Shown here: positions 1 to 64,000 of the stretch, piece after piece | How the letters are laid out: every line of letters begins with the position of its first letter | How positions within the stretch are numbered: position 1 is the first letter of the stretch | NCBI RefSeq assembly: GCF_023195885.1 | Contig: NZ_JALPKO010000005.1 | Location: 62,001 to 126,000 of the forward strand | Direction: 5' to 3' | Source of the DNA: Methylonatrum kenyense | GTDB lineage: Bacteria; Pseudomonadota; Gammaproteobacteria; Nitrococcales; Aquisalimonadaceae | DNA: 64,000 nt | The notes under the pieces: generated by a model | Database searches by the model: none | What the model saw: only the letters and a program-made list of their open reading frames with translations | What the model was told of the DNA's origin: nothing | Made by a program: the position numbers and the translations under genes

Positions 1-114
1 CAGTCGGAGGCGGGCCGCACCGTGCTTGGCGTCGCTCCCGAGGACGACGAGGGCTCGGTATCGGCGGAACTGGCGGAACAGTTGCTGGCCCTGATCGAGG
101 AGCAGCTTCGCTAG
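1..114 (+). CDS. 3' end of an unidentified protein (partial)
   Basis: The window opens inside a reading frame that closes at a TAG at 112-114. The visible 37 residues are acidic and Leu/Glu-rich and end in an amphipathic helix (AEQLLALIEEQLR). This is too little to name a family. The TA of the stop codon coincides with the left boundary of the family A repeat, so the gene ends exactly where the element begins. The strong terminator at 423-456 lies beyond the repeat and probably belonged to this gene before the repeat was inserted. Confidence 0.6.
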   Translation, partial: QSEAGRTVLGVAPEDDEGSVSAELAEQLLALIEEQLR

Positions 115-389
115 GGAAACGCTGATTTATTCGCACGCCTGCGTTGGAGTCCGCATTTTTCTCCGAGGCAAGGCGCGCTGTGCAGCGCCGCAGTCGTTCT
201 GCGGTCAAGCAGCGCAACGCAGCAGTCGGGAAAAATGCGGCCCAACCCGAAGGGCCCGGCCGGTTTTGGCCCCTGGCTGTGTTGCGCCACCGGCCCGGTA
301 GCGACGGCTACGGAACCGGCACCGCGCCTTGCCAGATGACCAAAAACCGGTCTCGGGCGCAGACGCGGGAATAAATCAGCGTTTCCCTA
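112..389 (+). repeat. Family A element, copy A1 (TA-flanked inverted-repeat element)
   Basis: This 278-bp element begins TAGGGAAACGCTGATTTATT and ends with the exact reverse complement, giving 21-bp perfect terminal repeats at 112-132 and 369-389. Each end carries a TA dinucleotide, as expected for a duplicated TA target. Inside are further paired arms: CCGCATTTTT (about 152) with AAAAATGCGG (about 232), a CCCGAAGGG hairpin, and CCGGTTTTGG with CCAAAAACCGG. The whole element can therefore fold as a multibranched structure. It has no credible ORF. Similar copies lie at 4542, 21045, 50220 and 56801. Confidence 0.9.
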
Positions 390-422
390 GCTGTTGCCGA
401 CAGGCTTGAACAGACTGGATAA

Positions 423-456
423 CGGCAGGCACCGCTCGGTGCCTGCCGATTTGTTT
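423..456 (+). terminator. Rho-independent terminator upstream of purL
   Basis: A perfect 12-bp stem (CGGCAGGCACCG at 423-434, its complement at 437-448) with a 2-nt CT loop is followed by ATTTGTTT. This is a textbook intrinsic terminator on the plus strand. It is separated from the upstream stop codon by the family A repeat. Confidence 0.85.
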
Positions 457-512
457 ATGGCCCGACCATGGCCCGCCGGGCCAGCGCCGCGGCCCTGGTG
501 GAAACAGACCCG

Positions 513-3500
513 ATGTTGCGACTGACCGGCAGTGAAGCCCTTTCCGTGTCCCGCCGCCAGCGTTTGCTGGCGACCCTGCAGGACGCCATCCCGGCCCTGG
601 TCTCGATCCGGGCCCGGTTCGAATATTTCGTGCAGACCAGTCGCGAACTCGACGCCGGGGAGCAACAGCGCCTGCAGGCCCTGCTGCACGAGGGCGAGCC
701 GCTGACCATGGATCAGGTCGGTACCCGGCTACTGGTCACGCCCCGCCCCGGAACGATTTCACCCTGGTCAAGCAAGGCCACGGATATCGCCCACAATTGC
801 GGTCTGGCCGCGGTCAACCGGATCGAGCGCGGCGTGCTGTATTGCCTGGAGCATCCCGGCACCCTGGACGAGGCTGAGCGCGAGGCCGCGCAGGCCGCCA
901 TTCACGACCGCATGACCGAAACGGTGTTGCCGCCGGAGCAACTCGCCACCGATCTGTTCCGGCAGGCGGCGCCGGCGCCGCTGGTGATAGTGGACGTGCT
1001 GGATGGTGGCCGCGAGGCGCTGCGGCGTGCGGATCAGCGCATGGGCTTCGCGCTGGCGGACGACGAGATCGACTACCTGGTTGCCCAGTACCAGGCGCTC
1101 GGCCGCAACCCCAGCGACGTCGAGCTGATGATGTTTGCCCAGGCCAACTCCGAACACTGCCGGCACAAGATCTTCCGCGCCGATTGGCAAATCGATGGCA
1201 AGCCGCAGCAGCATTCGCTGTTCGACATGATCCGCAACACCTTCCAGCAGCGGTCGGACGGCGTGTTGTCCGCCTACAGCGATAATGCGGCGGTGGCCGA
1301 GGGCCATCCGGCGGCACGCTTCTTTGCCGATCCGGCAAGCCGCATCTACCGCAGCCGGGAGGAGATGGCGCACCTGGTGATGAAGGTCGAGACCCATAAT
1401 CATCCCACCGCCATCTCGCCGTTTGCTGGCGCGGCCACCGGCGCCGGCGGCGAGATCCGCGACGAGGGCGCCACCGGTCGCGGTGCCCGGCCGCGGGCCG
1501 GCCTCACCGGCTTCACCACGTCCAATCTGCGGATTCCCGGCTTCGAGCAGCCCTGGGAGTCCGAGGACAGCGGGCGCCCGGGTCGCATTGCCTCGCCGCT
1601 GGAGATCATGCGCGACGGCCCCATCGGGGCCGCATCGTACAACAACGAGTTCGGTCGCCCGGCGCTGAGCGGTTATTTCCGCACCTTTGAACAGCGGGTG
1701 GCCACCGCCGACGGCACCGAGGTCCGTGGTTTCCACAAGCCGGTGATGTTGGCCGGAGGCATCGGCGTGGTGCGCGAGCAGCATGTGCAGAAGGGACAAG
1801 TCCCGGCCGGTGCCCTGGTCGTTGTCCTTGGCGGCCCGGCGATGCTGATTGGTCTGGGCGGAGGTGCCGCGTCCTCGGTGGCCAGTGGTGCCGGCGATGC
1901 CGAACTGGATTTCGCCTCGGTGCAACGCAGCAACCCGGAGATCCAGCGGCGTGCCCAGGAGGTGATCGACGGCTGCTGGGCCCAGGGCGAGGCCAATCCG
2001 ATCCGGTCGATCCATGATGTCGGTGCCGGCGGCCTGTCCAATGCCGTGCCCGAGATCCTGGAAGACAACGCGCTCGGTGGCCGCCTGCAACTGCGCGAAG
2101 TACCCAGCCTGGATCCGTCGATGTCGCCGATGCAGCTCTGGAGCAACGAATCCCAGGAACGTTACGTGCTGGCCGTGCTGCCCGAAGACCTTGCGCGGTT
2201 CCGGGACTTGTGCGAGCGCGAACGTTGTCCCTTTGCGGTGATCGGCAAGGCCACCGCCGAGCAGCAGCTGATCCTGGCTGACCGCGAGTTCGAAAATTAC
2301 CCGGTGCATATCCCGATGGACCTGCTGTTCGGCAAGCCGCCGAAGATGAGCCGGGACGTCCGCCGGTTGCAGGTGCCGCGGGAAGCCTTCGCAACCGCAA
2401 CGCTGGACCTGAACGACGCCCTGGACCGTGTATTGCGCCTGCCGGCGGTCGCGGCCAAGCATTTCCTCATCACCATCGGCGATCGCAGCATTACCGGCCT
2501 GGTGGCCCGCGACCAGATGGTTGGGCCCTGGCAGGTGCCGGTGGCCGATGTCGCGGTCACGTTGAATGATTTCAGCGGCCATACCGGCAATGCCATGGCC
2601 ATGGGCGAGCGGCCGCAGGTGGCGCTGCTCAGTGGTCCGGCCTCCGGCCGGCTGGCGGTGGGCGAGGCGCTGACCAACCTGGCGGCGGCGCCGGTTGGTC
2701 GCCTGGACCGGATCAATTTGTCGGCCAACTGGATGGCGCCGGCCGGGCATCCCGGCGAAGACGCCATACTCTACGACACGGTCCGGGCGGTGGGCATGGA
2801 GCTGTGCCCGGCACTCGGCGTCACCATCCCGGTAGGCAAGGACTCGATGTCGATGAAGACCGTCTGGCAGGACGCAGGCGGCGAAACCCGCAGCGTGACC
2901 GCGCCACTGAGCCTGGTCATTTCCGCCTTCGGCACCTGCGACGATGTGCGGCGGACCGCGACCCCGACGCTGCGCACCGGTCCCGGCGAGACCTGCCTGC
3001 TGTTGCTGGACCTGGGCGGCGCGCGGGACCGGCTCGGTGGCTCGGCCCTGGCACAGGTCCACGGTGCACTCGGCGATACGCCGCCGGACCTGGATGATCC
3101 GGCGCGGTTTGCAGGCTTTTTCCGGTTGATCCAGGCACTGCTCGAGGACGACCTGCTGCTGGCCTACCACGACCGCTCCGATGGCGGCCTGCTGGTCACG
3201 CTCTGTGAAATGGCTTTCGCCGGTCGCTGTGGCCTGGATCTGCAGTTGCCCGAGGGCCGCGATGTCATTCCGATGCTGTTTGCCGAGGAACTGGGTGCGG
3301 TGCTGCAGATCCGGAGCACGGATCTCGCCGCGGTCAGCGATCGGGTTCGCGAGGCCGGCCTCGGCGAGTACCTGCATCAGCTCGGTGCACCATCCGAAGA
3401 CAACCTGGTCCGGATTCGTCAGGGCGGGGAGCTGTTGCTGGAGCGTCGCCGGGCCGTGTTGCAGGGCATCTGGCAGGAAACCACCCGGGCGATGCAGGCG

Positions 3501-4406
3501 CTGCGCGACGATCCGGACTGCGCTGCCGAGGAGCACGCCGCGGTGCAGGATGACGACGACCCGGGACTGCACGCCTCGCTGTCCTTCAACCCCAGCGAGG
3601 ATAATTCCGCGCCACTGATCAACACCGGTGCCCGGCCACGGGTGGCAATCCTGCGGGAGCAGGGTGTCAACGGTCAGTTGGAGATGGCGGCGGCCTTTGA
3701 TCGCGCCGGTTTCGAGGCGGTGGACGTGCACATGACCGATCTGCTGGCCGGCCGCGAGGACCTGGCGGGCATGCGGGGTCTGGTGGCCTGCGGGGGGTTC
3801 TCCTACGGTGATGTGCTCGGCGCCGGTGCCGGTTGGGCCCGGACCATCCTGTTCAATTCGCGCTTGCGCGACGCCTTCGCGGGTTTCTTTGCCCGTGACG
3901 ATAGTTTTGCGCTGGGCGTCTGCAACGGCTGCCAGATGCTGTCGCATCTGCGGGAACTGATCCCGGGCGCGGATCTGTGGCCGCGTTTCCTGCGCAACCG
4001 TTCGGAGCAGTTCGAGGCGCGCCTGGCCCAGGTGGAGGTGTTGCGTTCGCAATCCGTACTGCTGGCCGGCATGGAGGGTTCACGCATGCCGATCGCGGTG
4101 GCCCATGGTGAGGGCAGGGTGGCATTCACCGGCGACAGCGGACCGCGCAAGGCCGCCAGTGTCGGCCTGGTGGCGATCCGCTACGTGGATGGTCACGGGC
4201 GTCCGGCGGTGCGCTATCCGGCCAACCCCAACGGCTCGCCCGACGGCATTACCGGCCTGACCACGCTGGATGGCCGGGTCACGATCATGATGCCGCACCC
4301 GGAACGCGTGTTCCGCACGGTGCAGCATTCCTGGCACCCGGATAGCTGGGGCGAGGATGCCCCCTGGCTGCGCATGTTCCGCAACGCACGGGTCTGGTTG
4401 GGCTGA
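513..4406 (+). CDS. purL: Phosphoribosylformylglycinamidine synthase (single-chain PurL)
   Basis: PurL makes FGAM from FGAR, glutamine and ATP in purine biosynthesis. The protein is about 1297 residues, close to the 1295 of the E. coli enzyme. It shows the N-terminal PurS-like domain, two AIR-synthase-like ATP-binding repeats (motifs such as [30 protein letters not shown] and GKDSMSMKT), and a C-terminal class-I glutaminase with the nucleophile in GVCNGCQM and the catalytic His in MPHPERVF. The frame is open to an ATG at 468, but homologous N termini begin like [11 protein letters not shown], so the ATG at 513 is preferred. A purine-box-type operator was not recognised. The gene looks monocistronic, with repeats on both sides. 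Confidence 0.96.
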
Positions 4407-4501
4407 GGGTTTGTTGGTGGTATCAGACGATCGAAAGGCTCAATAGGTCTGAGGTTGCAGCAAGCCTCAAGCCGGGGCGGCGAATGCCGGCGGAGGAATG
4501 T

Positions 4502-4521
4502 CGATCGCATGGATGCGATCG
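4502..4521. other. Short palindrome between purL and repeat A2
   Basis: CGATCGCAT at 4502-4510 and ATGCGATCG at 4513-4521 form a 9-bp stem with a GG loop, about 100 bp after the purL stop codon. No T-tract follows, so it is only a weak candidate for a transcription end. Otherwise 4407-4541 holds nothing recognisable. Confidence 0.35.
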
Positions 4522-4541
4522 TCAAGCCCCCAGGGATGGGT

Positions 4542-4817
4542 CAAGGAAACACTGATGTAGTCCCACGCCTGCGTTGGAGCCCGCATTTTTTCCGAGGCAA
4601 GGCGCGCTGTGCAGTGCCGCAGTCGCTCTGCGGTCAAGCAGCGCAACGCGGCAGTCGGGGAAAATGCGGCCCAACCCGAAGGGCCCGGCCGGTTTCGGCC
4701 CCTGGCTGTGTTGCGTCACCGGCCCGGTAGCTACGGCTACCGAACCGGCACCGCGCCTTGCTAGATGACCGAAACCGGTCTCGGGCGCAGTCGCGGGAAT
4801 ACATTAGTGTTTCCTTA
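4542..4817 (+). repeat. Family A element, copy A2
   Basis: This copy is of the same orientation and similar length (276 bp) as A1, with closely matching interior sequence. Its ends read AGGAAACACTGATGTA and TACATTAGTGTTTCCT. The base after GAT is G here and its partner is C; copy A1 has T and A, and copy A3 has C and G. The right end is flanked by TA; the left has CA, probably a mutated TA. It lies between purL and the convergent DUF815 gene. Confidence 0.85.
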
Positions 4818-4861
4818 ATGGCGGTTCCGGAGCCGGCATTTGTCGCCCCGGCGTCGAAGTC

Positions 4862-4989
4862 GGAACGTCTGTGGCTTCGTCCGGCCGGTGCTGGTGGTCG
4901 CCGTTCCGGAAACGCCAACACCGTCCGTGGGGCTCGACGGCCGCGTCCTTGCGGCCGACGTTCCTCCACGGCGACCACCAGCACCGGCC
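4862..4989. repeat. Family B hairpin element, copy B1
   Basis: A perfect 22-bp inverted repeat (4883-4904 with 4968-4989) encloses an inner hairpin: CGGCCGC at 4938-4944, loop GTCCTT, GCGGCCG at 4951-4957. A second pair, GGAACGTC at 4862-4869 and GACGTTCC at 4957-4964, offers an alternative fold. The inner hairpin and about 40 bp around it recur at 26396-26505 inside a different outer stem. It sits right beside element A2. Confidence 0.75.
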
Positions 4990-5025
4990 TCGCCGTGGCT
5001 GCATTTATGGCCTTGGATCGGCTCT

Positions 5026-5919
5026 TCAGGCGTCCCGCTCCTCCAGACCCACAAGGCCCGCGTAGTCGCGGGCGAACTGTGCTGCAACGCGGCCGCTGCG
5101 GGAGCCGCGTTCCAGGGCGTAGCGCAGTGCGCGTTCGCGGGTGTCGGGGGCGTGGCCCAGGCCCAGCCCGTAATGCCGGAGCCAGTTGTCGACGATGTCC
5201 AGGTACGCGTCCTGGTCGAACGGGCGGAAGGCGATCCAGAGCCCGAAGCGTTCGGACAGGGAGATCTTCTCCTCCACCGCCTCGCCATGATGCAACTCGC
5301 CGTCCACGTGATGGCTGTCCAGATTGTCGCGCATGGATTCCGGCAGCAGGTGGCGGCGGTTGGAGGTGGCATAGATCAACAGGTTCTCCGGCGCCACGCT
5401 GAGCGAGCCGTCCAGGCTCGCCTTCAAGGCCTTGTAGCCCGGGTCGTCCGCCTCGAATGACAGGTCGTCGCAGAACAGGATGAAGCGTTCCGGCCGGTCG
5501 GTGACCTGCTCGATGATCCACGGCAGATCCACCAGGTCCGCCGGGCTGACCTCGATCAGCCGCAGCCCCTGTGCCGCGTAATCCTGCAGCATCGCCTTGA
5601 CCAGCGATGACTTGCCGGTGCCGCGGGAGCCCCAGAGCAGGGCGTTGTTGGCCGGCAGGCCGTTGACGAACTGGCGGGTGTTGCGGTCCAGGCGCTGTCG
5701 CTGCCGGTCGATGCGCTGCAAACGGGATGCGCTGATCGCATGCGGTTTCGGGATCGCATGCAGATGGCCGCCGCCTGAAGTCCGGTACCAGCGGAAGGCA
5801 TTGCTGGCCGTCCAGTCGGGTGCCGCATCCCGGGCCTCGGGAAGCAGGCGTTCCAGCCGGTACAGCAGCCGGTCGGCGTGTGCCAGCAGTGGTTTCAGCT
5901 CATCCATGCCCCTGCCCAC
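5026..5919 (-). CDS. DUF815-family AAA+-type ATPase
   Basis: The 297-residue protein carries a Walker A motif in LLWGSRGTGKSSLVKAML and a Walker B-like ILFCDDLSF, followed by a sensor-like IYATSNRRHL. This matches the DUF815 family of P-loop ATPases, whose cellular role is not settled. The start is a GTG at 5919-5917. It shares one base with the TAG stop of the upstream DUF2058 gene (TAGTG), which implies translational coupling in an antiporter-DUF2058-DUF815 operon. No signal peptide or membrane segment is seen. The function of this pairing is unknown. Confidence 0.88.
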   Translation of the reverse strand: MGRGMDELKPLLAHADRLLYRLERLLPEARDAAPDWTASNAFRWYRTSGGGHLHAIPKPHAISASRLQRIDRQRQRLDRNTRQFVNGLPANNALLWGSRGTGKSSLVKAMLQDYAAQGLRLIEVSPADLVDLPWIIEQVTDRPERFILFCDDLSFEADDPGYKALKASLDGSLSVAPENLLIYATSNRRHLLPESMRDNLDSHHVDGELHHGEAVEEKISLSERFGLWIAFRPFDQDAYLDIVDNWLRHYGLGLGHAPDTRERALRYALERGSRSGRVAAQFARDYAGLVGLEERDA

Positions 5920-6470
5920 TACCAGTCAAGATCATCGGGGATCGGGAAGTCCGCGTAGAAGGGGTCATCAGCCTCGCTGGCACTGGACTGCGGAACATAC
6001 AGAAACGCCTCCGGTGCACGCTGCCGGACCATCTCGGCCGCACCGATCGGCAGCAGGTGGTAGCGGTCGCGGTGCCGCACGATGGCCAGGCGCCCGGCGC
6101 TCAGGCCCATCTGCTGTTCCCGGGTGACGTGGACGCGCCTGACCTTGCCGTCCTCGGTGAAGTGAAACGCACGGTCGCCATCACGCATGGACAGCGCATG
6201 CTGTTTCAGCAGGTCGTCGACCTGGGCACGGCTCGCAGTTGCCGCCTGCTGCGCATTGCGTTCCCGATTCAACTGCCGGTCGCGTTCCTTGCGCGCCTGC
6301 CGCTTGGCCTCCGCCTCGGCCCGGGCGGCGGCAGTCCGGGTCTCGACCTCGGTGCGCTCGCCCTTCTTGCGCCGGTTGCGGCCCTTGCGTGCCTCCCGGT
6401 CAACCTTCTTCACGGTTTTCTCGTCTGCCAGCCCGGCCTTGAGCAGCTGGTCACGCAATGCATCGCTCAC
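5919..6470 (-). CDS. DUF2058 family protein (YaiL-like)
   Basis: This 183-residue protein has the layout of the DUF2058/YaiL family: a conserved N terminus (MSDALRDQLLKAGL), a long highly charged Lys/Arg/Glu region at about residues 25-75 that is probably helical, and a small C-terminal globular part. The family is often annotated as a nucleoprotein or polynucleotide-enzyme regulator, with little direct evidence. The start codon is GTG at 6470. It overlaps the stop of the antiporter gene (GTGA), so translation is probably coupled. The basic segment suggests nucleic-acid binding, which is inference. Confidence 0.85.
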   Translation of the reverse strand: MSDALRDQLLKAGLADEKTVKKVDREARKGRNRRKKGERTEVETRTAAARAEAEAKRQARKERDRQLNRERNAQQAATASRAQVDDLLKQHALSMRDGDRAFHFTEDGKVRRVHVTREQQMGLSAGRLAIVRHRDRYHLLPIGAAEMVRQRAPEAFLYVPQSSASEADDPFYADFPIPDDLDW

Positions 6471-8206
6471 CGTTTCTCTCCCGCTTGCCGACGGATCTTC
6501 AGACCCACTCTGGTGATCTGTCCATTGTCCATCTCCCGGACCACGAACTCCATGTTGTTCAGGCGCACCCGGTCACCGACCACTGCCTGATTCTTGAACA
6601 GGCGCAGCAGGTAGCTGTTCAGATCCCGGTCACTGTCCTTGCGGTCCGGGATATCCAGGCCGTAGGCGCCCGCCAGGTCGTCCAGGTCGGTCTCCCCATT
6701 GAGCACGAAATCGCCGAAAAAGACGTGTTCCTCCAGTCGCGCCGGCCCATGTTCGGCGACGAACACCCGGTCGAGCGCCGGCAGCCGGTCCGGCGAGGTA
6801 AGCACGTAGACGTAATCGTTCACCTGCAGGATGTCATCGCAGGCGTCGGCCAACGGTTCACCCTGACGCACGACGGTGACGATCCGCGTGTTCTCGGGCA
6901 GCGTCAGTCGCCCGACCATCTTGTAGACGGCCGGGCTGTCCGCTTCGATGGTGTAGCCGACCAGTTCGAATTCGGCCTGCCCGGGCAGGTCCAGTTCAAG
7001 CCGGTGGACGACACGGCTGCGCGGCGGCACGTCGAGCTGCAGCCAGTGGGCAAGCGGTGCCACGGTCCAGCCCTGCACCACCAGCGAGATCAGCACCACG
7101 AAGAAGGCGATGTTGAAATACATGGCCGCGCCTTCGGCGCCGGCCAGGAACGGCAACAAACCCAGCAGGATGGGTACCGCGCCGCGCAGCCCCACCCAGC
7201 CCACGAACAACTGTTCCCGCCAGGGGAAGCGGAACGGCAGCAGGCAGGCGACCACGGCCAGCGGTCGCGCCAGCAGGATCAGGATGGCGGCCACCACCAG
7301 TGCCGGCACTGCGACCTCGAGCAATTCCCGCGGCGTGACCAGCAGTCCGAGCATCAGGAACATGATGATCTGTGCGAGCCAGGCGAGCCCGTCGTGAAAG
7401 CGGCGGATATTCTGCGCACTTTGCAGCGGCCGGTTGCCGAGCAGGATGCCGGCCAGGTAGACGGCGAGGAAGCCGCTGCCTTCCAGCACCGCGGCGGCGC
7501 CGAACAGCAGCAGCGCACCGGACACTGCGAGTAGCGGGTAGAGGCCCGGGGTCAGTCGAATCCGGTTGATCAATAGCTGTAACAGAAGGCCGCCGCTGAG
7601 GCCGATTACAGCGCCGATGCCCATCTGCTGGACGAATTCCACCGCCAGGCCGACACCCAGACTGGTGTGCTCGCCGACAATGAACTCCACCAGCGCGATG
7701 GTCAGGAAGATGGCCATCGGGTCATTGCTGCCCGACTCGATTTCCAGCGTGGCCCCGACCCGCTGCTTGAGCTCCAGACCGTGCGCACGCAGCAGGTAGA
7801 AAACCGCCGCCGCATCGGTGGAACCGACGATGGCGGCAATCAGCAGGCCCACGATCAGCGGCAGGTCCAGCACCAGTGCGGTGAGCAGGCCGGTGATGCC
7901 TACGGTCAGCAGGACGCCGAGCGTGGCCAGTGTGACCGCGGGTCGCAGGCCGACGCGGAAGGTTTCCACCTTGGTACGCAGGCCGCCGTCGAACAGGATG
8001 ACCGCCAGCGCCAGGCTGCCGATCAGGTAGGCGGTGGGAAAGTCGTGGAACTCGATGCCGCCCGGCCCGCTCTCGCCCATGAGCATGCCGATTAGCAGGA
8101 ACACCAGCAGCAGCGGTGCACCGATACGGCTTGAGATGACGCTGGCTAGGATGCTGACCAGAAACAGGAGACCGGCAATCAGGATGATCTGGTTGGCGAA
8201 GTCCAC
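6467..8206 (-). CDS. K+/H+ (or Na+/H+) antiporter, NhaP2/CvrA type
   Basis: This is an inner-membrane CPA-family cation/proton antiporter. About 12 hydrophobic segments fill residues 1-385. They are followed by a TrkA_C-type regulatory domain (around residues 395-480) and a CorC/HlyC-type C-terminal domain, the NhaP2 architecture. The frame extends upstream to 8317, but a GTG at 8206 gives 579 residues against 578 in E. coli NhaP2 and a natural N terminus, so it is preferred. A TATACT (minus strand, 8325-8320) could be its -10 box. It heads an operon with DUF2058 and DUF815, and its likely role is potassium and pH homeostasis. Confidence 0.88.
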   Translation of the reverse strand: MDFANQIILIAGLLFLVSILASVISSRIGAPLLLVFLLIGMLMGESGPGGIEFHDFPTAYLIGSLALAVILFDGGLRTKVETFRVGLRPAVTLATLGVLLTVGITGLLTALVLDLPLIVGLLIAAIVGSTDAAAVFYLLRAHGLELKQRVGATLEIESGSNDPMAIFLTIALVEFIVGEHTSLGVGLAVEFVQQMGIGAVIGLSGGLLLQLLINRIRLTPGLYPLLAVSGALLLFGAAAVLEGSGFLAVYLAGILLGNRPLQSAQNIRRFHDGLAWLAQIIMFLMLGLLVTPRELLEVAVPALVVAAILILLARPLAVVACLLPFRFPWREQLFVGWVGLRGAVPILLGLLPFLAGAEGAAMYFNIAFFVVLISLVVQGWTVAPLAHWLQLDVPPRSRVVHRLELDLPGQAEFELVGYTIEADSPAVYKMVGRLTLPENTRIVTVVRQGEPLADACDDILQVNDYVYVLTSPDRLPALDRVFVAEHGPARLEEHVFFGDFVLNGETDLDDLAGAYGLDIPDRKDSDRDLNSYLLRLFKNQAVVGDRVRLNNMEFVVREMDNGQITRVGLKIRRQAGEKR

Positions 8207-8333
8207 CTGTTGAATGCCCTTGTCGCGACGCCGCCAGTGCGGCCTGAGTGCGTGGAGCGGCGCGCTGCCGGCGCCAGTCGGTCGATTCGCGGCAGAATCC
8301 GGGCGCGAATCGGGCAACCAGTATACCGGTTAA

Positions 8334-8357
8334 GATTTATTCGCACGCCTGCGTTGG
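8334..8357 (+). repeat. Fragment of a family A element end
   Basis: GATTTATTCGCACGCCTGCG and the next four bases repeat the subterminal left end of copy A1 without a partner arm. The fragment lies between the 5' end of the antiporter gene and the phasin terminator. It looks like a decayed remnant. Confidence 0.6.
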
Positions 8358-8372
8358 CTTCCGGGGGGTGGA

Positions 8373-8401
8373 CAAACAAAACGCCCGCGCGAGGCGGGCG
8401 T
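8373..8401 (-). terminator. Rho-independent terminator of the phasin gene
   Basis: Read on the minus strand, ACGCCCGC and GCGGGCGT form an 8-bp stem (8381-8401) with a 5-nt loop, followed by TTTGTTT. It lies 28 bp after the phasin stop codon. Confidence 0.85.
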
Positions 8402-8428
8402 CCACGACGTCTGGCTGTGGTCAGCCGA

Positions 8429-8827
8429 TCAGGCGGTCTTCTTGGCGCCGCCGCGGCTGGTGGAAGCCGTCTTGCGCACGGTCTTCTCGGCCTTGGCCTC
8501 GACCGTCTTGGCCGTCTCGGCGGCCAGGCCCTGCACCTGCTGGACATAGTCCTGCTGCAGCTTGCTCAGGGTGCCCAGATCCTGGCTGACACGCTCACCC
8601 AAGGTCTTCAGCAATTCGTTCTGGGTGGTGATCAGGGTCTGCGGATTGTCGATACCCTGCACGGCCCGCAGATGGTTCAGGCCCAGTTCGCTGTAGCCCC
8701 GAACCGCGTCCACGTGGAACTCGGTCAGGCTGGCGAGATGTTCGACAAAGGCTTCCTGCGCGGCACGAACCGGCGCAGTCACTTCTTCAATCTGCTTGTT
8801 CACGGATCCAAAGATTTCGTTGTACAT
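8429..8827 (-). CDS. Phasin family protein (polyhydroxyalkanoate granule-associated)
   Basis: Phasins coat polyhydroxyalkanoate granules. The 132-residue product begins MYNEIFGSVNKQIEEV, has the amphipathic helical phasin core (residues about 5-105), and ends in a Lys/Ala/Thr-rich basic tail like those of DNA-interacting phasins. The frame is open to 9004, but the ATG at 8827 has a good GGGAGG ribosome-binding site 8 nt upstream and matches phasin N termini. Upstream lie two TGC-rich palindromes that may bind a PhaR-type repressor. No PHA synthase is in the window. Confidence 0.88.
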   Translation of the reverse strand: MYNEIFGSVNKQIEEVTAPVRAAQEAFVEHLASLTEFHVDAVRGYSELGLNHLRAVQGIDNPQTLITTQNELLKTLGERVSQDLGTLSKLQQDYVQQVQGLAAETAKTVEAKAEKTVRKTASTSRGGAKKTA

Positions 8828-8851
8828 CGCTACCTCCCGGGTTGTGTGATG

Positions 8852-8889
8852 TTGCAATGCAATATAGCAGGCAATTTGTTGCATTGCAA
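8852..8889 (-). promoter_or_regulatory. Paired TTGCAATGCAA palindromes upstream of the phasin gene (candidate PhaR site)
   Basis: TTGCAATGCAA occurs at 8852-8862 and its reverse complement TTGCATTGCAA at 8879-8889, 27 bp apart centre to centre, both followed by ATATA. PhaR/PhbR repressors are known to bind TGC/GCA-rich palindromes ahead of phasin genes, so this is a natural operator candidate. It lies 25 bp upstream of the phasin start codon, within the likely promoter. Confidence 0.5.
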
Positions 8890-9111
8890 TATATCGACCG
8901 AATCCCGGAGCTCCGGTTAGCCATCCGCCTTCCGCATGGGTATCCTGACAGGTTTCACTCGACCGCGGCTCCGTTTGGTCCGCGCCGGCCGTCTCGCTCG
9001 GCATTCGCCGCTGACGCCCGTTTGATCAGGTGTTCGGTTACGCAGCCGGCCGCCGGCGCCGTCAATGCCCCAGCCAACAGCAAGATATCGATTTACCGAG
9101 GGGGATTCTCT

Positions 9112-10473
9112 GTGAGTTCCACGCTTCCGCTTCGTCACCAGGCTTCGACCAATGACTTTTCCGGACGTCGTTTTCAGGTGTTCACCGCCCGCAATCTCGC
9201 CCGGATTCCCGGGGTGTCCCACCTGCCGGAGTCGCAGCGCTTCGCGATGCAGGTGGTGGCAAGTGTGTTGCCGTTCCGGGTCAACGACTATGTGGTCGAG
9301 GAACTCATCGACTGGGATCGGGTACCGGACGATCCCATCTTCCAGCTGGTGTTCCCGCAACGGGACATGCTGGCCCCGGAGAGTTTTTCCCGCATGGCGG
9401 AGGCCATTCGTCGAGATCGTGATCGGGGCGAGATCCAGCAGCTAGCCCGGGACATCCGGGGTACATTGAATCCGCACCCGGCCGGGCAGATGGAACTGAA
9501 TGTGCCCCAGCACCAGGGTGAGGCGGTCGAGGGCATGCAGCACAAGTATCGCGAGACGGTGCTGTTCTTTCCCAGCCAGGGCCAGGTCTGCCATTCCTAT
9601 TGCACGTTCTGTTTCCGCTGGGCGCAGTTCGTCGGTGACAAGGAACTGCGCTTCGCCTCCAACGAGGCGGACAGCCTGCTGGACTACCTGCGCAGCCACC
9701 CGGAGGTCAGCGACCTGCTGATGACCGGCGGCGACCCGATGGTGATGAAGACCCGGAACCTGGCGCAGTACCTGGAGCCCCTGCTGAAACCCGGGCTCGA
9801 ACACGTGCAGACTGTACGTATTGGTACCAAGGCGCTGACGTTCTGGCCCTATCGTTTCGTAACCGACAAGGATGCCGATGAGCTGCTGCGCTTGCTGGAA
9901 CGTCTGGTGGCGAGCGGCCGCCATGTGGCGATCATGGCCCATTACAACCATCCCCAGGAGATCTCCACGGCCATTGCCGAAGAGGCGATTCGCCGACTGC
10001 GGGATACTGGCGCCGAGATCCGTTCCCAGGGGCCGTTGCTGAACCACATCAATAACGATCCGGCGGACTGGGCCGCGCTCTGGCGCAAGCAGGTGCGGCT
10101 GGGGATCATCCCCTACTATATGTTTGTCGAACGCGATACGGGTGCCCGCCGCTACTTCGAGGTGCCGCTGGCCCGTGCCTGGGAGGTCTATCGGCAGGCG
10201 ATGAAGCAGGTCTCCGGCCTGGGCCGGACCGCGCGTGGTCCGTCGATGAGCGCCGATCCGGGCAAGGTAGAAATCCAGGGTGTTACGGAGATTCATGGTG
10301 AAAAGGTGTTCGTGCTGCGCTTCATCCAGGGGCGCAATCCGGATTGGGTGCAGCGGCCCTTCTTTGCCCGCTTTGATCCCGAGGCGACCTGGCTGAATCA
10401 GTTGCGACCGGCGTTCGGCGACAAGGAATTCTTCTACGAGGCGGAATACCGGGAGATGCTGAATCAGGCCTGA
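9112..10473 (+). CDS. Lysine-2,3-aminomutase-like radical SAM protein (KamA family)
   Basis: The 453-residue protein carries the radical SAM cluster motif CX3CX2C as CHSYCTFC, then the MTGGDPM stretch typical of lysine 2,3-aminomutases and EpmB. The usual PLP-lysine motif (PGGGGK) is not visible; the corresponding region reads MSADPGKVEI, so PLP dependence and substrate are uncertain. The frame is open to 8842, but the GTG at 9112 has a strong GAGGGGG site 8 nt upstream and is preferred. It is divergent from the phasin gene and overlaps the convergent DUF3429 gene by 10 bp. The substrate could be lysine, another amino acid or a protein. Confidence 0.82.
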   Translation: MSSTLPLRHQASTNDFSGRRFQVFTARNLARIPGVSHLPESQRFAMQVVASVLPFRVNDYVVEELIDWDRVPDDPIFQLVFPQRDMLAPESFSRMAEAIRRDRDRGEIQQLARDIRGTLNPHPAGQMELNVPQHQGEAVEGMQHKYRETVLFFPSQGQVCHSYCTFCFRWAQFVGDKELRFASNEADSLLDYLRSHPEVSDLLMTGGDPMVMKTRNLAQYLEPLLKPGLEHVQTVRIGTKALTFWPYRFVTDKDADELLRLLERLVASGRHVAIMAHYNHPQEISTAIAEEAIRRLRDTGAEIRSQGPLLNHINNDPADWAALWRKQVRLGIIPYYMFVERDTGARRYFEVPLARAWEVYRQAMKQVSGLGRTARGPSMSADPGKVEIQGVTEIHGEKVFVLRFIQGRNPDWVQRPFFARFDPEATWLNQLRPAFGDKEFFYEAEYREMLNQA

Positions 10474-10919
10474 TATCGTGCCAGCAGGGCGAGCACCAGC
10501 GCGGCCACGACCAGCAGCGTCAGCAGCGCCCGCAGGTTGCGAAACCAGCCCGGCAGCTTCAGGCGCAGAAGGTCCACCACCAGCTGCGCGACGAAGCAGA
10601 TGGTGAGCATGGCCAGCGCCGGGCCCAATGGCAGAAGCAGCGCAAGCCATGCCAGCAGGGACGGAACCACGCTGACAATGTAATGACTGCTGTCCGCAAC
10701 CGGGTCGCGCAGCGCCAGCCCCCAATGCACGCCGCCGAGAAAGGACAGAATGACTGCCGCATAGGCGGCTACGGCCCGTAACAGCCAGTCGGCCGTGTCG
10801 CCCCCGCCAAGGATCCAGGCCCAGACTGCCCCGAGCAGGAACGGCAGCACCCCCGCCAACCCCAGCCAGGTGGCGGTACGACGGGTCTGCGCGTCTATCG
10901 GTCGGGCAAGCTCGTTCAT
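10464..10919 (-). CDS. DUF3429 integral membrane protein
   Basis: This 151-residue protein has about four to five hydrophobic segments and the DUF3429 signature FLGGVHWGLAL. Its function is unknown. It lies 12 bp downstream of folX on the same strand and is probably the last gene of a folE-folX-DUF3429 operon. Its 3' end overlaps the convergent radical SAM gene. Confidence 0.85.
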   Translation of the reverse strand: MNELARPIDAQTRRTATWLGLAGVLPFLLGAVWAWILGGGDTADWLLRAVAAYAAVILSFLGGVHWGLALRDPVADSSHYIVSVVPSLLAWLALLLPLGPALAMLTICFVAQLVVDLLRLKLPGWFRNLRALLTLLVVAALVLALLARYQA

Positions 10920-10931
10920 CGCGTGGGCCGG

Positions 10932-11354
10932 TCAACCACCCGTGTCGTTACGGTGCGCACTCATGGTCAGCGATACGGAATCCGCGAAACGCAGGGCATG
11001 CGGCTTGTCGATCTCGACCTCGGCACGCTCCACGGACGGATGCTCCATGGCGCAGTTGAGCACGTCATGGACCAGTTTTTCCAGCAGCAGAAAGCGGTTT
11101 TCCTCGACCAGCCGGATGATCTGCTTGGTCACCGTCTTGTAGTTGAGCGCTTCCTCCGGCTGATCCGAGCGCGCCGCCTTCAGTGCGTCGTATTCGATCA
11201 GCACGTTGATCACGACGTCCTGCAGCTTTTGCTGCTCCTCGGGGTTGAAACCGATAAAGGTACGCAGCCGCAACTCCTTGATGCGGATGCGCGATCTCTC
11301 GAGCGTCCGCCCCTCGGTTTTTCTGATACCACTTTCCGGGGTCGGGCTGGCCAT
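10932..11354 (-). CDS. folX: Dihydroneopterin triphosphate 2'-epimerase (FolX)
   Basis: FolX interconverts dihydroneopterin and dihydromonapterin triphosphates in the tetrahydromonapterin branch of pterin synthesis. Residues from about 20 onward ([53 protein letters not shown]) resemble E. coli FolX more than FolB. The protein has 140 residues; the extra 20 or so at the N terminus could mean a later true start. The gene is 4 bp downstream of folE, so the two act in sequence on the same pathway. Confidence 0.88.
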
Positions 11355-11358
11355 GAGT

Positions 11359-11913
11359 TCAACGTCCGATCAGTTGCAGGAACTCGTTGCGGGTGGACTG
11401 CGAATCACGGAAAGCGCCAAGCATCACCGAGGTGCTCATCGAGGAATTCTGCTTGCCGACGCCACGCATCATCATGCACATATGGCGGGCGGTGATCTGT
11501 ACCGCGACCCCGTGGGCATCGGTGGCCTGCAGCAATGCCTCGGCGATTTCCCGCGTCATGTTCTCCTGGATCTGCAGCCGGCGAGAAAACATGTCGACAA
11601 TCCTGGCGATCTTGGACAGTCCGATCACCTTGCCGTTGGGGAGGTAGGCAACATTGGCGTGACCGATGAATGGCAGCAGGTGATGCTCGCACAGGGAATA
11701 GAATTCGATGTCCCGCACGATGACCATCTCGTCACTGTCCGAGGTGAACACCGCCTCGTTGACGACGGTTTCCAGGTCCTGATGGTAACCCCGGGTTAGG
11801 AAGCGAAATGCATCGGCGGCGCGGTGCGGCGTCTTGACCAGGCCTTCTCGGTCGACATCTTCACCGATGGCAGTGATGATCTGTGCGAAACACTTGTCCA
11901 TATCAATGCTCAT
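11359..11913 (-). CDS. folE: GTP cyclohydrolase I (zinc-dependent, FolE)
   Basis: FolE converts GTP to dihydroneopterin triphosphate, the first step of folate and pterin synthesis. The 184 residues include [20 protein letters not shown] with the zinc-binding Cys and His, and the third zinc ligand in [12 protein letters not shown], so this is the zinc-dependent type. It is first in a tight folE-folX-DUF3429 operon. The promoter region contains an 11-bp direct repeat (11962-11983). Confidence 0.95.
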
Positions 11914-11961
11914 CGGATGCGGTCCTTCGGCGGCAGGTTCATTTTCATGGCGTCATTTAAT

Positions 11962-11983
11962 CTTATACATAAATTGTACACAA
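11962..11983 (-). promoter_or_regulatory. Tandem 11-bp direct repeat, LitR/CarH-like operator candidate
   Basis: CTTATACATAA (11962-11972) is followed directly by ATTGTACACAA (11973-11983); the two share TT(A/G)TACA(T/C)AA. B12-dependent MerR-family light sensors (CarH/LitR) are known to bind 11-bp-spaced TGTACA-type repeats over promoters. On the minus strand the block contains TATAAG, a possible -10 box for folE. It lies between divergent folE and the hydantoinase gene and could control either. Confidence 0.45.
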
Positions 11984-12082
11984 ATGGTATTTCGGTGGCT
12001 GGCAGATCGCGCTGCGCAGCTCAATCCGTCATGGTAACGGATCAGTCAGGTCCGTGCCCCCTGCGCGTCTGGGCCGGTCGTC

Positions 12083-15000
12083 ATGGCGGATAAGCCGGCA
12101 GCCGAACCCGGCTGGGAATTCTGGGTCGATCGCGGCGGCACCTTTACCGATATCGTGGCCAGAGACCCGTCCGGCGCACTGAGTCGACTCAAGGTGTTAT
12201 CCGACAACCCGGAGCAGTATCCGGATGCTGCGCTGGAGGGGATCCGCCGCAGTCTTGGCCTTGGCCGGTCCGAGCCGATCCCCGAGGAATTGCTGCGCCG
12301 GGTCCGCATGGGTACCACTGTGGCGACCAACGCCTTGCTGGAGCGGCAGGGTGAAGCCACCGTGCTGCTGGTCACCCGTGGTTTCGCCGACGCCTTGCGC
12401 ATCGGCTATCAGGCACGGCCGGATATCTTCGCGCTGGATATCCGCCTGCCGGAACAATTGCAGCGCTGCACCGTGGAGGTGGATGAGCGCCTGGCCGCCG
12501 ATGGCACCGTGGTCGCGGCGCTCGACGAGGAAGGCCTGCTGGCGGAGCTGCAACGCCTGCGCGATGCCGGATTCCGGTCCTGTGCGATTGCGTTCATGCA
12601 TGGCTACCGCTATTCCCAGCATGAACGCCGTGCTGCCGCGCTCGCCCGTTCCGCGGGCTTCAGCCAGGTCAGTGCCTCGCATGAGGTCAGTCCGCTGATC
12701 CGTTTCGTCGCGCGCGGCGATACCACGGTCGTCGACGCGTACCTGTCACCGATCCTGCGACGCTACGTGCAGCAATTGCGTGAAGCACTGGGCAGGACCC
12801 CGCTGCAGTTCATGAAGTCCGACGGCACGCTGACCGATGCCGATCATTTCCAGGGGCGCGACGCAATATTGTCCGGTCCGGCCGGCGGTATCGTCAGCTG
12901 CGTGGGCACTGCCCGGGCCGCGGGTTTCGACCGCGTCATCGGTTTCGACATGGGCGGAACCTCGACCGATGTGTCGCATTGTCGCGGTGACTACGAGCGT
13001 AGCTCTGAATCCGTGGTCGCCGGCGTGCGCATGCGCATTCCGATGTTGCAGATTCACACCGTGGCTGCCGGCGGTGGTTCCTGCCTGGGCTTTGACGGCA
13101 CCCGCTACCGGGTCGGCCCGCGCTCGGCCGGTGCCAATCCGGGGCCGGCGTGCTACCGCCGTGGCGGGCCGCTCACTGTGACCGACTGCAATGTCATGCT
13201 GGGCAAGCTGCAACCGGAATTCTTCCCGGCCGTGTTCGGGCCTCATGGTGACCAACCGCTGGACCGCGAGGCCGTGGTGGAGGGCTTTGCCCGGCTCGCC
13301 GACGAGATCCACCAGGACACCGGAGACGAGCGGGGGCCGGAGGCGGTTGCCGAGGGATTTCTCCGGATTGCCGTGGACAATATGGCACATGCCATCAAGC
13401 GTATTTCGGTGCAGCGTGGACACGCATTGGACGACTACGTGTTGAACTGCTTCGGCGGGGCCGCGGGGCAACACGCCTGTCTGGTGGCCGATGCCCTGGG
13501 AATGCGGCGGGTGCTGCTGCATCCGCTGGCCGGGGTCTTGTCTGCCTACGGCATGGGCCTCGCCGAGTTGGGGCTGGTGCGTGAGCGCAGCGTCGATGCG
13601 GTGCTGGATGTGACCCGGCTGGACGAGCTTGAGGAGGCCTTCGCCGGGCTCGAGGAATCAGCCCGCCGGATGCTGCAGGAACAGGGCGCGGCGCCGTCGG
13701 CAATGCGTCTGGTCCGGCAACTGCGCCTGCGCTATGCGGGTAATGACACCAGTCTGACGGTGGACTGGGGGTCAGCGCATGCCATGGCCAGCCAGTTTGC
13801 GGAACGCCATCGGCACCGCTACGGTTTCGCGCTTCCCCAGCGAGAGCTTGTGGTCGCAAGTATTACCGTCGAGGCACGTGCCGCCGGCGAACTGCCGGAG
13901 CTCGGCTCGGAAACCGGGATGCCTGGCCTCGCAGCGGCAGCCGCGACGCCCGAATGCCATGTGCCGACGCGGATGGCGCAACGCGACTGGCCGCGCACAC
14001 CTGTTTATCGGCGCCAGGCGCTACAGGCGCAACAGTGTCTGGAGGGCCCGGCGATCATCGCCGATCCGGATTCAACCATCGTGCTGGAGCCTGGCTGGTC
14101 TGCCGGCGTTCGTCCTGGCGGGGTGCTGCTGCTGCGTCGCGAGGCCGAGCCGGCGTCTGACGCCAACGTCGATACGGCGGTGGATCCTGTGATGCTGGAG
14201 GTGTTCAACAATCTGTTCATGTCGGTTGCCGAGCAGATGGGGGCCGTATTGCGCCAGACTGCACAATCCACGAATATCAAGGAACGCTTGGATTTCTCCT
14301 GCGCCGTGTTCGACGCCGACGGCAACCTGGTGGCGAATGCGCCGCATGTGCCGGTGCATTTGGGGTCGATGGGCGAGAGTGTGCGAGCCGTCCTGCGGAC
14401 AGTTGGCGACGGCTTGCGGCCGGGCGATGCCTACCTGCTGAACGACCCCTACCAGGGCGGCACCCACCTGCCGGACATCACCACGGTCAGCCCGGTGTTC
14501 GACTCCGCCGGCCAGACACTGCTTTTTCTCGTTGCCAGCCGTGCCCACCATGCGGATGTCGGCGGCATCACGCCGGGGTCGATGCCGGCGCACAGTCGTC
14601 ACATTGACCAGGAAGGCGTGCTGTTCGGGGTAACGCCCGCGGTCCGTGACGGACACTTGCTGGAGGACTCCCTGCGCCGGCATTTCACGGCCGGCCCGCA
14701 CCCGTCGCGCAATATCGATCAGAACATCAACGATTTGCAGGCGCAGCTCGCGGCGAATACGCGCGGCGCCGAAGAACTGGCGGCGCTGATCCGCCAGTTC
14801 GGTCATTCCGTGGTCGCGGCCTACATGGGACATGTGCAGGATAACGCCGAAGAGCAGGTGCGGCGGGTGATCGATGGCTTGTCCGACGGCGTCGCAGAAA
14901 AGCAGATGGATAACGGCGCCAGGATCCGGGTCCGGTTCACGGTTGATCACCAGGCACGCCATCTGAGCGTGGACTTCGCCGGCACCAGCGCGCAGCAGTC

Positions 15001-15712
15001 CGGCAACTTCAACGCACCACTGGCGGTCACACGGGCAGCGGTGTTGTATGTGTTGCGTACACTGGTGGCGGACGCCATTCCGCTGAACGATGGCTGTCTG
15101 AAACCGGTGACCTTGCGTGTGCCGGAGGGGTGCATGTTGCGCCCCCGACATCCGGCCGCGGTGGTTGCCGGCAATGTCGAGGTCAGCCAGGTCGTGACCG
15201 ATGCACTTTACGCGGCCTGCGGCCGCCTCGCGGACAGCCAGGGCACGATGAACAACCTGACCTTCGGCAATACGCGCTACCAGCACTACGAAACCCTGTG
15301 CGGTGGCGCCGGCGCCGGTGATGGTTTTGCCGGCGCCAGTGCCGTCCAGGTGCACATGACCAATAGCCGCCTGACCGACCCGGAAGTGTTGGAGTCGCGC
15401 TTCCCCGTACGCCTTGAGGCGTTTCGCATTCGTCAGGACTCGGCAGGCTCGGGCCGCTGGCCGGGGGGCAATGGGGTTGAGCGCCGCATCCGGTTTCTCG
15501 AGCCGATGCAAATCGCCCTGCTAGCCAACAGCCGGCGACAGCCACCGCGTGGTCGCGCCGGCGGCGGCGATGCGGCTTGCGGCGAGGACTGGATCCTGCA
15601 CGCCGACGGCCGGCGGACCCCACTCACCGGGCGTGACAGTGAGGCGGTCGCGGTGGACGATATCCTGGTGGTGCGGACGCCCGGCGGCGGTGGCTTCGGT
15701 GCCGCCGAATGA
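12083..15712 (+). CDS. 5-oxoprolinase/hydantoinase family protein, fused A and B subunits
   Basis: These enzymes open 5-oxoproline or hydantoin rings with ATP hydrolysis. The 1209 residues contain the N-terminal Hydantoinase_A signature ([11 protein letters not shown]), the hydantoinase/oxoprolinase domain ([20 protein letters not shown]), a HyuA C-terminal domain to about residue 690, then Hydantoinase_B from about residue 700. Single-chain fusions of this length are typical of ATP-dependent 5-oxoprolinases, although many bacteria keep the subunits separate. The substrate cannot be fixed from sequence. The ATG at 12083 has a weak ribosome-binding site. A 55-bp palindrome follows the stop codon and leads into the next gene. 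Confidence 0.9.
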
Positions 15713-15713
15713 T

Positions 15714-15769
15714 GAAGGAAGCACTGACCTATTTTCGCGCAGGCGCGAAAATAGGTCAGTGCTTCCTTA
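15714..15769. repeat. Miniature family A derivative (a6), perfect 26-bp hairpin
   Basis: Arms at 15715-15740 and 15743-15768 are perfectly complementary over 26 bp with a 2-nt AG spacer. The ends (AGGAAGCACTGAC and GTCAGTGCTTCCT) are family A termini carrying paired substitutions (AAC to AGC with GTT to GCT; GAT to GAC with ATC to GTC). It begins one base after the hydantoinase stop codon. Its right end, CCTTA, continues into AGGAGG, so it partly forms the ribosome-binding site of the next gene. Confidence 0.85.
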
Positions 15770-15783
15770 AGGAGGGTAGGACC

Positions 15784-16980
15784 ATGCAGGACCATGTGGT
15801 GATCATCGGAACCGGGCTTGCCGGCTATACCACGGCCCGCGAGTTCCGCTCCCTGGCGCCGGAGGCGCGGTTGACCCTGGTGACCTCCGATGACGGGGTT
15901 TCCTACTCGAAACCGATGTTGTCCAACGCCCTGCGCAAGGGACAGACCGCTGCCGAGCTGGCGCAGGCCAGTGCCGAGGCCATGGCCGAGTCACTGCAGG
16001 CGGACGTGCTGACCGGCGTCGACGTCCGGGCGATCGAGACCCAGACCCGGCAGCTGGTCTTCGATGATGGGCAGTTGGACTACGATCTGCTGGTCCTGGC
16101 TATCGGCGCCGATCCGTTGCCGCTGCCGTTCGAGGATCGATCCGATGGGCGGGTGCATCAGGTCAACAACCTGCAGCAGTATGCTGCCTTTCGTGAGGCG
16201 CTTGGTGATGAGGGCCGGGTATTGTTGGTCGGTGGCGGGCTGATCGGCTGCGAATTCGCGAACGACCTGGCCGAGGCGGGATACGGCGTGGATCTGGTCT
16301 ATCCGGAGGAGCTGCCGCTGCCGGCATTGTTGCCGGGACCAGCAGGGCAGGGCCTGGCCAAAGCGCTGCAGGACCTCGGCGTGAAATTGCATCCGGGGTG
16401 CACCGTCGAGACGGTGGAACGGCATGGCGAGGGTGTTCGGGCGCAGCTCTCGGACGGTACCGGACTGCGCGCAGCGCTGGTACTGAGCGCCGTTGGCTTG
16501 CGCCCCAGGACCGATCTGGCGCTCGAGGCCGGTCTGGACGTTGATCGCGGGATCAAGGTTGATCGCTTCCTGGCCACCTCTGACGACAGCATTTTTGCGC
16601 TTGGCGATTGTGCCCAGGTCGAGGGTTACTCGCTTTGCTATGTGGCACCGTTGACCAACGCCGCGCGCAGCCTTGCAAGGACCCTTGCTGGAGAGCGGAC
16701 CGCAGTGCACTACCCCGTGATGCCGGTCACGGTGAAAACCTCCTGTTTCCGTATAGTGGCATGGCCACCGGATCACGACGCCTCGGGCCGGTGGCAGCAC
16801 AATGGCACTGGTGCCGACCTGCGTGGGGAATTCCGTGACTCCGCCGGCGTGTTGCAGGGCTTTTATCTGACCGGCAAGCGAATCCGCGAGCGCATGGCGC
16901 TCAGCCGGGAGATGCCGCCGCTGATCGCGGCCGGTGTGGATGCGGGAACAGACCCTGAGACCGGGGGAGACCGGGAATGA
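15784..16980 (+). CDS. Rubredoxin-NAD(+) reductase-like FAD-dependent oxidoreductase
   Basis: The 398-residue flavoprotein has the FAD-binding IIGTGLAGYTTAREF at the N terminus, the NAD(P)H-binding VGGGLIGCEFANDLAEAG in the middle and the FAD-closing IFALGDCAQV near residue 275. It most resembles RubB/AlkT-type rubredoxin reductases, which pass electrons from NADH to rubredoxin. No rubredoxin gene is in the window, so the partner is unknown. The ATG at 15784 follows AAGGAGGGTAGGACC, a strong ribosome-binding site abutting the a6 hairpin. The stop codon overlaps the next start (ATGA). Confidence 0.85.
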   Translation: MQDHVVIIGTGLAGYTTAREFRSLAPEARLTLVTSDDGVSYSKPMLSNALRKGQTAAELAQASAEAMAESLQADVLTGVDVRAIETQTRQLVFDDGQLDYDLLVLAIGADPLPLPFEDRSDGRVHQVNNLQQYAAFREALGDEGRVLLVGGGLIGCEFANDLAEAGYGVDLVYPEELPLPALLPGPAGQGLAKALQDLGVKLHPGCTVETVERHGEGVRAQLSDGTGLRAALVLSAVGLRPRTDLALEAGLDVDRGIKVDRFLATSDDSIFALGDCAQVEGYSLCYVAPLTNAARSLARTLAGERTAVHYPVMPVTVKTSCFRIVAWPPDHDASGRWQHNGTGADLRGEFRDSAGVLQGFYLTGKRIRERMALSREMPPLIAAGVDAGTDPETGGDRE

Positions 16981-19718
16981 CCGATGCAGCGGCGAGCGCC
17001 GCCCGTCAGGCTCGCGAGGTGAAGCGGATCGCCGCGCTTCGGCATTACGCGATACTCGATACCCCGCCGGAAGACCAGTTCGATCGCCTTGCCCGGTTCG
17101 CGGCGCATCTTTTCGATGCACCCATCGGGCTGGTCAGCCTGGTCGATCAGGACCGCCAGTGGTTCAAGGCGGCGGTCGGGCTGGACGTTCGCCAGACGGA
17201 TCGCCGTCACGCCTTCTGCGAGTATGCCGTGCGGGCGGCGGATGTGATCACCATCCTCGACGCCAGCAGCGATGCCCGGTTTCGTGACAATCCCCTGGTC
17301 ACTGGCAAGCCGTACATCCGGTTCTATGTCGGCGCACCGCTGATCGACAGTGCGGGCAATGTGCTCGGAACCCTGTGCGTGATTGATCGCCAGGCCCGCG
17401 ATGGCGTCGATACCGAGGCCGTGCAGCGACTGCAGGATCTGGCCAAGGCGGTGGTCGCGATGATCGAGTTGCGCGCTGCGCTGGTTGATCTGCAACAGAC
17501 GGAAAAGCGCCTGCGAGCCCGGGAGGACCTGCTCGACAGCATCTATCAGACGGCGCGGGCTGGCATGGCGGTTACCGACGCGGATGGTGTGTTGCTTGAG
17601 CAGAATCAGTATTTCTCCGAGCTGTCTCAGGCGAATGCCGAAGACTTGGTCGGGCGCGGCATTCGGGAGCTGCTGAGGAAGGAAGAGCGGAACCGCTATG
17701 ACCAGATACTGGCTTCGGTTCGGGCGCAGAACAGGGATCGTAGCGGCCTGTTCAGTCTGCCTGCCGGCAGCGGTGGTTGGCGCGATGTGAGGATCACGGT
17801 GCGTAGCCTGCGGGGCCAGGAGGACCGCGGGCTGCTGATGAACGTGATCATGGATGTCAGTGCCCAGGAACGGGCCGAGCGGCTCTCCACGCTGCGTGCC
17901 GAGGTGCTCGAGGGCATCATTCAGCATTGGCCGCTGCATGCCAGCGTCGACGCGGTCTGCCGCGGCCTGGAGCGCGAATTTCCCGGTATGGAGGCCATGG
18001 TCGTCGGCGAGGACGACGACGGTGAACCAGCGATACTGCGGGCCACTGACGCCAAGCCGGTCGACGGTGCCGTCAGTCGCCTGCTGCTCGGCGCCGAGAG
18101 CGGCGTCGTGATGCAGGCACGGCAGGAACAACGCCGGCTTGTCGTCGACAGCGCTGTGCAGGATCTTGGCGAGGACGTCCAGGCTGCACTGCAGGCCAGC
18201 GGTTATCGGGGCCTGCTGGTCGAACCCTATGTCGACGACCGCGGCCGGACGCCGGGCGCCCTGGTGCTCCTGTGGCGGGGCGCGATGCAGCCTGCCGACG
18301 GGCATTACGGCTTTTCCCGCGAATTCGGTGATCTGATTTCCCTGGCGGTATCGCATTCCCGAATGGTGCGGGACCTGCAGGAGCGCGCCTCCCGGGATCC
18401 GCTGACCGGACTGGCCAATCGCGAGCGGTTGCAGGATCACCTGCGGAAGTCCATTGATGAGGCCAGGCGATCCAACGGCCTGATGGCGGTGCTGCTGCTT
18501 GATCTGGATGATTTCAAGCTGATCAATGACACCCTGGGGCACGAGATCGGCGATCGTCTGCTGCGCGAGGTGGCGCAACGGCTGCGCGGCTGCGTGCGCG
18601 AGACGGATCTGGTGGCACGCCTGGGTGGCGATGAATTCGTGGTGGTCACGGCAGTGCCGGAACGGCGGGACGCGATCAGCGTCGGGCGCAAGATCCTCGA
18701 CGCCCTGGCCCAGGACGTGATTGTGGACGGCAAACGTTTGCGGACTCCGCCCAGCGTCGGTATCAGTCTGTATCCGGTGGATGCCGAGGATGCGGACGGC
18801 CTGCTGAAGGCCGCGGACTCCGCGATGTATGCGGCGAAGGACGACGGCAAGAACGGCATCCGCTTCTTCAATCGCCAGATGTCCGAGCAGGCGCACCGCA
18901 TGCTGCTCACCGGTCGCCAGTTAAACGAGGCCCTGACGGCGGACGATGGCAGTATTCACGCGTATTTCCAGCCGCGGGTGGACGCTGCCGCCGGCCGCTT
19001 GCTGGGTGTCGAGGGTTTCGTTCGCTGGCGCCACCCCGAGCGGGGCCTGATCGTTGCAGAGGACTTCATTCCGGTGGCCGAGCAATCGGGATTGATCTCC
19101 CAGATCGACTTCCGCGTGCTCCAACGGGGGCTCGATCACCTGCTTGGCTGGCGGCGGGCATTCCCGGATCTCCGCTTCTGCTGGAACCTGTCCGGCAGCA
19201 CCCTGCGGAGTCCGGACCTGGCGGGGCAGCTGGAGCAGTTGCTGGCCGCGCGCGGCCTGCCGGCCAGTGCGCTGGAACTGGAGGTGCAGGAAGGGCACGT
19301 GCTGCGTAACTTCCGACACAGCGTGGAGCAGCTGGATAACCTGCGGCACCGCTTGCCCGGCTTGCAGATCGTGCTGGATGACTTCGGCATCCATCATGGC
19401 GCGCTGGCCGGCCTGCGGCGCATGCCCGTGGATGCACTGAAGGTGGACCGCAAGTTCATGGCGGATGTTCGCGCTGGTGACGAGGAGCAACGGGGCATGG
19501 CCATGCTGTTCCTGAATACCCTGCGTACGGCCACCAGCCAGCTCGGTGGGCTGGACATGATCATCGAGGGCGTCGAGCGTGTCAGCGAATTCCGCCTGCT
19601 GTTGCGCCTGGGCTGCAATCTGATGCAGGGCAATCTGTTTCTGCCGCCGATGGAGGATCCGACCGCGGAACTGACCGCCATCGAAGACCGCCTGCGTGGG
19701 ATGTCCCGGCCGGATTGA
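16977..19718 (+). CDS. GAF-PAS-GAF-GGDEF-EAL cyclic-di-GMP signalling protein
   Basis: This 913-residue cytosolic sensor has no clear membrane segment. A GAF domain spans about residues 25-165, a PAS-like domain about 175-300, a second GAF-like region about 305-460, then GGDEF (intact GGDEF near residue 550, with an RETD inhibitory site five residues before it) and EAL (about 650-905). The EAL motif reads EGF, while the Asn, Glu, DDFG and Lys positions look retained, so phosphodiesterase activity is possible but unsure. It overlaps the flavoprotein gene by 4 bp, suggesting a redox or metabolic input into c-di-GMP control. That link is inference. Confidence 0.9.
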   Translation: MTDAAASAARQAREVKRIAALRHYAILDTPPEDQFDRLARFAAHLFDAPIGLVSLVDQDRQWFKAAVGLDVRQTDRRHAFCEYAVRAADVITILDASSDARFRDNPLVTGKPYIRFYVGAPLIDSAGNVLGTLCVIDRQARDGVDTEAVQRLQDLAKAVVAMIELRAALVDLQQTEKRLRAREDLLDSIYQTARAGMAVTDADGVLLEQNQYFSELSQANAEDLVGRGIRELLRKEERNRYDQILASVRAQNRDRSGLFSLPAGSGGWRDVRITVRSLRGQEDRGLLMNVIMDVSAQERAERLSTLRAEVLEGIIQHWPLHASVDAVCRGLEREFPGMEAMVVGEDDDGEPAILRATDAKPVDGAVSRLLLGAESGVVMQARQEQRRLVVDSAVQDLGEDVQAALQASGYRGLLVEPYVDDRGRTPGALVLLWRGAMQPADGHYGFSREFGDLISLAVSHSRMVRDLQERASRDPLTGLANRERLQDHLRKSIDEARRSNGLMAVLLLDLDDFKLINDTLGHEIGDRLLREVAQRLRGCVRETDLVARLGGDEFVVVTAVPERRDAISVGRKILDALAQDVIVDGKRLRTPPSVGISLYPVDAEDADGLLKAADSAMYAAKDDGKNGIRFFNRQMSEQAHRMLLTGRQLNEALTADDGSIHAYFQPRVDAAAGRLLGVEGFVRWRHPERGLIVAEDFIPVAEQSGLISQIDFRVLQRGLDHLLGWRRAFPDLRFCWNLSGSTLRSPDLAGQLEQLLAARGLPASALELEVQEGHVLRNFRHSVEQLDNLRHRLPGLQIVLDDFGIHHGALAGLRRMPVDALKVDRKFMADVRAGDEEQRGMAMLFLNTLRTATSQLGGLDMIIEGVERVSEFRLLLRLGCNLMQGNLFLPPMEDPTAELTAIEDRLRGMSRPD

Positions 19719-19742
19719 AGCAGAGTCGAGTCGCGACCTGAC

Positions 19743-21002
19743 TCAGAACCGCGCCAGGCTGTATGCCTCCGCGTCCATCGCCGGTGGTTCGCCGCTGATC
19801 AGATCCGCCACCAGCTGGCCGCTGCCGCAGGCCAGGGTCCAGCCAAGATGCCCGGCGCCGCAATTCAGGTAAAGGCCGCGCAGCGGGCTGGGTCCGAGGA
19901 TCGGCGGGCCGTCCATGGTCATCGGGCGCAGCCCGCACCAGGGGCTGGCGTCCGCCAGCTCCAGTCGATCCGCCAGCGAGGGAAACGTCTTCAGGCACTG
20001 GCGCAGCACATAGTCGCTTCGCGCCTCGCTCAGCGACAGGTCGAAGCCATTGAATTCGGCAGTCCCCGCCATTCTCAGGCGGCTGCCGAGCATGCCCATC
20101 ACCACCTTGTTGCCATCGTCGATCAGCGGAATGGCCGGCGCCCCTCCCCAGTCCGGCAGCTCGGCGGTCAGCGAGTAGCCCTTGACCGGATAGATCGGCA
20201 GGCGCAGGCCAGCGGTCGCGGCCAGTTGCGTGCTGAAGCTGCCGGCTGCGAGTACATAGCAGTCGGCGGTCTGTACCCCGGCATCGGTCTGAACGCCCTC
20301 GATCCGGTCACCCTTGCGAAGCATGCGCGAAACCGAGGTCTGCAATTCCAGCTCACCGCCGGCTCGCCGAAACCGCTCGATCAGGGCCTGGCAGAACAGG
20401 TGGGCATCGCCGCTCTCGTCCTCCGGAAAGTAGATTGCGCCGCTCAGCTCGTGCGCACAATCGGCAAGTGCCGGTTCCAGCGCCACTGCCTGCCGTGAAT
20501 CGAGGACCGTGTGGCGCAGTCCGACGTCCGCCATGGTGCGGCTGTTGTCCACCGCGCCATCCAGCGTCTGCTGATCCCGGAAGATCTTCAGGATCCCGTT
20601 CTGGCGATCGTCGTAGCGCAGGTCCAGCTCTCGGCGCAGCTCACGCAGCACGGCGATGCTGTGCAGGGCCAGCGCGGCATTGCGCTGCATGCCTAGGCGG
20701 TAGTGCTGAGGCCGGCTGTAACGCAGAAACCCCAGGCCCCAGCGCATCAGACCCGGCAGCGCCCGTGGCCGCAGCAACAGCGGCGAATCCTCCCGCCCGA
20801 TCCAGCGCAGCAACTGCCCGAGAACTCCCGGCGCATTCCAGGGCTCGGCATGGCTGGCGTGCAGCAGGCCACCGTTGGCGAAGCTGGTTTCGTTGGCGGC
20901 CGTCGGTTGCCGGTCGAACAGGCGAACCTGATGGCCTCTGTCCTGCAGAAACCAGGCCGTGGTGACGCCGGCGAGGCCGGCACCGATGATGAGAATGCGC
21001 AT
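19743..21002 (-). CDS. D-amino acid dehydrogenase-like FAD oxidoreductase (DadA family)
   Basis: The 419-residue flavoprotein starts with the FAD motif IIGAGLAGVTTAWFLQDRGH and shows the DAO/DadA fold: SFANGGLLHASHAEPW near residue 40, the YPVKGYSLTAEL strand near 265 and a C-terminal GHLGWTLACGSGQLVADL. DadA oxidises D-amino acids to 2-oxoacids and passes electrons to the respiratory chain. The gene converges on the GGDEF-EAL gene with a 24-bp gap. Repeat A3 begins about 40 bp upstream of its start codon. No dadX racemase is adjacent. Confidence 0.88.
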   Translation of the reverse strand: MRILIIGAGLAGVTTAWFLQDRGHQVRLFDRQPTAANETSFANGGLLHASHAEPWNAPGVLGQLLRWIGREDSPLLLRPRALPGLMRWGLGFLRYSRPQHYRLGMQRNAALALHSIAVLRELRRELDLRYDDRQNGILKIFRDQQTLDGAVDNSRTMADVGLRHTVLDSRQAVALEPALADCAHELSGAIYFPEDESGDAHLFCQALIERFRRAGGELELQTSVSRMLRKGDRIEGVQTDAGVQTADCYVLAAGSFSTQLAATAGLRLPIYPVKGYSLTAELPDWGGAPAIPLIDDGNKVVMGMLGSRLRMAGTAEFNGFDLSLSEARSDYVLRQCLKTFPSLADRLELADASPWCGLRPMTMDGPPILGPSPLRGLYLNCGAGHLGWTLACGSGQLVADLISGEPPAMDAEAYSLARF

Positions 21003-21044
21003 GCAGCGTTGATCCCGGAAGCGAGAAAAAACCGGCCTTTGCCC

Positions 21045-21318
21045 TAAGGAAACACTGATCTATTCGCACGCCTGCGTTGGAGTCCGCATTTTTTCCGAGG
21101 CAAGGCGCGCTGCGCAGTGCTGCAGTCATTCTGCGGTCAAGCAGCGCAACACAGCAATCGGGAAAATGCGGCCCAACCCGAAGGGCCCGGCCGGTTTTGC
21201 CCCTGGCTGTGTTGCGTCACCGGCCCGGTAGCTACGGCTACCGAACCGGCACCGCGCCTTGCCAGATGACCAAAACCGGTCTCGGGCGCAGACGCGGGAA
21301 TAGATCAGTGTTTCCTTA
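21045..21318 (+). repeat. Family A element, copy A3
   Basis: This 274-bp copy is flanked by TA on both sides, with 21-bp perfect terminal repeats (21045-21065 and 21298-21318) reading TAAGGAAACACTGATCTATT and its complement. Relative to A1, both arms carry matching changes at three positions. The right TA forms part of the TAA stop codon of the sugar dehydrogenase gene on the minus strand. Confidence 0.9.
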
Positions 21319-22437
21319 ACTGTCCGAGTCGGCGGGGCTTAGCCGGACCAGGCGGCCGTCTCGCGCATCCACCAGCAGATAGAGTGCGCCGTCGGGGCCC
21401 TGGCGGACGTCGCGGATCCGCCAACCCGCATCATCCAGCAGTCGCTCTTCCGATACCACCTGGTCGCCATCCATGGTCAGGCGTGCCAGGTGGGTATGCG
21501 CCAGCGCGCCGACAAACAGGTTGCCGCGCCACTCCGGGAAGGCCTCGCCATCGTAGTAGGCCATGCCCGAGGGTGCGATGGAGGGCGTCCAGTGATACAC
21601 GGGCGGCTCCATGCCTTCCTTTTCCTCGACCCCGATACTGGGCCCGGAATACTCGGTGCCGAGCGTGACCTCGGGCCAGCCGTAGTTGAGGCCGGCCTGC
21701 AGGCGATTCAGTTCGTCGCCGCCGCGCGGCCCGTGTTCGTTGATCCAGATCTCGCCGCTGTCCGGATGCCGGATCATGCCCTGAGGATTGCGGTGGCCAT
21801 AGCTGAAGATCTCCGGCCGCCGTTCCGAGTCGCCGACGAACGGGTTGTCCTCCGGAACGCTGCCGTCCTCATTCAGGCGCAGCACCGTGCCGACGTGGTC
21901 GGCGGGATCCTGCGCCATGTCCCGCTGACCGCGATCACCGACGCTCAGGAACAGTGTGCCGTCCTCGTCGAAGACGATCCGGCTGCCCAGATGGCGACCA
22001 CCTCCGAGCGCTGGGCTGGCGGCAAAGATTTCCTCGAAATCCTGCAGCCGGTCGCCGTCCAGGCGTCCGCGCCCGAGCGCGGTCCGTGCTGCCTGACCAT
22101 CCGGGCTGCTGTAGCTCAGGTAGACCAGCTGGTTGTCGTCGAAATCCGGGTGCAAGGCCACATCGAGCAAGCCCGCCTGGTTCGCGACATGCACATCGGG
22201 TACGCCGGCAACCGCGGTGCTTTCGCTGCCGTCCGCCGAGATTCGCAGCAGGCGGCCGCCGCGTTCGGTCACCAGCATGTCGCCATCCGGCAGAAAGCTC
22301 AGACCCCAGGGATGTCGCAGGTCGTCGCGCAGGGTCTCGACGATGAATTCATGCTGTTCGCTCTGATAGCGGGTTTCCGCGATGGCCAGACCCGCGACGC
22401 CGAGCAGCACGATCATTGCCGGAATACATCGGTACAT
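21316..22437 (-). CDS. PQQ-dependent aldose sugar dehydrogenase-like protein (YliI/Asd type)
   Basis: This is a secreted beta-propeller protein of 373 residues. The ATG at 22437 has GGAGG 8 nt upstream and opens a signal peptide (MYRCIPAMIVLLGVAGLAIA). The mature part carries signatures of the soluble glucose/aldose dehydrogenase family: HPWGLSFLPDGDMLVTERGG, YGHRNPQGM and EHGPRGGDELN. These enzymes oxidise aldoses in the periplasm with PQQ. The frame is open further upstream to 22473. The TAA stop lies exactly on the boundary of repeat A3. Confidence 0.9.
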   Translation of the reverse strand: MYRCIPAMIVLLGVAGLAIAETRYQSEQHEFIVETLRDDLRHPWGLSFLPDGDMLVTERGGRLLRISADGSESTAVAGVPDVHVANQAGLLDVALHPDFDDNQLVYLSYSSPDGQAARTALGRGRLDGDRLQDFEEIFAASPALGGGRHLGSRIVFDEDGTLFLSVGDRGQRDMAQDPADHVGTVLRLNEDGSVPEDNPFVGDSERRPEIFSYGHRNPQGMIRHPDSGEIWINEHGPRGGDELNRLQAGLNYGWPEVTLGTEYSGPSIGVEEKEGMEPPVYHWTPSIAPSGMAYYDGEAFPEWRGNLFVGALAHTHLARLTMDGDQVVSEERLLDDAGWRIRDVRQGPDGALYLLVDARDGRLVRLSPADSDS

Positions 22438-22536
22438 GACGGACCCTCCGTTCAGCTTGGCCGTTTCCCGCACGCCAGTATGGACCAGGCCGGGCAGCGC
22501 ATGTTCGGTATGGCCTGAAGTCGGTCCGTCTCTCCC

Positions 22537-22605
22537 TTATCCACAGAAGCTGTGGACAAGTGTGTGGACGAAGCACGGGCAAGTGCGGCTGAGGCCTTGT
22601 CCACT
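22537..22605. promoter_or_regulatory. Cluster of DnaA-box-like 9-mers
   Basis: TTATCCACA (22537-22545) matches the DnaA-box consensus exactly. An inverted TGTGGACAA (22551-22559), TGTGGACGA (22563-22571) and TTGTCCACT (22597-22605) are near matches. All four lie within 69 bp in the divergent region between the sugar dehydrogenase and the small unknown gene, followed by an A/T-rich run at about 22627-22670. They may titrate or regulate DnaA, or control a neighbouring promoter. Confidence 0.45.
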
Positions 22606-22806
22606 AGGCACTTGCGTTAGTCCGGTGAACTTTTCATCAATTTTTCATTAACCAGAAAAATCAACAACCTGCGTTTCCGCTCCGGCCCGATGGGAATTGA
22701 CGTCGGTTGCTGCCGGAGATCTGCGATAGACTGCGCGGGCCAGAATGGCATGACGCGTCGGGGCATCAGGCCCGGGGAGCGATGGCAGAGGAACAACGGA
22801 TCCGGC

Positions 22807-23103
22807 ATGAGTCAGCATTCAAGCTATGATGAGGCCGCGCGGCGGCTTGTGGAACTGGGCAACGAACTGGTCGAGGACGAGTCCGAGGCAGACATGCAGG
22901 AGGTTGCAGCCGGTCTGCTGGCCGGGGCGATACATTTCTGGCTGTATGCCCACCAGCCCTGCGAGGATCCCCGTTGCACCGACTGCGCCAGCCTGCGGAC
23001 CGCGGAATGGCGCCTGCGGGAACTGCTCGGCCATGCCGAGGAAATGGCACGCAATAGCGAGTATTTCCATTCCCCCGATGACATGACTGCCGGGAGTGCC
23101 TGA
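22807..23103 (+). CDS. Small Cys-containing protein of unknown function
   Basis: I do not recognise this 98-residue protein. It begins MSQHSSYDEAARRL, is acidic and mostly helical, and carries CEDPRCTDC (CX4CX2C) near residues 55-63, which could bind a metal together with a nearby His. The ATG at 22807 follows AGAGGAACAACGGATCCGGC, an acceptable ribosome-binding site; the frame is open to 22690. Its stop overlaps the possible GTG start of the aldolase-like gene, suggesting a small operon with that gene and oligopeptidase B. No signal peptide is evident. Confidence 0.65.
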   Translation: MSQHSSYDEAARRLVELGNELVEDESEADMQEVAAGLLAGAIHFWLYAHQPCEDPRCTDCASLRTAEWRLRELLGHAEEMARNSEYFHSPDDMTAGSA

Positions 23104-23734
23104 GGCGGACGCGGTGACGGAGCAAGAGGGTGTCATCCAGTTCGACCTCCGCTTCAGGCCCGGCGCGCCACCGCCCCGGGATGCCGTGGCCCTGCTGGAT
23201 GGCTGGCGCGGGGTCCTTCATCGGCTGCAGCTGATCGGCCGTGATCCGGCGCGTTACGGTGGCCTGGGTTTCGGCAACGTCAGTTGCCGCCGGGGCAGCG
23301 GTTTCATCATCTCGGGTACCCAGACCGGCGAGCGCGAATCCCTGGCCGTGGACGGTTATTGCCAGGTGACGGACTGCGACCCGACGGTCAATCGCGTCGA
23401 AGCCAGCGGTCCGGTCCGACCATCGTCGGAGGCGCTGACCCACGGCGCCGTGTATCGTGCCCGGCCGCAGGCGGGCTGCGTCCTGCACGGCCACAGCAGT
23501 GAGATCTGGCAGCGTGCGACGAACCTCGGACTGGCCGTCACCGATGCCGCCGTGACCTACGGCACGCCCGCCATGGCGGCCGAAGTGGCCCGACTTCTCG
23601 ATGCTGCCGGCATGGCTGATTCCGGCGTGTTTGCGATGGGTGGCCACGAGGACGGCGTTATTGCCTTCGGCCCGGATGAGGACACGGCGGGTGGGCTGTT
23701 GGTCGCGGCCCTGGCCTGCGCGCTCACCGCGTAA
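23096..23734 (+). CDS. Class II aldolase/adducin-like protein
   Basis: The 212-residue protein resembles the class II aldolase/adducin fold used by fuculose-phosphate and methylthioribulose-phosphate enzymes: GFGNVSCRRGSGFIISGTQTG near the N terminus and HGAVYRARPQAGCVLHGHSSEIW in the middle, with His residues that would hold zinc. The usual acidic catalytic residue is not obvious, so activity is uncertain. The start may be GTG at 23096, overlapping the upstream stop codon, or GTG at 23114. It precedes oligopeptidase B by 34 bp. Confidence 0.75.
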   Translation: MPEADAVTEQEGVIQFDLRFRPGAPPPRDAVALLDGWRGVLHRLQLIGRDPARYGGLGFGNVSCRRGSGFIISGTQTGERESLAVDGYCQVTDCDPTVNRVEASGPVRPSSEALTHGAVYRARPQAGCVLHGHSSEIWQRATNLGLAVTDAAVTYGTPAMAAEVARLLDAAGMADSGVFAMGGHEDGVIAFGPDEDTAGGLLVAALACALTA

Positions 23735-23768
23735 CCGGCGCCCCCGGTCCACCGCCCAGGAGAAACGA

Positions 23769-25871
23769 ATGACTGAGCAGAACGATGCCGCGCTGGCCGA
23801 GCCGGTGGCGGATGTCCGCCCGAAAAGCCTCGAATGGCACGGTCACCGCCGCGAGGATCCCTACGCTTGGTTGCGCGATGCGAACTGGCGTGAGGCCATG
23901 CGCGACGCGCAGCAGCTTGAACCGGCCATCCGTGCCTACCTGGGTGCGGAGAATGCCTGGGCCGAGCAGGCGCTGGCGCCGGTCGCCGGGCTGCAGCGCG
24001 CGCTGGTCGATGAACTGCGCGGTCGGATCCGTGAGGACGACAGCTCGGTGCCGCAGCGTGACGGCGACTTCTACTACTACAGCCGCTTCCGGGAGGGCGG
24101 TCAGCATGCGCTGATCTGCCGCCGACAGGGTGAGGACGGACAGGAGCAGATCCTGCTGGACGGCGATTCGGAGTCCGAGGGGCTGGATTACTTCCATCTC
24201 GGTGCGGTCAGTCACAGCCAGGATCATCGTTACCTCGCCTATGCCGTGGATCGGAGCGGGGCGGAGATTCACGAGATCCGGGTGCGTGACCTGGAGACCG
24301 GGCAGGATCTGCCGGACCGAATCAGCGGCGTGCATGGCGATTTCGACTGGGCCGCCAACGGGCGCACGCTGTTCTATACCACGCTGGACGAGGAGCATCG
24401 GCCGCGGGAGGTGCGCCGGCACCGGCTGGGCACCGAGCAGGCGGCGGACCCGCTGGTCTACCGTGAACCGGACCCCGGATTCTTTCTCGGTGTCGGACTG
24501 TGCGCCAGTGAGCGTTTTCTGCTGATCGAAAGCCACGACCACACCACCTCGGAAACCCGGGTCATTCCGGCGGATCAGCCGGAGGCCGAGCCCCGGGTGC
24601 TGGCCGCGCGCGAGCGCGACGTGGAGTACGAGGTCGAGGAACATGACGGCCGCTGGCTGATTCGCACCAATGCCGACGGCGCCGAGGACTTCTGCATCAT
24701 GCAGGCGCCGCTTTCGGCGAGCGGGCGAGGCCAGTGGCGTGTGGTGGTGCCGCATCGTCCCGGCTGTCTGATCCGCAACCTGCTGGTCTACCGCGACTGG
24801 CTGGTGCGCCTGGAACTGGAGGACAGTGAGCCGCGGATCGTTGTCCGCCGCGTCAGCGACGGCCAGGAACATCGCATTGCCTTCGACGAACCCTGTTTCA
24901 GCCTGGGCGTGATCCCGGGGCTGGAATACGTCACCGACAACCTGCGCTTCAGCTACAGTTCGCTGACCACGCCAACGCAGGTCTTCGATTACGACATGGC
25001 CAGCCGCTCACGGGTGTTGCGCAAGCAGCAGGAAATCCCCAGCGGCCATGATCCGTCCCGCTACGTTGCGAAAAGGCTGCATGCACTGGCACCGGATGGC
25101 GCGGAGGTCCCGATTTCGCTGTTCCACCGGGCGGATCTCGAGCCGGACGGCGACACGCCGCTGCTGTTATACGGATACGGCGCCTACGGGATCAGCAGCC
25201 TGCCGGCCTTTTCGCCGCATCGCCTGAGCCTGGTGGACCGCGGTTTCGTGTACGCCATCGCCCACGTCCGTGGCGGCCTGGAACGGGGTTACCGCTGGTA
25301 CCGCCAGGGCCGCCTGCAGGACAAGCCGAACACCTTCAGTGATTTCATCGCCTGCGCCGAACACCTGACCCAGACCGGCTACACCGGCGTCGGCCGCATC
25401 AGCATGCATGGCGGCAGTGCCGGCGGCATGCTGGTGGGCGCGGTGCTGAACCAGCGTCCGGACCTGTTCCGTGCGGCGGTGGCGGATGTGCCGTTTGTCG
25501 ATGTGCTGAACACCATGCTGGACCCGGAGCTGCCGTTGACGCCGCCGGAATGGCCGGAATGGGGCAATCCGATCGAGGATCCGGAGGCCTACCGGACCAT
25601 CCTGTCCTACTCGCCGTACGATAACGTCACGGCTCGCGACTACCCGCATCTGCTGGTCACGGCCGGCGTGTCCGATCCCAGGGTGACCTACTGGGAGCCG
25701 GCCAAGTGGGTGGCCCGGCTGCGTGCATTGCGGACCAACGACAATTTGTTGCTGCTGCAGACCAACATGAGCGCCGGCCACGGCGGCGCAAGCGGCCGCT
25801 TCGACTACCTGGAAGAAGTCGCCCGCCGCTACGCCTTTCTGCTCTTGGCCAACGATATGGCGGATAGCTGA
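23769..25871 (+). CDS. ptrB: Oligopeptidase B (S9 family serine peptidase)
   Basis: PtrB cleaves short peptides after Arg or Lys in the cytosol. The 700-residue protein has an N-terminal seven-bladed propeller (to about residue 420) and a C-terminal alpha/beta-hydrolase domain with the nucleophile in HGGSAGGMLVGAV and a catalytic His in SAGHGGASGRFDYL. The oligopeptidase B signature DVPFVDVLNTMLDPELPLT is also present. The ATG at 23769 has AGGAG 8 nt upstream. It is probably transcribed with the two small genes before it. A long repeat-filled junction follows. Confidence 0.93.
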   Translation: MTEQNDAALAEPVADVRPKSLEWHGHRREDPYAWLRDANWREAMRDAQQLEPAIRAYLGAENAWAEQALAPVAGLQRALVDELRGRIREDDSSVPQRDGDFYYYSRFREGGQHALICRRQGEDGQEQILLDGDSESEGLDYFHLGAVSHSQDHRYLAYAVDRSGAEIHEIRVRDLETGQDLPDRISGVHGDFDWAANGRTLFYTTLDEEHRPREVRRHRLGTEQAADPLVYREPDPGFFLGVGLCASERFLLIESHDHTTSETRVIPADQPEAEPRVLAARERDVEYEVEEHDGRWLIRTNADGAEDFCIMQAPLSASGRGQWRVVVPHRPGCLIRNLLVYRDWLVRLELEDSEPRIVVRRVSDGQEHRIAFDEPCFSLGVIPGLEYVTDNLRFSYSSLTTPTQVFDYDMASRSRVLRKQQEIPSGHDPSRYVAKRLHALAPDGAEVPISLFHRADLEPDGDTPLLLYGYGAYGISSLPAFSPHRLSLVDRGFVYAIAHVRGGLERGYRWYRQGRLQDKPNTFSDFIACAEHLTQTGYTGVGRISMHGGSAGGMLVGAVLNQRPDLFRAAVADVPFVDVLNTMLDPELPLTPPEWPEWGNPIEDPEAYRTILSYSPYDNVTARDYPHLLVTAGVSDPRVTYWEPAKWVARLRALRTNDNLLLLQTNMSAGHGGASGRFDYLEEVARRYAFLLLANDMADS

Positions 25872-25966
25872 ATCTAACCGGCGGGCTTTACTGCAGCGTG
25901 TTCCGATTTTGTTTGTGGGGTGCGGTGGTCTGAATGTCTATGTCACGGTGGAGTGCTGTATTGCTG

Positions 25967-26146
25967 TCCGAGAGTGTCGGGGTCAGTGCAAGGTTTTTCT
26001 TGGCCTGACGTCCCGTTGGGCCAACAGGGCCAAGAAAAAGCTTCCACTGCCCCTGCCAGACTGCGCATTGTGTTGCTTCGTTCGGGACGAATGCTCCGGC
26101 GCCCGAGGCAGTCGGGGCGCGGCGACATAGCGGTAGGCACCGAGTG
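25967..26146. repeat. Family C structured repeat, copy C1
   Basis: A long imperfect hairpin pairs 25984-26005 (CAGTGCAAGGTTTTTC then TTGGCC) with 26028-26049. It is capped by GACG-TCCCGTTGGG-CCAAC, in which CCC and GGG form a mini-stem. The tail runs to GGCACCGAGTG at 26136-26146, a motif that recurs after C2. Four related copies lie at 26200, 52482, 52670 and 52760. The rest of the junction, 25872-25966, shows nothing else. Confidence 0.7.
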
Positions 26147-26187
26147 TTAAGGACATACTGACCAATTTTCGCGCCTGCGTTGGAGTC
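26147..26187 (+). repeat. Fragment of a family A element end
   Basis: TTAAGGACATACTGACCAAT and the following TTTCGCGCCTGCGTTGGAGTC resemble the left terminus of family A elements, closest to the miniature copy a6. No right terminus is present. It lies exactly between family C copies C1 and C2. Confidence 0.6.
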
Positions 26188-26199
26188 TGTGAGTACACT

Positions 26200-26379
26200 T
26201 CCGATAGTGTCTGGTCCAGTGGAAGTTTTCGTCTGGCGCGACGTCCCGTTGGGCCAACGACGCCAGCCGAAAATTTCCACTGGCCCTGCCGAACGCCGCT
26301 GACGTTGTTTCCTTCGATAGGAATTTACGCCTTTCAGGTCAATCGGGATGGCCGCCGCCATACCGGTTGGCACCGAGTG
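26200..26379. repeat. Family C structured repeat, copy C2
   Basis: The stem pairs 26216-26238 with 26261-26283 (23 bp, two mismatches). Its sequence differs from C1 but the cap is the same, GACG-TCCCGTTGGG-CCAAC. The tail ends in the same GGCACCGAGTG (26369-26379). The upstream leader TCCGATAGTGTC also matches C1. Confidence 0.7.
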
Positions 26380-26395
26380 CCTGGTGCGGCTCCGA

Positions 26396-26505
26396 GCCTG
26401 GTGTCGGGAAACGCCGTCGCGGGACCGCCGTGAACGCATCCATGCGGGCTTGACGGCCGCGTCCCTGCGGCCGACATCCCGCCACGGCGTTTCCCACCCC
26501 CAGGC
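26396..26505. repeat. Family B hairpin element, copy B2
   Basis: The outer pairs are GCCTGG (26396-26401) with CCAGGC (26500-26505), and GGGAAACGCCGT (26406-26417) with its exact complement at 26484-26495. The inner hairpin CGGCCGC-GTCCCT-GCGGCCG (26454-26473) is the same as in B1 apart from one loop base. The outer stem sequence is different from that of B1. Confidence 0.72.
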
Positions 26506-26570
26506 CGGCGTGTGGTGGTGCTGAAAATGGAAAACAGCGTCTTCCGGTCGCCCCGACCAGATCCTCGTCG

Positions 26571-29500
26571 TCACGGTGTGGCGGATCGGGCCAGGTGCTC
26601 CTTGAGTAAGCGGGCCGTGTGCGAGTCGCTGGTGGTGACCACGGTTTCCGGGACGCCGGCGGCGACCACCCGGCCGCCGGCCTCGCCGCCCTCCGGGCCC
26701 ATGTCGATCAGCCAGTCGGCCTCGGCCATTATCTCCAGGCTGTGCTCGATCACGATCACCGTATGGCCGGCATCCACCAGCCGGTGCAGCACCCGGATCA
26801 GCTTTTCCACATCCGCCATGTGCAGCCCCACCGTGGGCTCGTCCAGCAGGTAGAGCGTGTGCGGCGGCAGCCGTCGCGGGTCCGGCCGCACCTTGGCCAG
26901 TTCGCTGACCAGCTTGATCCGCTGCGCTTCGCCGCCGGACAGCGTCGGACTGCGCTGGCCCAGGGTCAGATAGCCCAGGCCGACATCCTGCAGCAGTGAC
27001 AGCGGGTGATGGATGCGGTTGTGGGCGCCGAAGAAGTCCACCGCCTCGTCGACCGACATGGCCAGCACATCGCCGGCCGAGCGATCCCGCCAGGTCACGC
27101 TCAGTGTCTCGCGGGAAAAGCGTTTGCCGCCGCAACTGTCGCAGGGCAGTTCCACGTCGGGCAGGAAACTCATTTCCACACGCTGTACGCCCTGACCGTC
27201 GCAGTCGCTGCAGCGGCCGTCGCGGGTGTTGAACGAGAAGCGTCCCGGGCCGTAGCCGCGGATCCGGGCTTCTTCGATTTGCGCGAACAATTGCCGGATT
27301 GCGTCCCAGAATCCGATGTAGGTGGCGGGGCAGGAGCGGGGCGTCTTGCCGATGGGGGTCTGGTCGACTTCCAGCACCCGGGCCACCGCCTTCCAGCCAT
27401 CCAGCGCCGCGCAGTCCTGCAGCGACGGCAAAGCGCCTCGGGACCGGACCAGCCCCTGCAGGTTGTCCCGCAGCACCCGCCGCACCAGGGTTGACTTGCC
27501 GGAGCCGGAGACGCCGCTGACCACGATCAACCGACCCAGCGGGATGTCCAGATCGACGGCCTGCAGATTGTTTGCCCGGGCGCCGCGCAGCCGCAACACC
27601 TGCTCGGCAGGCTGCTCGCGACGCCGGCCCCGCAGCGGATGCCGAAACGGCTGTGCCAGCGCCCGGCCGGTGGGCGAATCCGGATTGGCCAGTAGTTCGG
27701 CGACCGTGCCCTCGGCCACCACGCGGCCGCCGTGGACGCCGGCACCCGGACCCAGATCGATGACATGATCCGCGCGCCGGATGGTGTCCTCGTCATGCTC
27801 GACCACAACAACCGTGTTGCCCTTGCCCTCCAGTCGGGACAGGGTGTCGAGCAGCATGCGGTTGTCACGCGGGTGCAGGCCGATGGTGGGCTCGTCCAGC
27901 ACGTAGCACACACCCTGCAGGTTGGAGCCCAGTTGTGCCGCCAGCCGGATGCGCTGGGCCTCGCCGCCGGACAGGGTCGGCGCGGCCCGGTCCAGCCCCA
28001 GATAGGCGAGTCCAACCTGTCCGAGAAAGGCCAGGCGGTGCCGGATTTCGGGCAGGATGTCCCGTGCCACCGCCTGATCACGGCCGCTGAGTTGCAGCTC
28101 ACCGAACCAGTGGTTGGCCTGTTCGACCGTCATCGCGCTGAGGTCGGCAATGGACTGCTGCTGGAAGCGCACCGCCAGCGCCTCCGGATTCAGGCGCCGC
28201 CCCTCGCAACGGTGGCAGACGGTGTCGCTGTCGGCGTCCCGCCACGCGCTCTCCTCGCCGGTCTGGTCGGCATCGAAGCCGCTCAGCAGCAGGCCGGTGC
28301 CGAAGCACTCCGGACACCAGCCATGCCGCGAGTTGTAGGAGAACAGGCGCGGGTCCGGTTCGGCGAAGCCGCGCTGGCAGCCCGGGCAGGCGCGCTGGCT
28401 GGAGAACAGCTGCTCGCTGCCATCCTCGAACACCGCGGTCAGGCTGTGGCGCCCATGTTTCAGCGCCTCCTCCACGGCGGCGGTGATGGTGTCCTCATTC
28501 GTCGGGGTCAGCTGCAGGCGGGCCACTGGCAGCTCGATGGTGTGTTCCTGGTAACGGTCCAGCCGCGGCCATTGGCCGGTGGCCTGGTCTTCGCCGTCCA
28601 CCCGCAGGGTCTCGAATCCCTTGCCCGCGGCCCATTGCGCCAGGTCCGTGTAATAGCCCTTGCGCGTCACCACCAGCGGCGCCAGCAGGCGCACGGTCTC
28701 GCCGCGATGCTCGCCCAGCAACTGGCCGACGATTGCCTCCGGGCTTTGCGCACGGATCGGGATGTCGCAGTCCGGGCAATACTGGTGGCCCAGCTTGACG
28801 TACAGCAGCCGCAGGAAATGCTGGATTTCGGTCATCGTGCCGACCGTGCTCTTGCGCCCGCCCCGGCTGGTGCGCTGCTCGATGGCGACCGTCGGCGGAA
28901 TGCCGAGAATGGCGTCCACGTCCGGCCGGGATGCGGGCTGCACGAACTGCCGGGCATAGGCGTTCAGCGATTCCAGGTACCGGCGCTGGCCCTCGGTGAA
29001 CAGGATGTCGAAGGCGACCGTGGACTTGCCTGAGCCGGACAGGCCGGTAATCACGGTGAACCGGTCCCGGGGGATGGCGAGGTCGATGCCCTTCAGATTG
29101 TGCTCGCGGGCATTGCGGATGCGGATCGCCTGCCCCTGCGCGGCCACCGCGGGTTCGGCGATGCGGTCGGCGGGTGTCACAGGCCGGCCGGCACTGGCCA
29201 GCGCCCGGCCGGTATGGCTGTGCGGCTGTCCGGCAAGTTCCGCCGGCGTTCCCTCGGCCACCAGCCGGCCGCCACCGTCGCCGCCTTCCGGGCCCAGGTC
29301 GATCAGCCAGTCGGCGGCGCGCATGACATCCACATTGTGTTCGATAACCAGCAGCGAATGGCCCGCGTCCAGCAGCCGGCGGAAGGCCTGCAGCAGCACC
29401 GCGACATCGGCGAAATGCAATCCGGTGGTGGGTTCGTCCAGCAGGAACAGCAGCCGTTGCCGCTGCCGGCGGCGGCCACTGCTGGCGGCCAGGTGGCCTG

Positions 29501-32054
29501 CCAGCTTCAGTCGCTGTGCCTCGCCGCCGGACAGGGTCGGCACGGCCTGGCCCAGGCCCATGTAACTCAGGCCAACGGCACGCAGCGGTTCCAGCCGGCT
29601 CAGGACCTCGGGCTGGTCGGCAAAGAAGTCCGTTGCCTGTTCCACGGTCAGTGCCAGCACGTCGGCCATGGACTGGGGTGACAGCGGGCAACCCGGCGCC
29701 GCCGGCAGGGTGATTTCCAGGACATCCTCGCGGTAGCGGCGGCCATTGCAGTCCGGGCAGCGCAGATAGACGTCCGACAGGAACTGCATCTCCACATGCT
29801 CGAAGCCGTTGCCGCCACAGCCCGGACAGCGGCCATTGCCGCTGTTGAAGCTGAAGGTGCCCGGGGTGTAACCGCGTGTGCGTGCCTCCGGCGTGGCAGC
29901 GAACAGTTTGCGGATGGGTTCCAGCGCGCCGACGAAGCTGGCGGGGTTCGATCGCGTGGTCTTGCCGATGGCCGATTGGTCCACGTAGACCACATCATCG
30001 ATGGCCTCGCCACCGTCGATCCCGTCATGCGCTTCGGCCGGATCGGCCGCCTGGCCGAACTGCTTGCGCAATCCGTTGTAGAGCACCTCCTGCATCAGCG
30101 TCGACTTGCCGGAGCCGGAGACGCCGGTCAACACCACCAGCCGCTGCAGCGGGATCCGGACCGTCAGGTCCTGCAGGTTGTGCGCGCGGGCCCCGCGCAC
30201 GGTCAGATGCAGGTCGGCCGGTGGCTGCCCGGCTGCAGCCGGCAGACGGATCCGTTCGCGGCCGGACAGGTAGGCGCCGGTCAGGGAATCGGGCCGTTCG
30301 AGAATGCCGGCCGGCGGACCGTCGTAGAGGATCCGTCCGCCGCGGGCTCCGGGTCCGGGGCCGATGTCGATCAGTCGGTCGGCGGCGCGCATCACGTCCG
30401 GGTCGTGCTCCACGACAAGTAGCGAGTTGCCCGCATCCCGCAGCCGCTGCATCACGCGAATGATGCGTTGCATGTCCCGGGGGTGCAGTCCGATCGACGG
30501 TTCGTCGAGCACGAACAGGGTGTTGACCAGTGAGGTGCCCAGGGCGGTGGTCAGGTTGATCCGCTGGACCTCGCCGCCGGACAGGGTGCGGGACTGGCGA
30601 TCCAGGGTCAGGTAGGGCAGTCCCACCTCGCACAGGTAGCGCAGCCGCTGGCGGATGCCGTCCAGCACCTGGCTGGCGGCCTCGTCGCGGGCGCCGGGCA
30701 GTTCCAGAGCGTCGAAAAAATCCCGGCAGCGGGCCAGCGGCAGCTGCATGACGTCATGCAGGCAGAGCCCGGGCAGACCGAGGAACGCCTGTTCGGAGAA
30801 GCTGCTTGTGCGGGCGCGGAAGCGCTGCTCCCGGGCAAGCACCCGGTCGGCATCCTCGTGCCGTCCGATCCGCCAGGCCAGCGCCTCGGGCTTCAGGCGT
30901 GCGCCCTCGCAGTCCGGACAGTGGTCGTAGGAGCGGTACTTGGACAGCAGCACGCGGACGTGCATCTTGTAGCTCTTCGACTCCAGCCAGTCGAAAAAGC
31001 CGTCGACGCCGTACCAGCCGCGCCGTTGCCCGTCGCCTTCCAGCACCCAGCGCCGGTGCTCCTCGGGCAGGTCCTGCCAGGCGATGTCGGTGGCGACGCC
31101 GGCGCGCCGCGCGGCCTGCATCAGGTCCTTCTGGCAGTCGGCGGATTTTCCACTCTGCCAGGGCCGGATCGCGCCCTCGGCCAAGCTCAGGCGGGGGTCC
31201 GGAATCACCAGGTCAAGGTCGATGCCCATGATCCGGCCGAAGCCGCGGCAGGTCTCGCAGGCCCCCAGCGGCGAGTTGAACGAGAACAGGCTGGAGACCG
31301 GCTCACGGTAGTGCATGTCGCAGTCCGGGCAATGCAGGTCGGCGGAAAAGCGCCGTGGCTCCAGCGGCTTTCGGTCGGCATCCAGCGGGTAGACCAGCAG
31401 GTGCCCCTGGCCCAGGTGCAGGCCGTTTTCGGCGGCTTCCACCAGCCGGTCCCGGCGTTCCTCGTCGAGCCTTACCCGGTCCACGATGACCTCGACGAAC
31501 TGTTTGGTCAGGCGCTGGAAGCGGCTGTAGCCCTGGCGTTCCAGCAGGGCCTGCATTTCCCGCTTGTCCAGCCCCTTCGGCACCGCCAGCCGGGCGCAGA
31601 ACATCACACGTTCGCCGGCCAGTTCAGCCAGCAGGCGACGGACGATGCCCTCGGCGGTATTCCGCTGCACCCGGCGGCCGCAGCCCTGGCAGTAGACCTC
31701 GGCCAGGCGCGAGAACAGGAGCTTCAGGTGATCATTCAGCTCGGTCATGGTGCCGACCGTCGAACGTGAGGTGCGCACCGGGTTGGTCTGGTCGATGGCG
31801 ATGGCCGGCGGTACGCCCTCGATGCGATCGGTGGCCGGGCGGTCCATGCGATCGAGGAACTGCCGGGCATAGGGTGAGAAGGTCTCGACGTAGCGGCGCT
31901 GACCCTCGGCATAGACCGTGTCAAAGGCCAGCGAGGACTTGCCCGATCCGGAAACACCGGTAATCACGATCAACTCGCCCAGCGGCAGTTCCAGGGACAG
32001 GTTCTGGAGGTTGTTCTGGCGGGCACCGGTGATACGAATTGACGACTGCGGCAT
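26571..32054 (-). CDS. Double-length UvrA (tandem-fused excinuclease ABC subunit A)
   Basis: The 1827-residue protein is two UvrA-like halves in tandem. P-loops of the form GxSGSGKS lie near residues 35, 645, 1000 and 1515, and LSGGE signatures near 493, 843, 1363 and 1706, so there are four ABC cassettes. Both halves keep a UvrA zinc-finger pattern, such as CPGCGGNGFEH...CPDCNGRRY in the first. Canonical UvrA is about 940 residues and works as a dimer for nucleotide excision repair, so this chain resembles a covalent dimer. The ATG at 32054 is preferred over an upstream frame extension to 32144. Long UvrA-like proteins of this kind occur in some proteobacteria, often beside a normal UvrA. 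Confidence 0.9.
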   Translation of the reverse strand: MPQSSIRITGARQNNLQNLSLELPLGELIVITGVSGSGKSSLAFDTVYAEGQRRYVETFSPYARQFLDRMDRPATDRIEGVPPAIAIDQTNPVRTSRSTVGTMTELNDHLKLLFSRLAEVYCQGCGRRVQRNTAEGIVRRLLAELAGERVMFCARLAVPKGLDKREMQALLERQGYSRFQRLTKQFVEVIVDRVRLDEERRDRLVEAAENGLHLGQGHLLVYPLDADRKPLEPRRFSADLHCPDCDMHYREPVSSLFSFNSPLGACETCRGFGRIMGIDLDLVIPDPRLSLAEGAIRPWQSGKSADCQKDLMQAARRAGVATDIAWQDLPEEHRRWVLEGDGQRRGWYGVDGFFDWLESKSYKMHVRVLLSKYRSYDHCPDCEGARLKPEALAWRIGRHEDADRVLAREQRFRARTSSFSEQAFLGLPGLCLHDVMQLPLARCRDFFDALELPGARDEAASQVLDGIRQRLRYLCEVGLPYLTLDRQSRTLSGGEVQRINLTTALGTSLVNTLFVLDEPSIGLHPRDMQRIIRVMQRLRDAGNSLLVVEHDPDVMRAADRLIDIGPGPGARGGRILYDGPPAGILERPDSLTGAYLSGRERIRLPAAAGQPPADLHLTVRGARAHNLQDLTVRIPLQRLVVLTGVSGSGKSTLMQEVLYNGLRKQFGQAADPAEAHDGIDGGEAIDDVVYVDQSAIGKTTRSNPASFVGALEPIRKLFAATPEARTRGYTPGTFSFNSGNGRCPGCGGNGFEHVEMQFLSDVYLRCPDCNGRRYREDVLEITLPAAPGCPLSPQSMADVLALTVEQATDFFADQPEVLSRLEPLRAVGLSYMGLGQAVPTLSGGEAQRLKLAGHLAASSGRRRQRQRLLFLLDEPTTGLHFADVAVLLQAFRRLLDAGHSLLVIEHNVDVMRAADWLIDLGPEGGDGGGRLVAEGTPAELAGQPHSHTGRALASAGRPVTPADRIAEPAVAAQGQAIRIRNAREHNLKGIDLAIPRDRFTVITGLSGSGKSTVAFDILFTEGQRRYLESLNAYARQFVQPASRPDVDAILGIPPTVAIEQRTSRGGRKSTVGTMTEIQHFLRLLYVKLGHQYCPDCDIPIRAQSPEAIVGQLLGEHRGETVRLLAPLVVTRKGYYTDLAQWAAGKGFETLRVDGEDQATGQWPRLDRYQEHTIELPVARLQLTPTNEDTITAAVEEALKHGRHSLTAVFEDGSEQLFSSQRACPGCQRGFAEPDPRLFSYNSRHGWCPECFGTGLLLSGFDADQTGEESAWRDADSDTVCHRCEGRRLNPEALAVRFQQQSIADLSAMTVEQANHWFGELQLSGRDQAVARDILPEIRHRLAFLGQVGLAYLGLDRAAPTLSGGEAQRIRLAAQLGSNLQGVCYVLDEPTIGLHPRDNRMLLDTLSRLEGKGNTVVVVEHDEDTIRRADHVIDLGPGAGVHGGRVVAEGTVAELLANPDSPTGRALAQPFRHPLRGRRREQPAEQVLRLRGARANNLQAVDLDIPLGRLIVVSGVSGSGKSTLVRRVLRDNLQGLVRSRGALPSLQDCAALDGWKAVARVLEVDQTPIGKTPRSCPATYIGFWDAIRQLFAQIEEARIRGYGPGRFSFNTRDGRCSDCDGQGVQRVEMSFLPDVELPCDSCGGKRFSRETLSVTWRDRSAGDVLAMSVDEAVDFFGAHNRIHHPLSLLQDVGLGYLTLGQRSPTLSGGEAQRIKLVSELAKVRPDPRRLPPHTLYLLDEPTVGLHMADVEKLIRVLHRLVDAGHTVIVIEHSLEIMAEADWLIDMGPEGGEAGGRVVAAGVPETVVTTSDSHTARLLKEHLARSATP

Positions 32055-32378
32055 GAGTGGGCATTCCCTTGCGAGACGGGGCACGAGTATAAGTGACAGC
32101 GATTCCCGAAATCCTCTCAATCCGGCTCGCCGCTGACCGATCAATCAGGCACTCTCTGGGGCAGTACGTGCCTGACTTCGCGGGGTTTGTGGTTCGGCGT
32201 CTTCCCATCGGCTGTCATGGTCCTCTGCTATGTTCGGCATAGATGCGTTCGCAATGGATTCGCCCGGCCGCCTGTCGCCTGATTGGGGCGGCAGGCCGGC
32301 CGTCGGATCCGTTGCCGGACGGCCGATCTCCGGTAACGGGCGGGTTCGGACTTCGGGCGCGGTATTCGAGGCTCGCGC
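32055..32378. other. Divergent intergenic region between the UvrA-like gene and the MFS gene
   Basis: This 324-bp stretch must carry both promoters, but I see no convincing -35/-10 pair or SOS (LexA) box. Short GC-rich inverted repeats such as GCCTGTCGCC...GGCGGCAGGC occur near 32270-32300, without a T-tract. Confidence 0.4.
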
Positions 32379-33572
32379 ATGAGTGCCGTGCAGCCGGCCG
32401 CGGAGCGGATGCCCTGGAGTCTGGTGCTGGCCGGCGCGGCGGCGGTGATCGTCGGTCTGGGTTTTGCCCGCTTCGGTTTCGCGCCGTTGATTCCGGGCAT
32501 GGTGGACGCGGGCTGGTTCGGCGCCGACCAGACGGCGCACCTGGGCGCCGCCAACCTCACCGGATATCTGTTCGGTGCAGTCACCGCCTCGGCGCTGGCG
32601 AACCGGTTCGGTATTGGCTCGACAATTCGCCTGTCGTTGCTGATCGTCAGCCTGGGTTTTCTGCTCTGCAGCCTGCCAGGCCCGTTTCTCTGGTTCTTTG
32701 TCTGGCGTTTCCTTGCCGGCTGGGCCGGCGCGGTGCTGATGGTGGTGGCGCCGAGCACGGCGCTCGCATTGACCCCCGTGCGCCATCGACCGATGGCCGC
32801 GGCCTGGATCTTCGGCGGCATCGGTGTCGGTATCCTGGCTGCAGCGCTGCTCATGCCACCGGTGCTGCGGCTTGGAACCGGTTGGGGTTGGGCCCTGCTC
32901 GGCTTCTCCAGTCTGCTGCTGACCGCCTGGAGTTGGCAGCGTTGGTCAACAAGCCGTATCCGCTCTGCGGCCACCGCTGCCGGTGCGGCGAACGCGGCAG
33001 CGACGCCGTTCGTCGTCTGGCTGGTAATTGCCGCCTACAGTGTCAGTGCGGCCGGTTTCGTGCCGCATACCCTGTTCTGGGTGGATTTTGTCGCGCGGGA
33101 GCGGAACTACGGCCTTGACCTCGGGTCGCTCCAATGGGCCCTGTTCGCGGCGGGTGCCATCATCGGGCCGTTCGTTGCCGGTTTCCTGGCCAAGCGCAGC
33201 GGCTGGTTCCTCGCCTTGCTGCTGGTCGCGTTCTGCAAGGCCGTGATCGTTGCACTGTCCGCGGCCCCGCTGGGCCTGCTGCTGATAAGCCTGTGCTCCC
33301 TGCTGGCTGGCGCCCTGGCGCCAGCCATGGTGTCGCTGACCTCCGGTTACGTTACCAGTCTGGTCGATACCGCGGTACACCGCCGCGCCTGGGGCTGGGC
33401 CACCGCCGCATTCGCGGTCAGCCAGGCGATCGCGGCGCAAGGCATGGCCCTGGTGTATGCGGTCGTCGGTAGCTACGTGCCGTTGTTTTTGCTCGGCGGC
33501 GTGTCGTTGCTCTGCGGTGCCTTGCTGGTGCTGTCCACGCGGGTTGTGGCCGGCGGCGACTCTGGAAACTGA
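32379..33572 (+). CDS. YbfB/YjiJ-family MFS transporter
   Basis: This inner-membrane transporter has 397 residues and about 12 hydrophobic helices. The N-terminal GLGFARFGFAPLIPGMV and the helix pair GAVTASALANRFG are characteristic of YbfB/YjiJ-family major facilitator proteins. The substrate is unknown. The ATG at 32379 directly precedes the first hydrophobic region after a short cytosolic tail. The gene is divergent from the UvrA-like gene. Confidence 0.87.
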   Translation: MSAVQPAAERMPWSLVLAGAAAVIVGLGFARFGFAPLIPGMVDAGWFGADQTAHLGAANLTGYLFGAVTASALANRFGIGSTIRLSLLIVSLGFLLCSLPGPFLWFFVWRFLAGWAGAVLMVVAPSTALALTPVRHRPMAAAWIFGGIGVGILAAALLMPPVLRLGTGWGWALLGFSSLLLTAWSWQRWSTSRIRSAATAAGAANAAATPFVVWLVIAAYSVSAAGFVPHTLFWVDFVARERNYGLDLGSLQWALFAAGAIIGPFVAGFLAKRSGWFLALLLVAFCKAVIVALSAAPLGLLLISLCSLLAGALAPAMVSLTSGYVTSLVDTAVHRRAWGWATAAFAVSQAIAAQGMALVYAVVGSYVPLFLLGGVSLLCGALLVLSTRVVAGGDSGN

Positions 33573-33637
33573 CCACTGCAGCGGGAATGACCCAGTATTT
33601 CCCTGGCGCATTACGAACAAGCAATAATGGTGATCTC

Positions 33638-34441
33638 ATGCGATTTTCCTGTTCAGTCAGCGGCGTGGTCCGCTGTATCGTGTTGGCCGCGCTACTGGTT
33701 CCCGGCCTCTCCAAGGCCGGCGAAGGCCGCCCCGGCGGAGAGGCGAGTGGACTCAACCTGACCCTGGGTGGTGGTGCCATCGTGTTGCCGCGGTACAGCG
33801 GCGCCGACAGCTACCGCGTGCGGCCGGCACCGTTTATCGACGCCCGGTACCGCGACAGCCTGTTCTTCAATCCGTTTTCCGGGCTCGGCTGGAACGCCAT
33901 CCGGACCGAGCACTTTCGTGCTGGTCCGGTGCTGCTGTATGCCGGAGGTCGGCGGGGCAGCGGGGCATTGTCTGATACGCGGTCGGTACGGGGTGGCGTC
34001 GCCGCCGGCGGTTTCATGGAGTACCGCCTGAACGGATTGCGGCTGGATGCGGATGTCCGCTTCCCGATGACCGGCGATGTCAACGGCTATCGCGCCACCG
34101 CCGGTGTGCGGCATGACCATCGGATCGGTCCGTGGTTGACCAGCATCGGTCCGACGCTCGTCTACCGCAGTGCCAGTTCGGCCAACTCCATCTACGGTCT
34201 CGATGAGCGCGATGCGGCTGCGCTGGGGGTTGGTCCCTACCGGGCGGGTTCGGGCCTCACCGAGGTCCGGTTGCAGGGGCGCCTCACCTATCTTTTCAAC
34301 CGCCAGTGGTCGTTGACCACGGTTGCCGGGGTGGGGCGCTTGCTGAATGATGCCAAGGACAGCCCCATCGTGGACGACCTGGGCAGTGCAAACGAAGGCT
34401 ACCTGGGTGTGGTCCTCGCCTACACCTTCCGGAGTCGCTGA
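33638..34441 (+). CDS. MipA/OmpV family outer-membrane protein
   Basis: The 267-residue product starts with a signal peptide (MRFSCSVSGVVRCIVLAALL then a cleavage site near SKAGEG) and continues as amphipathic beta-strands ending in an aromatic/basic strand (YLGVVLAYTFRSR), as outer-membrane barrels do. The family includes the MltA-interacting scaffold MipA, but its members are functionally diverse. The frame extends upstream to 33587; the ATG at 33638 gives the natural signal sequence. The stop codon overlaps the next start (TGATG). Confidence 0.85.
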   Translation: MRFSCSVSGVVRCIVLAALLVPGLSKAGEGRPGGEASGLNLTLGGGAIVLPRYSGADSYRVRPAPFIDARYRDSLFFNPFSGLGWNAIRTEHFRAGPVLLYAGGRRGSGALSDTRSVRGGVAAGGFMEYRLNGLRLDADVRFPMTGDVNGYRATAGVRHDHRIGPWLTSIGPTLVYRSASSANSIYGLDERDAAALGVGPYRAGSGLTEVRLQGRLTYLFNRQWSLTTVAGVGRLLNDAKDSPIVDDLGSANEGYLGVVLAYTFRSR

Positions 34442-35403
34442 TGATCCGTCTGCCGTCCCTGCCCGACCTGGAAAGCCTGCCGGCGCCTTTGCGGCATCTG
34501 CTGGCACCGGTGCAGAACTGGTTCGGCATCCTGCGGCGGGCGGTGCGCCTGTGGCTGGACTGCAATGCCTTCAGTTACGCCGGCTCGCTGGCGTTCTACA
34601 CCCTGTTTTCGCTGGCGCCGACGGTGATCATTGCGGTCGCCGTCATGGGCTTGGTCATGGGTGAGGATGCTGCCCAGGGACGGGTGGTCGGGCAGTTGCA
34701 GGACACGATGGGTGCGGAGGCGGCCCAGGCGGTGGAGACCGCGGTGGCAGAGAGTCGGTTCGAGCGCTCCGGCGTGCTGCCGACGGTACTGGGTGTGGGG
34801 GCGTTGCTGATCGGTGCCACCACGGTGTTCGCCCAGATGCAGTTCTCACTGAATGCGATCTTCGGCGTTGCCGCGAAACCCAGTCGCAACAGCATGCTGA
34901 TTTTCATCAAGAACCGCGCGCTGTCGTTGACGGTGGCCCTGTCGATTGGTTTCGTTTTGCTTGTTTCGCTGGTGTTCGGTGTGGCGCTGCGGGCCGTCGT
35001 GCAGTTTGCCGATGAATGGATTCCGATACCCGGGGGGCTGCTGACAGGTTCGGAATTCGTGATCTCGCTGTTCATGGTGACCTTGCTGTTCGCCACCATT
35101 TTCAAGGTGCTGCCGGATGTGGTACTCAGCTGGCGGGACGTGATGCTCGGCGCCCTGGTGACCGCGCTGCTGTTCGCGGTCGGTCGCACCCTGATCGCGA
35201 CCTACCTCACGTATACGGCACCGGCATCCGCTTATGGCGCCGCGGCGTCGCTGGTGCTGTTGTTGTTGTGGGTCTACTACTCGTCGCTGATCCTGCTGTT
35301 CGGCGCGGCCTTTACCCGGGTGCACATGGAGGCCAGGGGCAAACGCATGATCCCGCGCAATATGGCCGTGTGCGTGCGCAGTCAGATCATCGAGGAGCCG
35401 TAG
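34441..35403 (+). CDS. YihY/BrkB family inner-membrane protein
   Basis: The 320-residue protein has about six membrane helices and the family signature SYAGSLAFYTLFSLAPTVII near residue 45. The family was once annotated as ribonuclease BN and as a virulence factor. Its actual role is unclear, with transport or envelope functions proposed. It is translationally coupled to mipA (one-base overlap) and lies 3 bp before the leucine dehydrogenase-like gene. Confidence 0.87.
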   Translation: MIRLPSLPDLESLPAPLRHLLAPVQNWFGILRRAVRLWLDCNAFSYAGSLAFYTLFSLAPTVIIAVAVMGLVMGEDAAQGRVVGQLQDTMGAEAAQAVETAVAESRFERSGVLPTVLGVGALLIGATTVFAQMQFSLNAIFGVAAKPSRNSMLIFIKNRALSLTVALSIGFVLLVSLVFGVALRAVVQFADEWIPIPGGLLTGSEFVISLFMVTLLFATIFKVLPDVVLSWRDVMLGALVTALLFAVGRTLIATYLTYTAPASAYGAAASLVLLLLWVYYSSLILLFGAAFTRVHMEARGKRMIPRNMAVCVRSQIIEEP

Positions 35404-35406
35404 GCC

Positions 35407-36462
35407 GTGTTCGAGCACCCGGATTACCAGGGGCACGAAACGGTCCTGTTTGGCCATGATCCGGAGAGTGGATTACGGGCCGTGATTGCCATTCACAATT
35501 CGGCACGGGGTCCCGGGCTTGGTGGCCTGCGCATGCGCGACTACGCCTCGGAGCATGAGGCGCTGGCTGACGTGCTGCGACTGTCCCGGGGCATGAGCTA
35601 CAAGAACGCCATGGCGGGCCTGCCGCATGGCGGTGGCAAGGCCGTGATCCTCGGTGACCCGGAGACGCTGCGCACGCCTTCGCTGATGCGGGCCATGGGC
35701 CGTCTGGTCGAGAGCCTCGGTGGCCGGTATATCACGGCCCAGGACTCCGGCGTTCGCGTCGAGGACCTGCGGCAGCTGGCGCAGACCACCGCGCATGTTA
35801 CCGGGCTGAAGGCCAGTCGCGGACCGGATGGCGAGGAGCGAACCGGCGATCCATCGCCGGCGACGGCCGTTGGTGTGTATCACGGCATCCGTGCCTGCCT
35901 GGAGGCAGTCTTCGGGAGCGGCGACCCGGCAGGACGCAGTATCGCCATCCAGGGTGTCGGCAGTGTCGGTCTGCGCCTGGCGCAAGCGCTGCACGCGGCG
36001 GGCGCGCGGCTGCTGGTGGCGGACATTCATGCCGGGCGGGCGCAGGACGCGGCCGACAGGTTCGGTGCAGAAGTCCTGCCGGTGGCTTCCATTCACGCGG
36101 CCCAGGTGGACGTGTTCGCACCCTGCGCCCTGGGTGGCGCCATCAACGGTGACACCATCGATGGGCTGAGGGCACGCATCGTCGCCGGCGCTGCGAACAA
36201 TCAGCTCGCACGGCCGGAGTTTGGCGCCGCGTTACGCAATGCCGGCATCCTGTATGCCCCGGATTACGTAATCAACGCGGGTGGGGTCATCGACGTTGCC
36301 GCCCAACTCGGCAACTATCGGCCGCAACAGGTCCATGCCCGGGTCGTCGCCATCGCCGACACACTCAGGACCATTTTCCGTGAGGCCACCTCCAATGGCC
36401 TGCAGCCCGAGCAGGTGGCGGATCGTCTGGCCGAGCAGCGCATGCGACAACCGTCGGCATGA
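35407..36462 (+). CDS. Leucine dehydrogenase-like Glu/Leu/Phe/Val dehydrogenase
   Basis: This 351-residue NAD-dependent amino-acid dehydrogenase oxidatively deaminates branched-chain amino acids. It shows the substrate-binding GPGLGGLRM and the catalytic-lysine region [13 protein letters not shown] near residue 75. The Rossmann motif [21 protein letters not shown] lies near residue 180, and [13 protein letters not shown] is also typical. The start codon is GTG at 35407. A hairpin follows the stop codon directly. Confidence 0.9.
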
Positions 36463-36495
36463 AAAAAGCGGATCCGGTCATCCCGGACCCGCTTT
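36462..36495. terminator. Bidirectional intrinsic terminator
   Basis: AGCGGATCCGG (36467-36477) pairs with CCGGACCCGCT (36483-36493), one mismatch, loop of 5. A6 lies on the left and TTT on the right. It overlaps the leucine dehydrogenase stop codon. The six-U run makes it strongest for minus-strand transcripts from metH and the small secreted gene. Confidence 0.78.
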
Positions 36496-36553
36496 CGGAC
36501 GCACCAATCGATTCTGTCAATCCTCCGCTACGCGGCAGTATTCCTGCAACCGA

Positions 36554-36712
36554 TCAATAACCGTTGTCGTGGTCCTCATCATGCTCGTTGTCACCGTGAT
36601 GGGCGTCCGGCGTGTCGACGGAGCCGGAACCGAGGTCAGCCATGGCGGCCGGCGTGGCGACGAAGCCCAGGGCAACGGTCAGGCACAGCAGCAAATCACG
36701 CAGAGTCTTCAT
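36554..36712 (-). CDS. Small secreted His/Asp-rich peptide
   Basis: This 52-residue ORF begins with a clear signal peptide (MKTLRDLLLCLTVALGFVAT, then PAAMA before the likely cleavage). The remainder of under 30 residues is acidic and ends DAHHGDNEHDEDHDNGY, with four His and many Asp/Glu, as in metal-binding tails. I do not know a named family. It lies 34 bp downstream of metH on the same strand and is followed by the terminator at 36462-36495, so it is likely to be transcribed. The ribosome-binding site is weak. Confidence 0.6.
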   Translation of the reverse strand: MKTLRDLLLCLTVALGFVATPAAMADLGSGSVDTPDAHHGDNEHDEDHDNGY

Positions 36713-36746
36713 AACGCATGCTCACGTTGTGCACAGAGAAATAACC

Positions 36747-40442
<3,696 letters not shown>

Positions 40443-40556
40443 GGAGAATCAACGGTTTTTCGTGGACGCGAGCGGCCGCGTAGTATACCCAATCGACAGT
40501 CGGTGTGTGTGCAGGGCACCATTGCCGCTTTCAGCCCGGACGGAGACTGACAGGGA

Positions 40557-41564
40557 ATGCGGGTACTCGTGACCGGCGCGGCCGGCTTCATCGGCGCCGA
40601 TGTGTGCCACCGGTTGCTGGACCGTGGCGACCAGGTGGTTGGTCTGGACAACCTCAACAATTATTACGATGTGGCGCTGAAGGAGGCGCGCCTTGCCCGC
40701 CTGCAGGCCCGCGATGGCTTCTCCTTCCAGCGCCTGGACCTGGCCGATCGTGACGACATGGCGGCCCTGTTCGCCGGGGCCGGATTCGATCGGGTCGTGC
40801 ATCTCGGTGCACAGGCCGGGGTCGGGTATTCGGTCAGTCACCCGCACGCCTATGTCGACAGCAACCTGGTCGGTTTCATGAATGTACTGGATGGCTGTCA
40901 GCGTGCCGGCGTCGCCCATCTCGTGTTCGCCTCTTCCAGCTCGGTCTATGGCGGTAATCGGCAGTTCCCGTTCTCGGAGCACCATGCGGTGGACCATCCC
41001 TTGTCGATGTACGCGGCGACCAAGAAGGCCAACGAGTTGATGGCGCATAGCTACGCACACCTCCACGGTTTGCCCGTGACCGGCCTGCGTTTCTTTACCG
41101 TGTATGGTCCCTGGGGGCGTCCCGACATGGCGCTGTTCAAGTTTGTCGACCGGATCCTGCACGGAAGGCCGATTCCGGTGCATAACGACGGCCGGCACCA
41201 ACGCGATTTCACCTACATCGACGATATTACCGAGGGCGTGATGCGCAGCCTCGACCGGGTGGCCAGCGCCAATCCCGATTGGCAGGCGGTCGCGCCGGAC
41301 CCGGCCAGTAGCAATGTGCCCTACAGGATCTACAACATCGGCAATGGTCAGCCGGTGAATCTGATGCGCTATATCGAGGTGATTGAGGACTGTCTGGGGC
41401 GCAAGGCGGACAAGCAGTTGCTGCCGCAGCAGCCGGGGGATGTGCCGGACACGGCGGCGGATACCACGGATCTGGCCCATGATGTGGGCTACCGGCCGGA
41501 CACGCCGATCGAGGTGGGCGTGCAGCGGTTCGTGGACTGGTACCGGGGATATTACGGAGTATAG
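40557..41564 (+). CDS. UDP-glucuronate 4-epimerase-like NAD-dependent epimerase
   Basis: This 335-residue short-chain dehydrogenase/reductase has the NAD motif GAAGFIGADV at the N terminus. It also has the catalytic Ser and Tyr-Lys pair in FASSSSVYGG and YAATKKANE, plus RFFTVYGPWGRPDMALF, typical of UDP-glucuronate epimerases that make UDP-galacturonate. The ugd gene downstream would supply UDP-glucuronate. The TAG stop is formed by the left boundary of the miniature repeat a7. The gene is divergent from metH. Confidence 0.88.
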   Translation: MRVLVTGAAGFIGADVCHRLLDRGDQVVGLDNLNNYYDVALKEARLARLQARDGFSFQRLDLADRDDMAALFAGAGFDRVVHLGAQAGVGYSVSHPHAYVDSNLVGFMNVLDGCQRAGVAHLVFASSSSVYGGNRQFPFSEHHAVDHPLSMYAATKKANELMAHSYAHLHGLPVTGLRFFTVYGPWGRPDMALFKFVDRILHGRPIPVHNDGRHQRDFTYIDDITEGVMRSLDRVASANPDWQAVAPDPASSNVPYRIYNIGNGQPVNLMRYIEVIEDCLGRKADKQLLPQQPGDVPDTAADTTDLAHDVGYRPDTPIEVGVQRFVDWYRGYYGV

Positions 41565-41612
41565 GAAACACTGAATCCTTTCGCAGACGCGGGAATAAAT
41601 CAGTGTTTCCTA
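41562..41612 (+). repeat. Miniature family A derivative (a7)
   Basis: TAGGAAACACTGA (41562-41574) and TCAGTGTTTCCTA (41600-41612) form 13-bp perfect ends flanked by TA. The right 30 bp are the right terminus of the long elements (CAGACGCGGGAATAAATCAG), so this looks like an internal deletion of a full element. The left TA is part of the epimerase TAG stop codon. Confidence 0.85.
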
Positions 41613-41700
41613 TAAGATCCGATGCGCGCCTCGGCAGGCGGGCATTCGGAAACCCCCGGCCGGGTTACGTATTCAACGTTGAATCGAGCACAGGGACAGC

Positions 41701-43044
41701 ATGAAGATCACGATTTTTGGTAGCGGTTATGTCGGTCTGGTGACCGGCGCGTGTCTGGCGGACGCCGGCAACGAAGTGCTCTGCGTCGATATCGATGCGG
41801 ACAAGGTGGCGCGGTTGAATCGCGGCGAGGTGCCGATCTACGAGCCCGGCCTGGATGACATCATTGCCCGGAACCGCGATGCCGACCGGCTGCGGTTTAC
41901 CACCGATGTGGCTGAGGCCGTTGCATTCGGTCTGCTGCAATTCATTGCCGTCGGCACGCCGCCGGACGAGGACGGCTCCGCCGATCTGCAGTATGTGCTG
42001 GCGGTGGCCCGGTCCATTGGCGAGCACATGGACGGCTACCGCGTGGTGGTCGACAAATCGACGGTGCCGGTTGGCACCGCCGACCGCGTGCGCGCGACCC
42101 TGGATGAGGCCCTGGCCACCCGCGGCGCCGACTATCCGTTCAGCGTGGTGTCCAATCCCGAGTTCCTGAAAGAGGGCGCGGCGATTGCCGATTTCACCAA
42201 GCCCGACCGGATCATTGTCGGCAGTGACGATGAGCGGGCTGCCGAATTGATGCGGGAGCTGTATCGGCCCTTCAGTCGCAGCCATGACAAGCTGATCGTG
42301 ATGGACGTGCGCTCCGCGGAACTGACCAAGTACGCGGCCAATGCGATGCTGGCGACCAAGATCAGCTTCATGAACGAGCTTGCCGGTCTGGCCGAGCGCC
42401 TGGGCGCGGACATTGAGCAGGTGCGGCATGGCATCGGCTCGGATCCCCGGATCGGCTATCACTTCATCTATCCGGGCTGCGGCTACGGTGGTTCCTGTTT
42501 TCCGAAGGACGTCAAGGCGCTGGCACGGACCTCGCGCGGAGTTGAATACGAGCCACTGGTGCTGGACGCTGTAGAGGCAGTCAACGCGCGTCAGAAGCAA
42601 GTGCTGTTCCAGCGCATGCTCCGGCATTACGGTGCCGATGGCCTGCGCGGGCGCACGGTGGCGCTCTGGGGGCTCGCCTTCAAACCCAATACCGACGACA
42701 TGCGCGAGGCTCCCAGCCGCAGCCTGATGGAAGCCCTGTGGCAGGCGGGCGCTCGTGTCCGGGCCCATGACCCGGAAGCCATGCCCGAGACTCTTCGCAT
42801 CTACGGTGAGCGTGACGATCTGCTGCTGCTCGATGATCCAATGGAGACCCTGGAGGGGGCCGATGCGCTGGCGATTTGCACCGAGTGGCAGTCGTTCCGG
42901 AGTCCGGACATGCAACGCATCCGCACAATGCTGAGCGAGCCTGTTATCTTCGACGGACGCAATCTCTATGATCCGCAGCGTCTGGCCGATCTCGGTTTCA
43001 CCTATTACGCCATCGGCCGCGGAGACAGTGTCCATCGCCACTGA
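41701..43044 (+). CDS. ugd: UDP-glucose 6-dehydrogenase
   Basis: Ugd oxidises UDP-glucose to UDP-glucuronate with two NAD+. The 447 residues show the N-terminal Rossmann motif ([20 protein letters not shown]), [12 protein letters not shown] in the substrate site, and the catalytic cysteine region [16 protein letters not shown] near residue 260. It lies between the epimerase and pgi, with galU downstream, which together supply UDP-glucose, UDP-glucuronate and UDP-galacturonate for surface polysaccharide. Confidence 0.95.
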
Positions 43045-43060
43045 GTATCCGGGAGACGGA

Positions 43061-44701
43061 ATGACGGCTGACAGCGGAAGTCCTGCCTGGCATGCCCTGG
43101 AAACGCATGCAACCGCGATGCAAGGGCGTACCATCGCCAGCCTGTTTGCCGATGATACGGAGCGCTTTGACCGCTTCAGCCTGAGGTGCGGGCCCCTGCT
43201 GCTGGATTATTCCAAGCAGTTGGCGACCGGCGAGACGCTGTCGCTGCTGCTGGATCTGGCGCGCGAGCGTGGCCTTGCGGACTGGATCGAGCGGTTGTTC
43301 CGGGGCGAACACGTCAATGACACGGAAGACCGTCCGGCGCTTCATACCGCGCTGCGGACGCGCGGCGACGATGCGGTCTATGTCGATGGCGTCAACGTGG
43401 TGCCGGAGGTGTATCGGGAACGTGTCCGGATGCGGCTGTTCGTCAACCGGCTGCATCGGGGCGAGTACCGGGGTTGTACCGGGCGGGCGATCACCGACGT
43501 GGTCAATGTCGGGGTCGGCGGCTCGGACCTGGGCGCGGTCATGGCCACCGAGGCGCTGGCGCCGTTCCGCAGCAATGCCATCCGCATGCATTTCGTCTCC
43601 AGCATCGACGGCGTGCATGTCACCGACGTGCTGGAACGGGTCAATCCGAAGACCACCTTGTTCATCGTCTCGTCCAAGTCCTTTACCACCCTGGATACCA
43701 TGACCAATGCGCGCACCGCGCGCGACTGGTTCATGCGCCATGTGGATGACCCGGAGGCCATGGCCGGGCATTTTCTCGGTGTCTCGGCGAATGACCATGC
43801 GATGGCGGAGTACGGCATCCCGCAGGCGAATCGCTTTCACATCTGGGACTGGGTCGGTGGCCGCTATTCGCTGGCCTCCGCGGTGGGGCTGCCGCTGGCG
43901 ATGGCCATCGGCATGGATCACTTCGAGGCCATGCTGGATGGCTTTCATGCCATGGACGAACACCTGCGCGATGCACCGCTGGAGCAGAATCTGCCGGTGA
44001 TCCTGGCCCTGACCGGCGTCTGGTATCGCAATTTTCTCGGCGCCAGCGGCCATGTCGTGCTGCCTTATGACCATCGTCTGCATCGCTTTCCGGCCTATCT
44101 GCAGCAGCTGGAAATGGAAAGCAACGGCAAGTGCGTGACCCGGGAGGGCAGGCCGCTGGCCTGGGAAAGCTGTCCCATCGTCTGGGGAGAGGTGGGGCCC
44201 AATGCCCAGCATTCCTTTTACCAGTTGCTGCACCAGGGGACATCGCTGGTGACCGCCGATTTCCTGGCGCCGGTGAACGGTTCCTCGGAGTATCCGCGTC
44301 ACCATGATCTGGCGCTGGCCAACTGTTTCGCCCAGAGTCGGGCGCTGATGGAGGGTCAGTCGGAAGACCAGGCACGGGCCGACATGCGGGCCTCGGGCAT
44401 GGCCGAGGCCGCCATCGAGCGCGCCGTGCCGCACAAGGTGCATCCCGGCAACAAGCCCAGCAATACCCTGCTGTTCGAGCGACTGGATCCCTACACACTG
44501 GGCATGCTGGTGGCGCTCTACGAACACAAGGTCTTTGTGCAGAGCGTCATCTGGCAGGTCAATCCGTTCGATCAATGGGGCGTCGAGCTGGGCAAGCGGC
44601 TGGCCGCGGAGTTGCTGCCGGCGGTGACTGGCGAATCTGCTCCGGTTGACATGGATCCTTCCACACTCGGCTTGCTGCGTTATCTGCGCGGCAAGCGCTG
44701 A
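43061..44701 (+). CDS. pgi: Glucose-6-phosphate isomerase
   Basis: Pgi interconverts glucose 6-phosphate and fructose 6-phosphate. The 546-residue protein has the family signatures [49 protein letters not shown] and [20 protein letters not shown]. The ATG at 43061 has GGGAGACGGA just upstream, 16 bp after the ugd stop codon; the frame itself extends back into ugd. In this cluster it directs carbon toward glucose 6-phosphate for sugar nucleotides. Confidence 0.95.
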
Positions 44702-44729
44702 ATCACACGCATGGTCACAAGGAGCACTC

Positions 44730-45608
44730 ATGGCTGACAGCATTCGCAAGGTTGTGTTTCCGGTTGCCGGGCTGGGCACGCGGTTTCTGCCCGCGACCAA
44801 GGCCAGCCCGAAGGAGATGCTGCCGGTGGTTGACCGGCCGCTGATCCAGTATGCGGTGGAGGAGGCGGTCGCGGCCGGCGCGGATACCCTGGTGTTCATC
44901 ACAGGTCGGACCAAGCGAGCCATCGAGGACCATTTCGACAAGGCCTATGAACTAGAAGTCGAGCTTGAGGCCAAGGGCAAGCAACGCATGCTGGACCTGG
45001 TGCGGAACACCGTGCCGGACGGGGTCAACTGCATCTACATCCGCCAGGGCGAGGCCCTGGGGCTGGGGCACGCGGTGGCCTGCGCGCGGCCGGTGGTCGG
45101 CAACGAGCCGTTCGGGGTGATCCTGGCCGACGATCTGATTGATGGCGGCAGTGATCCGGTGCTGTTGCAGATGGCGAGGCAGTACCAGGCGCACCAGTGT
45201 TCAATCCTTGGCGTCGAGCGGGTGCCGAAACAGGAGACCGACAAGTACGGTGTGGTCAGCAGCAGCGAGTTCGGGCCGCGTCTGTCGAAGCTCAGCGGAA
45301 TTGTCGAGAAGCCCGATCCGGAGCAGGCGCCATCCGACCTTGCCGTGGTCGGACGCTATATCCTGACGCCGGCCATCTTCGATCTGCTGGAGGCCACGCG
45401 GCCCGACCAGCGCGGCGAGATCCAGCTCACCGACGCCATCGCGGCGTTGCTGGATCAGGAACAGATCCTGGCCCACGAATTCGAGGGTCACCGCTACGAT
45501 TGCGGTAGCAAGCTCGGTTATCTGAAGGCAACCCTGGAATACGGCCTGCGTCACCCCGAGTTGGGTACCGAGTTCGCCGCCTATTTGCGGCAGCGCAGTA
45601 GCGACTGA
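44730..45608 (+). CDS. galU: UTP-glucose-1-phosphate uridylyltransferase
   Basis: GalU makes UDP-glucose from UTP and glucose 1-phosphate. The 292 residues begin with the nucleotidyltransferase signature [30 protein letters not shown] and contain [14 protein letters not shown] and the sugar-binding GIVEKPDP. The ATG at 44730 follows AAGGAGCACTC, a strong ribosome-binding site. It is the last gene of the epimerase-ugd-pgi-galU cluster and supplies the Ugd substrate. Confidence 0.95.
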
Positions 45609-45672
45609 AATCTCCCGCCGTGCTAAGCATATAGCGACTGCTACGTTGGCAGGCGCCGTGCTTGACTATAGA

Positions 45673-45733
45673 GTGCCGCAGCATTGGGGAACATCGGCAG
45701 GCCTGCCGATGACGTTCCGCCGTGCTGCGGCAC
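45673..45733. other. Nested palindrome after galU
   Basis: GTGCCGCAGCA (45673-45683) pairs with TGCTGCGGCAC (45723-45733). Inside it is a perfect 18-bp palindrome, ATCGGCAGGCCTGCCGAT (45693-45710). Its sequence matches none of families A-C. No T-tract follows, so a classic terminator is unlikely, but it may mark the end of the galU transcript. Confidence 0.6.
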
Positions 45734-45800
45734 TGGCGTGCATGGGTCCCCCTCGGTTTCCGGGTAGACAGTTGGCACGGCAGGGAGGCGTACAGTCGCG

Positions 45801-47570
45801 GTGGGGGTTGAAGCCTGGTTAACGGTGGCGGTCGTGGTCGCGATGCTGGGTATTCTCAGCCTGACCCGGCTGGCGGCCGACATGGTTTTCCTCGGCGGGC
45901 TCACCGTGTTGCTGGTGGCAGGGGTGCTGACGCCGGCGGAGGCGTTTCGCGGCCTGGGCAACCAGGGCCTGATCACGGTCGCCGTGCTCTACGTGGTGGT
46001 GGCCGGTCTGCAGGAGACAGGTGGCATCCACTGGATCGTGCAGCGGGTGCTCGGCCGTCCGCGCTCGCTGGGCCACGCCCAGCTGCGGCTGATGAGCCCC
46101 GTGGCATTTCTCAGCGCCTTTCTGAACAACACGCCAGTGGTCGCCATGCTGATCCCGGCGGTCAGCGAGTGGGCCCGGAAATTCAACCTGGCCAGTTCGA
46201 AACTGATGATTCCGCTGAGCTATGCGGCGATCCTCGGCGGCACCTGCACGCTGATCGGCACCAGTACCAACCTGGTGGTCAACGGCCTGATCATCGACAG
46301 CACCGAGCATGACGGTCTACGCATGTTCGACCTGGCCTGGGTCGGCGTGCCGGTGGCGCTGGTGGGGCTTGCCTTCATCCTGCTGACCACGCGCTGGCTG
46401 CTGCCGGACCGGCGTCCGGTGCTGAGCCAGATGGGCGATCCGCGCGAGTATTCGGTGGAGATGCTGGTGGACCGGGATGGTCCGCTGGTCGGGCGCAGCG
46501 TCGAAGCCGCCGGCCTGCGTCACCTGTCGGGCATGTTTCTGGCGGAAATTGATCGGGACGGTACCATACTGCCGGCGGTCACCCCGCAGGAGGAATTGCA
46601 GTCCGGCGACCGGCTGCTGTTCGTCGGTGTGGTTGACTCGGTGGCGGAGCTGCAGAAGATCCGTGGCCTGAGCCCGGCAACGGACCAGGTGTTCAAGCTC
46701 GAGGGGCATCGCTCGCAGCGGACGCTGGTCGAAGCGGTGGTTTCGGGAAGCTGCCCGGTGGTGGGCAAGAGCATACGCGACGGCCGATTTCGCTCCCTGT
46801 ATGACGCGGTGGTGATCGCCGTGGCCCGGGATGGCGAGCGGCTGCGGCAGAAGGTTGGTGATATCGTACTGCGCCCCGGCGATACCCTGCTGATGGAGGC
46901 GCGGCCGGTGTTTCTGGAGCAGCAGCGCAATAATCGCGATTTCTTTCTGGTCAGCAAACTGGAGGATTCGGTGACGCCGCGGCACGAAAAGGCCCCGATT
47001 GCGCTGGCCCTGCTGGTGCTCATGGTGCTGGTGGTCACCTTCGGCTGGCTCAGCATGATGGAAGGGGCGCTGCTGGCGGCCGCCGGTATGATCGTGACGC
47101 GCTGTGTCGGGGTGGAGGCCGCACGACGCAGCATCGACTGGTCGGTGCTGCTGGTGATTGCTGCTGCCTTCGGCGTGGGCCTTGCGATGGACAAGACCGG
47201 CGTCGCCGTGACCACGGCGCAGACAGTGATCGGTGTGACCGGGGACAATCCCTGGGTCAACCTGGGTGTGATCTACCTGCTGACCGCGCTGTTCACGGCG
47301 GTGATCACGAACAACGCGGCGGCGGTCCTGATGTTCCCGATCGCCTTTGCGGTGGCGGGGGATCTCGGGCTCGACTACCTGCCCTTTGTGATCGGCGTCA
47401 TGCTCGCCGCCTCGGCCAGTTTTGCGACACCGATCGGCTACCAGACCAACCTGATGGTCATGGGGCCCGGGGGCTACCGCTTCAGCGATTATTTTCGGCT
47501 GGGGCTGCCGCTGAATCTTGTAACCGGCCTGATCGCGGTGCTCGTCATCCCGCTGGTCTGGCCGTTCTGA
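45801..47570 (+). CDS. SLC13-family permease with TrkA_C domains, probable sulfate transporter
   Basis: The 589-residue inner-membrane protein has two halves of hydrophobic helices (about 1-200 and 400-589) separated by two TrkA_C-type regulatory domains (about 210-385). Both halves contain the SLC13/CitMHS hairpin motifs (SAFLNNTPVVAMLIP, and ITNNAAAVLMFPIAFA). This layout matches SAC1-like sulfate transporters. Location directly before Sat-CysC and CysQ supports sulfate as substrate, by inference. The start is probably GTG at 45801, with GGGAGG about 13 nt upstream; a later start is possible. Confidence 0.85.
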   Translation: MGVEAWLTVAVVVAMLGILSLTRLAADMVFLGGLTVLLVAGVLTPAEAFRGLGNQGLITVAVLYVVVAGLQETGGIHWIVQRVLGRPRSLGHAQLRLMSPVAFLSAFLNNTPVVAMLIPAVSEWARKFNLASSKLMIPLSYAAILGGTCTLIGTSTNLVVNGLIIDSTEHDGLRMFDLAWVGVPVALVGLAFILLTTRWLLPDRRPVLSQMGDPREYSVEMLVDRDGPLVGRSVEAAGLRHLSGMFLAEIDRDGTILPAVTPQEELQSGDRLLFVGVVDSVAELQKIRGLSPATDQVFKLEGHRSQRTLVEAVVSGSCPVVGKSIRDGRFRSLYDAVVIAVARDGERLRQKVGDIVLRPGDTLLMEARPVFLEQQRNNRDFFLVSKLEDSVTPRHEKAPIALALLVLMVLVVTFGWLSMMEGALLAAAGMIVTRCVGVEAARRSIDWSVLLVIAAAFGVGLAMDKTGVAVTTAQTVIGVTGDNPWVNLGVIYLLTALFTAVITNNAAAVLMFPIAFAVAGDLGLDYLPFVIGVMLAASASFATPIGYQTNLMVMGPGGYRFSDYFRLGLPLNLVTGLIAVLVIPLVWPF

Positions 47571-47600
47571 ACAACCGATATTGGTATTTCGAGGTGAATC

Positions 47601-49331
47601 ATGACTGAGTCGACATCCGATCTGGTGGAACCGCATGGCGGTGCACTGCGGGAACTGCTGGCGGCGCCGGAACGCGTCGAGCAGCTCAAGGCCGAGGCCG
47701 TGGATCTACGATCCTGGGATCTGACCGAGCGTCAGGTCTGTGATACCGAATTGCTGCTGAACGGCGGGTTCTCGCCGTTGTACGGCTTCCTGACCGAACG
47801 GGATTACGACAGCGTCTGCACCGATATGCGTTTGGCGGACGGCACACTGTGGCCGATCCCGATCAACCTGGATGTGGCGGAAGCCTTCGTCGAGGGCCTT
47901 CAGGCGGGCGACCGAATCGCATTGCGCCACCCGGAAGGCATGGTGCTGGCGGTGATGACGGTGGAGGATATCTACCGGCCGGACTTCAAGCGCGAGGCAG
48001 AGCTGGTCTACGGCGCTGCCGACGATGCGCATCCGGAGGTCTTCCGGCTGTTCAACCAATGCAATCCGGTGTATCTGGGCGGTCGGCTGGAGGGCCTGGA
48101 GCTGCCGCCGCACCACACCTTCAAGCATCTGCGGCACACGCCGCGCGAATTGCGTGAGTGGTTTGCCAAGCTGGGCTGGAACAACGTGGTGGCCTTCCAG
48201 ACCCGGAACCCGATGCACCGGGCCCATGTGGAGTTGGCCAAGCGCGCCTCGCAGACCGGTGCCGCGAATCTGCTGATCCACCCGGTGGTGGGCATGACCA
48301 AGCCGGGTGACGTCGACTACTTCATCCGCGTGCGGTGTTACCAGGAAGTGGTCAAGCACTTCCCGGAGCAGACCACGACCTTGTCGCTGCTGCCGCTGGC
48401 CATGCGCATGGGCGGCCCGCGGGAGGCGGTCTGGCACGCGATCATCCGCAAGAATCACGGTTGCAGCCGATTCATCGTCGGCCGGGATCATGCCGGCCCG
48501 GGCAAAAACGGCCAGGGCGAGGATTTCTACGGACCCTACGATGCGCAGGAGCTGGTGCGCAGCTTCGAGGCAGAACTCGGCATCACCATGCAGCCCTTCG
48601 AGGAAATGGTGTACGTCGAGGACCGCGCCCAGTACGTGCCGCGCTCCGAGGTGCCGGAAGGCGCCCGGGTACTGAACATCTCCGGGACCGAGCTCCGTCG
48701 GCGGCTGAAGGAAGGCCTGGATCTGCCGGACTGGTTCTCCTATCCCCAGGTCATTGCGCATCTGCGGCAGGCCTTCCCGCCCAAGCGTCAGCAGGGCTTC
48801 ACGGTGTTCTTTACCGGCCTGTCCGGCTCCGGCAAGTCCACGATAGCCAACGTGCTGATGGCCAAGCTGATGGAAGTCGGCACGCGGCCGGTGACGCTGC
48901 TGGACGGCGACCTGGTGCGCAAGCACCTGTCCAGCGAACTCGGGTTCTCCAAGGAACACCGGGAGCTGAATATCCAGCGTATCGGCTATGTGGCCAGCGA
49001 GATCACCAAGAACCGCGGGATCGCCATCTGCGCGCCGATTGCACCCTACCGCGCCACGCGGCGCACCGTGCGCGAGATGGTGTCCCAGTACGGCGGCTTC
49101 ATCGAGGTGCATGTGGCCACGCCTCTGGAGGTCTGCGAACAGCGGGACCGCAAGGGCCTGTACGCCAAGGCCCGGGCCGGCCTGATCAAGCAGTTCACGG
49201 GTATCGATGATCCCTACGAGGCGCCGGAACAGGCCGAGGTCGTAGTCGATACCTCCAGGTACAGCGCCGACGAACTGGCCCAGCAGATCCTGCTGCAGCT
49301 GGAGAAGCAGGGGTATATCGACAACGACTGA
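47601..49331 (+). CDS. Bifunctional sulfate adenylyltransferase/APS kinase
   Basis: This 576-residue fusion performs both steps of sulfate activation. An ATP sulfurylase domain (about 1-390) carries FQTRNPMHRAHVELAK and IVGRDHAGPGKNG. An APS kinase domain follows, with the P-loop GLSGSGKST near residue 407 and LLDGDLVRKHLSSELGFS downstream. The product is PAPS. This homomeric type differs from the CysD/CysN form of E. coli. The gene sits between a likely sulfate permease and cysQ, which removes the PAP left after PAPS use. A perfect hairpin spans its stop codon. Confidence 0.94.
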   Translation: MTESTSDLVEPHGGALRELLAAPERVEQLKAEAVDLRSWDLTERQVCDTELLLNGGFSPLYGFLTERDYDSVCTDMRLADGTLWPIPINLDVAEAFVEGLQAGDRIALRHPEGMVLAVMTVEDIYRPDFKREAELVYGAADDAHPEVFRLFNQCNPVYLGGRLEGLELPPHHTFKHLRHTPRELREWFAKLGWNNVVAFQTRNPMHRAHVELAKRASQTGAANLLIHPVVGMTKPGDVDYFIRVRCYQEVVKHFPEQTTTLSLLPLAMRMGGPREAVWHAIIRKNHGCSRFIVGRDHAGPGKNGQGEDFYGPYDAQELVRSFEAELGITMQPFEEMVYVEDRAQYVPRSEVPEGARVLNISGTELRRRLKEGLDLPDWFSYPQVIAHLRQAFPPKRQQGFTVFFTGLSGSGKSTIANVLMAKLMEVGTRPVTLLDGDLVRKHLSSELGFSKEHRELNIQRIGYVASEITKNRGIAICAPIAPYRATRRTVREMVSQYGGFIEVHVATPLEVCEQRDRKGLYAKARAGLIKQFTGIDDPYEAPEQAEVVVDTSRYSADELAQQILLQLEKQGYIDND

Positions 49332-49350
49332 GGCGGGGCCTCAGTCGTTG
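49322..49350 (+). terminator. Perfect hairpin spanning the sat-cysC stop codon
   Basis: CAACGACTGAGGC (49322-49334) and its exact complement (49338-49350) form a 13-bp stem with a GGG loop. The left arm contains the last codons and the TGA stop. No U-tract follows, so it may act as an mRNA 3' barrier rather than a classic terminator. Confidence 0.55.
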
Positions 49351-49362
49351 TCGAGGATTCAG

Positions 49363-49440
49363 TGTTCAGGTTTCAGTTTTCAGACAGGGCCATTCCAGCT
49401 CCACGGCACCGTCTGAACACTGAAAACTGAACACTTTTTT
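49363..49440 (+). terminator. Long inverted repeat ending in T6
   Basis: Arms 49363-49385 (TGTTCAGGTTTCAG...) and 49411-49433 match over 23 bp with two mismatches, followed by TTTTTT to 49440. The arms are built from repeats of the TTCAGTTTTCAG type. It may end transcription between sat-cysC and cysQ, or be a simple repeat of another origin. Confidence 0.5.
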
Positions 49441-49454
49441 CTTTCGAGGTTTTC

Positions 49455-50219
<765 letters not shown>

Positions 50220-50222
<3 letters not shown>

Positions 50223-50555
50223 GGAAACACTGATTTATTTCCGCGCCTGCGCCCGAGACCGGTTTTGGTCATCTGGAAGGACGCGGTGCCGGTTCGGTAG
50301 CCCCACTACCCACGGCAACCTGCTTCTGGCCAGACGTGTAGGGCGGGTCAAGCGTAGCGGACCCGCGCGGTGTGAGCCGTTATCGAATTGGCCTGGCCGG
50401 CCAGTCTGCCCGGTTTTTCCATGGCCTTAATTCTCCTGGGAGACCCAGCTGCACCGGGATGCCTGACACCGCGTGCATTCCTGCGCTGGAGGGAACATTG
50501 CCTTGGAAAAATGCGGACACCAACGCAGAGGCGGAAATAAATCAGTGATTCCCTA
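50220..50555 (-). repeat. Family A element, divergent copy A4 (inverted orientation)
   Basis: This 336-bp copy is flanked by TA, with ends TAGGGAAACACTGATTTATT and its complement (one mismatch). About 70 bp on the left and 45 bp on the right match the long elements in reverse orientation. The central part, roughly 50300-50500, is unrelated to the other copies. It lies between convergent cysQ and the amidotransferase gene. Confidence 0.8.
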
Positions 50556-50572
50556 GCTCCGGCGCCTTGCGT

Positions 50573-51376
50573 TCAGGTGCCGCGGTTCTGTCCTGCCGCG
50601 GTCACCAGCGCGCGGAACAGGCGGCGTTGTTCCCGGCGTTGCGGCAGGTATTCCGGATGCCACTGCACGCCGATGACCCAGGTTTCGGCCTCCAGTTCGA
50701 TGGCCTGGGTGACGTTCTGCCGGTCCCGGGCGACCACCACCAGCTTGTTGCCCGGGTCACGGATCGCCTGCCGGTGGAGGGAGTTCACCGGGCAGCGGGT
50801 CCGGCCCAGGACCATGGCCAGTCGGCTGTCGCTGACCAGATCCACGGTTTTCAGCGGCCAGATGGTGTCCAGGTTCGGCGCCTCGTCGTAGTAATCCGAT
50901 AGCTCCTGATACAGCGTGCCGCCGTTCACCACGTTCAGCAGTTGCGCGCCGCGACAGATGCCGAGTACGGGCTTGCCCTCGGCAAGTGCCTGCTGCAGCA
51001 GTTCGGTTTCCAGCGCGTCCCGGTCCCGGTCGCCGCCGTGCCGGCCCCGCAGACCGGATAGACGACGTGCGATCCAGATCAGCGGGAACAGCAGCAGACT
51101 CAGCAGGAAGCCGGACAGGCTGCCACTGCGGCGGCGCAATTCCCGCAACGGTGGCACCACCCGCGTTTCGCCGTAAAGCGCCGGGTCGACATCGGCACCC
51201 CCGCCGATGATCAGCCCGTCCAGGCCCGGCATGCGCTGGCGATGCCGTGGCCGGATTCGCCGTGGTCGTCCACCCGCCAGGTACACGGCCAGCGCGGTAA
51301 AAAGCCAGGCCGCCTGCCCGCCCCGGTCCGGTCCGGTGACACCGATGCAGGGTCGGTGGCGTCGCTCAGAAGCCAT
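50573..51376 (-). CDS. Class-I glutaminase / gamma-glutamyl-GABA hydrolase-like protein (peptidase C26)
   Basis: The 267-residue protein has a class-I amidotransferase-like fold: LIIGGGADVDPALYGE near residue 55, the nucleophilic Cys in GICRGAQLLNV near 140, and the His-Glu pair in VQWHPEYLP near 240. Between them is a strongly hydrophobic insert (SGFLLSLLLFPLIWIARRLS, about residues 87-106), which looks like a membrane anchor or re-entrant segment and is not part of the usual fold. Its start overlaps the stop of the amidoligase gene by 11 bp, so the two proteins are probably made together and may act on one substrate. Confidence 0.83.
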   Translation of the reverse strand: MASERRHRPCIGVTGPDRGGQAAWLFTALAVYLAGGRPRRIRPRHRQRMPGLDGLIIGGGADVDPALYGETRVVPPLRELRRRSGSLSGFLLSLLLFPLIWIARRLSGLRGRHGGDRDRDALETELLQQALAEGKPVLGICRGAQLLNVVNGGTLYQELSDYYDEAPNLDTIWPLKTVDLVSDSRLAMVLGRTRCPVNSLHRQAIRDPGNKLVVVARDRQNVTQAIELEAETWVIGVQWHPEYLPQRREQRRLFRALVTAAGQNRGT

Positions 51377-52364
51377 TCAGCCAGTGCCGGCAGCGGTCCG
51401 CCCAGACCTGGTCCACCGAGCTGACCGCGACATCGGTGCGCGTGCGCCAGGAATGGATCATGGTCTGCATCAGGGCGTCCCGATTGGCCAGCCATTCGAC
51501 GGCAAGCCAGCCCTTCAGCTCATCGGCCAGCGTCCAGTCGGGTTCGTCGATGCGGCAATTCGGCAGTCGGTAATGGAATGCCGGGCGAGGCTTGACCAGT
51601 GCCGCATCGGGCACGCCGTGCACCGCCTGGTCGCCGTGCAGTTGGCGGAAAACGGGTAGCAGGTCCAGTGCGCGGTTGCGGGTCGCGTTGTAGCGCAGGT
51701 AGTCGCGCAGCAGGGATTCACTATCCGGTTGGTAGGCCTCGTCGAGCACCAGGTGCCGGTAGTCCGGCGGAAATTCGTTGATGTACGGCGTCATGCGGCG
51801 GCTCCAGTCGATCTCGCCGCGCGTTACCAGCCAGTCCCAGAGCAGCAGGAAGGCCCGCAGGTGCCGCAGGATCGCGTCACCGTCAAGGCGGATCACCTCC
51901 GGGTTCAGGTGCAGACCGAAGGCATACAGCACCGAGGCCCGGGTGCCGCGGGCATGGGCCTGCTGGAGCCGCTCGCGTAGGGCCTCCAGGCGGTGGACGT
52001 CGCGAAACGGAATCGGCGGCGTGACAATCTCGTGGGGTACGACGGTGCCGGCCAGCCGCGCCAGCGTGTCCTCCACGCGGTCGCGTGTCTCGGAGGCGTC
52101 CAGCTCGATACCAATCGCCGACAGGTAACGCAGGTAGGAACGCTCCTTCAGCAGGGCGGTGTCGATTTCGACCTGGAAGTCGCCCCATTCGGTGTCGCGG
52201 ATGTGGTGGATGAAGGCACTTTCCCGCTCCAGCCTGCCGCCATACAGGGCGTGCACCAGGCTGCTGATCTCAGCCAGGGGCAGACCGGCAAATTCCAGCT
52301 CGACGCCCAGCCGGCGCGGCCGCCCGTCGGCGGTGTCCAGTATTTCCGGCATCGGAAAGTCCAT
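51366..52364 (-). CDS. Putative amidoligase (COOH-NH2 ligase of the glutamine synthetase fold)
   Basis: The 332-residue protein matches the amidoligase family described by Aravind and colleagues: RRLGVELEFAGL near the N terminus with Glu residues for metal binding, DFQVEIDTALL, then HEIVTPPIPF and LHLNPEV. These ligases are predicted to form amide bonds on small molecules or peptides, and are often encoded next to a class-I glutaminase, as here. The natural product or protein target is unknown. The frame extends to 52415; the ATG at 52364 is preferred. It is coupled to the downstream glutaminase gene by an 11-bp overlap. Confidence 0.82.
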   Translation of the reverse strand: MDFPMPEILDTADGRPRRLGVELEFAGLPLAEISSLVHALYGGRLERESAFIHHIRDTEWGDFQVEIDTALLKERSYLRYLSAIGIELDASETRDRVEDTLARLAGTVVPHEIVTPPIPFRDVHRLEALRERLQQAHARGTRASVLYAFGLHLNPEVIRLDGDAILRHLRAFLLLWDWLVTRGEIDWSRRMTPYINEFPPDYRHLVLDEAYQPDSESLLRDYLRYNATRNRALDLLPVFRQLHGDQAVHGVPDAALVKPRPAFHYRLPNCRIDEPDWTLADELKGWLAVEWLANRDALMQTMIHSWRTRTDVAVSSVDQVWADRCRHWLNGF

Positions 52365-52481
52365 TCGCGGCCCCGCATGATGAGAATGCCCGGCACAGTC
52401 TACCGGACATCCCACGTGTTTCAGCGGGCTTCCGCAGCCGCCACGAACTGACGCTCAGGTTTCGGACCGGGACGGTGCCTC

Positions 52482-52664
52482 TCCGCGAGCGTTTGGGCCA
52501 GCGTAAGTCTTTACCAGGCCTGACGTGCCTTCGGCCCAACAGGGCCAGGCAAAGACTTGCGCCGTCCTTACCAGGCTGCGAATGGTCTTGCTCCGTCCAG
52601 CTTCAGGTCCCTGCGGTTCGACGAGACCGGGACGGCTACTGCCGTGCCGGTTGCCCCAGAGTGC
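52482..52664. repeat. Family C structured repeat, copy C3
   Basis: The stem pairs 52501-52520 (GCGTAAGTCTTTACCAGGCC) with 52543-52562, with three mismatches. The cap reads GACG-TGCCTTCGGC-CCAAC; the GCC/GGC mini-stem replaces the CCC/GGG of C1. The tail leads to CCGGTTGCCCCAGAGTGCC, resembling the C1/C2 tail. Confidence 0.65.
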
Positions 52665-52669
52665 CGGGG

Positions 52670-52731
52670 GAGGAGAAGGTTTTTCTTCGGATCTGTTGAA
52701 CCGGAGGTTCGTCAGTCCGAGGAAAAGCTTG
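52670..52731. repeat. Family C-related hairpin, copy C4
   Basis: AAGGTTTTTCTTCGGA (52676-52691) pairs with TCCGAGGAAAAGCTT (52716-52730). The loop carries a different inner hairpin, GAACC-GGA-GGTTC. It keeps the AAG...CTT base of the family C stem but lacks the GACG...CCAAC cap, so it is either a variant or a relic. Confidence 0.5.
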
Positions 52732-52759
52732 TCCTCACGCGGCACGGGGTTCGTGCTGA

Positions 52760-52850
52760 TCCGACACTGGCGGGGCCAGTGCAAGCTTTCTCCCTGGCCT
52801 GACGACGCTCCGCGCCAACAGGGCCAGGGAGAAACTTCCACTGTCCCTGC
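52760..52850. repeat. Family C structured repeat, copy C5
   Basis: The stem pairs 52777-52799 (CAGTGCAAGCTTTC then TCCCTGGCC) with 52822-52843. The cap is GACG-ACGCTCCGCG-CCAAC, with a CGC/GCG mini-stem. It ends directly against a family A left terminus at 52851. Confidence 0.68.
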
Positions 52851-52880
52851 TAGGGAAACACTGTTGTATTCCCGCGGCTG
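52851..52880 (+). repeat. Fragment of a family A element end
   Basis: TAGGGAAACACTG, then TTGTATTCCCGCGGCTGC, resembles the left terminus of family A with no right arm. It joins family C copy C5 with no gap. From 52881 to the miaB start I see only a possible TATTAT -10 box near 52985. Confidence 0.6.
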
Positions 52881-53024
52881 CACGCGGTGTGCTTTCAATT
52901 AGCAATGACCGCGCGCTTGTCACTTGCCCGCGGGGGGACGGTGGCGGTACCCTCTGCCGGCTTCGCTGGCGGGTGACCGCTGCGCTATTATTTCAGGTGC
53001 GACGAGAGGTTGCGTCAGGTCCGC

Positions 53025-54392
53025 ATGAAACAGAAGGTTTACGTCAGGACCCATGGTTGCCAGATGAACGAGTACGACTCCGCGAAGATGGCGGAGCTGC
53101 TTGGGCATGCGCGTGGCTACGAGGCGGTGGATGATCCGGAACAGGCGGATCTGTTGTTGCTGAATACCTGCTCGATCCGCGAGAAGGCGCAGGAGAAAGT
53201 GTTCTCCGAGCTCGGCCGATGGCGGGCTCTGAAGGAGCGAAATCCCGACTTGGTTATCGGGGTCGGCGGCTGCGTTGCCAGCCAGGAAGGCGAGGCGCTG
53301 CAGCAGCGGGCGCCGTTTGTCGATCTGGTGTTCGGGCCGCAGACACTACACCGTTTGCCGGAAATGCTCGACCGGACGCGCAGCGAGCGTCAGCCCGTGG
53401 TCGATGTCAGCTTTCCCGAGATCGAGAAATTCGACCGCCTGCCGGAGCCTCGCGCCGAGGGGCCGACGGCGTTTGTCTCGATCATGGAGGGCTGCAGCAA
53501 GTACTGCAGCTTCTGCGTCGTGCCCTACACCCGCGGCGAGGAGATCAGCCGGCCGTTCGACGATGTGCTGGCCGAGGTGGCGATGCTGGCCGAGCAGGGC
53601 GTGCGCGAGGTCACGCTGCTGGGCCAGAACGTCAACGCCTACGACGGCGAAATGGCGGACGGCACGCGCGCCGACCTGGCTTTGCTGATCCAGTTCCTGG
53701 CGGCGATCGACGGCATCGACCGCATCCGCTACACCACCAGTCATCCGCTGGAATTCTCCGACAGCCTGATCCAGGCCTATGCCGAGATCCCTGAGCTGGT
53801 GGACCACCTGCACCTGCCGGTGCAGAGCGGCTCCGATTTCGTGCTGCGGCTGATGAAGCGCGGTCACGGCATCGACGAGTTCAAGGACAAGATCCGCCGG
53901 CTGCGCGAAATCCGGCCGGACATCAGTATCGGTTCCGATTTCATTGTCGGTTTCCCCGGCGAGGACGCGGATGCCTTCGAGGAAACCATGACCCTGGTCG
54001 AGGAGATCGGTTTCGATCAGTCGTTCAGCTTCGTCTACAGCCCACGCCCCGGAACACCGGCAGCCTCGCTGGCGGACAGCGTGCCGATGGCGGAGAAAAA
54101 GGCGCGGCTGCAGCGCCTGCAAACCGCCATCGAGGCCAATGCCCGGCGCATCAGCGCGTCCATGGTGGGGACCGAACAGCGGGTGCTGGTGGATGGCGTG
54201 TCGAAGAAGGACGACACTGAGATCAAGGGCCGCACCGGCAACAATCGCGTGGTCAACATGCCGGGCCAACGGCGATTGATCGGACGCTTCGTGACGGTCC
54301 GGATCACCGATGCCCTGGCGCATTCCCTGCGCGGCGAGATCGTGGCGGTGGAAGAGGATCTGCCGGGTGATGCCGTGCCGGCCAGTGCCTGA
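53025..54392 (+). CDS. miaB: tRNA-2-methylthio-N6-dimethylallyladenosine synthase
   Basis: MiaB adds a methylthio group to A37 of tRNAs reading UNN codons. The 455 residues contain the MTTase-domain cysteines C12, C49 and C83 for one [4Fe-4S] cluster, the radical SAM motif C157-C161-C164 (CSKYCSFC), and a C-terminal TRAM domain. The ATG at 53025 gives the canonical N terminus [19 protein letters not shown]; the frame extends a few codons earlier. It heads the conserved miaB-ybeZ-ybeY-corC-lnt run. Confidence 0.96.
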
Positions 54393-54407
54393 GCTAGAGG
54401 AGACCTC

Positions 54408-55397
54408 TTGAAAGCCAATCCCGACGCCCTGGATTTCACCCTCGAGCCCGCGGACAACCAGCGCCTGGCCAATCTCTGCGGGCAATTCGACGAAAACCTG
54501 CGCCAGGTCGAACGGCGACTGGGTGTCGAGATCAGCAACCGGGCCCACCGCTTCCGCGTGATCGGTGAAGGCGATGCCGCGCGGGCCGCGGAGCTGGTGC
54601 TGCGTGACCTCTACAATGCCTCCGGTGGCCGCGACCTGAGTCCGGAGCAGGTGCACCTGTTCCTGCAGCGTTCGGGCGTCGAGGCACGGCTGCGCGACGA
54701 TGGACCGGCACCGCAGGATGTGGTCATCCGCACCCGCAAGACCGAGATCCGCGGCCGCGGTCCGAATCAGCAGAAGTACCTGCACAATGTGCTGGGCCAT
54801 GACCTGAACTTCGGCATCGGGCCGGCGGGTACCGGCAAGACCTATCTTGCGGTCGCCGCTGCCGTCGAGGCCCTGGAAAAGGACGAGGTGCGGCGCCTGG
54901 TGCTGGTGCGGCCTGCGGTCGAGGCCGGCGAACGTCTGGGCTTTCTGCCGGGCGACCTGGCGCAGAAGGTGGATCCGTATCTGCGGCCGCTGTACGACGC
55001 CCTGTTCGAGATGCTCGGCTTCGAGCGGGTGGGCAAGCTGATCGAGCGCAACATCATCGAGGTGGCGCCGCTCGCGTACATGCGCGGCCGCACGCTGAAC
55101 AACGCCTTCATCATCCTGGACGAGGCGCAGAACACCACCGTCGAGCAAATGAAGATGTTCCTGACCCGGATCGGTTTCGGTGCCACGGCGGTGGTCACCG
55201 GCGACGTCACGCAGATCGACCTGCCGCGGGGCACCGCCTCCGGCCTGCGCGATGCAATCGAGGTGCTGAAGGATGTGGACGGCGTCAGTTTTACCTTCTT
55301 CACCGCCCACGATGTGGTTCGGCACCCGCTGGTTCAGCGCATCGTCCAGGCCTACGATCGACAGTCGGCGGGCAAGGACAGCGGATCGCGGACATGA
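54408..55397 (+). CDS. ybeZ: PhoH-like ATPase (YbeZ)
   Basis: The 329-residue P-loop ATPase has Walker A in [19 protein letters not shown] near residue 140, Walker B in [11 protein letters not shown], and [13 protein letters not shown] further on, with a KH-like N-terminal region. YbeZ works with the RNase YbeY in rRNA maturation, probably as an RNA helicase or ATPase. The start appears to be TTG at 54408, preceded by GAGGAGACC. It overlaps ybeY by 4 bp (ATGA). Confidence 0.94.
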
Positions 55398-55891
55398 GTC
55401 AGGACAGCCGAACATCGGCGGCAGAGCGGATCGAGATCCAGTACGCCTGTCGCCAGCCCGATTGTCCCACCGAGCAGCAGATTCACGCCTGGCTGACACC
55501 GGTGCTGGATCTTGCGCCGGCCGATGCCTCACTGTGTGTTCGTCTGGTGGACTCGGAGGAATCCCGCAGCCTGAACCGCCGGTACCGGGGCCGCGACGCG
55601 CCAACCAATGTGCTGTCCTTCCCGTTCGAGTCGCCGCCCGGCCTGAGTCTGCCGATCCTTGGAGACCTGGTGGTCTGTGCCGAGGTGCTGGCCGGCGAAT
55701 GTGCCGAGCAGGCCAAGACCCGGGACGCCCACTGGGCCCATATCCTGACCCACGGTGTACTTCACCTGCTGGGGCATGATCACCAGAACGAGCGTGAGGC
55801 AACCGCAATGGAGGGGATCGAGCGGGACCTGCTTGCCCGCCTCGGCTTCGCCGATCCTTACCTGGAAGACGCAGCAGCGAGGCTGGCATGA
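55394..55891 (+). CDS. ybeY: Endoribonuclease YbeY
   Basis: YbeY is the zinc-dependent RNase for 16S rRNA 3' processing and ribosome quality control. The 165 residues carry the metal motif H120-H124-H130 in [11 protein letters not shown], plus the conserved [16 protein letters not shown]. Overlaps of 4 bp with ybeZ upstream and corC downstream indicate translational coupling. Confidence 0.96.
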
Positions 55892-56814
55892 GCGTCGACG
55901 ACAAGCGAAGCGAACAGGGTGGCGGCGGACAACGCGGCTGGCTGGAGCGCCTGGGCCAGGCGCTTTCGGGCGGCGAGCCGCGCGACCGCGAGGATCTGGT
56001 TGATACGCTGCGGGATGCGCAGCGCCGTGAGCTGCTGGATGCCGATCAGCTGGCAATGATCGAAGGCGTGCTGCATGTCTCCGAACTGCAGGTGCGCGAC
56101 ATCATGATTCCGCGCAGCCAGATGGTGGTGGTCCGGCGTGATGCGGATATGGCGGAGTTGCTGGCGCCGGTGATCGAGTCCGGGCATTCGCGCTTTCCGG
56201 TTATCGGTGACAGCCGCGATGACGTGGTCGGCATCCTGATTGCCAAGGACCTGTTGCGTTTTGTCGCGGACGACGGCGATTCGCGGTTGAAGATGCGGGA
56301 ACTGATGCGGCCGGCGCTTTTCGTCCCGGAGAGCAAACGCCTGGATGTGTTGCTCACCGAGTTCCGCAGCAGCCGCAACCACCTTGCCGTGGTGGTTGAC
56401 GAATACGGCGGTGTGGCCGGCATTGTCACGATCGAGGATGTGCTGGAGCAGATCGTCGGCGAGATCGACGACGAGCACGACTATGACGACGATCGCTACA
56501 TCCTCAGTCATCGTCAGGGTGGCAGCATGGTCAAGGCGCTGACCCCGATCGAGGATTTCAACAGTCATTTCGAGACCGAGTTGTCGGATGACGAATTCGA
56601 TACCATCGGCGGACTGGTGGCGCACCGCTTCGGTCACCTGCCAAAGCGGGGCGAGATAGTGACCATCGACAGCCTGCGCTTCGAGGTGGTCCGCGCGGAC
56701 AACCGGCGCATTCACCTGCTGCTGGTTCGTCAGATCCCGACCTCCGGTTCGCAGGAGCGAAGGCAGCCGGACAGTGCCGCCGGCTCCTCCGTCGACGCGC
56801 TAGGGAAACGCTGA
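55888..56814 (+). CDS. corC: CBS-domain protein CorC (HlyC/CorC family)
   Basis: The 308-residue cytosolic protein has two CBS domains (about 65-190; [14 protein letters not shown] and [18 protein letters not shown]) and a CorC/HlyC C-terminal domain. It is associated with magnesium and cobalt efflux or envelope stress; the exact role is debated. The last residues (LGKR) and the TGA stop are encoded by the family A element A5, which begins at 56801. Without it the frame would run on, so the C terminus has been altered. Confidence 0.92.
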
Positions 56815-57076
56815 TTTATTCCCGCGTCTGCGCCCGAGACCGGTTTTGGTCATCTGGCAAGGCGCGGTGCCGGTTCGGTAGCTGTAGCTACCGGGCCGGT
56901 GACGCAACACAGTCAGGGGCCAAAACCGGCCGGGCCCTTCGGGTTGGGTCGCATTTTTCCCGATTGCTGTGTTGCGCTGCTTGACCGCAGAATGACTGCG
57001 GCGCTGCGCAGCGCGCCTTGCCTCGGAAAAAATGCGGACTCCAACGCAGGCGTGCGAATAAATCAGTGTTTCCCTA
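56801..57076 (-). repeat. Family A element, copy A5 (inverted orientation)
   Basis: This 276-bp copy is flanked by TA at 56801-56802 and 57075-57076, with interior sequence the reverse complement of A1-A3. Its ends pair along the usual stem, with one G/T wobble-type position (AAACGCTGA against TCAGTGTTT). It separates corC from lnt inside an otherwise tight conserved operon and supplies the corC stop codon. Confidence 0.88.
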
Positions 57077-57107
57077 AGGCGCTTTTCAAAAACAACAGAG
57101 TTCCTGC

Positions 57108-58649
57108 ATGCAGATTCCCGCTCCGGCCCTGACGCAACGCCGCTGGATCTACCTGCTGGCCGCCGTTGCCGGTGGCCTGTCGCCGTTGATCTACGCGCCA
57201 TTCGGCTGGTCACTTCTGGCGCTGCTGATTCCGGCGGCGCTGTTTGCCCTGGTGTTGCAGTTGCCGCGTCGCCTGGCGTTCGAGGCGGCCTATGTGCACG
57301 GCGTGGCCTACTATGCCGCCGGCGGACACTGGATCTGGTACAGCGTCGGCGAGTTCGGCGGTGGCCCGCTGGTAGCCACCGTGTTCTGTGTGCTGCTGGC
57401 GCTGGGCTTTGGCCTGCTGACCCTGGCCGCGGTTGCGCTCGCCTGGGTGCTGCGTCCGGGCCAGCGCCTGCCGATGCTGTTGCTTACCCTGCCGGCCGCC
57501 TGGGTGATGCTGGAGTGGGTGCAGGGTTGGCTGTTCACCGGTACCACCTGGCTGCAACTCGGTTACAGCCAGACGGATGGCTGGTTCGGTGCCTATGCGC
57601 CGTTGATCGGGCCACTGGGGATCAGCCTGCTGCTGGCGGTGCTGGCCGGTGGCCTGGTCGCCGCTGTGCTGGCCGGGCGGGTCCGGGGCATGGTGCTTGC
57701 CGTCGGCGCTGCGCTCGCCTTCTGGGTCGGCGGCGCCGTAATCGACCGGGACTGGACCGAGCCGGCCGGCGAGCCATTGCAGGTCGCGTTGTTGCAGGGA
57801 AATATTGCCCAGGATGAAAAATGGGAACCCGACAACCGCGTTCGCACGCTGGAGCTTTACCGCCGCCTGAACGACCGTTACCTGGGGGCGGACCTGATCG
57901 TCTGGCCCGAGACCGCGGTGCCGGCCTTCTACCATCATGTCGTTGACAGCTACCTGGTGCCGCTAGCCGAGGAGGCCGCCGAGCACGGCACCGAGTTGCT
58001 GATCGGAATCCCCTCCTACGATGCCGACAGTCGTCGAATCTTCAACAGCGTGCTGGGCCTGGGCGAGGAGATCGGTTTCTACCACAAACGCCATCTGGTG
58101 CCGTTCGGCGAGTATGTACCGTTCCGGGGGCTGTTCGGCGGCGCCCTCGACGTATTCGGTGCGCCGATGTCGGATTTTTCCGCCGGCTGGCGTGCCGAGC
58201 CGTTATCGGTGGCCGGCCAGCGCGCCGCGGTCTCGATCTGCTACGAAATCACCTTCCCCAACGAGGTGCGGGATTTCCTGCCGGAGGCGACCCTGCTGGT
58301 CAACGTCAGCAATGACGGCTGGTTCGGCACCTCGATCGGGCCACACCAGCACTTCCAGATCTCCCGCATGCGGGCCCGTGAGACCGGGCGCCCGCTGTTG
58401 CGCTCGACCAATACCGGCATAACGGCGGCAGTCGACCATCGTGGCCGGGTCGTGGCGCGCGCACCGCAGTTCAGTGTCGAGGCGCTGGCTGCCGAGATCA
58501 CGCCGATGCAGGGCAGTACGCTGTATACCCGCACCGGTGACCTGCCCGTGCTGCTGACGCTGGCCGGCATGCTGCTGCTCAGCGGTGGCCTGCGCTGGTG
58601 GCACCGTCGGCGCCCGGTGGCCGACGCCGACGGTGCCGGCTCCGGCTGA
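57108..58649 (+). CDS. lnt: Apolipoprotein N-acyltransferase
   Basis: Lnt adds the third acyl chain to lipoproteins in the inner membrane. The 513-residue protein has about seven hydrophobic segments in the first 210 residues and near the C terminus. Between them is a periplasmic carbon-nitrogen hydrolase domain with the catalytic triad E268 (WPETAVPAF), K327 (YHKRHLVPFGEY) and C378 (SICYEITF). The ATG at 57108 has a weak ribosome-binding site, perhaps because element A5 displaced the native leader. Confidence 0.95.
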   Translation: MQIPAPALTQRRWIYLLAAVAGGLSPLIYAPFGWSLLALLIPAALFALVLQLPRRLAFEAAYVHGVAYYAAGGHWIWYSVGEFGGGPLVATVFCVLLALGFGLLTLAAVALAWVLRPGQRLPMLLLTLPAAWVMLEWVQGWLFTGTTWLQLGYSQTDGWFGAYAPLIGPLGISLLLAVLAGGLVAAVLAGRVRGMVLAVGAALAFWVGGAVIDRDWTEPAGEPLQVALLQGNIAQDEKWEPDNRVRTLELYRRLNDRYLGADLIVWPETAVPAFYHHVVDSYLVPLAEEAAEHGTELLIGIPSYDADSRRIFNSVLGLGEEIGFYHKRHLVPFGEYVPFRGLFGGALDVFGAPMSDFSAGWRAEPLSVAGQRAAVSICYEITFPNEVRDFLPEATLLVNVSNDGWFGTSIGPHQHFQISRMRARETGRPLLRSTNTGITAAVDHRGRVVARAPQFSVEALAAEITPMQGSTLYTRTGDLPVLLTLAGMLLLSGGLRWWHRRRPVADADGAGSG

Positions 58650-58673
58650 GCGCCCGGTTCCCGTCCTGGCCGC

Positions 58674-61825
<3,152 letters not shown>

Positions 61826-61826
61826 C

Positions 61827-62336
61827 GTGGCCTGGCTGAGGCGCTGCGGCTTGTTGCTGCTGTGTGCCGCGGTTGTCGGCTGCGGCTGGCATGTGCGCGG
61901 GTCGGTGCCGGAAGACAGCGCCCGGCTGGATGGCCAGGAACTGCATCTCTCCAGCCGCACCGGAACCGGTGAGCTGTATCGCGAGGTGCGCGACGCGCTG
62001 GAAGGTGCCGGTGCCAGGCTGGTGTCCTCCGGTCCCGGTGTGCCGACCCTGATTCTCAGCGATGAACGCACCGGGACGCGGGCGATTACCGGTGGCCGCC
62101 GTGCGCTGGTCCGTGAAACCGAATTGCGCTACGAGATGGACTGGGAACTGCGCGACGCGGACGGCGAGCGCCTGGGCAACCGGGAGACCTTCGAGCAGGT
62201 CCGCTACTACACGGCAGAGCAGGAGCGTGAACTGGCCAGCCGTGTCCGCCGGGATCAGGTGGTGCTGGAGCTGCGTCGGGATGTGGCGCAGATGCTGGCG
62301 ACGCAGGCCGGGACACGCTTGTCTCGGGAGCGCTGA
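61827..62336 (+). CDS. lptE: LPS-assembly lipoprotein LptE
   Basis: LptE plugs the LptD barrel and helps insert lipopolysaccharide into the outer membrane. The 169-residue product has a lipoprotein signal peptide ending in the lipobox VVGC at about residue 19, then GWHVRG, typical of the family. The start is GTG at 61827, one base after the leuS stop codon. Order leuS-lptE-holA is conserved in gammaproteobacteria. Confidence 0.93.
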   Translation: MAWLRRCGLLLLCAAVVGCGWHVRGSVPEDSARLDGQELHLSSRTGTGELYREVRDALEGAGARLVSSGPGVPTLILSDERTGTRAITGGRRALVRETELRYEMDWELRDADGERLGNRETFEQVRYYTAEQERELASRVRRDQVVLELRRDVAQMLATQAGTRLSRER

Positions 62337-63365
62337 ATGGTCCTGCGTGCGGACCAGTGGCAGGCGCACCTCCGCCAGGGGCACTTGTCACCGGTCTACC
62401 TGCTGGCCGGCGAGGAGCCCCTGCAGTTGCAGGAGGCGGCCGACGGGCTGCGGGCCGTGGCGCGCGAACAGGGCCACAGCGAGCGCACGGTGCTGACCGT
62501 GGATGCCGGTTTCGACTGGGGGCAGTTGCATGCCGCCGGCGCAAATCTCTCGCTGTTCGGCGAACGACGGCTGCTGGAGCTGCGCATGCCCGGCGGCAAG
62601 CCCGGCCAGACCGGTGCCAGGGTGCTGGCGGACTGGTGCAAATCACCGCCAGACGACACCGTGTTGCTGGTCCTCTGCGGTCGACTCGAGGCCGCGCAAC
62701 GTCGTGCCGCCTGGTTTCGGGCCATCGACCGCGCAGGCCAGGTACTGCAGGTCTGGCCACTGCCACTGTCCCAGCTGCAGGCCTGGGTCAGGCGCCGCAT
62801 GCAGACCACGGAACTCCAGCCCGCGGCGGGTGCCGTCGAACTGCTGGCGGAGCGCAGTGAAGGCAATCTGCTGGCAGCCAGCCAGGAAATCGAGAAGCTG
62901 CGCCTGTTGCACGGTGCCGGGCCGATTACCGTGCAGGACGTCGGTGACGCTGTCGCCGACAGCGCCAGGCATGACGTGTTCGGTCTGGCCGAGGCGGCAT
63001 TCTCCGGGCAGCCGGCCCGTCTGCTGCGCATCGCGCGCCATCTGAGGGCCGAGGCCGCCGAGCCGGTGCTCGCCCTCTGGGCCCTGGCGGCCGGTGTTCG
63101 TGCGGCCGCCGCGATCCGTATCGGGCAGGCGCCGCGCGAGGCCCTGCAGCAGAACCGTGTGTTCGGTGATCTGGGTCGTGCCGTCGAGCGGGGTGCACGA
63201 CGCCATTCCGGGGCGCGTTGGGAGCAGTTGCTGTCGCGGGCCGCGACCGTGGATCGGGTGATCAAGGGCGCGTCTTCAGGGCGTGGCTGGGGTGAACCCT
63301 GGAATGAACTGATAAACTTTGGATTGGCAATAAGCGGAAGTTCCGTGGTGCAGGAAGAGGCATGA
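62337..63365 (+). CDS. holA: DNA polymerase III delta subunit
   Basis: HolA opens the sliding clamp within the clamp-loader complex. The 342-residue protein has the delta-subunit layout, with the conserved [20 protein letters not shown] near the N terminus and a C-terminal helical collar domain. It begins directly after the lptE stop codon and overlaps proA by 4 bp (ATGA). Confidence 0.93.
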
Positions 63366-64000
63366 ACGCGACAGTTACAGCGACTACCGACATTCCGGAT
63401 TACGTGCGCCGGGTGGGACAGCAGGCTCGGCAGGCGGCGCGTGCCATGGCGCGGGCGGACAGCGGGTGCAAGAATGCGGCATTGCGCGGTATCGCGGATG
63501 CACTGCAGGCGCAGGCCGAAACCATCGCCGCCGCCAATGCCCGCGATATGGAGGCAGGGCGCAGCAACGGCCTGGATGCGGCACTGCTGGACCGGTTGGA
63601 ATTGACGCCGCCGCGGATCAGCGCCATGGCGGAGGGCTTGCGCCAGATCGCCAGCCTGGCGGATCCGGTGGGCGCGATCAGCGATCTGGATTACCGCCCC
63701 AGCGGCATCCAGGTGGGTCGCATGCGGGTGCCCCTGGGCGTGATCGGCATCATCTACGAATCACGGCCGAATGTGACTGCCGATGCGGCCGGCCTGTGCC
63801 TCAAGTCGGGCAATGCCGCGATATTGCGCGGCGGCTCCGAGGCCATTCACAGCAACCGCGCGATTGCCGGGTGCATTCGCACGGGTCTGAAGCAGGCCGG
63901 GCTCCCCGGGGAGGCGGTGCAATTGATCGAGACCACCGACCGGGCGGCGGTCGGCGCGCTGATCCGTGCCGATGATTGTGTCGACGTCATCGTGCCGCGC
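63362..64000 (+). CDS. proA: Gamma-glutamyl phosphate reductase (5' part)
   Basis: The first 213 residues of ProA are in the window; the gene continues beyond 64000. It shows [16 protein letters not shown] at the N terminus and the signature [19 protein letters not shown] near residue 125, followed by [11 protein letters not shown]. ProA makes glutamate 5-semialdehyde for proline synthesis. The ATG at 63362 overlaps the holA stop codon. Confidence 0.93.

Follow-up and report, generated by a model that had tools for sequence, protein, structure and literature searches.

What would a bacterium do with a predicted amide-forming enzyme whose gene overlaps that of a glutaminase-fold protein, and why should the latter carry a hydrophobic segment in the midst of its soluble domain? 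This is the question raised by a gene pair of Methylonatrum kenyense, found in a stretch of 64,000 nucleotides that we analysed as a whole (the window). The answer that we prefer, to which we give a probability of about 0.4, is that the two proteins run a cycle of ligation and hydrolysis on gamma-glutamyl-type amides at the inner face of the membrane.

A putative ligase and its glutaminase-fold partner

Both genes lie on the reverse strand. The first (51366..52364) encodes 332 residues that match the Pfam family Amidoligase_2 (PF12224) with 211.5 bits against a curated cut-off of 22, and its start at 52364 agrees with the 'M-x-F-P-x-P'-like start present in most relatives. A G-x-E-x-E motif (Glu22 to Glu24, codons 52293..52301) is invariant in 52/52 aligned rows; we take its position to match that of the metal-binding E-x-E of glutamine synthetase. 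The second gene (50573..51376, 267 residues) codes for a PuuD/SpuA-like protein of the class-I glutaminase fold (GAT in what follows), which scores 145.8 bits against Peptidase_C26 (PF07722, cut-off 20.5) and 48.7 bits against the Pfam GATase profile. Its Cys-His-Glu triad is intact: the nucleophile Cys141 (50954..50956) and the remaining residues, His240 and Glu242 (His240 to Glu242, 50651..50659), are invariant in 73/73 rows. The first-pass annotation had recognized in these letters an amidoligase paired with a class-I glutaminase-fold partner, with an 11-bp overlap of their genes, and it was right on both counts: the two frames have 51366..51376 in common, the Pfam matches are those expected, and the genes are adjacent in relatives as well. 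The genome holds a single amidoligase and one strong C26 match, the gene of the pair (128 bits in a genome search), besides four further PF07722 matches of 20–37 bits that, judging from their sequences, we take to be the glutaminase portions of common biosynthetic enzymes.

The association itself is not new. Amidoligase_2 enzymes have reportedly been predicted since 2009, when Iyer and colleagues are said to have described this family with an adjacent glutamine-amidotransferase-like thiol peptidase in proteobacteria, that is, the same two families side by side as here. We know of no mention, in that work, of a hydrophobic insert or of the VTT partner discussed below. The pair, then, is already described, and for the insert we found no description. 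A narrow literature search returned no paper giving an Amidoligase_2 enzyme a substrate.

The amidoligase has a fold like that of the glutamine synthetase catalytic domain. Its AlphaFold2 model (pLDDT 90.8) was compared with solved structures, and all 50 entries listed are glutamine synthetases or relatives that form gamma-glutamylamides, including the enzyme that glutamylates 1-naphthylamine (8wwv, Z 12.5); they align over 191–221 residues with Z scores of 11.3–12.7, in a range, under about 13, where the tool warns that a match may be mere resemblance. The alignments mostly begin at residue 98–119 of glutamine synthetase, so that its N-terminal domain is absent. Foldseek alone gives a best E value of 0.0068, with glutamine synthetase, YbdK and glutamate cysteine ligase as its weak top matches and none under E 0.001, and no solved structure is matched by sequence at E 1. 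Profile, model and structure comparison taken together suggest a ligase that shares the fold of the GS/GCS superfamily.

The partner gives a sharper picture. Its model is closest to PuuD (6vtv, Z 28.4), the uncharacterised lin1909 (3fij, Z 27.9) and SpuA (7d53, Z 27.8), the entries for these three proteins spanning Z 26.8–28.4, whereas the glutaminases of CTP, GMP, anthranilate and aminodeoxychorismate synthases reach at most 22.0 among the 50 entries listed. A profile search ranks them alike, with 154.2 and 108.6–114.2 bits against at most 46.1. The protein is thus nearer to PuuD and SpuA, which act as hydrolases in pathways of gamma-glutamyl amides, than to ammonia-supplying domains, and 'glutaminase', the word used in the first-pass annotation, is probably the wrong one, since the nearest structures and families are gamma-glutamyl-amide hydrolases. 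It is not PuuD itself: against the corresponding equivalog (NCBIfam PRK11366.1) it scores 62.2 bits, far below the cut-off of 266.

Pairs of like make-up and known chemistry do exist, and those that we found consist of a gamma-glutamyl ligase and a hydrolase. Escherichia coli puuA adjoins puuD, and SpuI is presumably the ligase counterpart of SpuA in its gamma-glutamyl-polyamine pathway; in both cases a GS-like ligase goes with a C26 hydrolase that is among the best structural matches of our partner. The likeness has limits: PuuA is a full-length homologue of glutamine synthetase, PuuD has a loop of 10 residues at the site of the insert, and the four flanking genes scanned here (45801–54392) include no oxidase or aldehyde dehydrogenase. 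In AtdA1/AtdA2 and NpaA1/NpaA2, according to PMC11335346, a GS-like ligase acting on a lipophilic amine stands beside a GAT-like enzyme that hydrolyses its gamma-glutamyl amide, the hydrolysis by NpaA2 being deduced there. These systems are coupled to a Rieske dioxygenase, and none is present in the four flanking genes scanned.

From these likenesses we would draw the first two steps of the proposed cycle. Using ATP, the amidoligase would form an amide bond between an amine and a carboxylate, the latter most likely the gamma-carboxylate of glutamate, as the enzyme's resemblance to glutamine synthetase suggests. The C26 partner, by its family and its intact triad, may then hydrolyse amides of this kind in the manner of PuuD and AtdA2, by way of a glutamyl-thioester like that trapped in SpuA. 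Together they would write and erase a gamma-glutamyl-type tag.

Pairing and distribution

Constancy of the pairing is the evidence that a quite different reading would put forward. Here the C26 protein would be a true glutaminase, feeding ammonia to the amidoligase, which would amidate a carboxylate of a metabolite or a peptide. In a sample of 274 genomes spread over the Gammaproteobacteria the amidoligase is found in 15, each time with an adjacent GAT; at E 1e-30 the GAT profile finds 29 genomes, the same 15 with at least 170.6 bits and 14 others with at most 142.4, which we take to have other C26 proteins. Among the 80 loci that we collected, the 80 best out of at least 587 relatives retrieved with a query centred on the window, the GAT adjoins the amidoligase in 77. 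The frames overlap in 51 of these 77, are at most 60 bp apart in 25 more and 69 bp apart in one (with starts chosen by a script). The trees of the two proteins match, and their pairwise distances correlate over 51 loci (Pearson 0.69, Spearman 0.49). All this, and the intact triad, counts in favour of a synthetase and its glutaminase subunit, which so near-perfect a pairing fits as well as it does a hydrolase. The structural ranking given above speaks against ammonia supply, as do amidoligases that lack an adjacent partner. In the metagenome-assembled genome of a Halodesulfovibrio (L042, completeness not given) the best GAT match reaches just 24.4 bits; L179 and L180 have no GAT within about 1.5 kb; in L085 the GAT sits on a contig of 19,014 bases and the amidoligase on another of 17,016; and four alphaproteobacterial plasmid loci, from the 7 of 11 amidoligase-bearing plasmid records that were examined, have no partner annotated beside them, in a gene table that is incomplete. 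To these may be added L123, a second, more distant amidoligase of a genome (G298) that also has a normal pair. On balance we lean modestly towards hydrolysis rather than ammonia supply for the C26 protein, and regard the complete ammonia-channelling scheme as somewhat improbable.

The amidoligase occurs in 22 of 59 near relatives (the window's own genome included) and in 22 of 398 genomes of the phylum, 20 of these 22 being new; among the 20 further loci the GAT is adjacent in 18, and all 18 are without insert. With 4/15 GATs of the class-wide sample and 0/18 of the further phylum loci bearing it, insert-bearing GATs are the less common form in Pseudomonadota; their share of the 80 loci is biased upward, these being the best relatives of a window-centred query. 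PF12224 matches were absent from 14 well-known genomes used as controls. Of the viral sequences, 22 stretches matched our patterns and none encoded a relative; more distant phage members are named in the literature.

Some observations can be set beside this survey. Two amidoligase matches, L110 and L180, each contain one in-frame stop, and are decayed copies or assembly errors. Other C26 genes keep other company on plasmids, one beside an ATP-grasp gene in Phenylobacterium (L145, 1–1983), another near a glutamine-synthetase gene and a P450 in Arthrobacter (L147, 1–1929).

The hydrophobic insert

The inserted segment covers residues 73–110 or so of the C26 protein (51047..51160), where a loop of 48 residues replaces the 11–12 of insertless relatives. 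Within it lies a hydrophobic helix at residues 87–106 (51059..51118), with a central proline, Pro98, and basic residues on both sides. In the model (mean pLDDT 87.2) this is one helix, lying between the glycine-rich strand (G58–G60) and Cys141, which is where the first-pass annotation had placed a hydrophobic insert; confidence across the region is 80 for residues 81–90, 82 for 91–100 and 63 for 101–110.

That reading had allowed for the insert being absent from homologues and proving a noise of the strain, a proviso that did not survive comparison. The insert is present in 21 of 22 GATs (window and 21 relatives, L008 being the sole exception), and in the larger alignment (A3) 57 of 73 GATs have a loop of 42–59 residues and the other 16 one of 11–12, with no intermediates. 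This alignment comprises the window and 72 of the 77 loci with a partner; left out were L045, L049, L055 and L080, all insert-bearing, and L057, whose gene is cut by a contig end. The amidoligase alignment (A4) takes the window and 51 of the 80 loci, and alignment A1 covers 18/22. By record title the insert-bearing rows, many of them metagenome-assembled genomes, belong to eight phyla: Pseudomonadota, Balneolota, Bacteroidota, Thermodesulfobacteriota, Acidobacteriota, Verrucomicrobiota, Myxococcota and Thermomicrobiota. Conservation in relatives, and the tree that follows, rule out strain noise or misreading. No description of the insert turned up in a limited search of the literature; passages of PMC12239564, PMC12096838, PMC3541065 and PMC10127716 have no bearing on the insert or the family, and the terms sought on them are absent from PMC8679861.

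A GAT tree computed without the insert columns puts the 57 insert rows on one side of a branch (97/91, starred), and the insert state changes once on it, against 14.7 times in shuffles. When the tree is rooted with PuuD and five other C26 proteins (43 of the 72 aligned loci taken; a seventh outgroup candidate, L148, left out for its short annotated gene), the 35 insert rows form one clade (98/84, starred) within 28 insertless rows; several deep branches of this tree are weak, and no single branch sets its outgroup apart, two outgroup rows standing beside two amidoligase-linked rows. All six outgroup proteins have loops of 10–12 residues. We read the insert, from these alignments and trees, as a probable single gain. 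The amidoligase tree likewise parts by the insert state of the partner with one change (92/74, not starred), the orphan L042 falling on the insert side.

Is the helix made for a membrane? We compared, in the 57 insert rows, the best 19-residue span of the insert with the best span elsewhere in that protein. On the octanol scale the insert is the hydrophobic peak in 54/57 rows, its values ranging from −15.3 to +2.9 with a median of −10.4; the corresponding medians are −1.5 for the remainder of these proteins and −5.1 for insertless partners. The Kyte-Doolittle scale separates less well: the insert is the peak in 47/57 and not in 10/57, with a median of 1.44 against 1.18. The helix of the window ranks second in hydrophobicity among the 57 on that scale (1.96), and it is hydrophobic all round (moment 0.06); six Thioalkalivibrio inserts are amphipathic, at just 0.64–0.84, and that of L072 is scarcely hydrophobic at all (octanol +2.9). 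A proline stands within the hydrophobic core in 46/57 rows and is missing in 11/57, and the 12-residue flank is net positive after the core in 47/57 and before it in 38/57. The core is short.

The membrane anchor that had been suggested from the sequence therefore fares unevenly. Hydrophobicity, the proline and the basic flanks sustain it; a conventional transmembrane anchor is unlikely, given that the polypeptide before and after the helix forms part of a single soluble domain and that both flanks are basic. A monotopic or interfacial helix is the better fit, and the segment should be interfacial, reentrant, or outside the membrane altogether. A monotopic segment enters and leaves by one face, and this one has the hydrophobicity, the proline and the basic flanks for it, yet is predicted as a single helix run, not as helix-break-helix. 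PglC offers an analogy for such a topology: PMC6133551 describes a monotopic enzyme at the cytoplasmic face, with a short hydrophobic helix containing a proline and with basic residues nearby, where a Ser-Pro break and a Lys-Arg pair jointly enforce reentrance. Its helix is N-terminal, whereas the C26 insert is internal, with a proline that mostly follows F, Y or A and a model that is unbroken.

The same helix might have another use. It might dock the hydrolase onto the amidoligase, or pair two hydrolases, and never touch lipid. The insert's position, after the glycine-rich strand, is close to the active-site face, where other class-I amidotransferases bind their synthetase partners. Moreover, an amidoligase without the N-terminal domain of glutamine synthetase may for that reason have a free surface, and the two trees have the same insert split. 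This sits poorly with the insertless partners, which pair just as closely with the same amidoligase family, so that docking does not need the insert, and with a stretch that, in the window, is apolar on all sides and basic at both ends. A docking helix seems to us somewhat improbable but, like ammonia channelling, a serious rival, and the membrane reading plausible. In the insert-bearing clade, the window included, the third step of the ligase-hydrolase cycle would then be membrane attachment: the 20-residue helix with its central proline would lie within or upon the cytoplasmic leaflet and keep the hydrolase at the membrane, close to an amine or a product that might be lipophilic or lipid-linked. 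A helix of apparently single origin directs the search for substrates to those that are lipophilic or associated with the membrane, and as an element that can be deleted it lends itself to experiment.

Neighbouring genes and candidate substrates

Besides the partner, no gene is common to the loci: apart from antisense shadows of the two genes, the most widespread cluster is found in 19/81, and CysQ in 5/81, namely the window and four close relatives. The neighbour worth discussing is a gene for a small VTT protein (PF09335, DedA-like), directly downstream of the GAT in 9/80 loci and 2.2 kb away in L056. The order amidoligase, C26, VTT belongs to part of the Gammaproteobacteria (L052, L079, L081, L087, L089, L092, L094, L096 and L097, and also L111, L115, L116, L117, L118 and L121); the VTT gene is present in 6/15 genomes of the class-wide sample, and absent within about 1.5 kb in all 20 further phylum loci. 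It accompanies 11/28 insertless rows against 3/34 insert rows, and none of the 29 rows with proline-type inserts, a contrast that comes down to one independent pair (L077, where the contig ends, was left out); for this reason we do not claim that insert and VTT gene replace each other.

We take E. coli yqaA to lie near gshA. On an Azospirillum plasmid the amidoligase is within about 4 kb of genes for an undecaprenyl-diphosphate phosphatase and a DedA protein, and flipping of undecaprenyl phosphate has been proposed as the function of DedA proteins (PMC10127716). The cell-envelope target evoked at first sight is thereby hinted at in some lineages: neighbours of the VTT/DedA type are a pointer in that direction, no more, and together with hydrophobicity, central proline and basic flanks they are consistent with membrane binding. 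One may go further and imagine a gamma-glutamylation cycle that is bound to the membrane and acts on lipophilic or lipid-linked amines, with a hydrolase that became monotopic in one old clade over eight phyla and, elsewhere, a neighbouring VTT protein playing the membrane part. This bolder version we consider distinctly unlikely. Were it true, ligase, hydrolase and lipid-carrier transporter would make up a new envelope pathway.

A more familiar substrate has to be considered. The pair might be a glutathione amide synthetase, as might be expected in Ectothiorhodospiraceae, for which glutathione amide is predicted from residue 21 of glutathione reductase (PMC8877833), and the genome does have a glutathione synthetase domain. 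That domain (PF02951) is absent, however, from 12 of 16 amidoligase-bearing genomes chosen outside the group of the window (completeness not given), which leads us to reject glutathione amide as a general product and makes glutathione unlikely as a general substrate. In Allochromatium vinosum, moreover, glutathione amide was not found by a metabolomic study (PMC4213376). Such an activity could still belong to the window's own lineage; as an account of the pair it appears highly improbable.

The surroundings of the pair have a feature of their own. Scattered over the window is an element, mostly of about 270 bp, with 18-base inverted ends (GGGAAACACTGATNTATT): copies lie at 114–387, 4544–4815, 15716–15767, 21047–21316, 50222–50553 and 56803–57074, and single ends at 41594–41611 and 52853–52870. 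With up to three mismatches the ends match 14 times in the window, where 0.04 matches are expected; with at most one they match 129 times in the whole genome, 119 and 46 times in two congeners, 42 times in a member of the family and 0–3 times in the other six genomes searched, and a reversed control gives none. The element looks like a MITE family, and one of its copies has its end some 20 bp away from the C26 gene's 3′ end.
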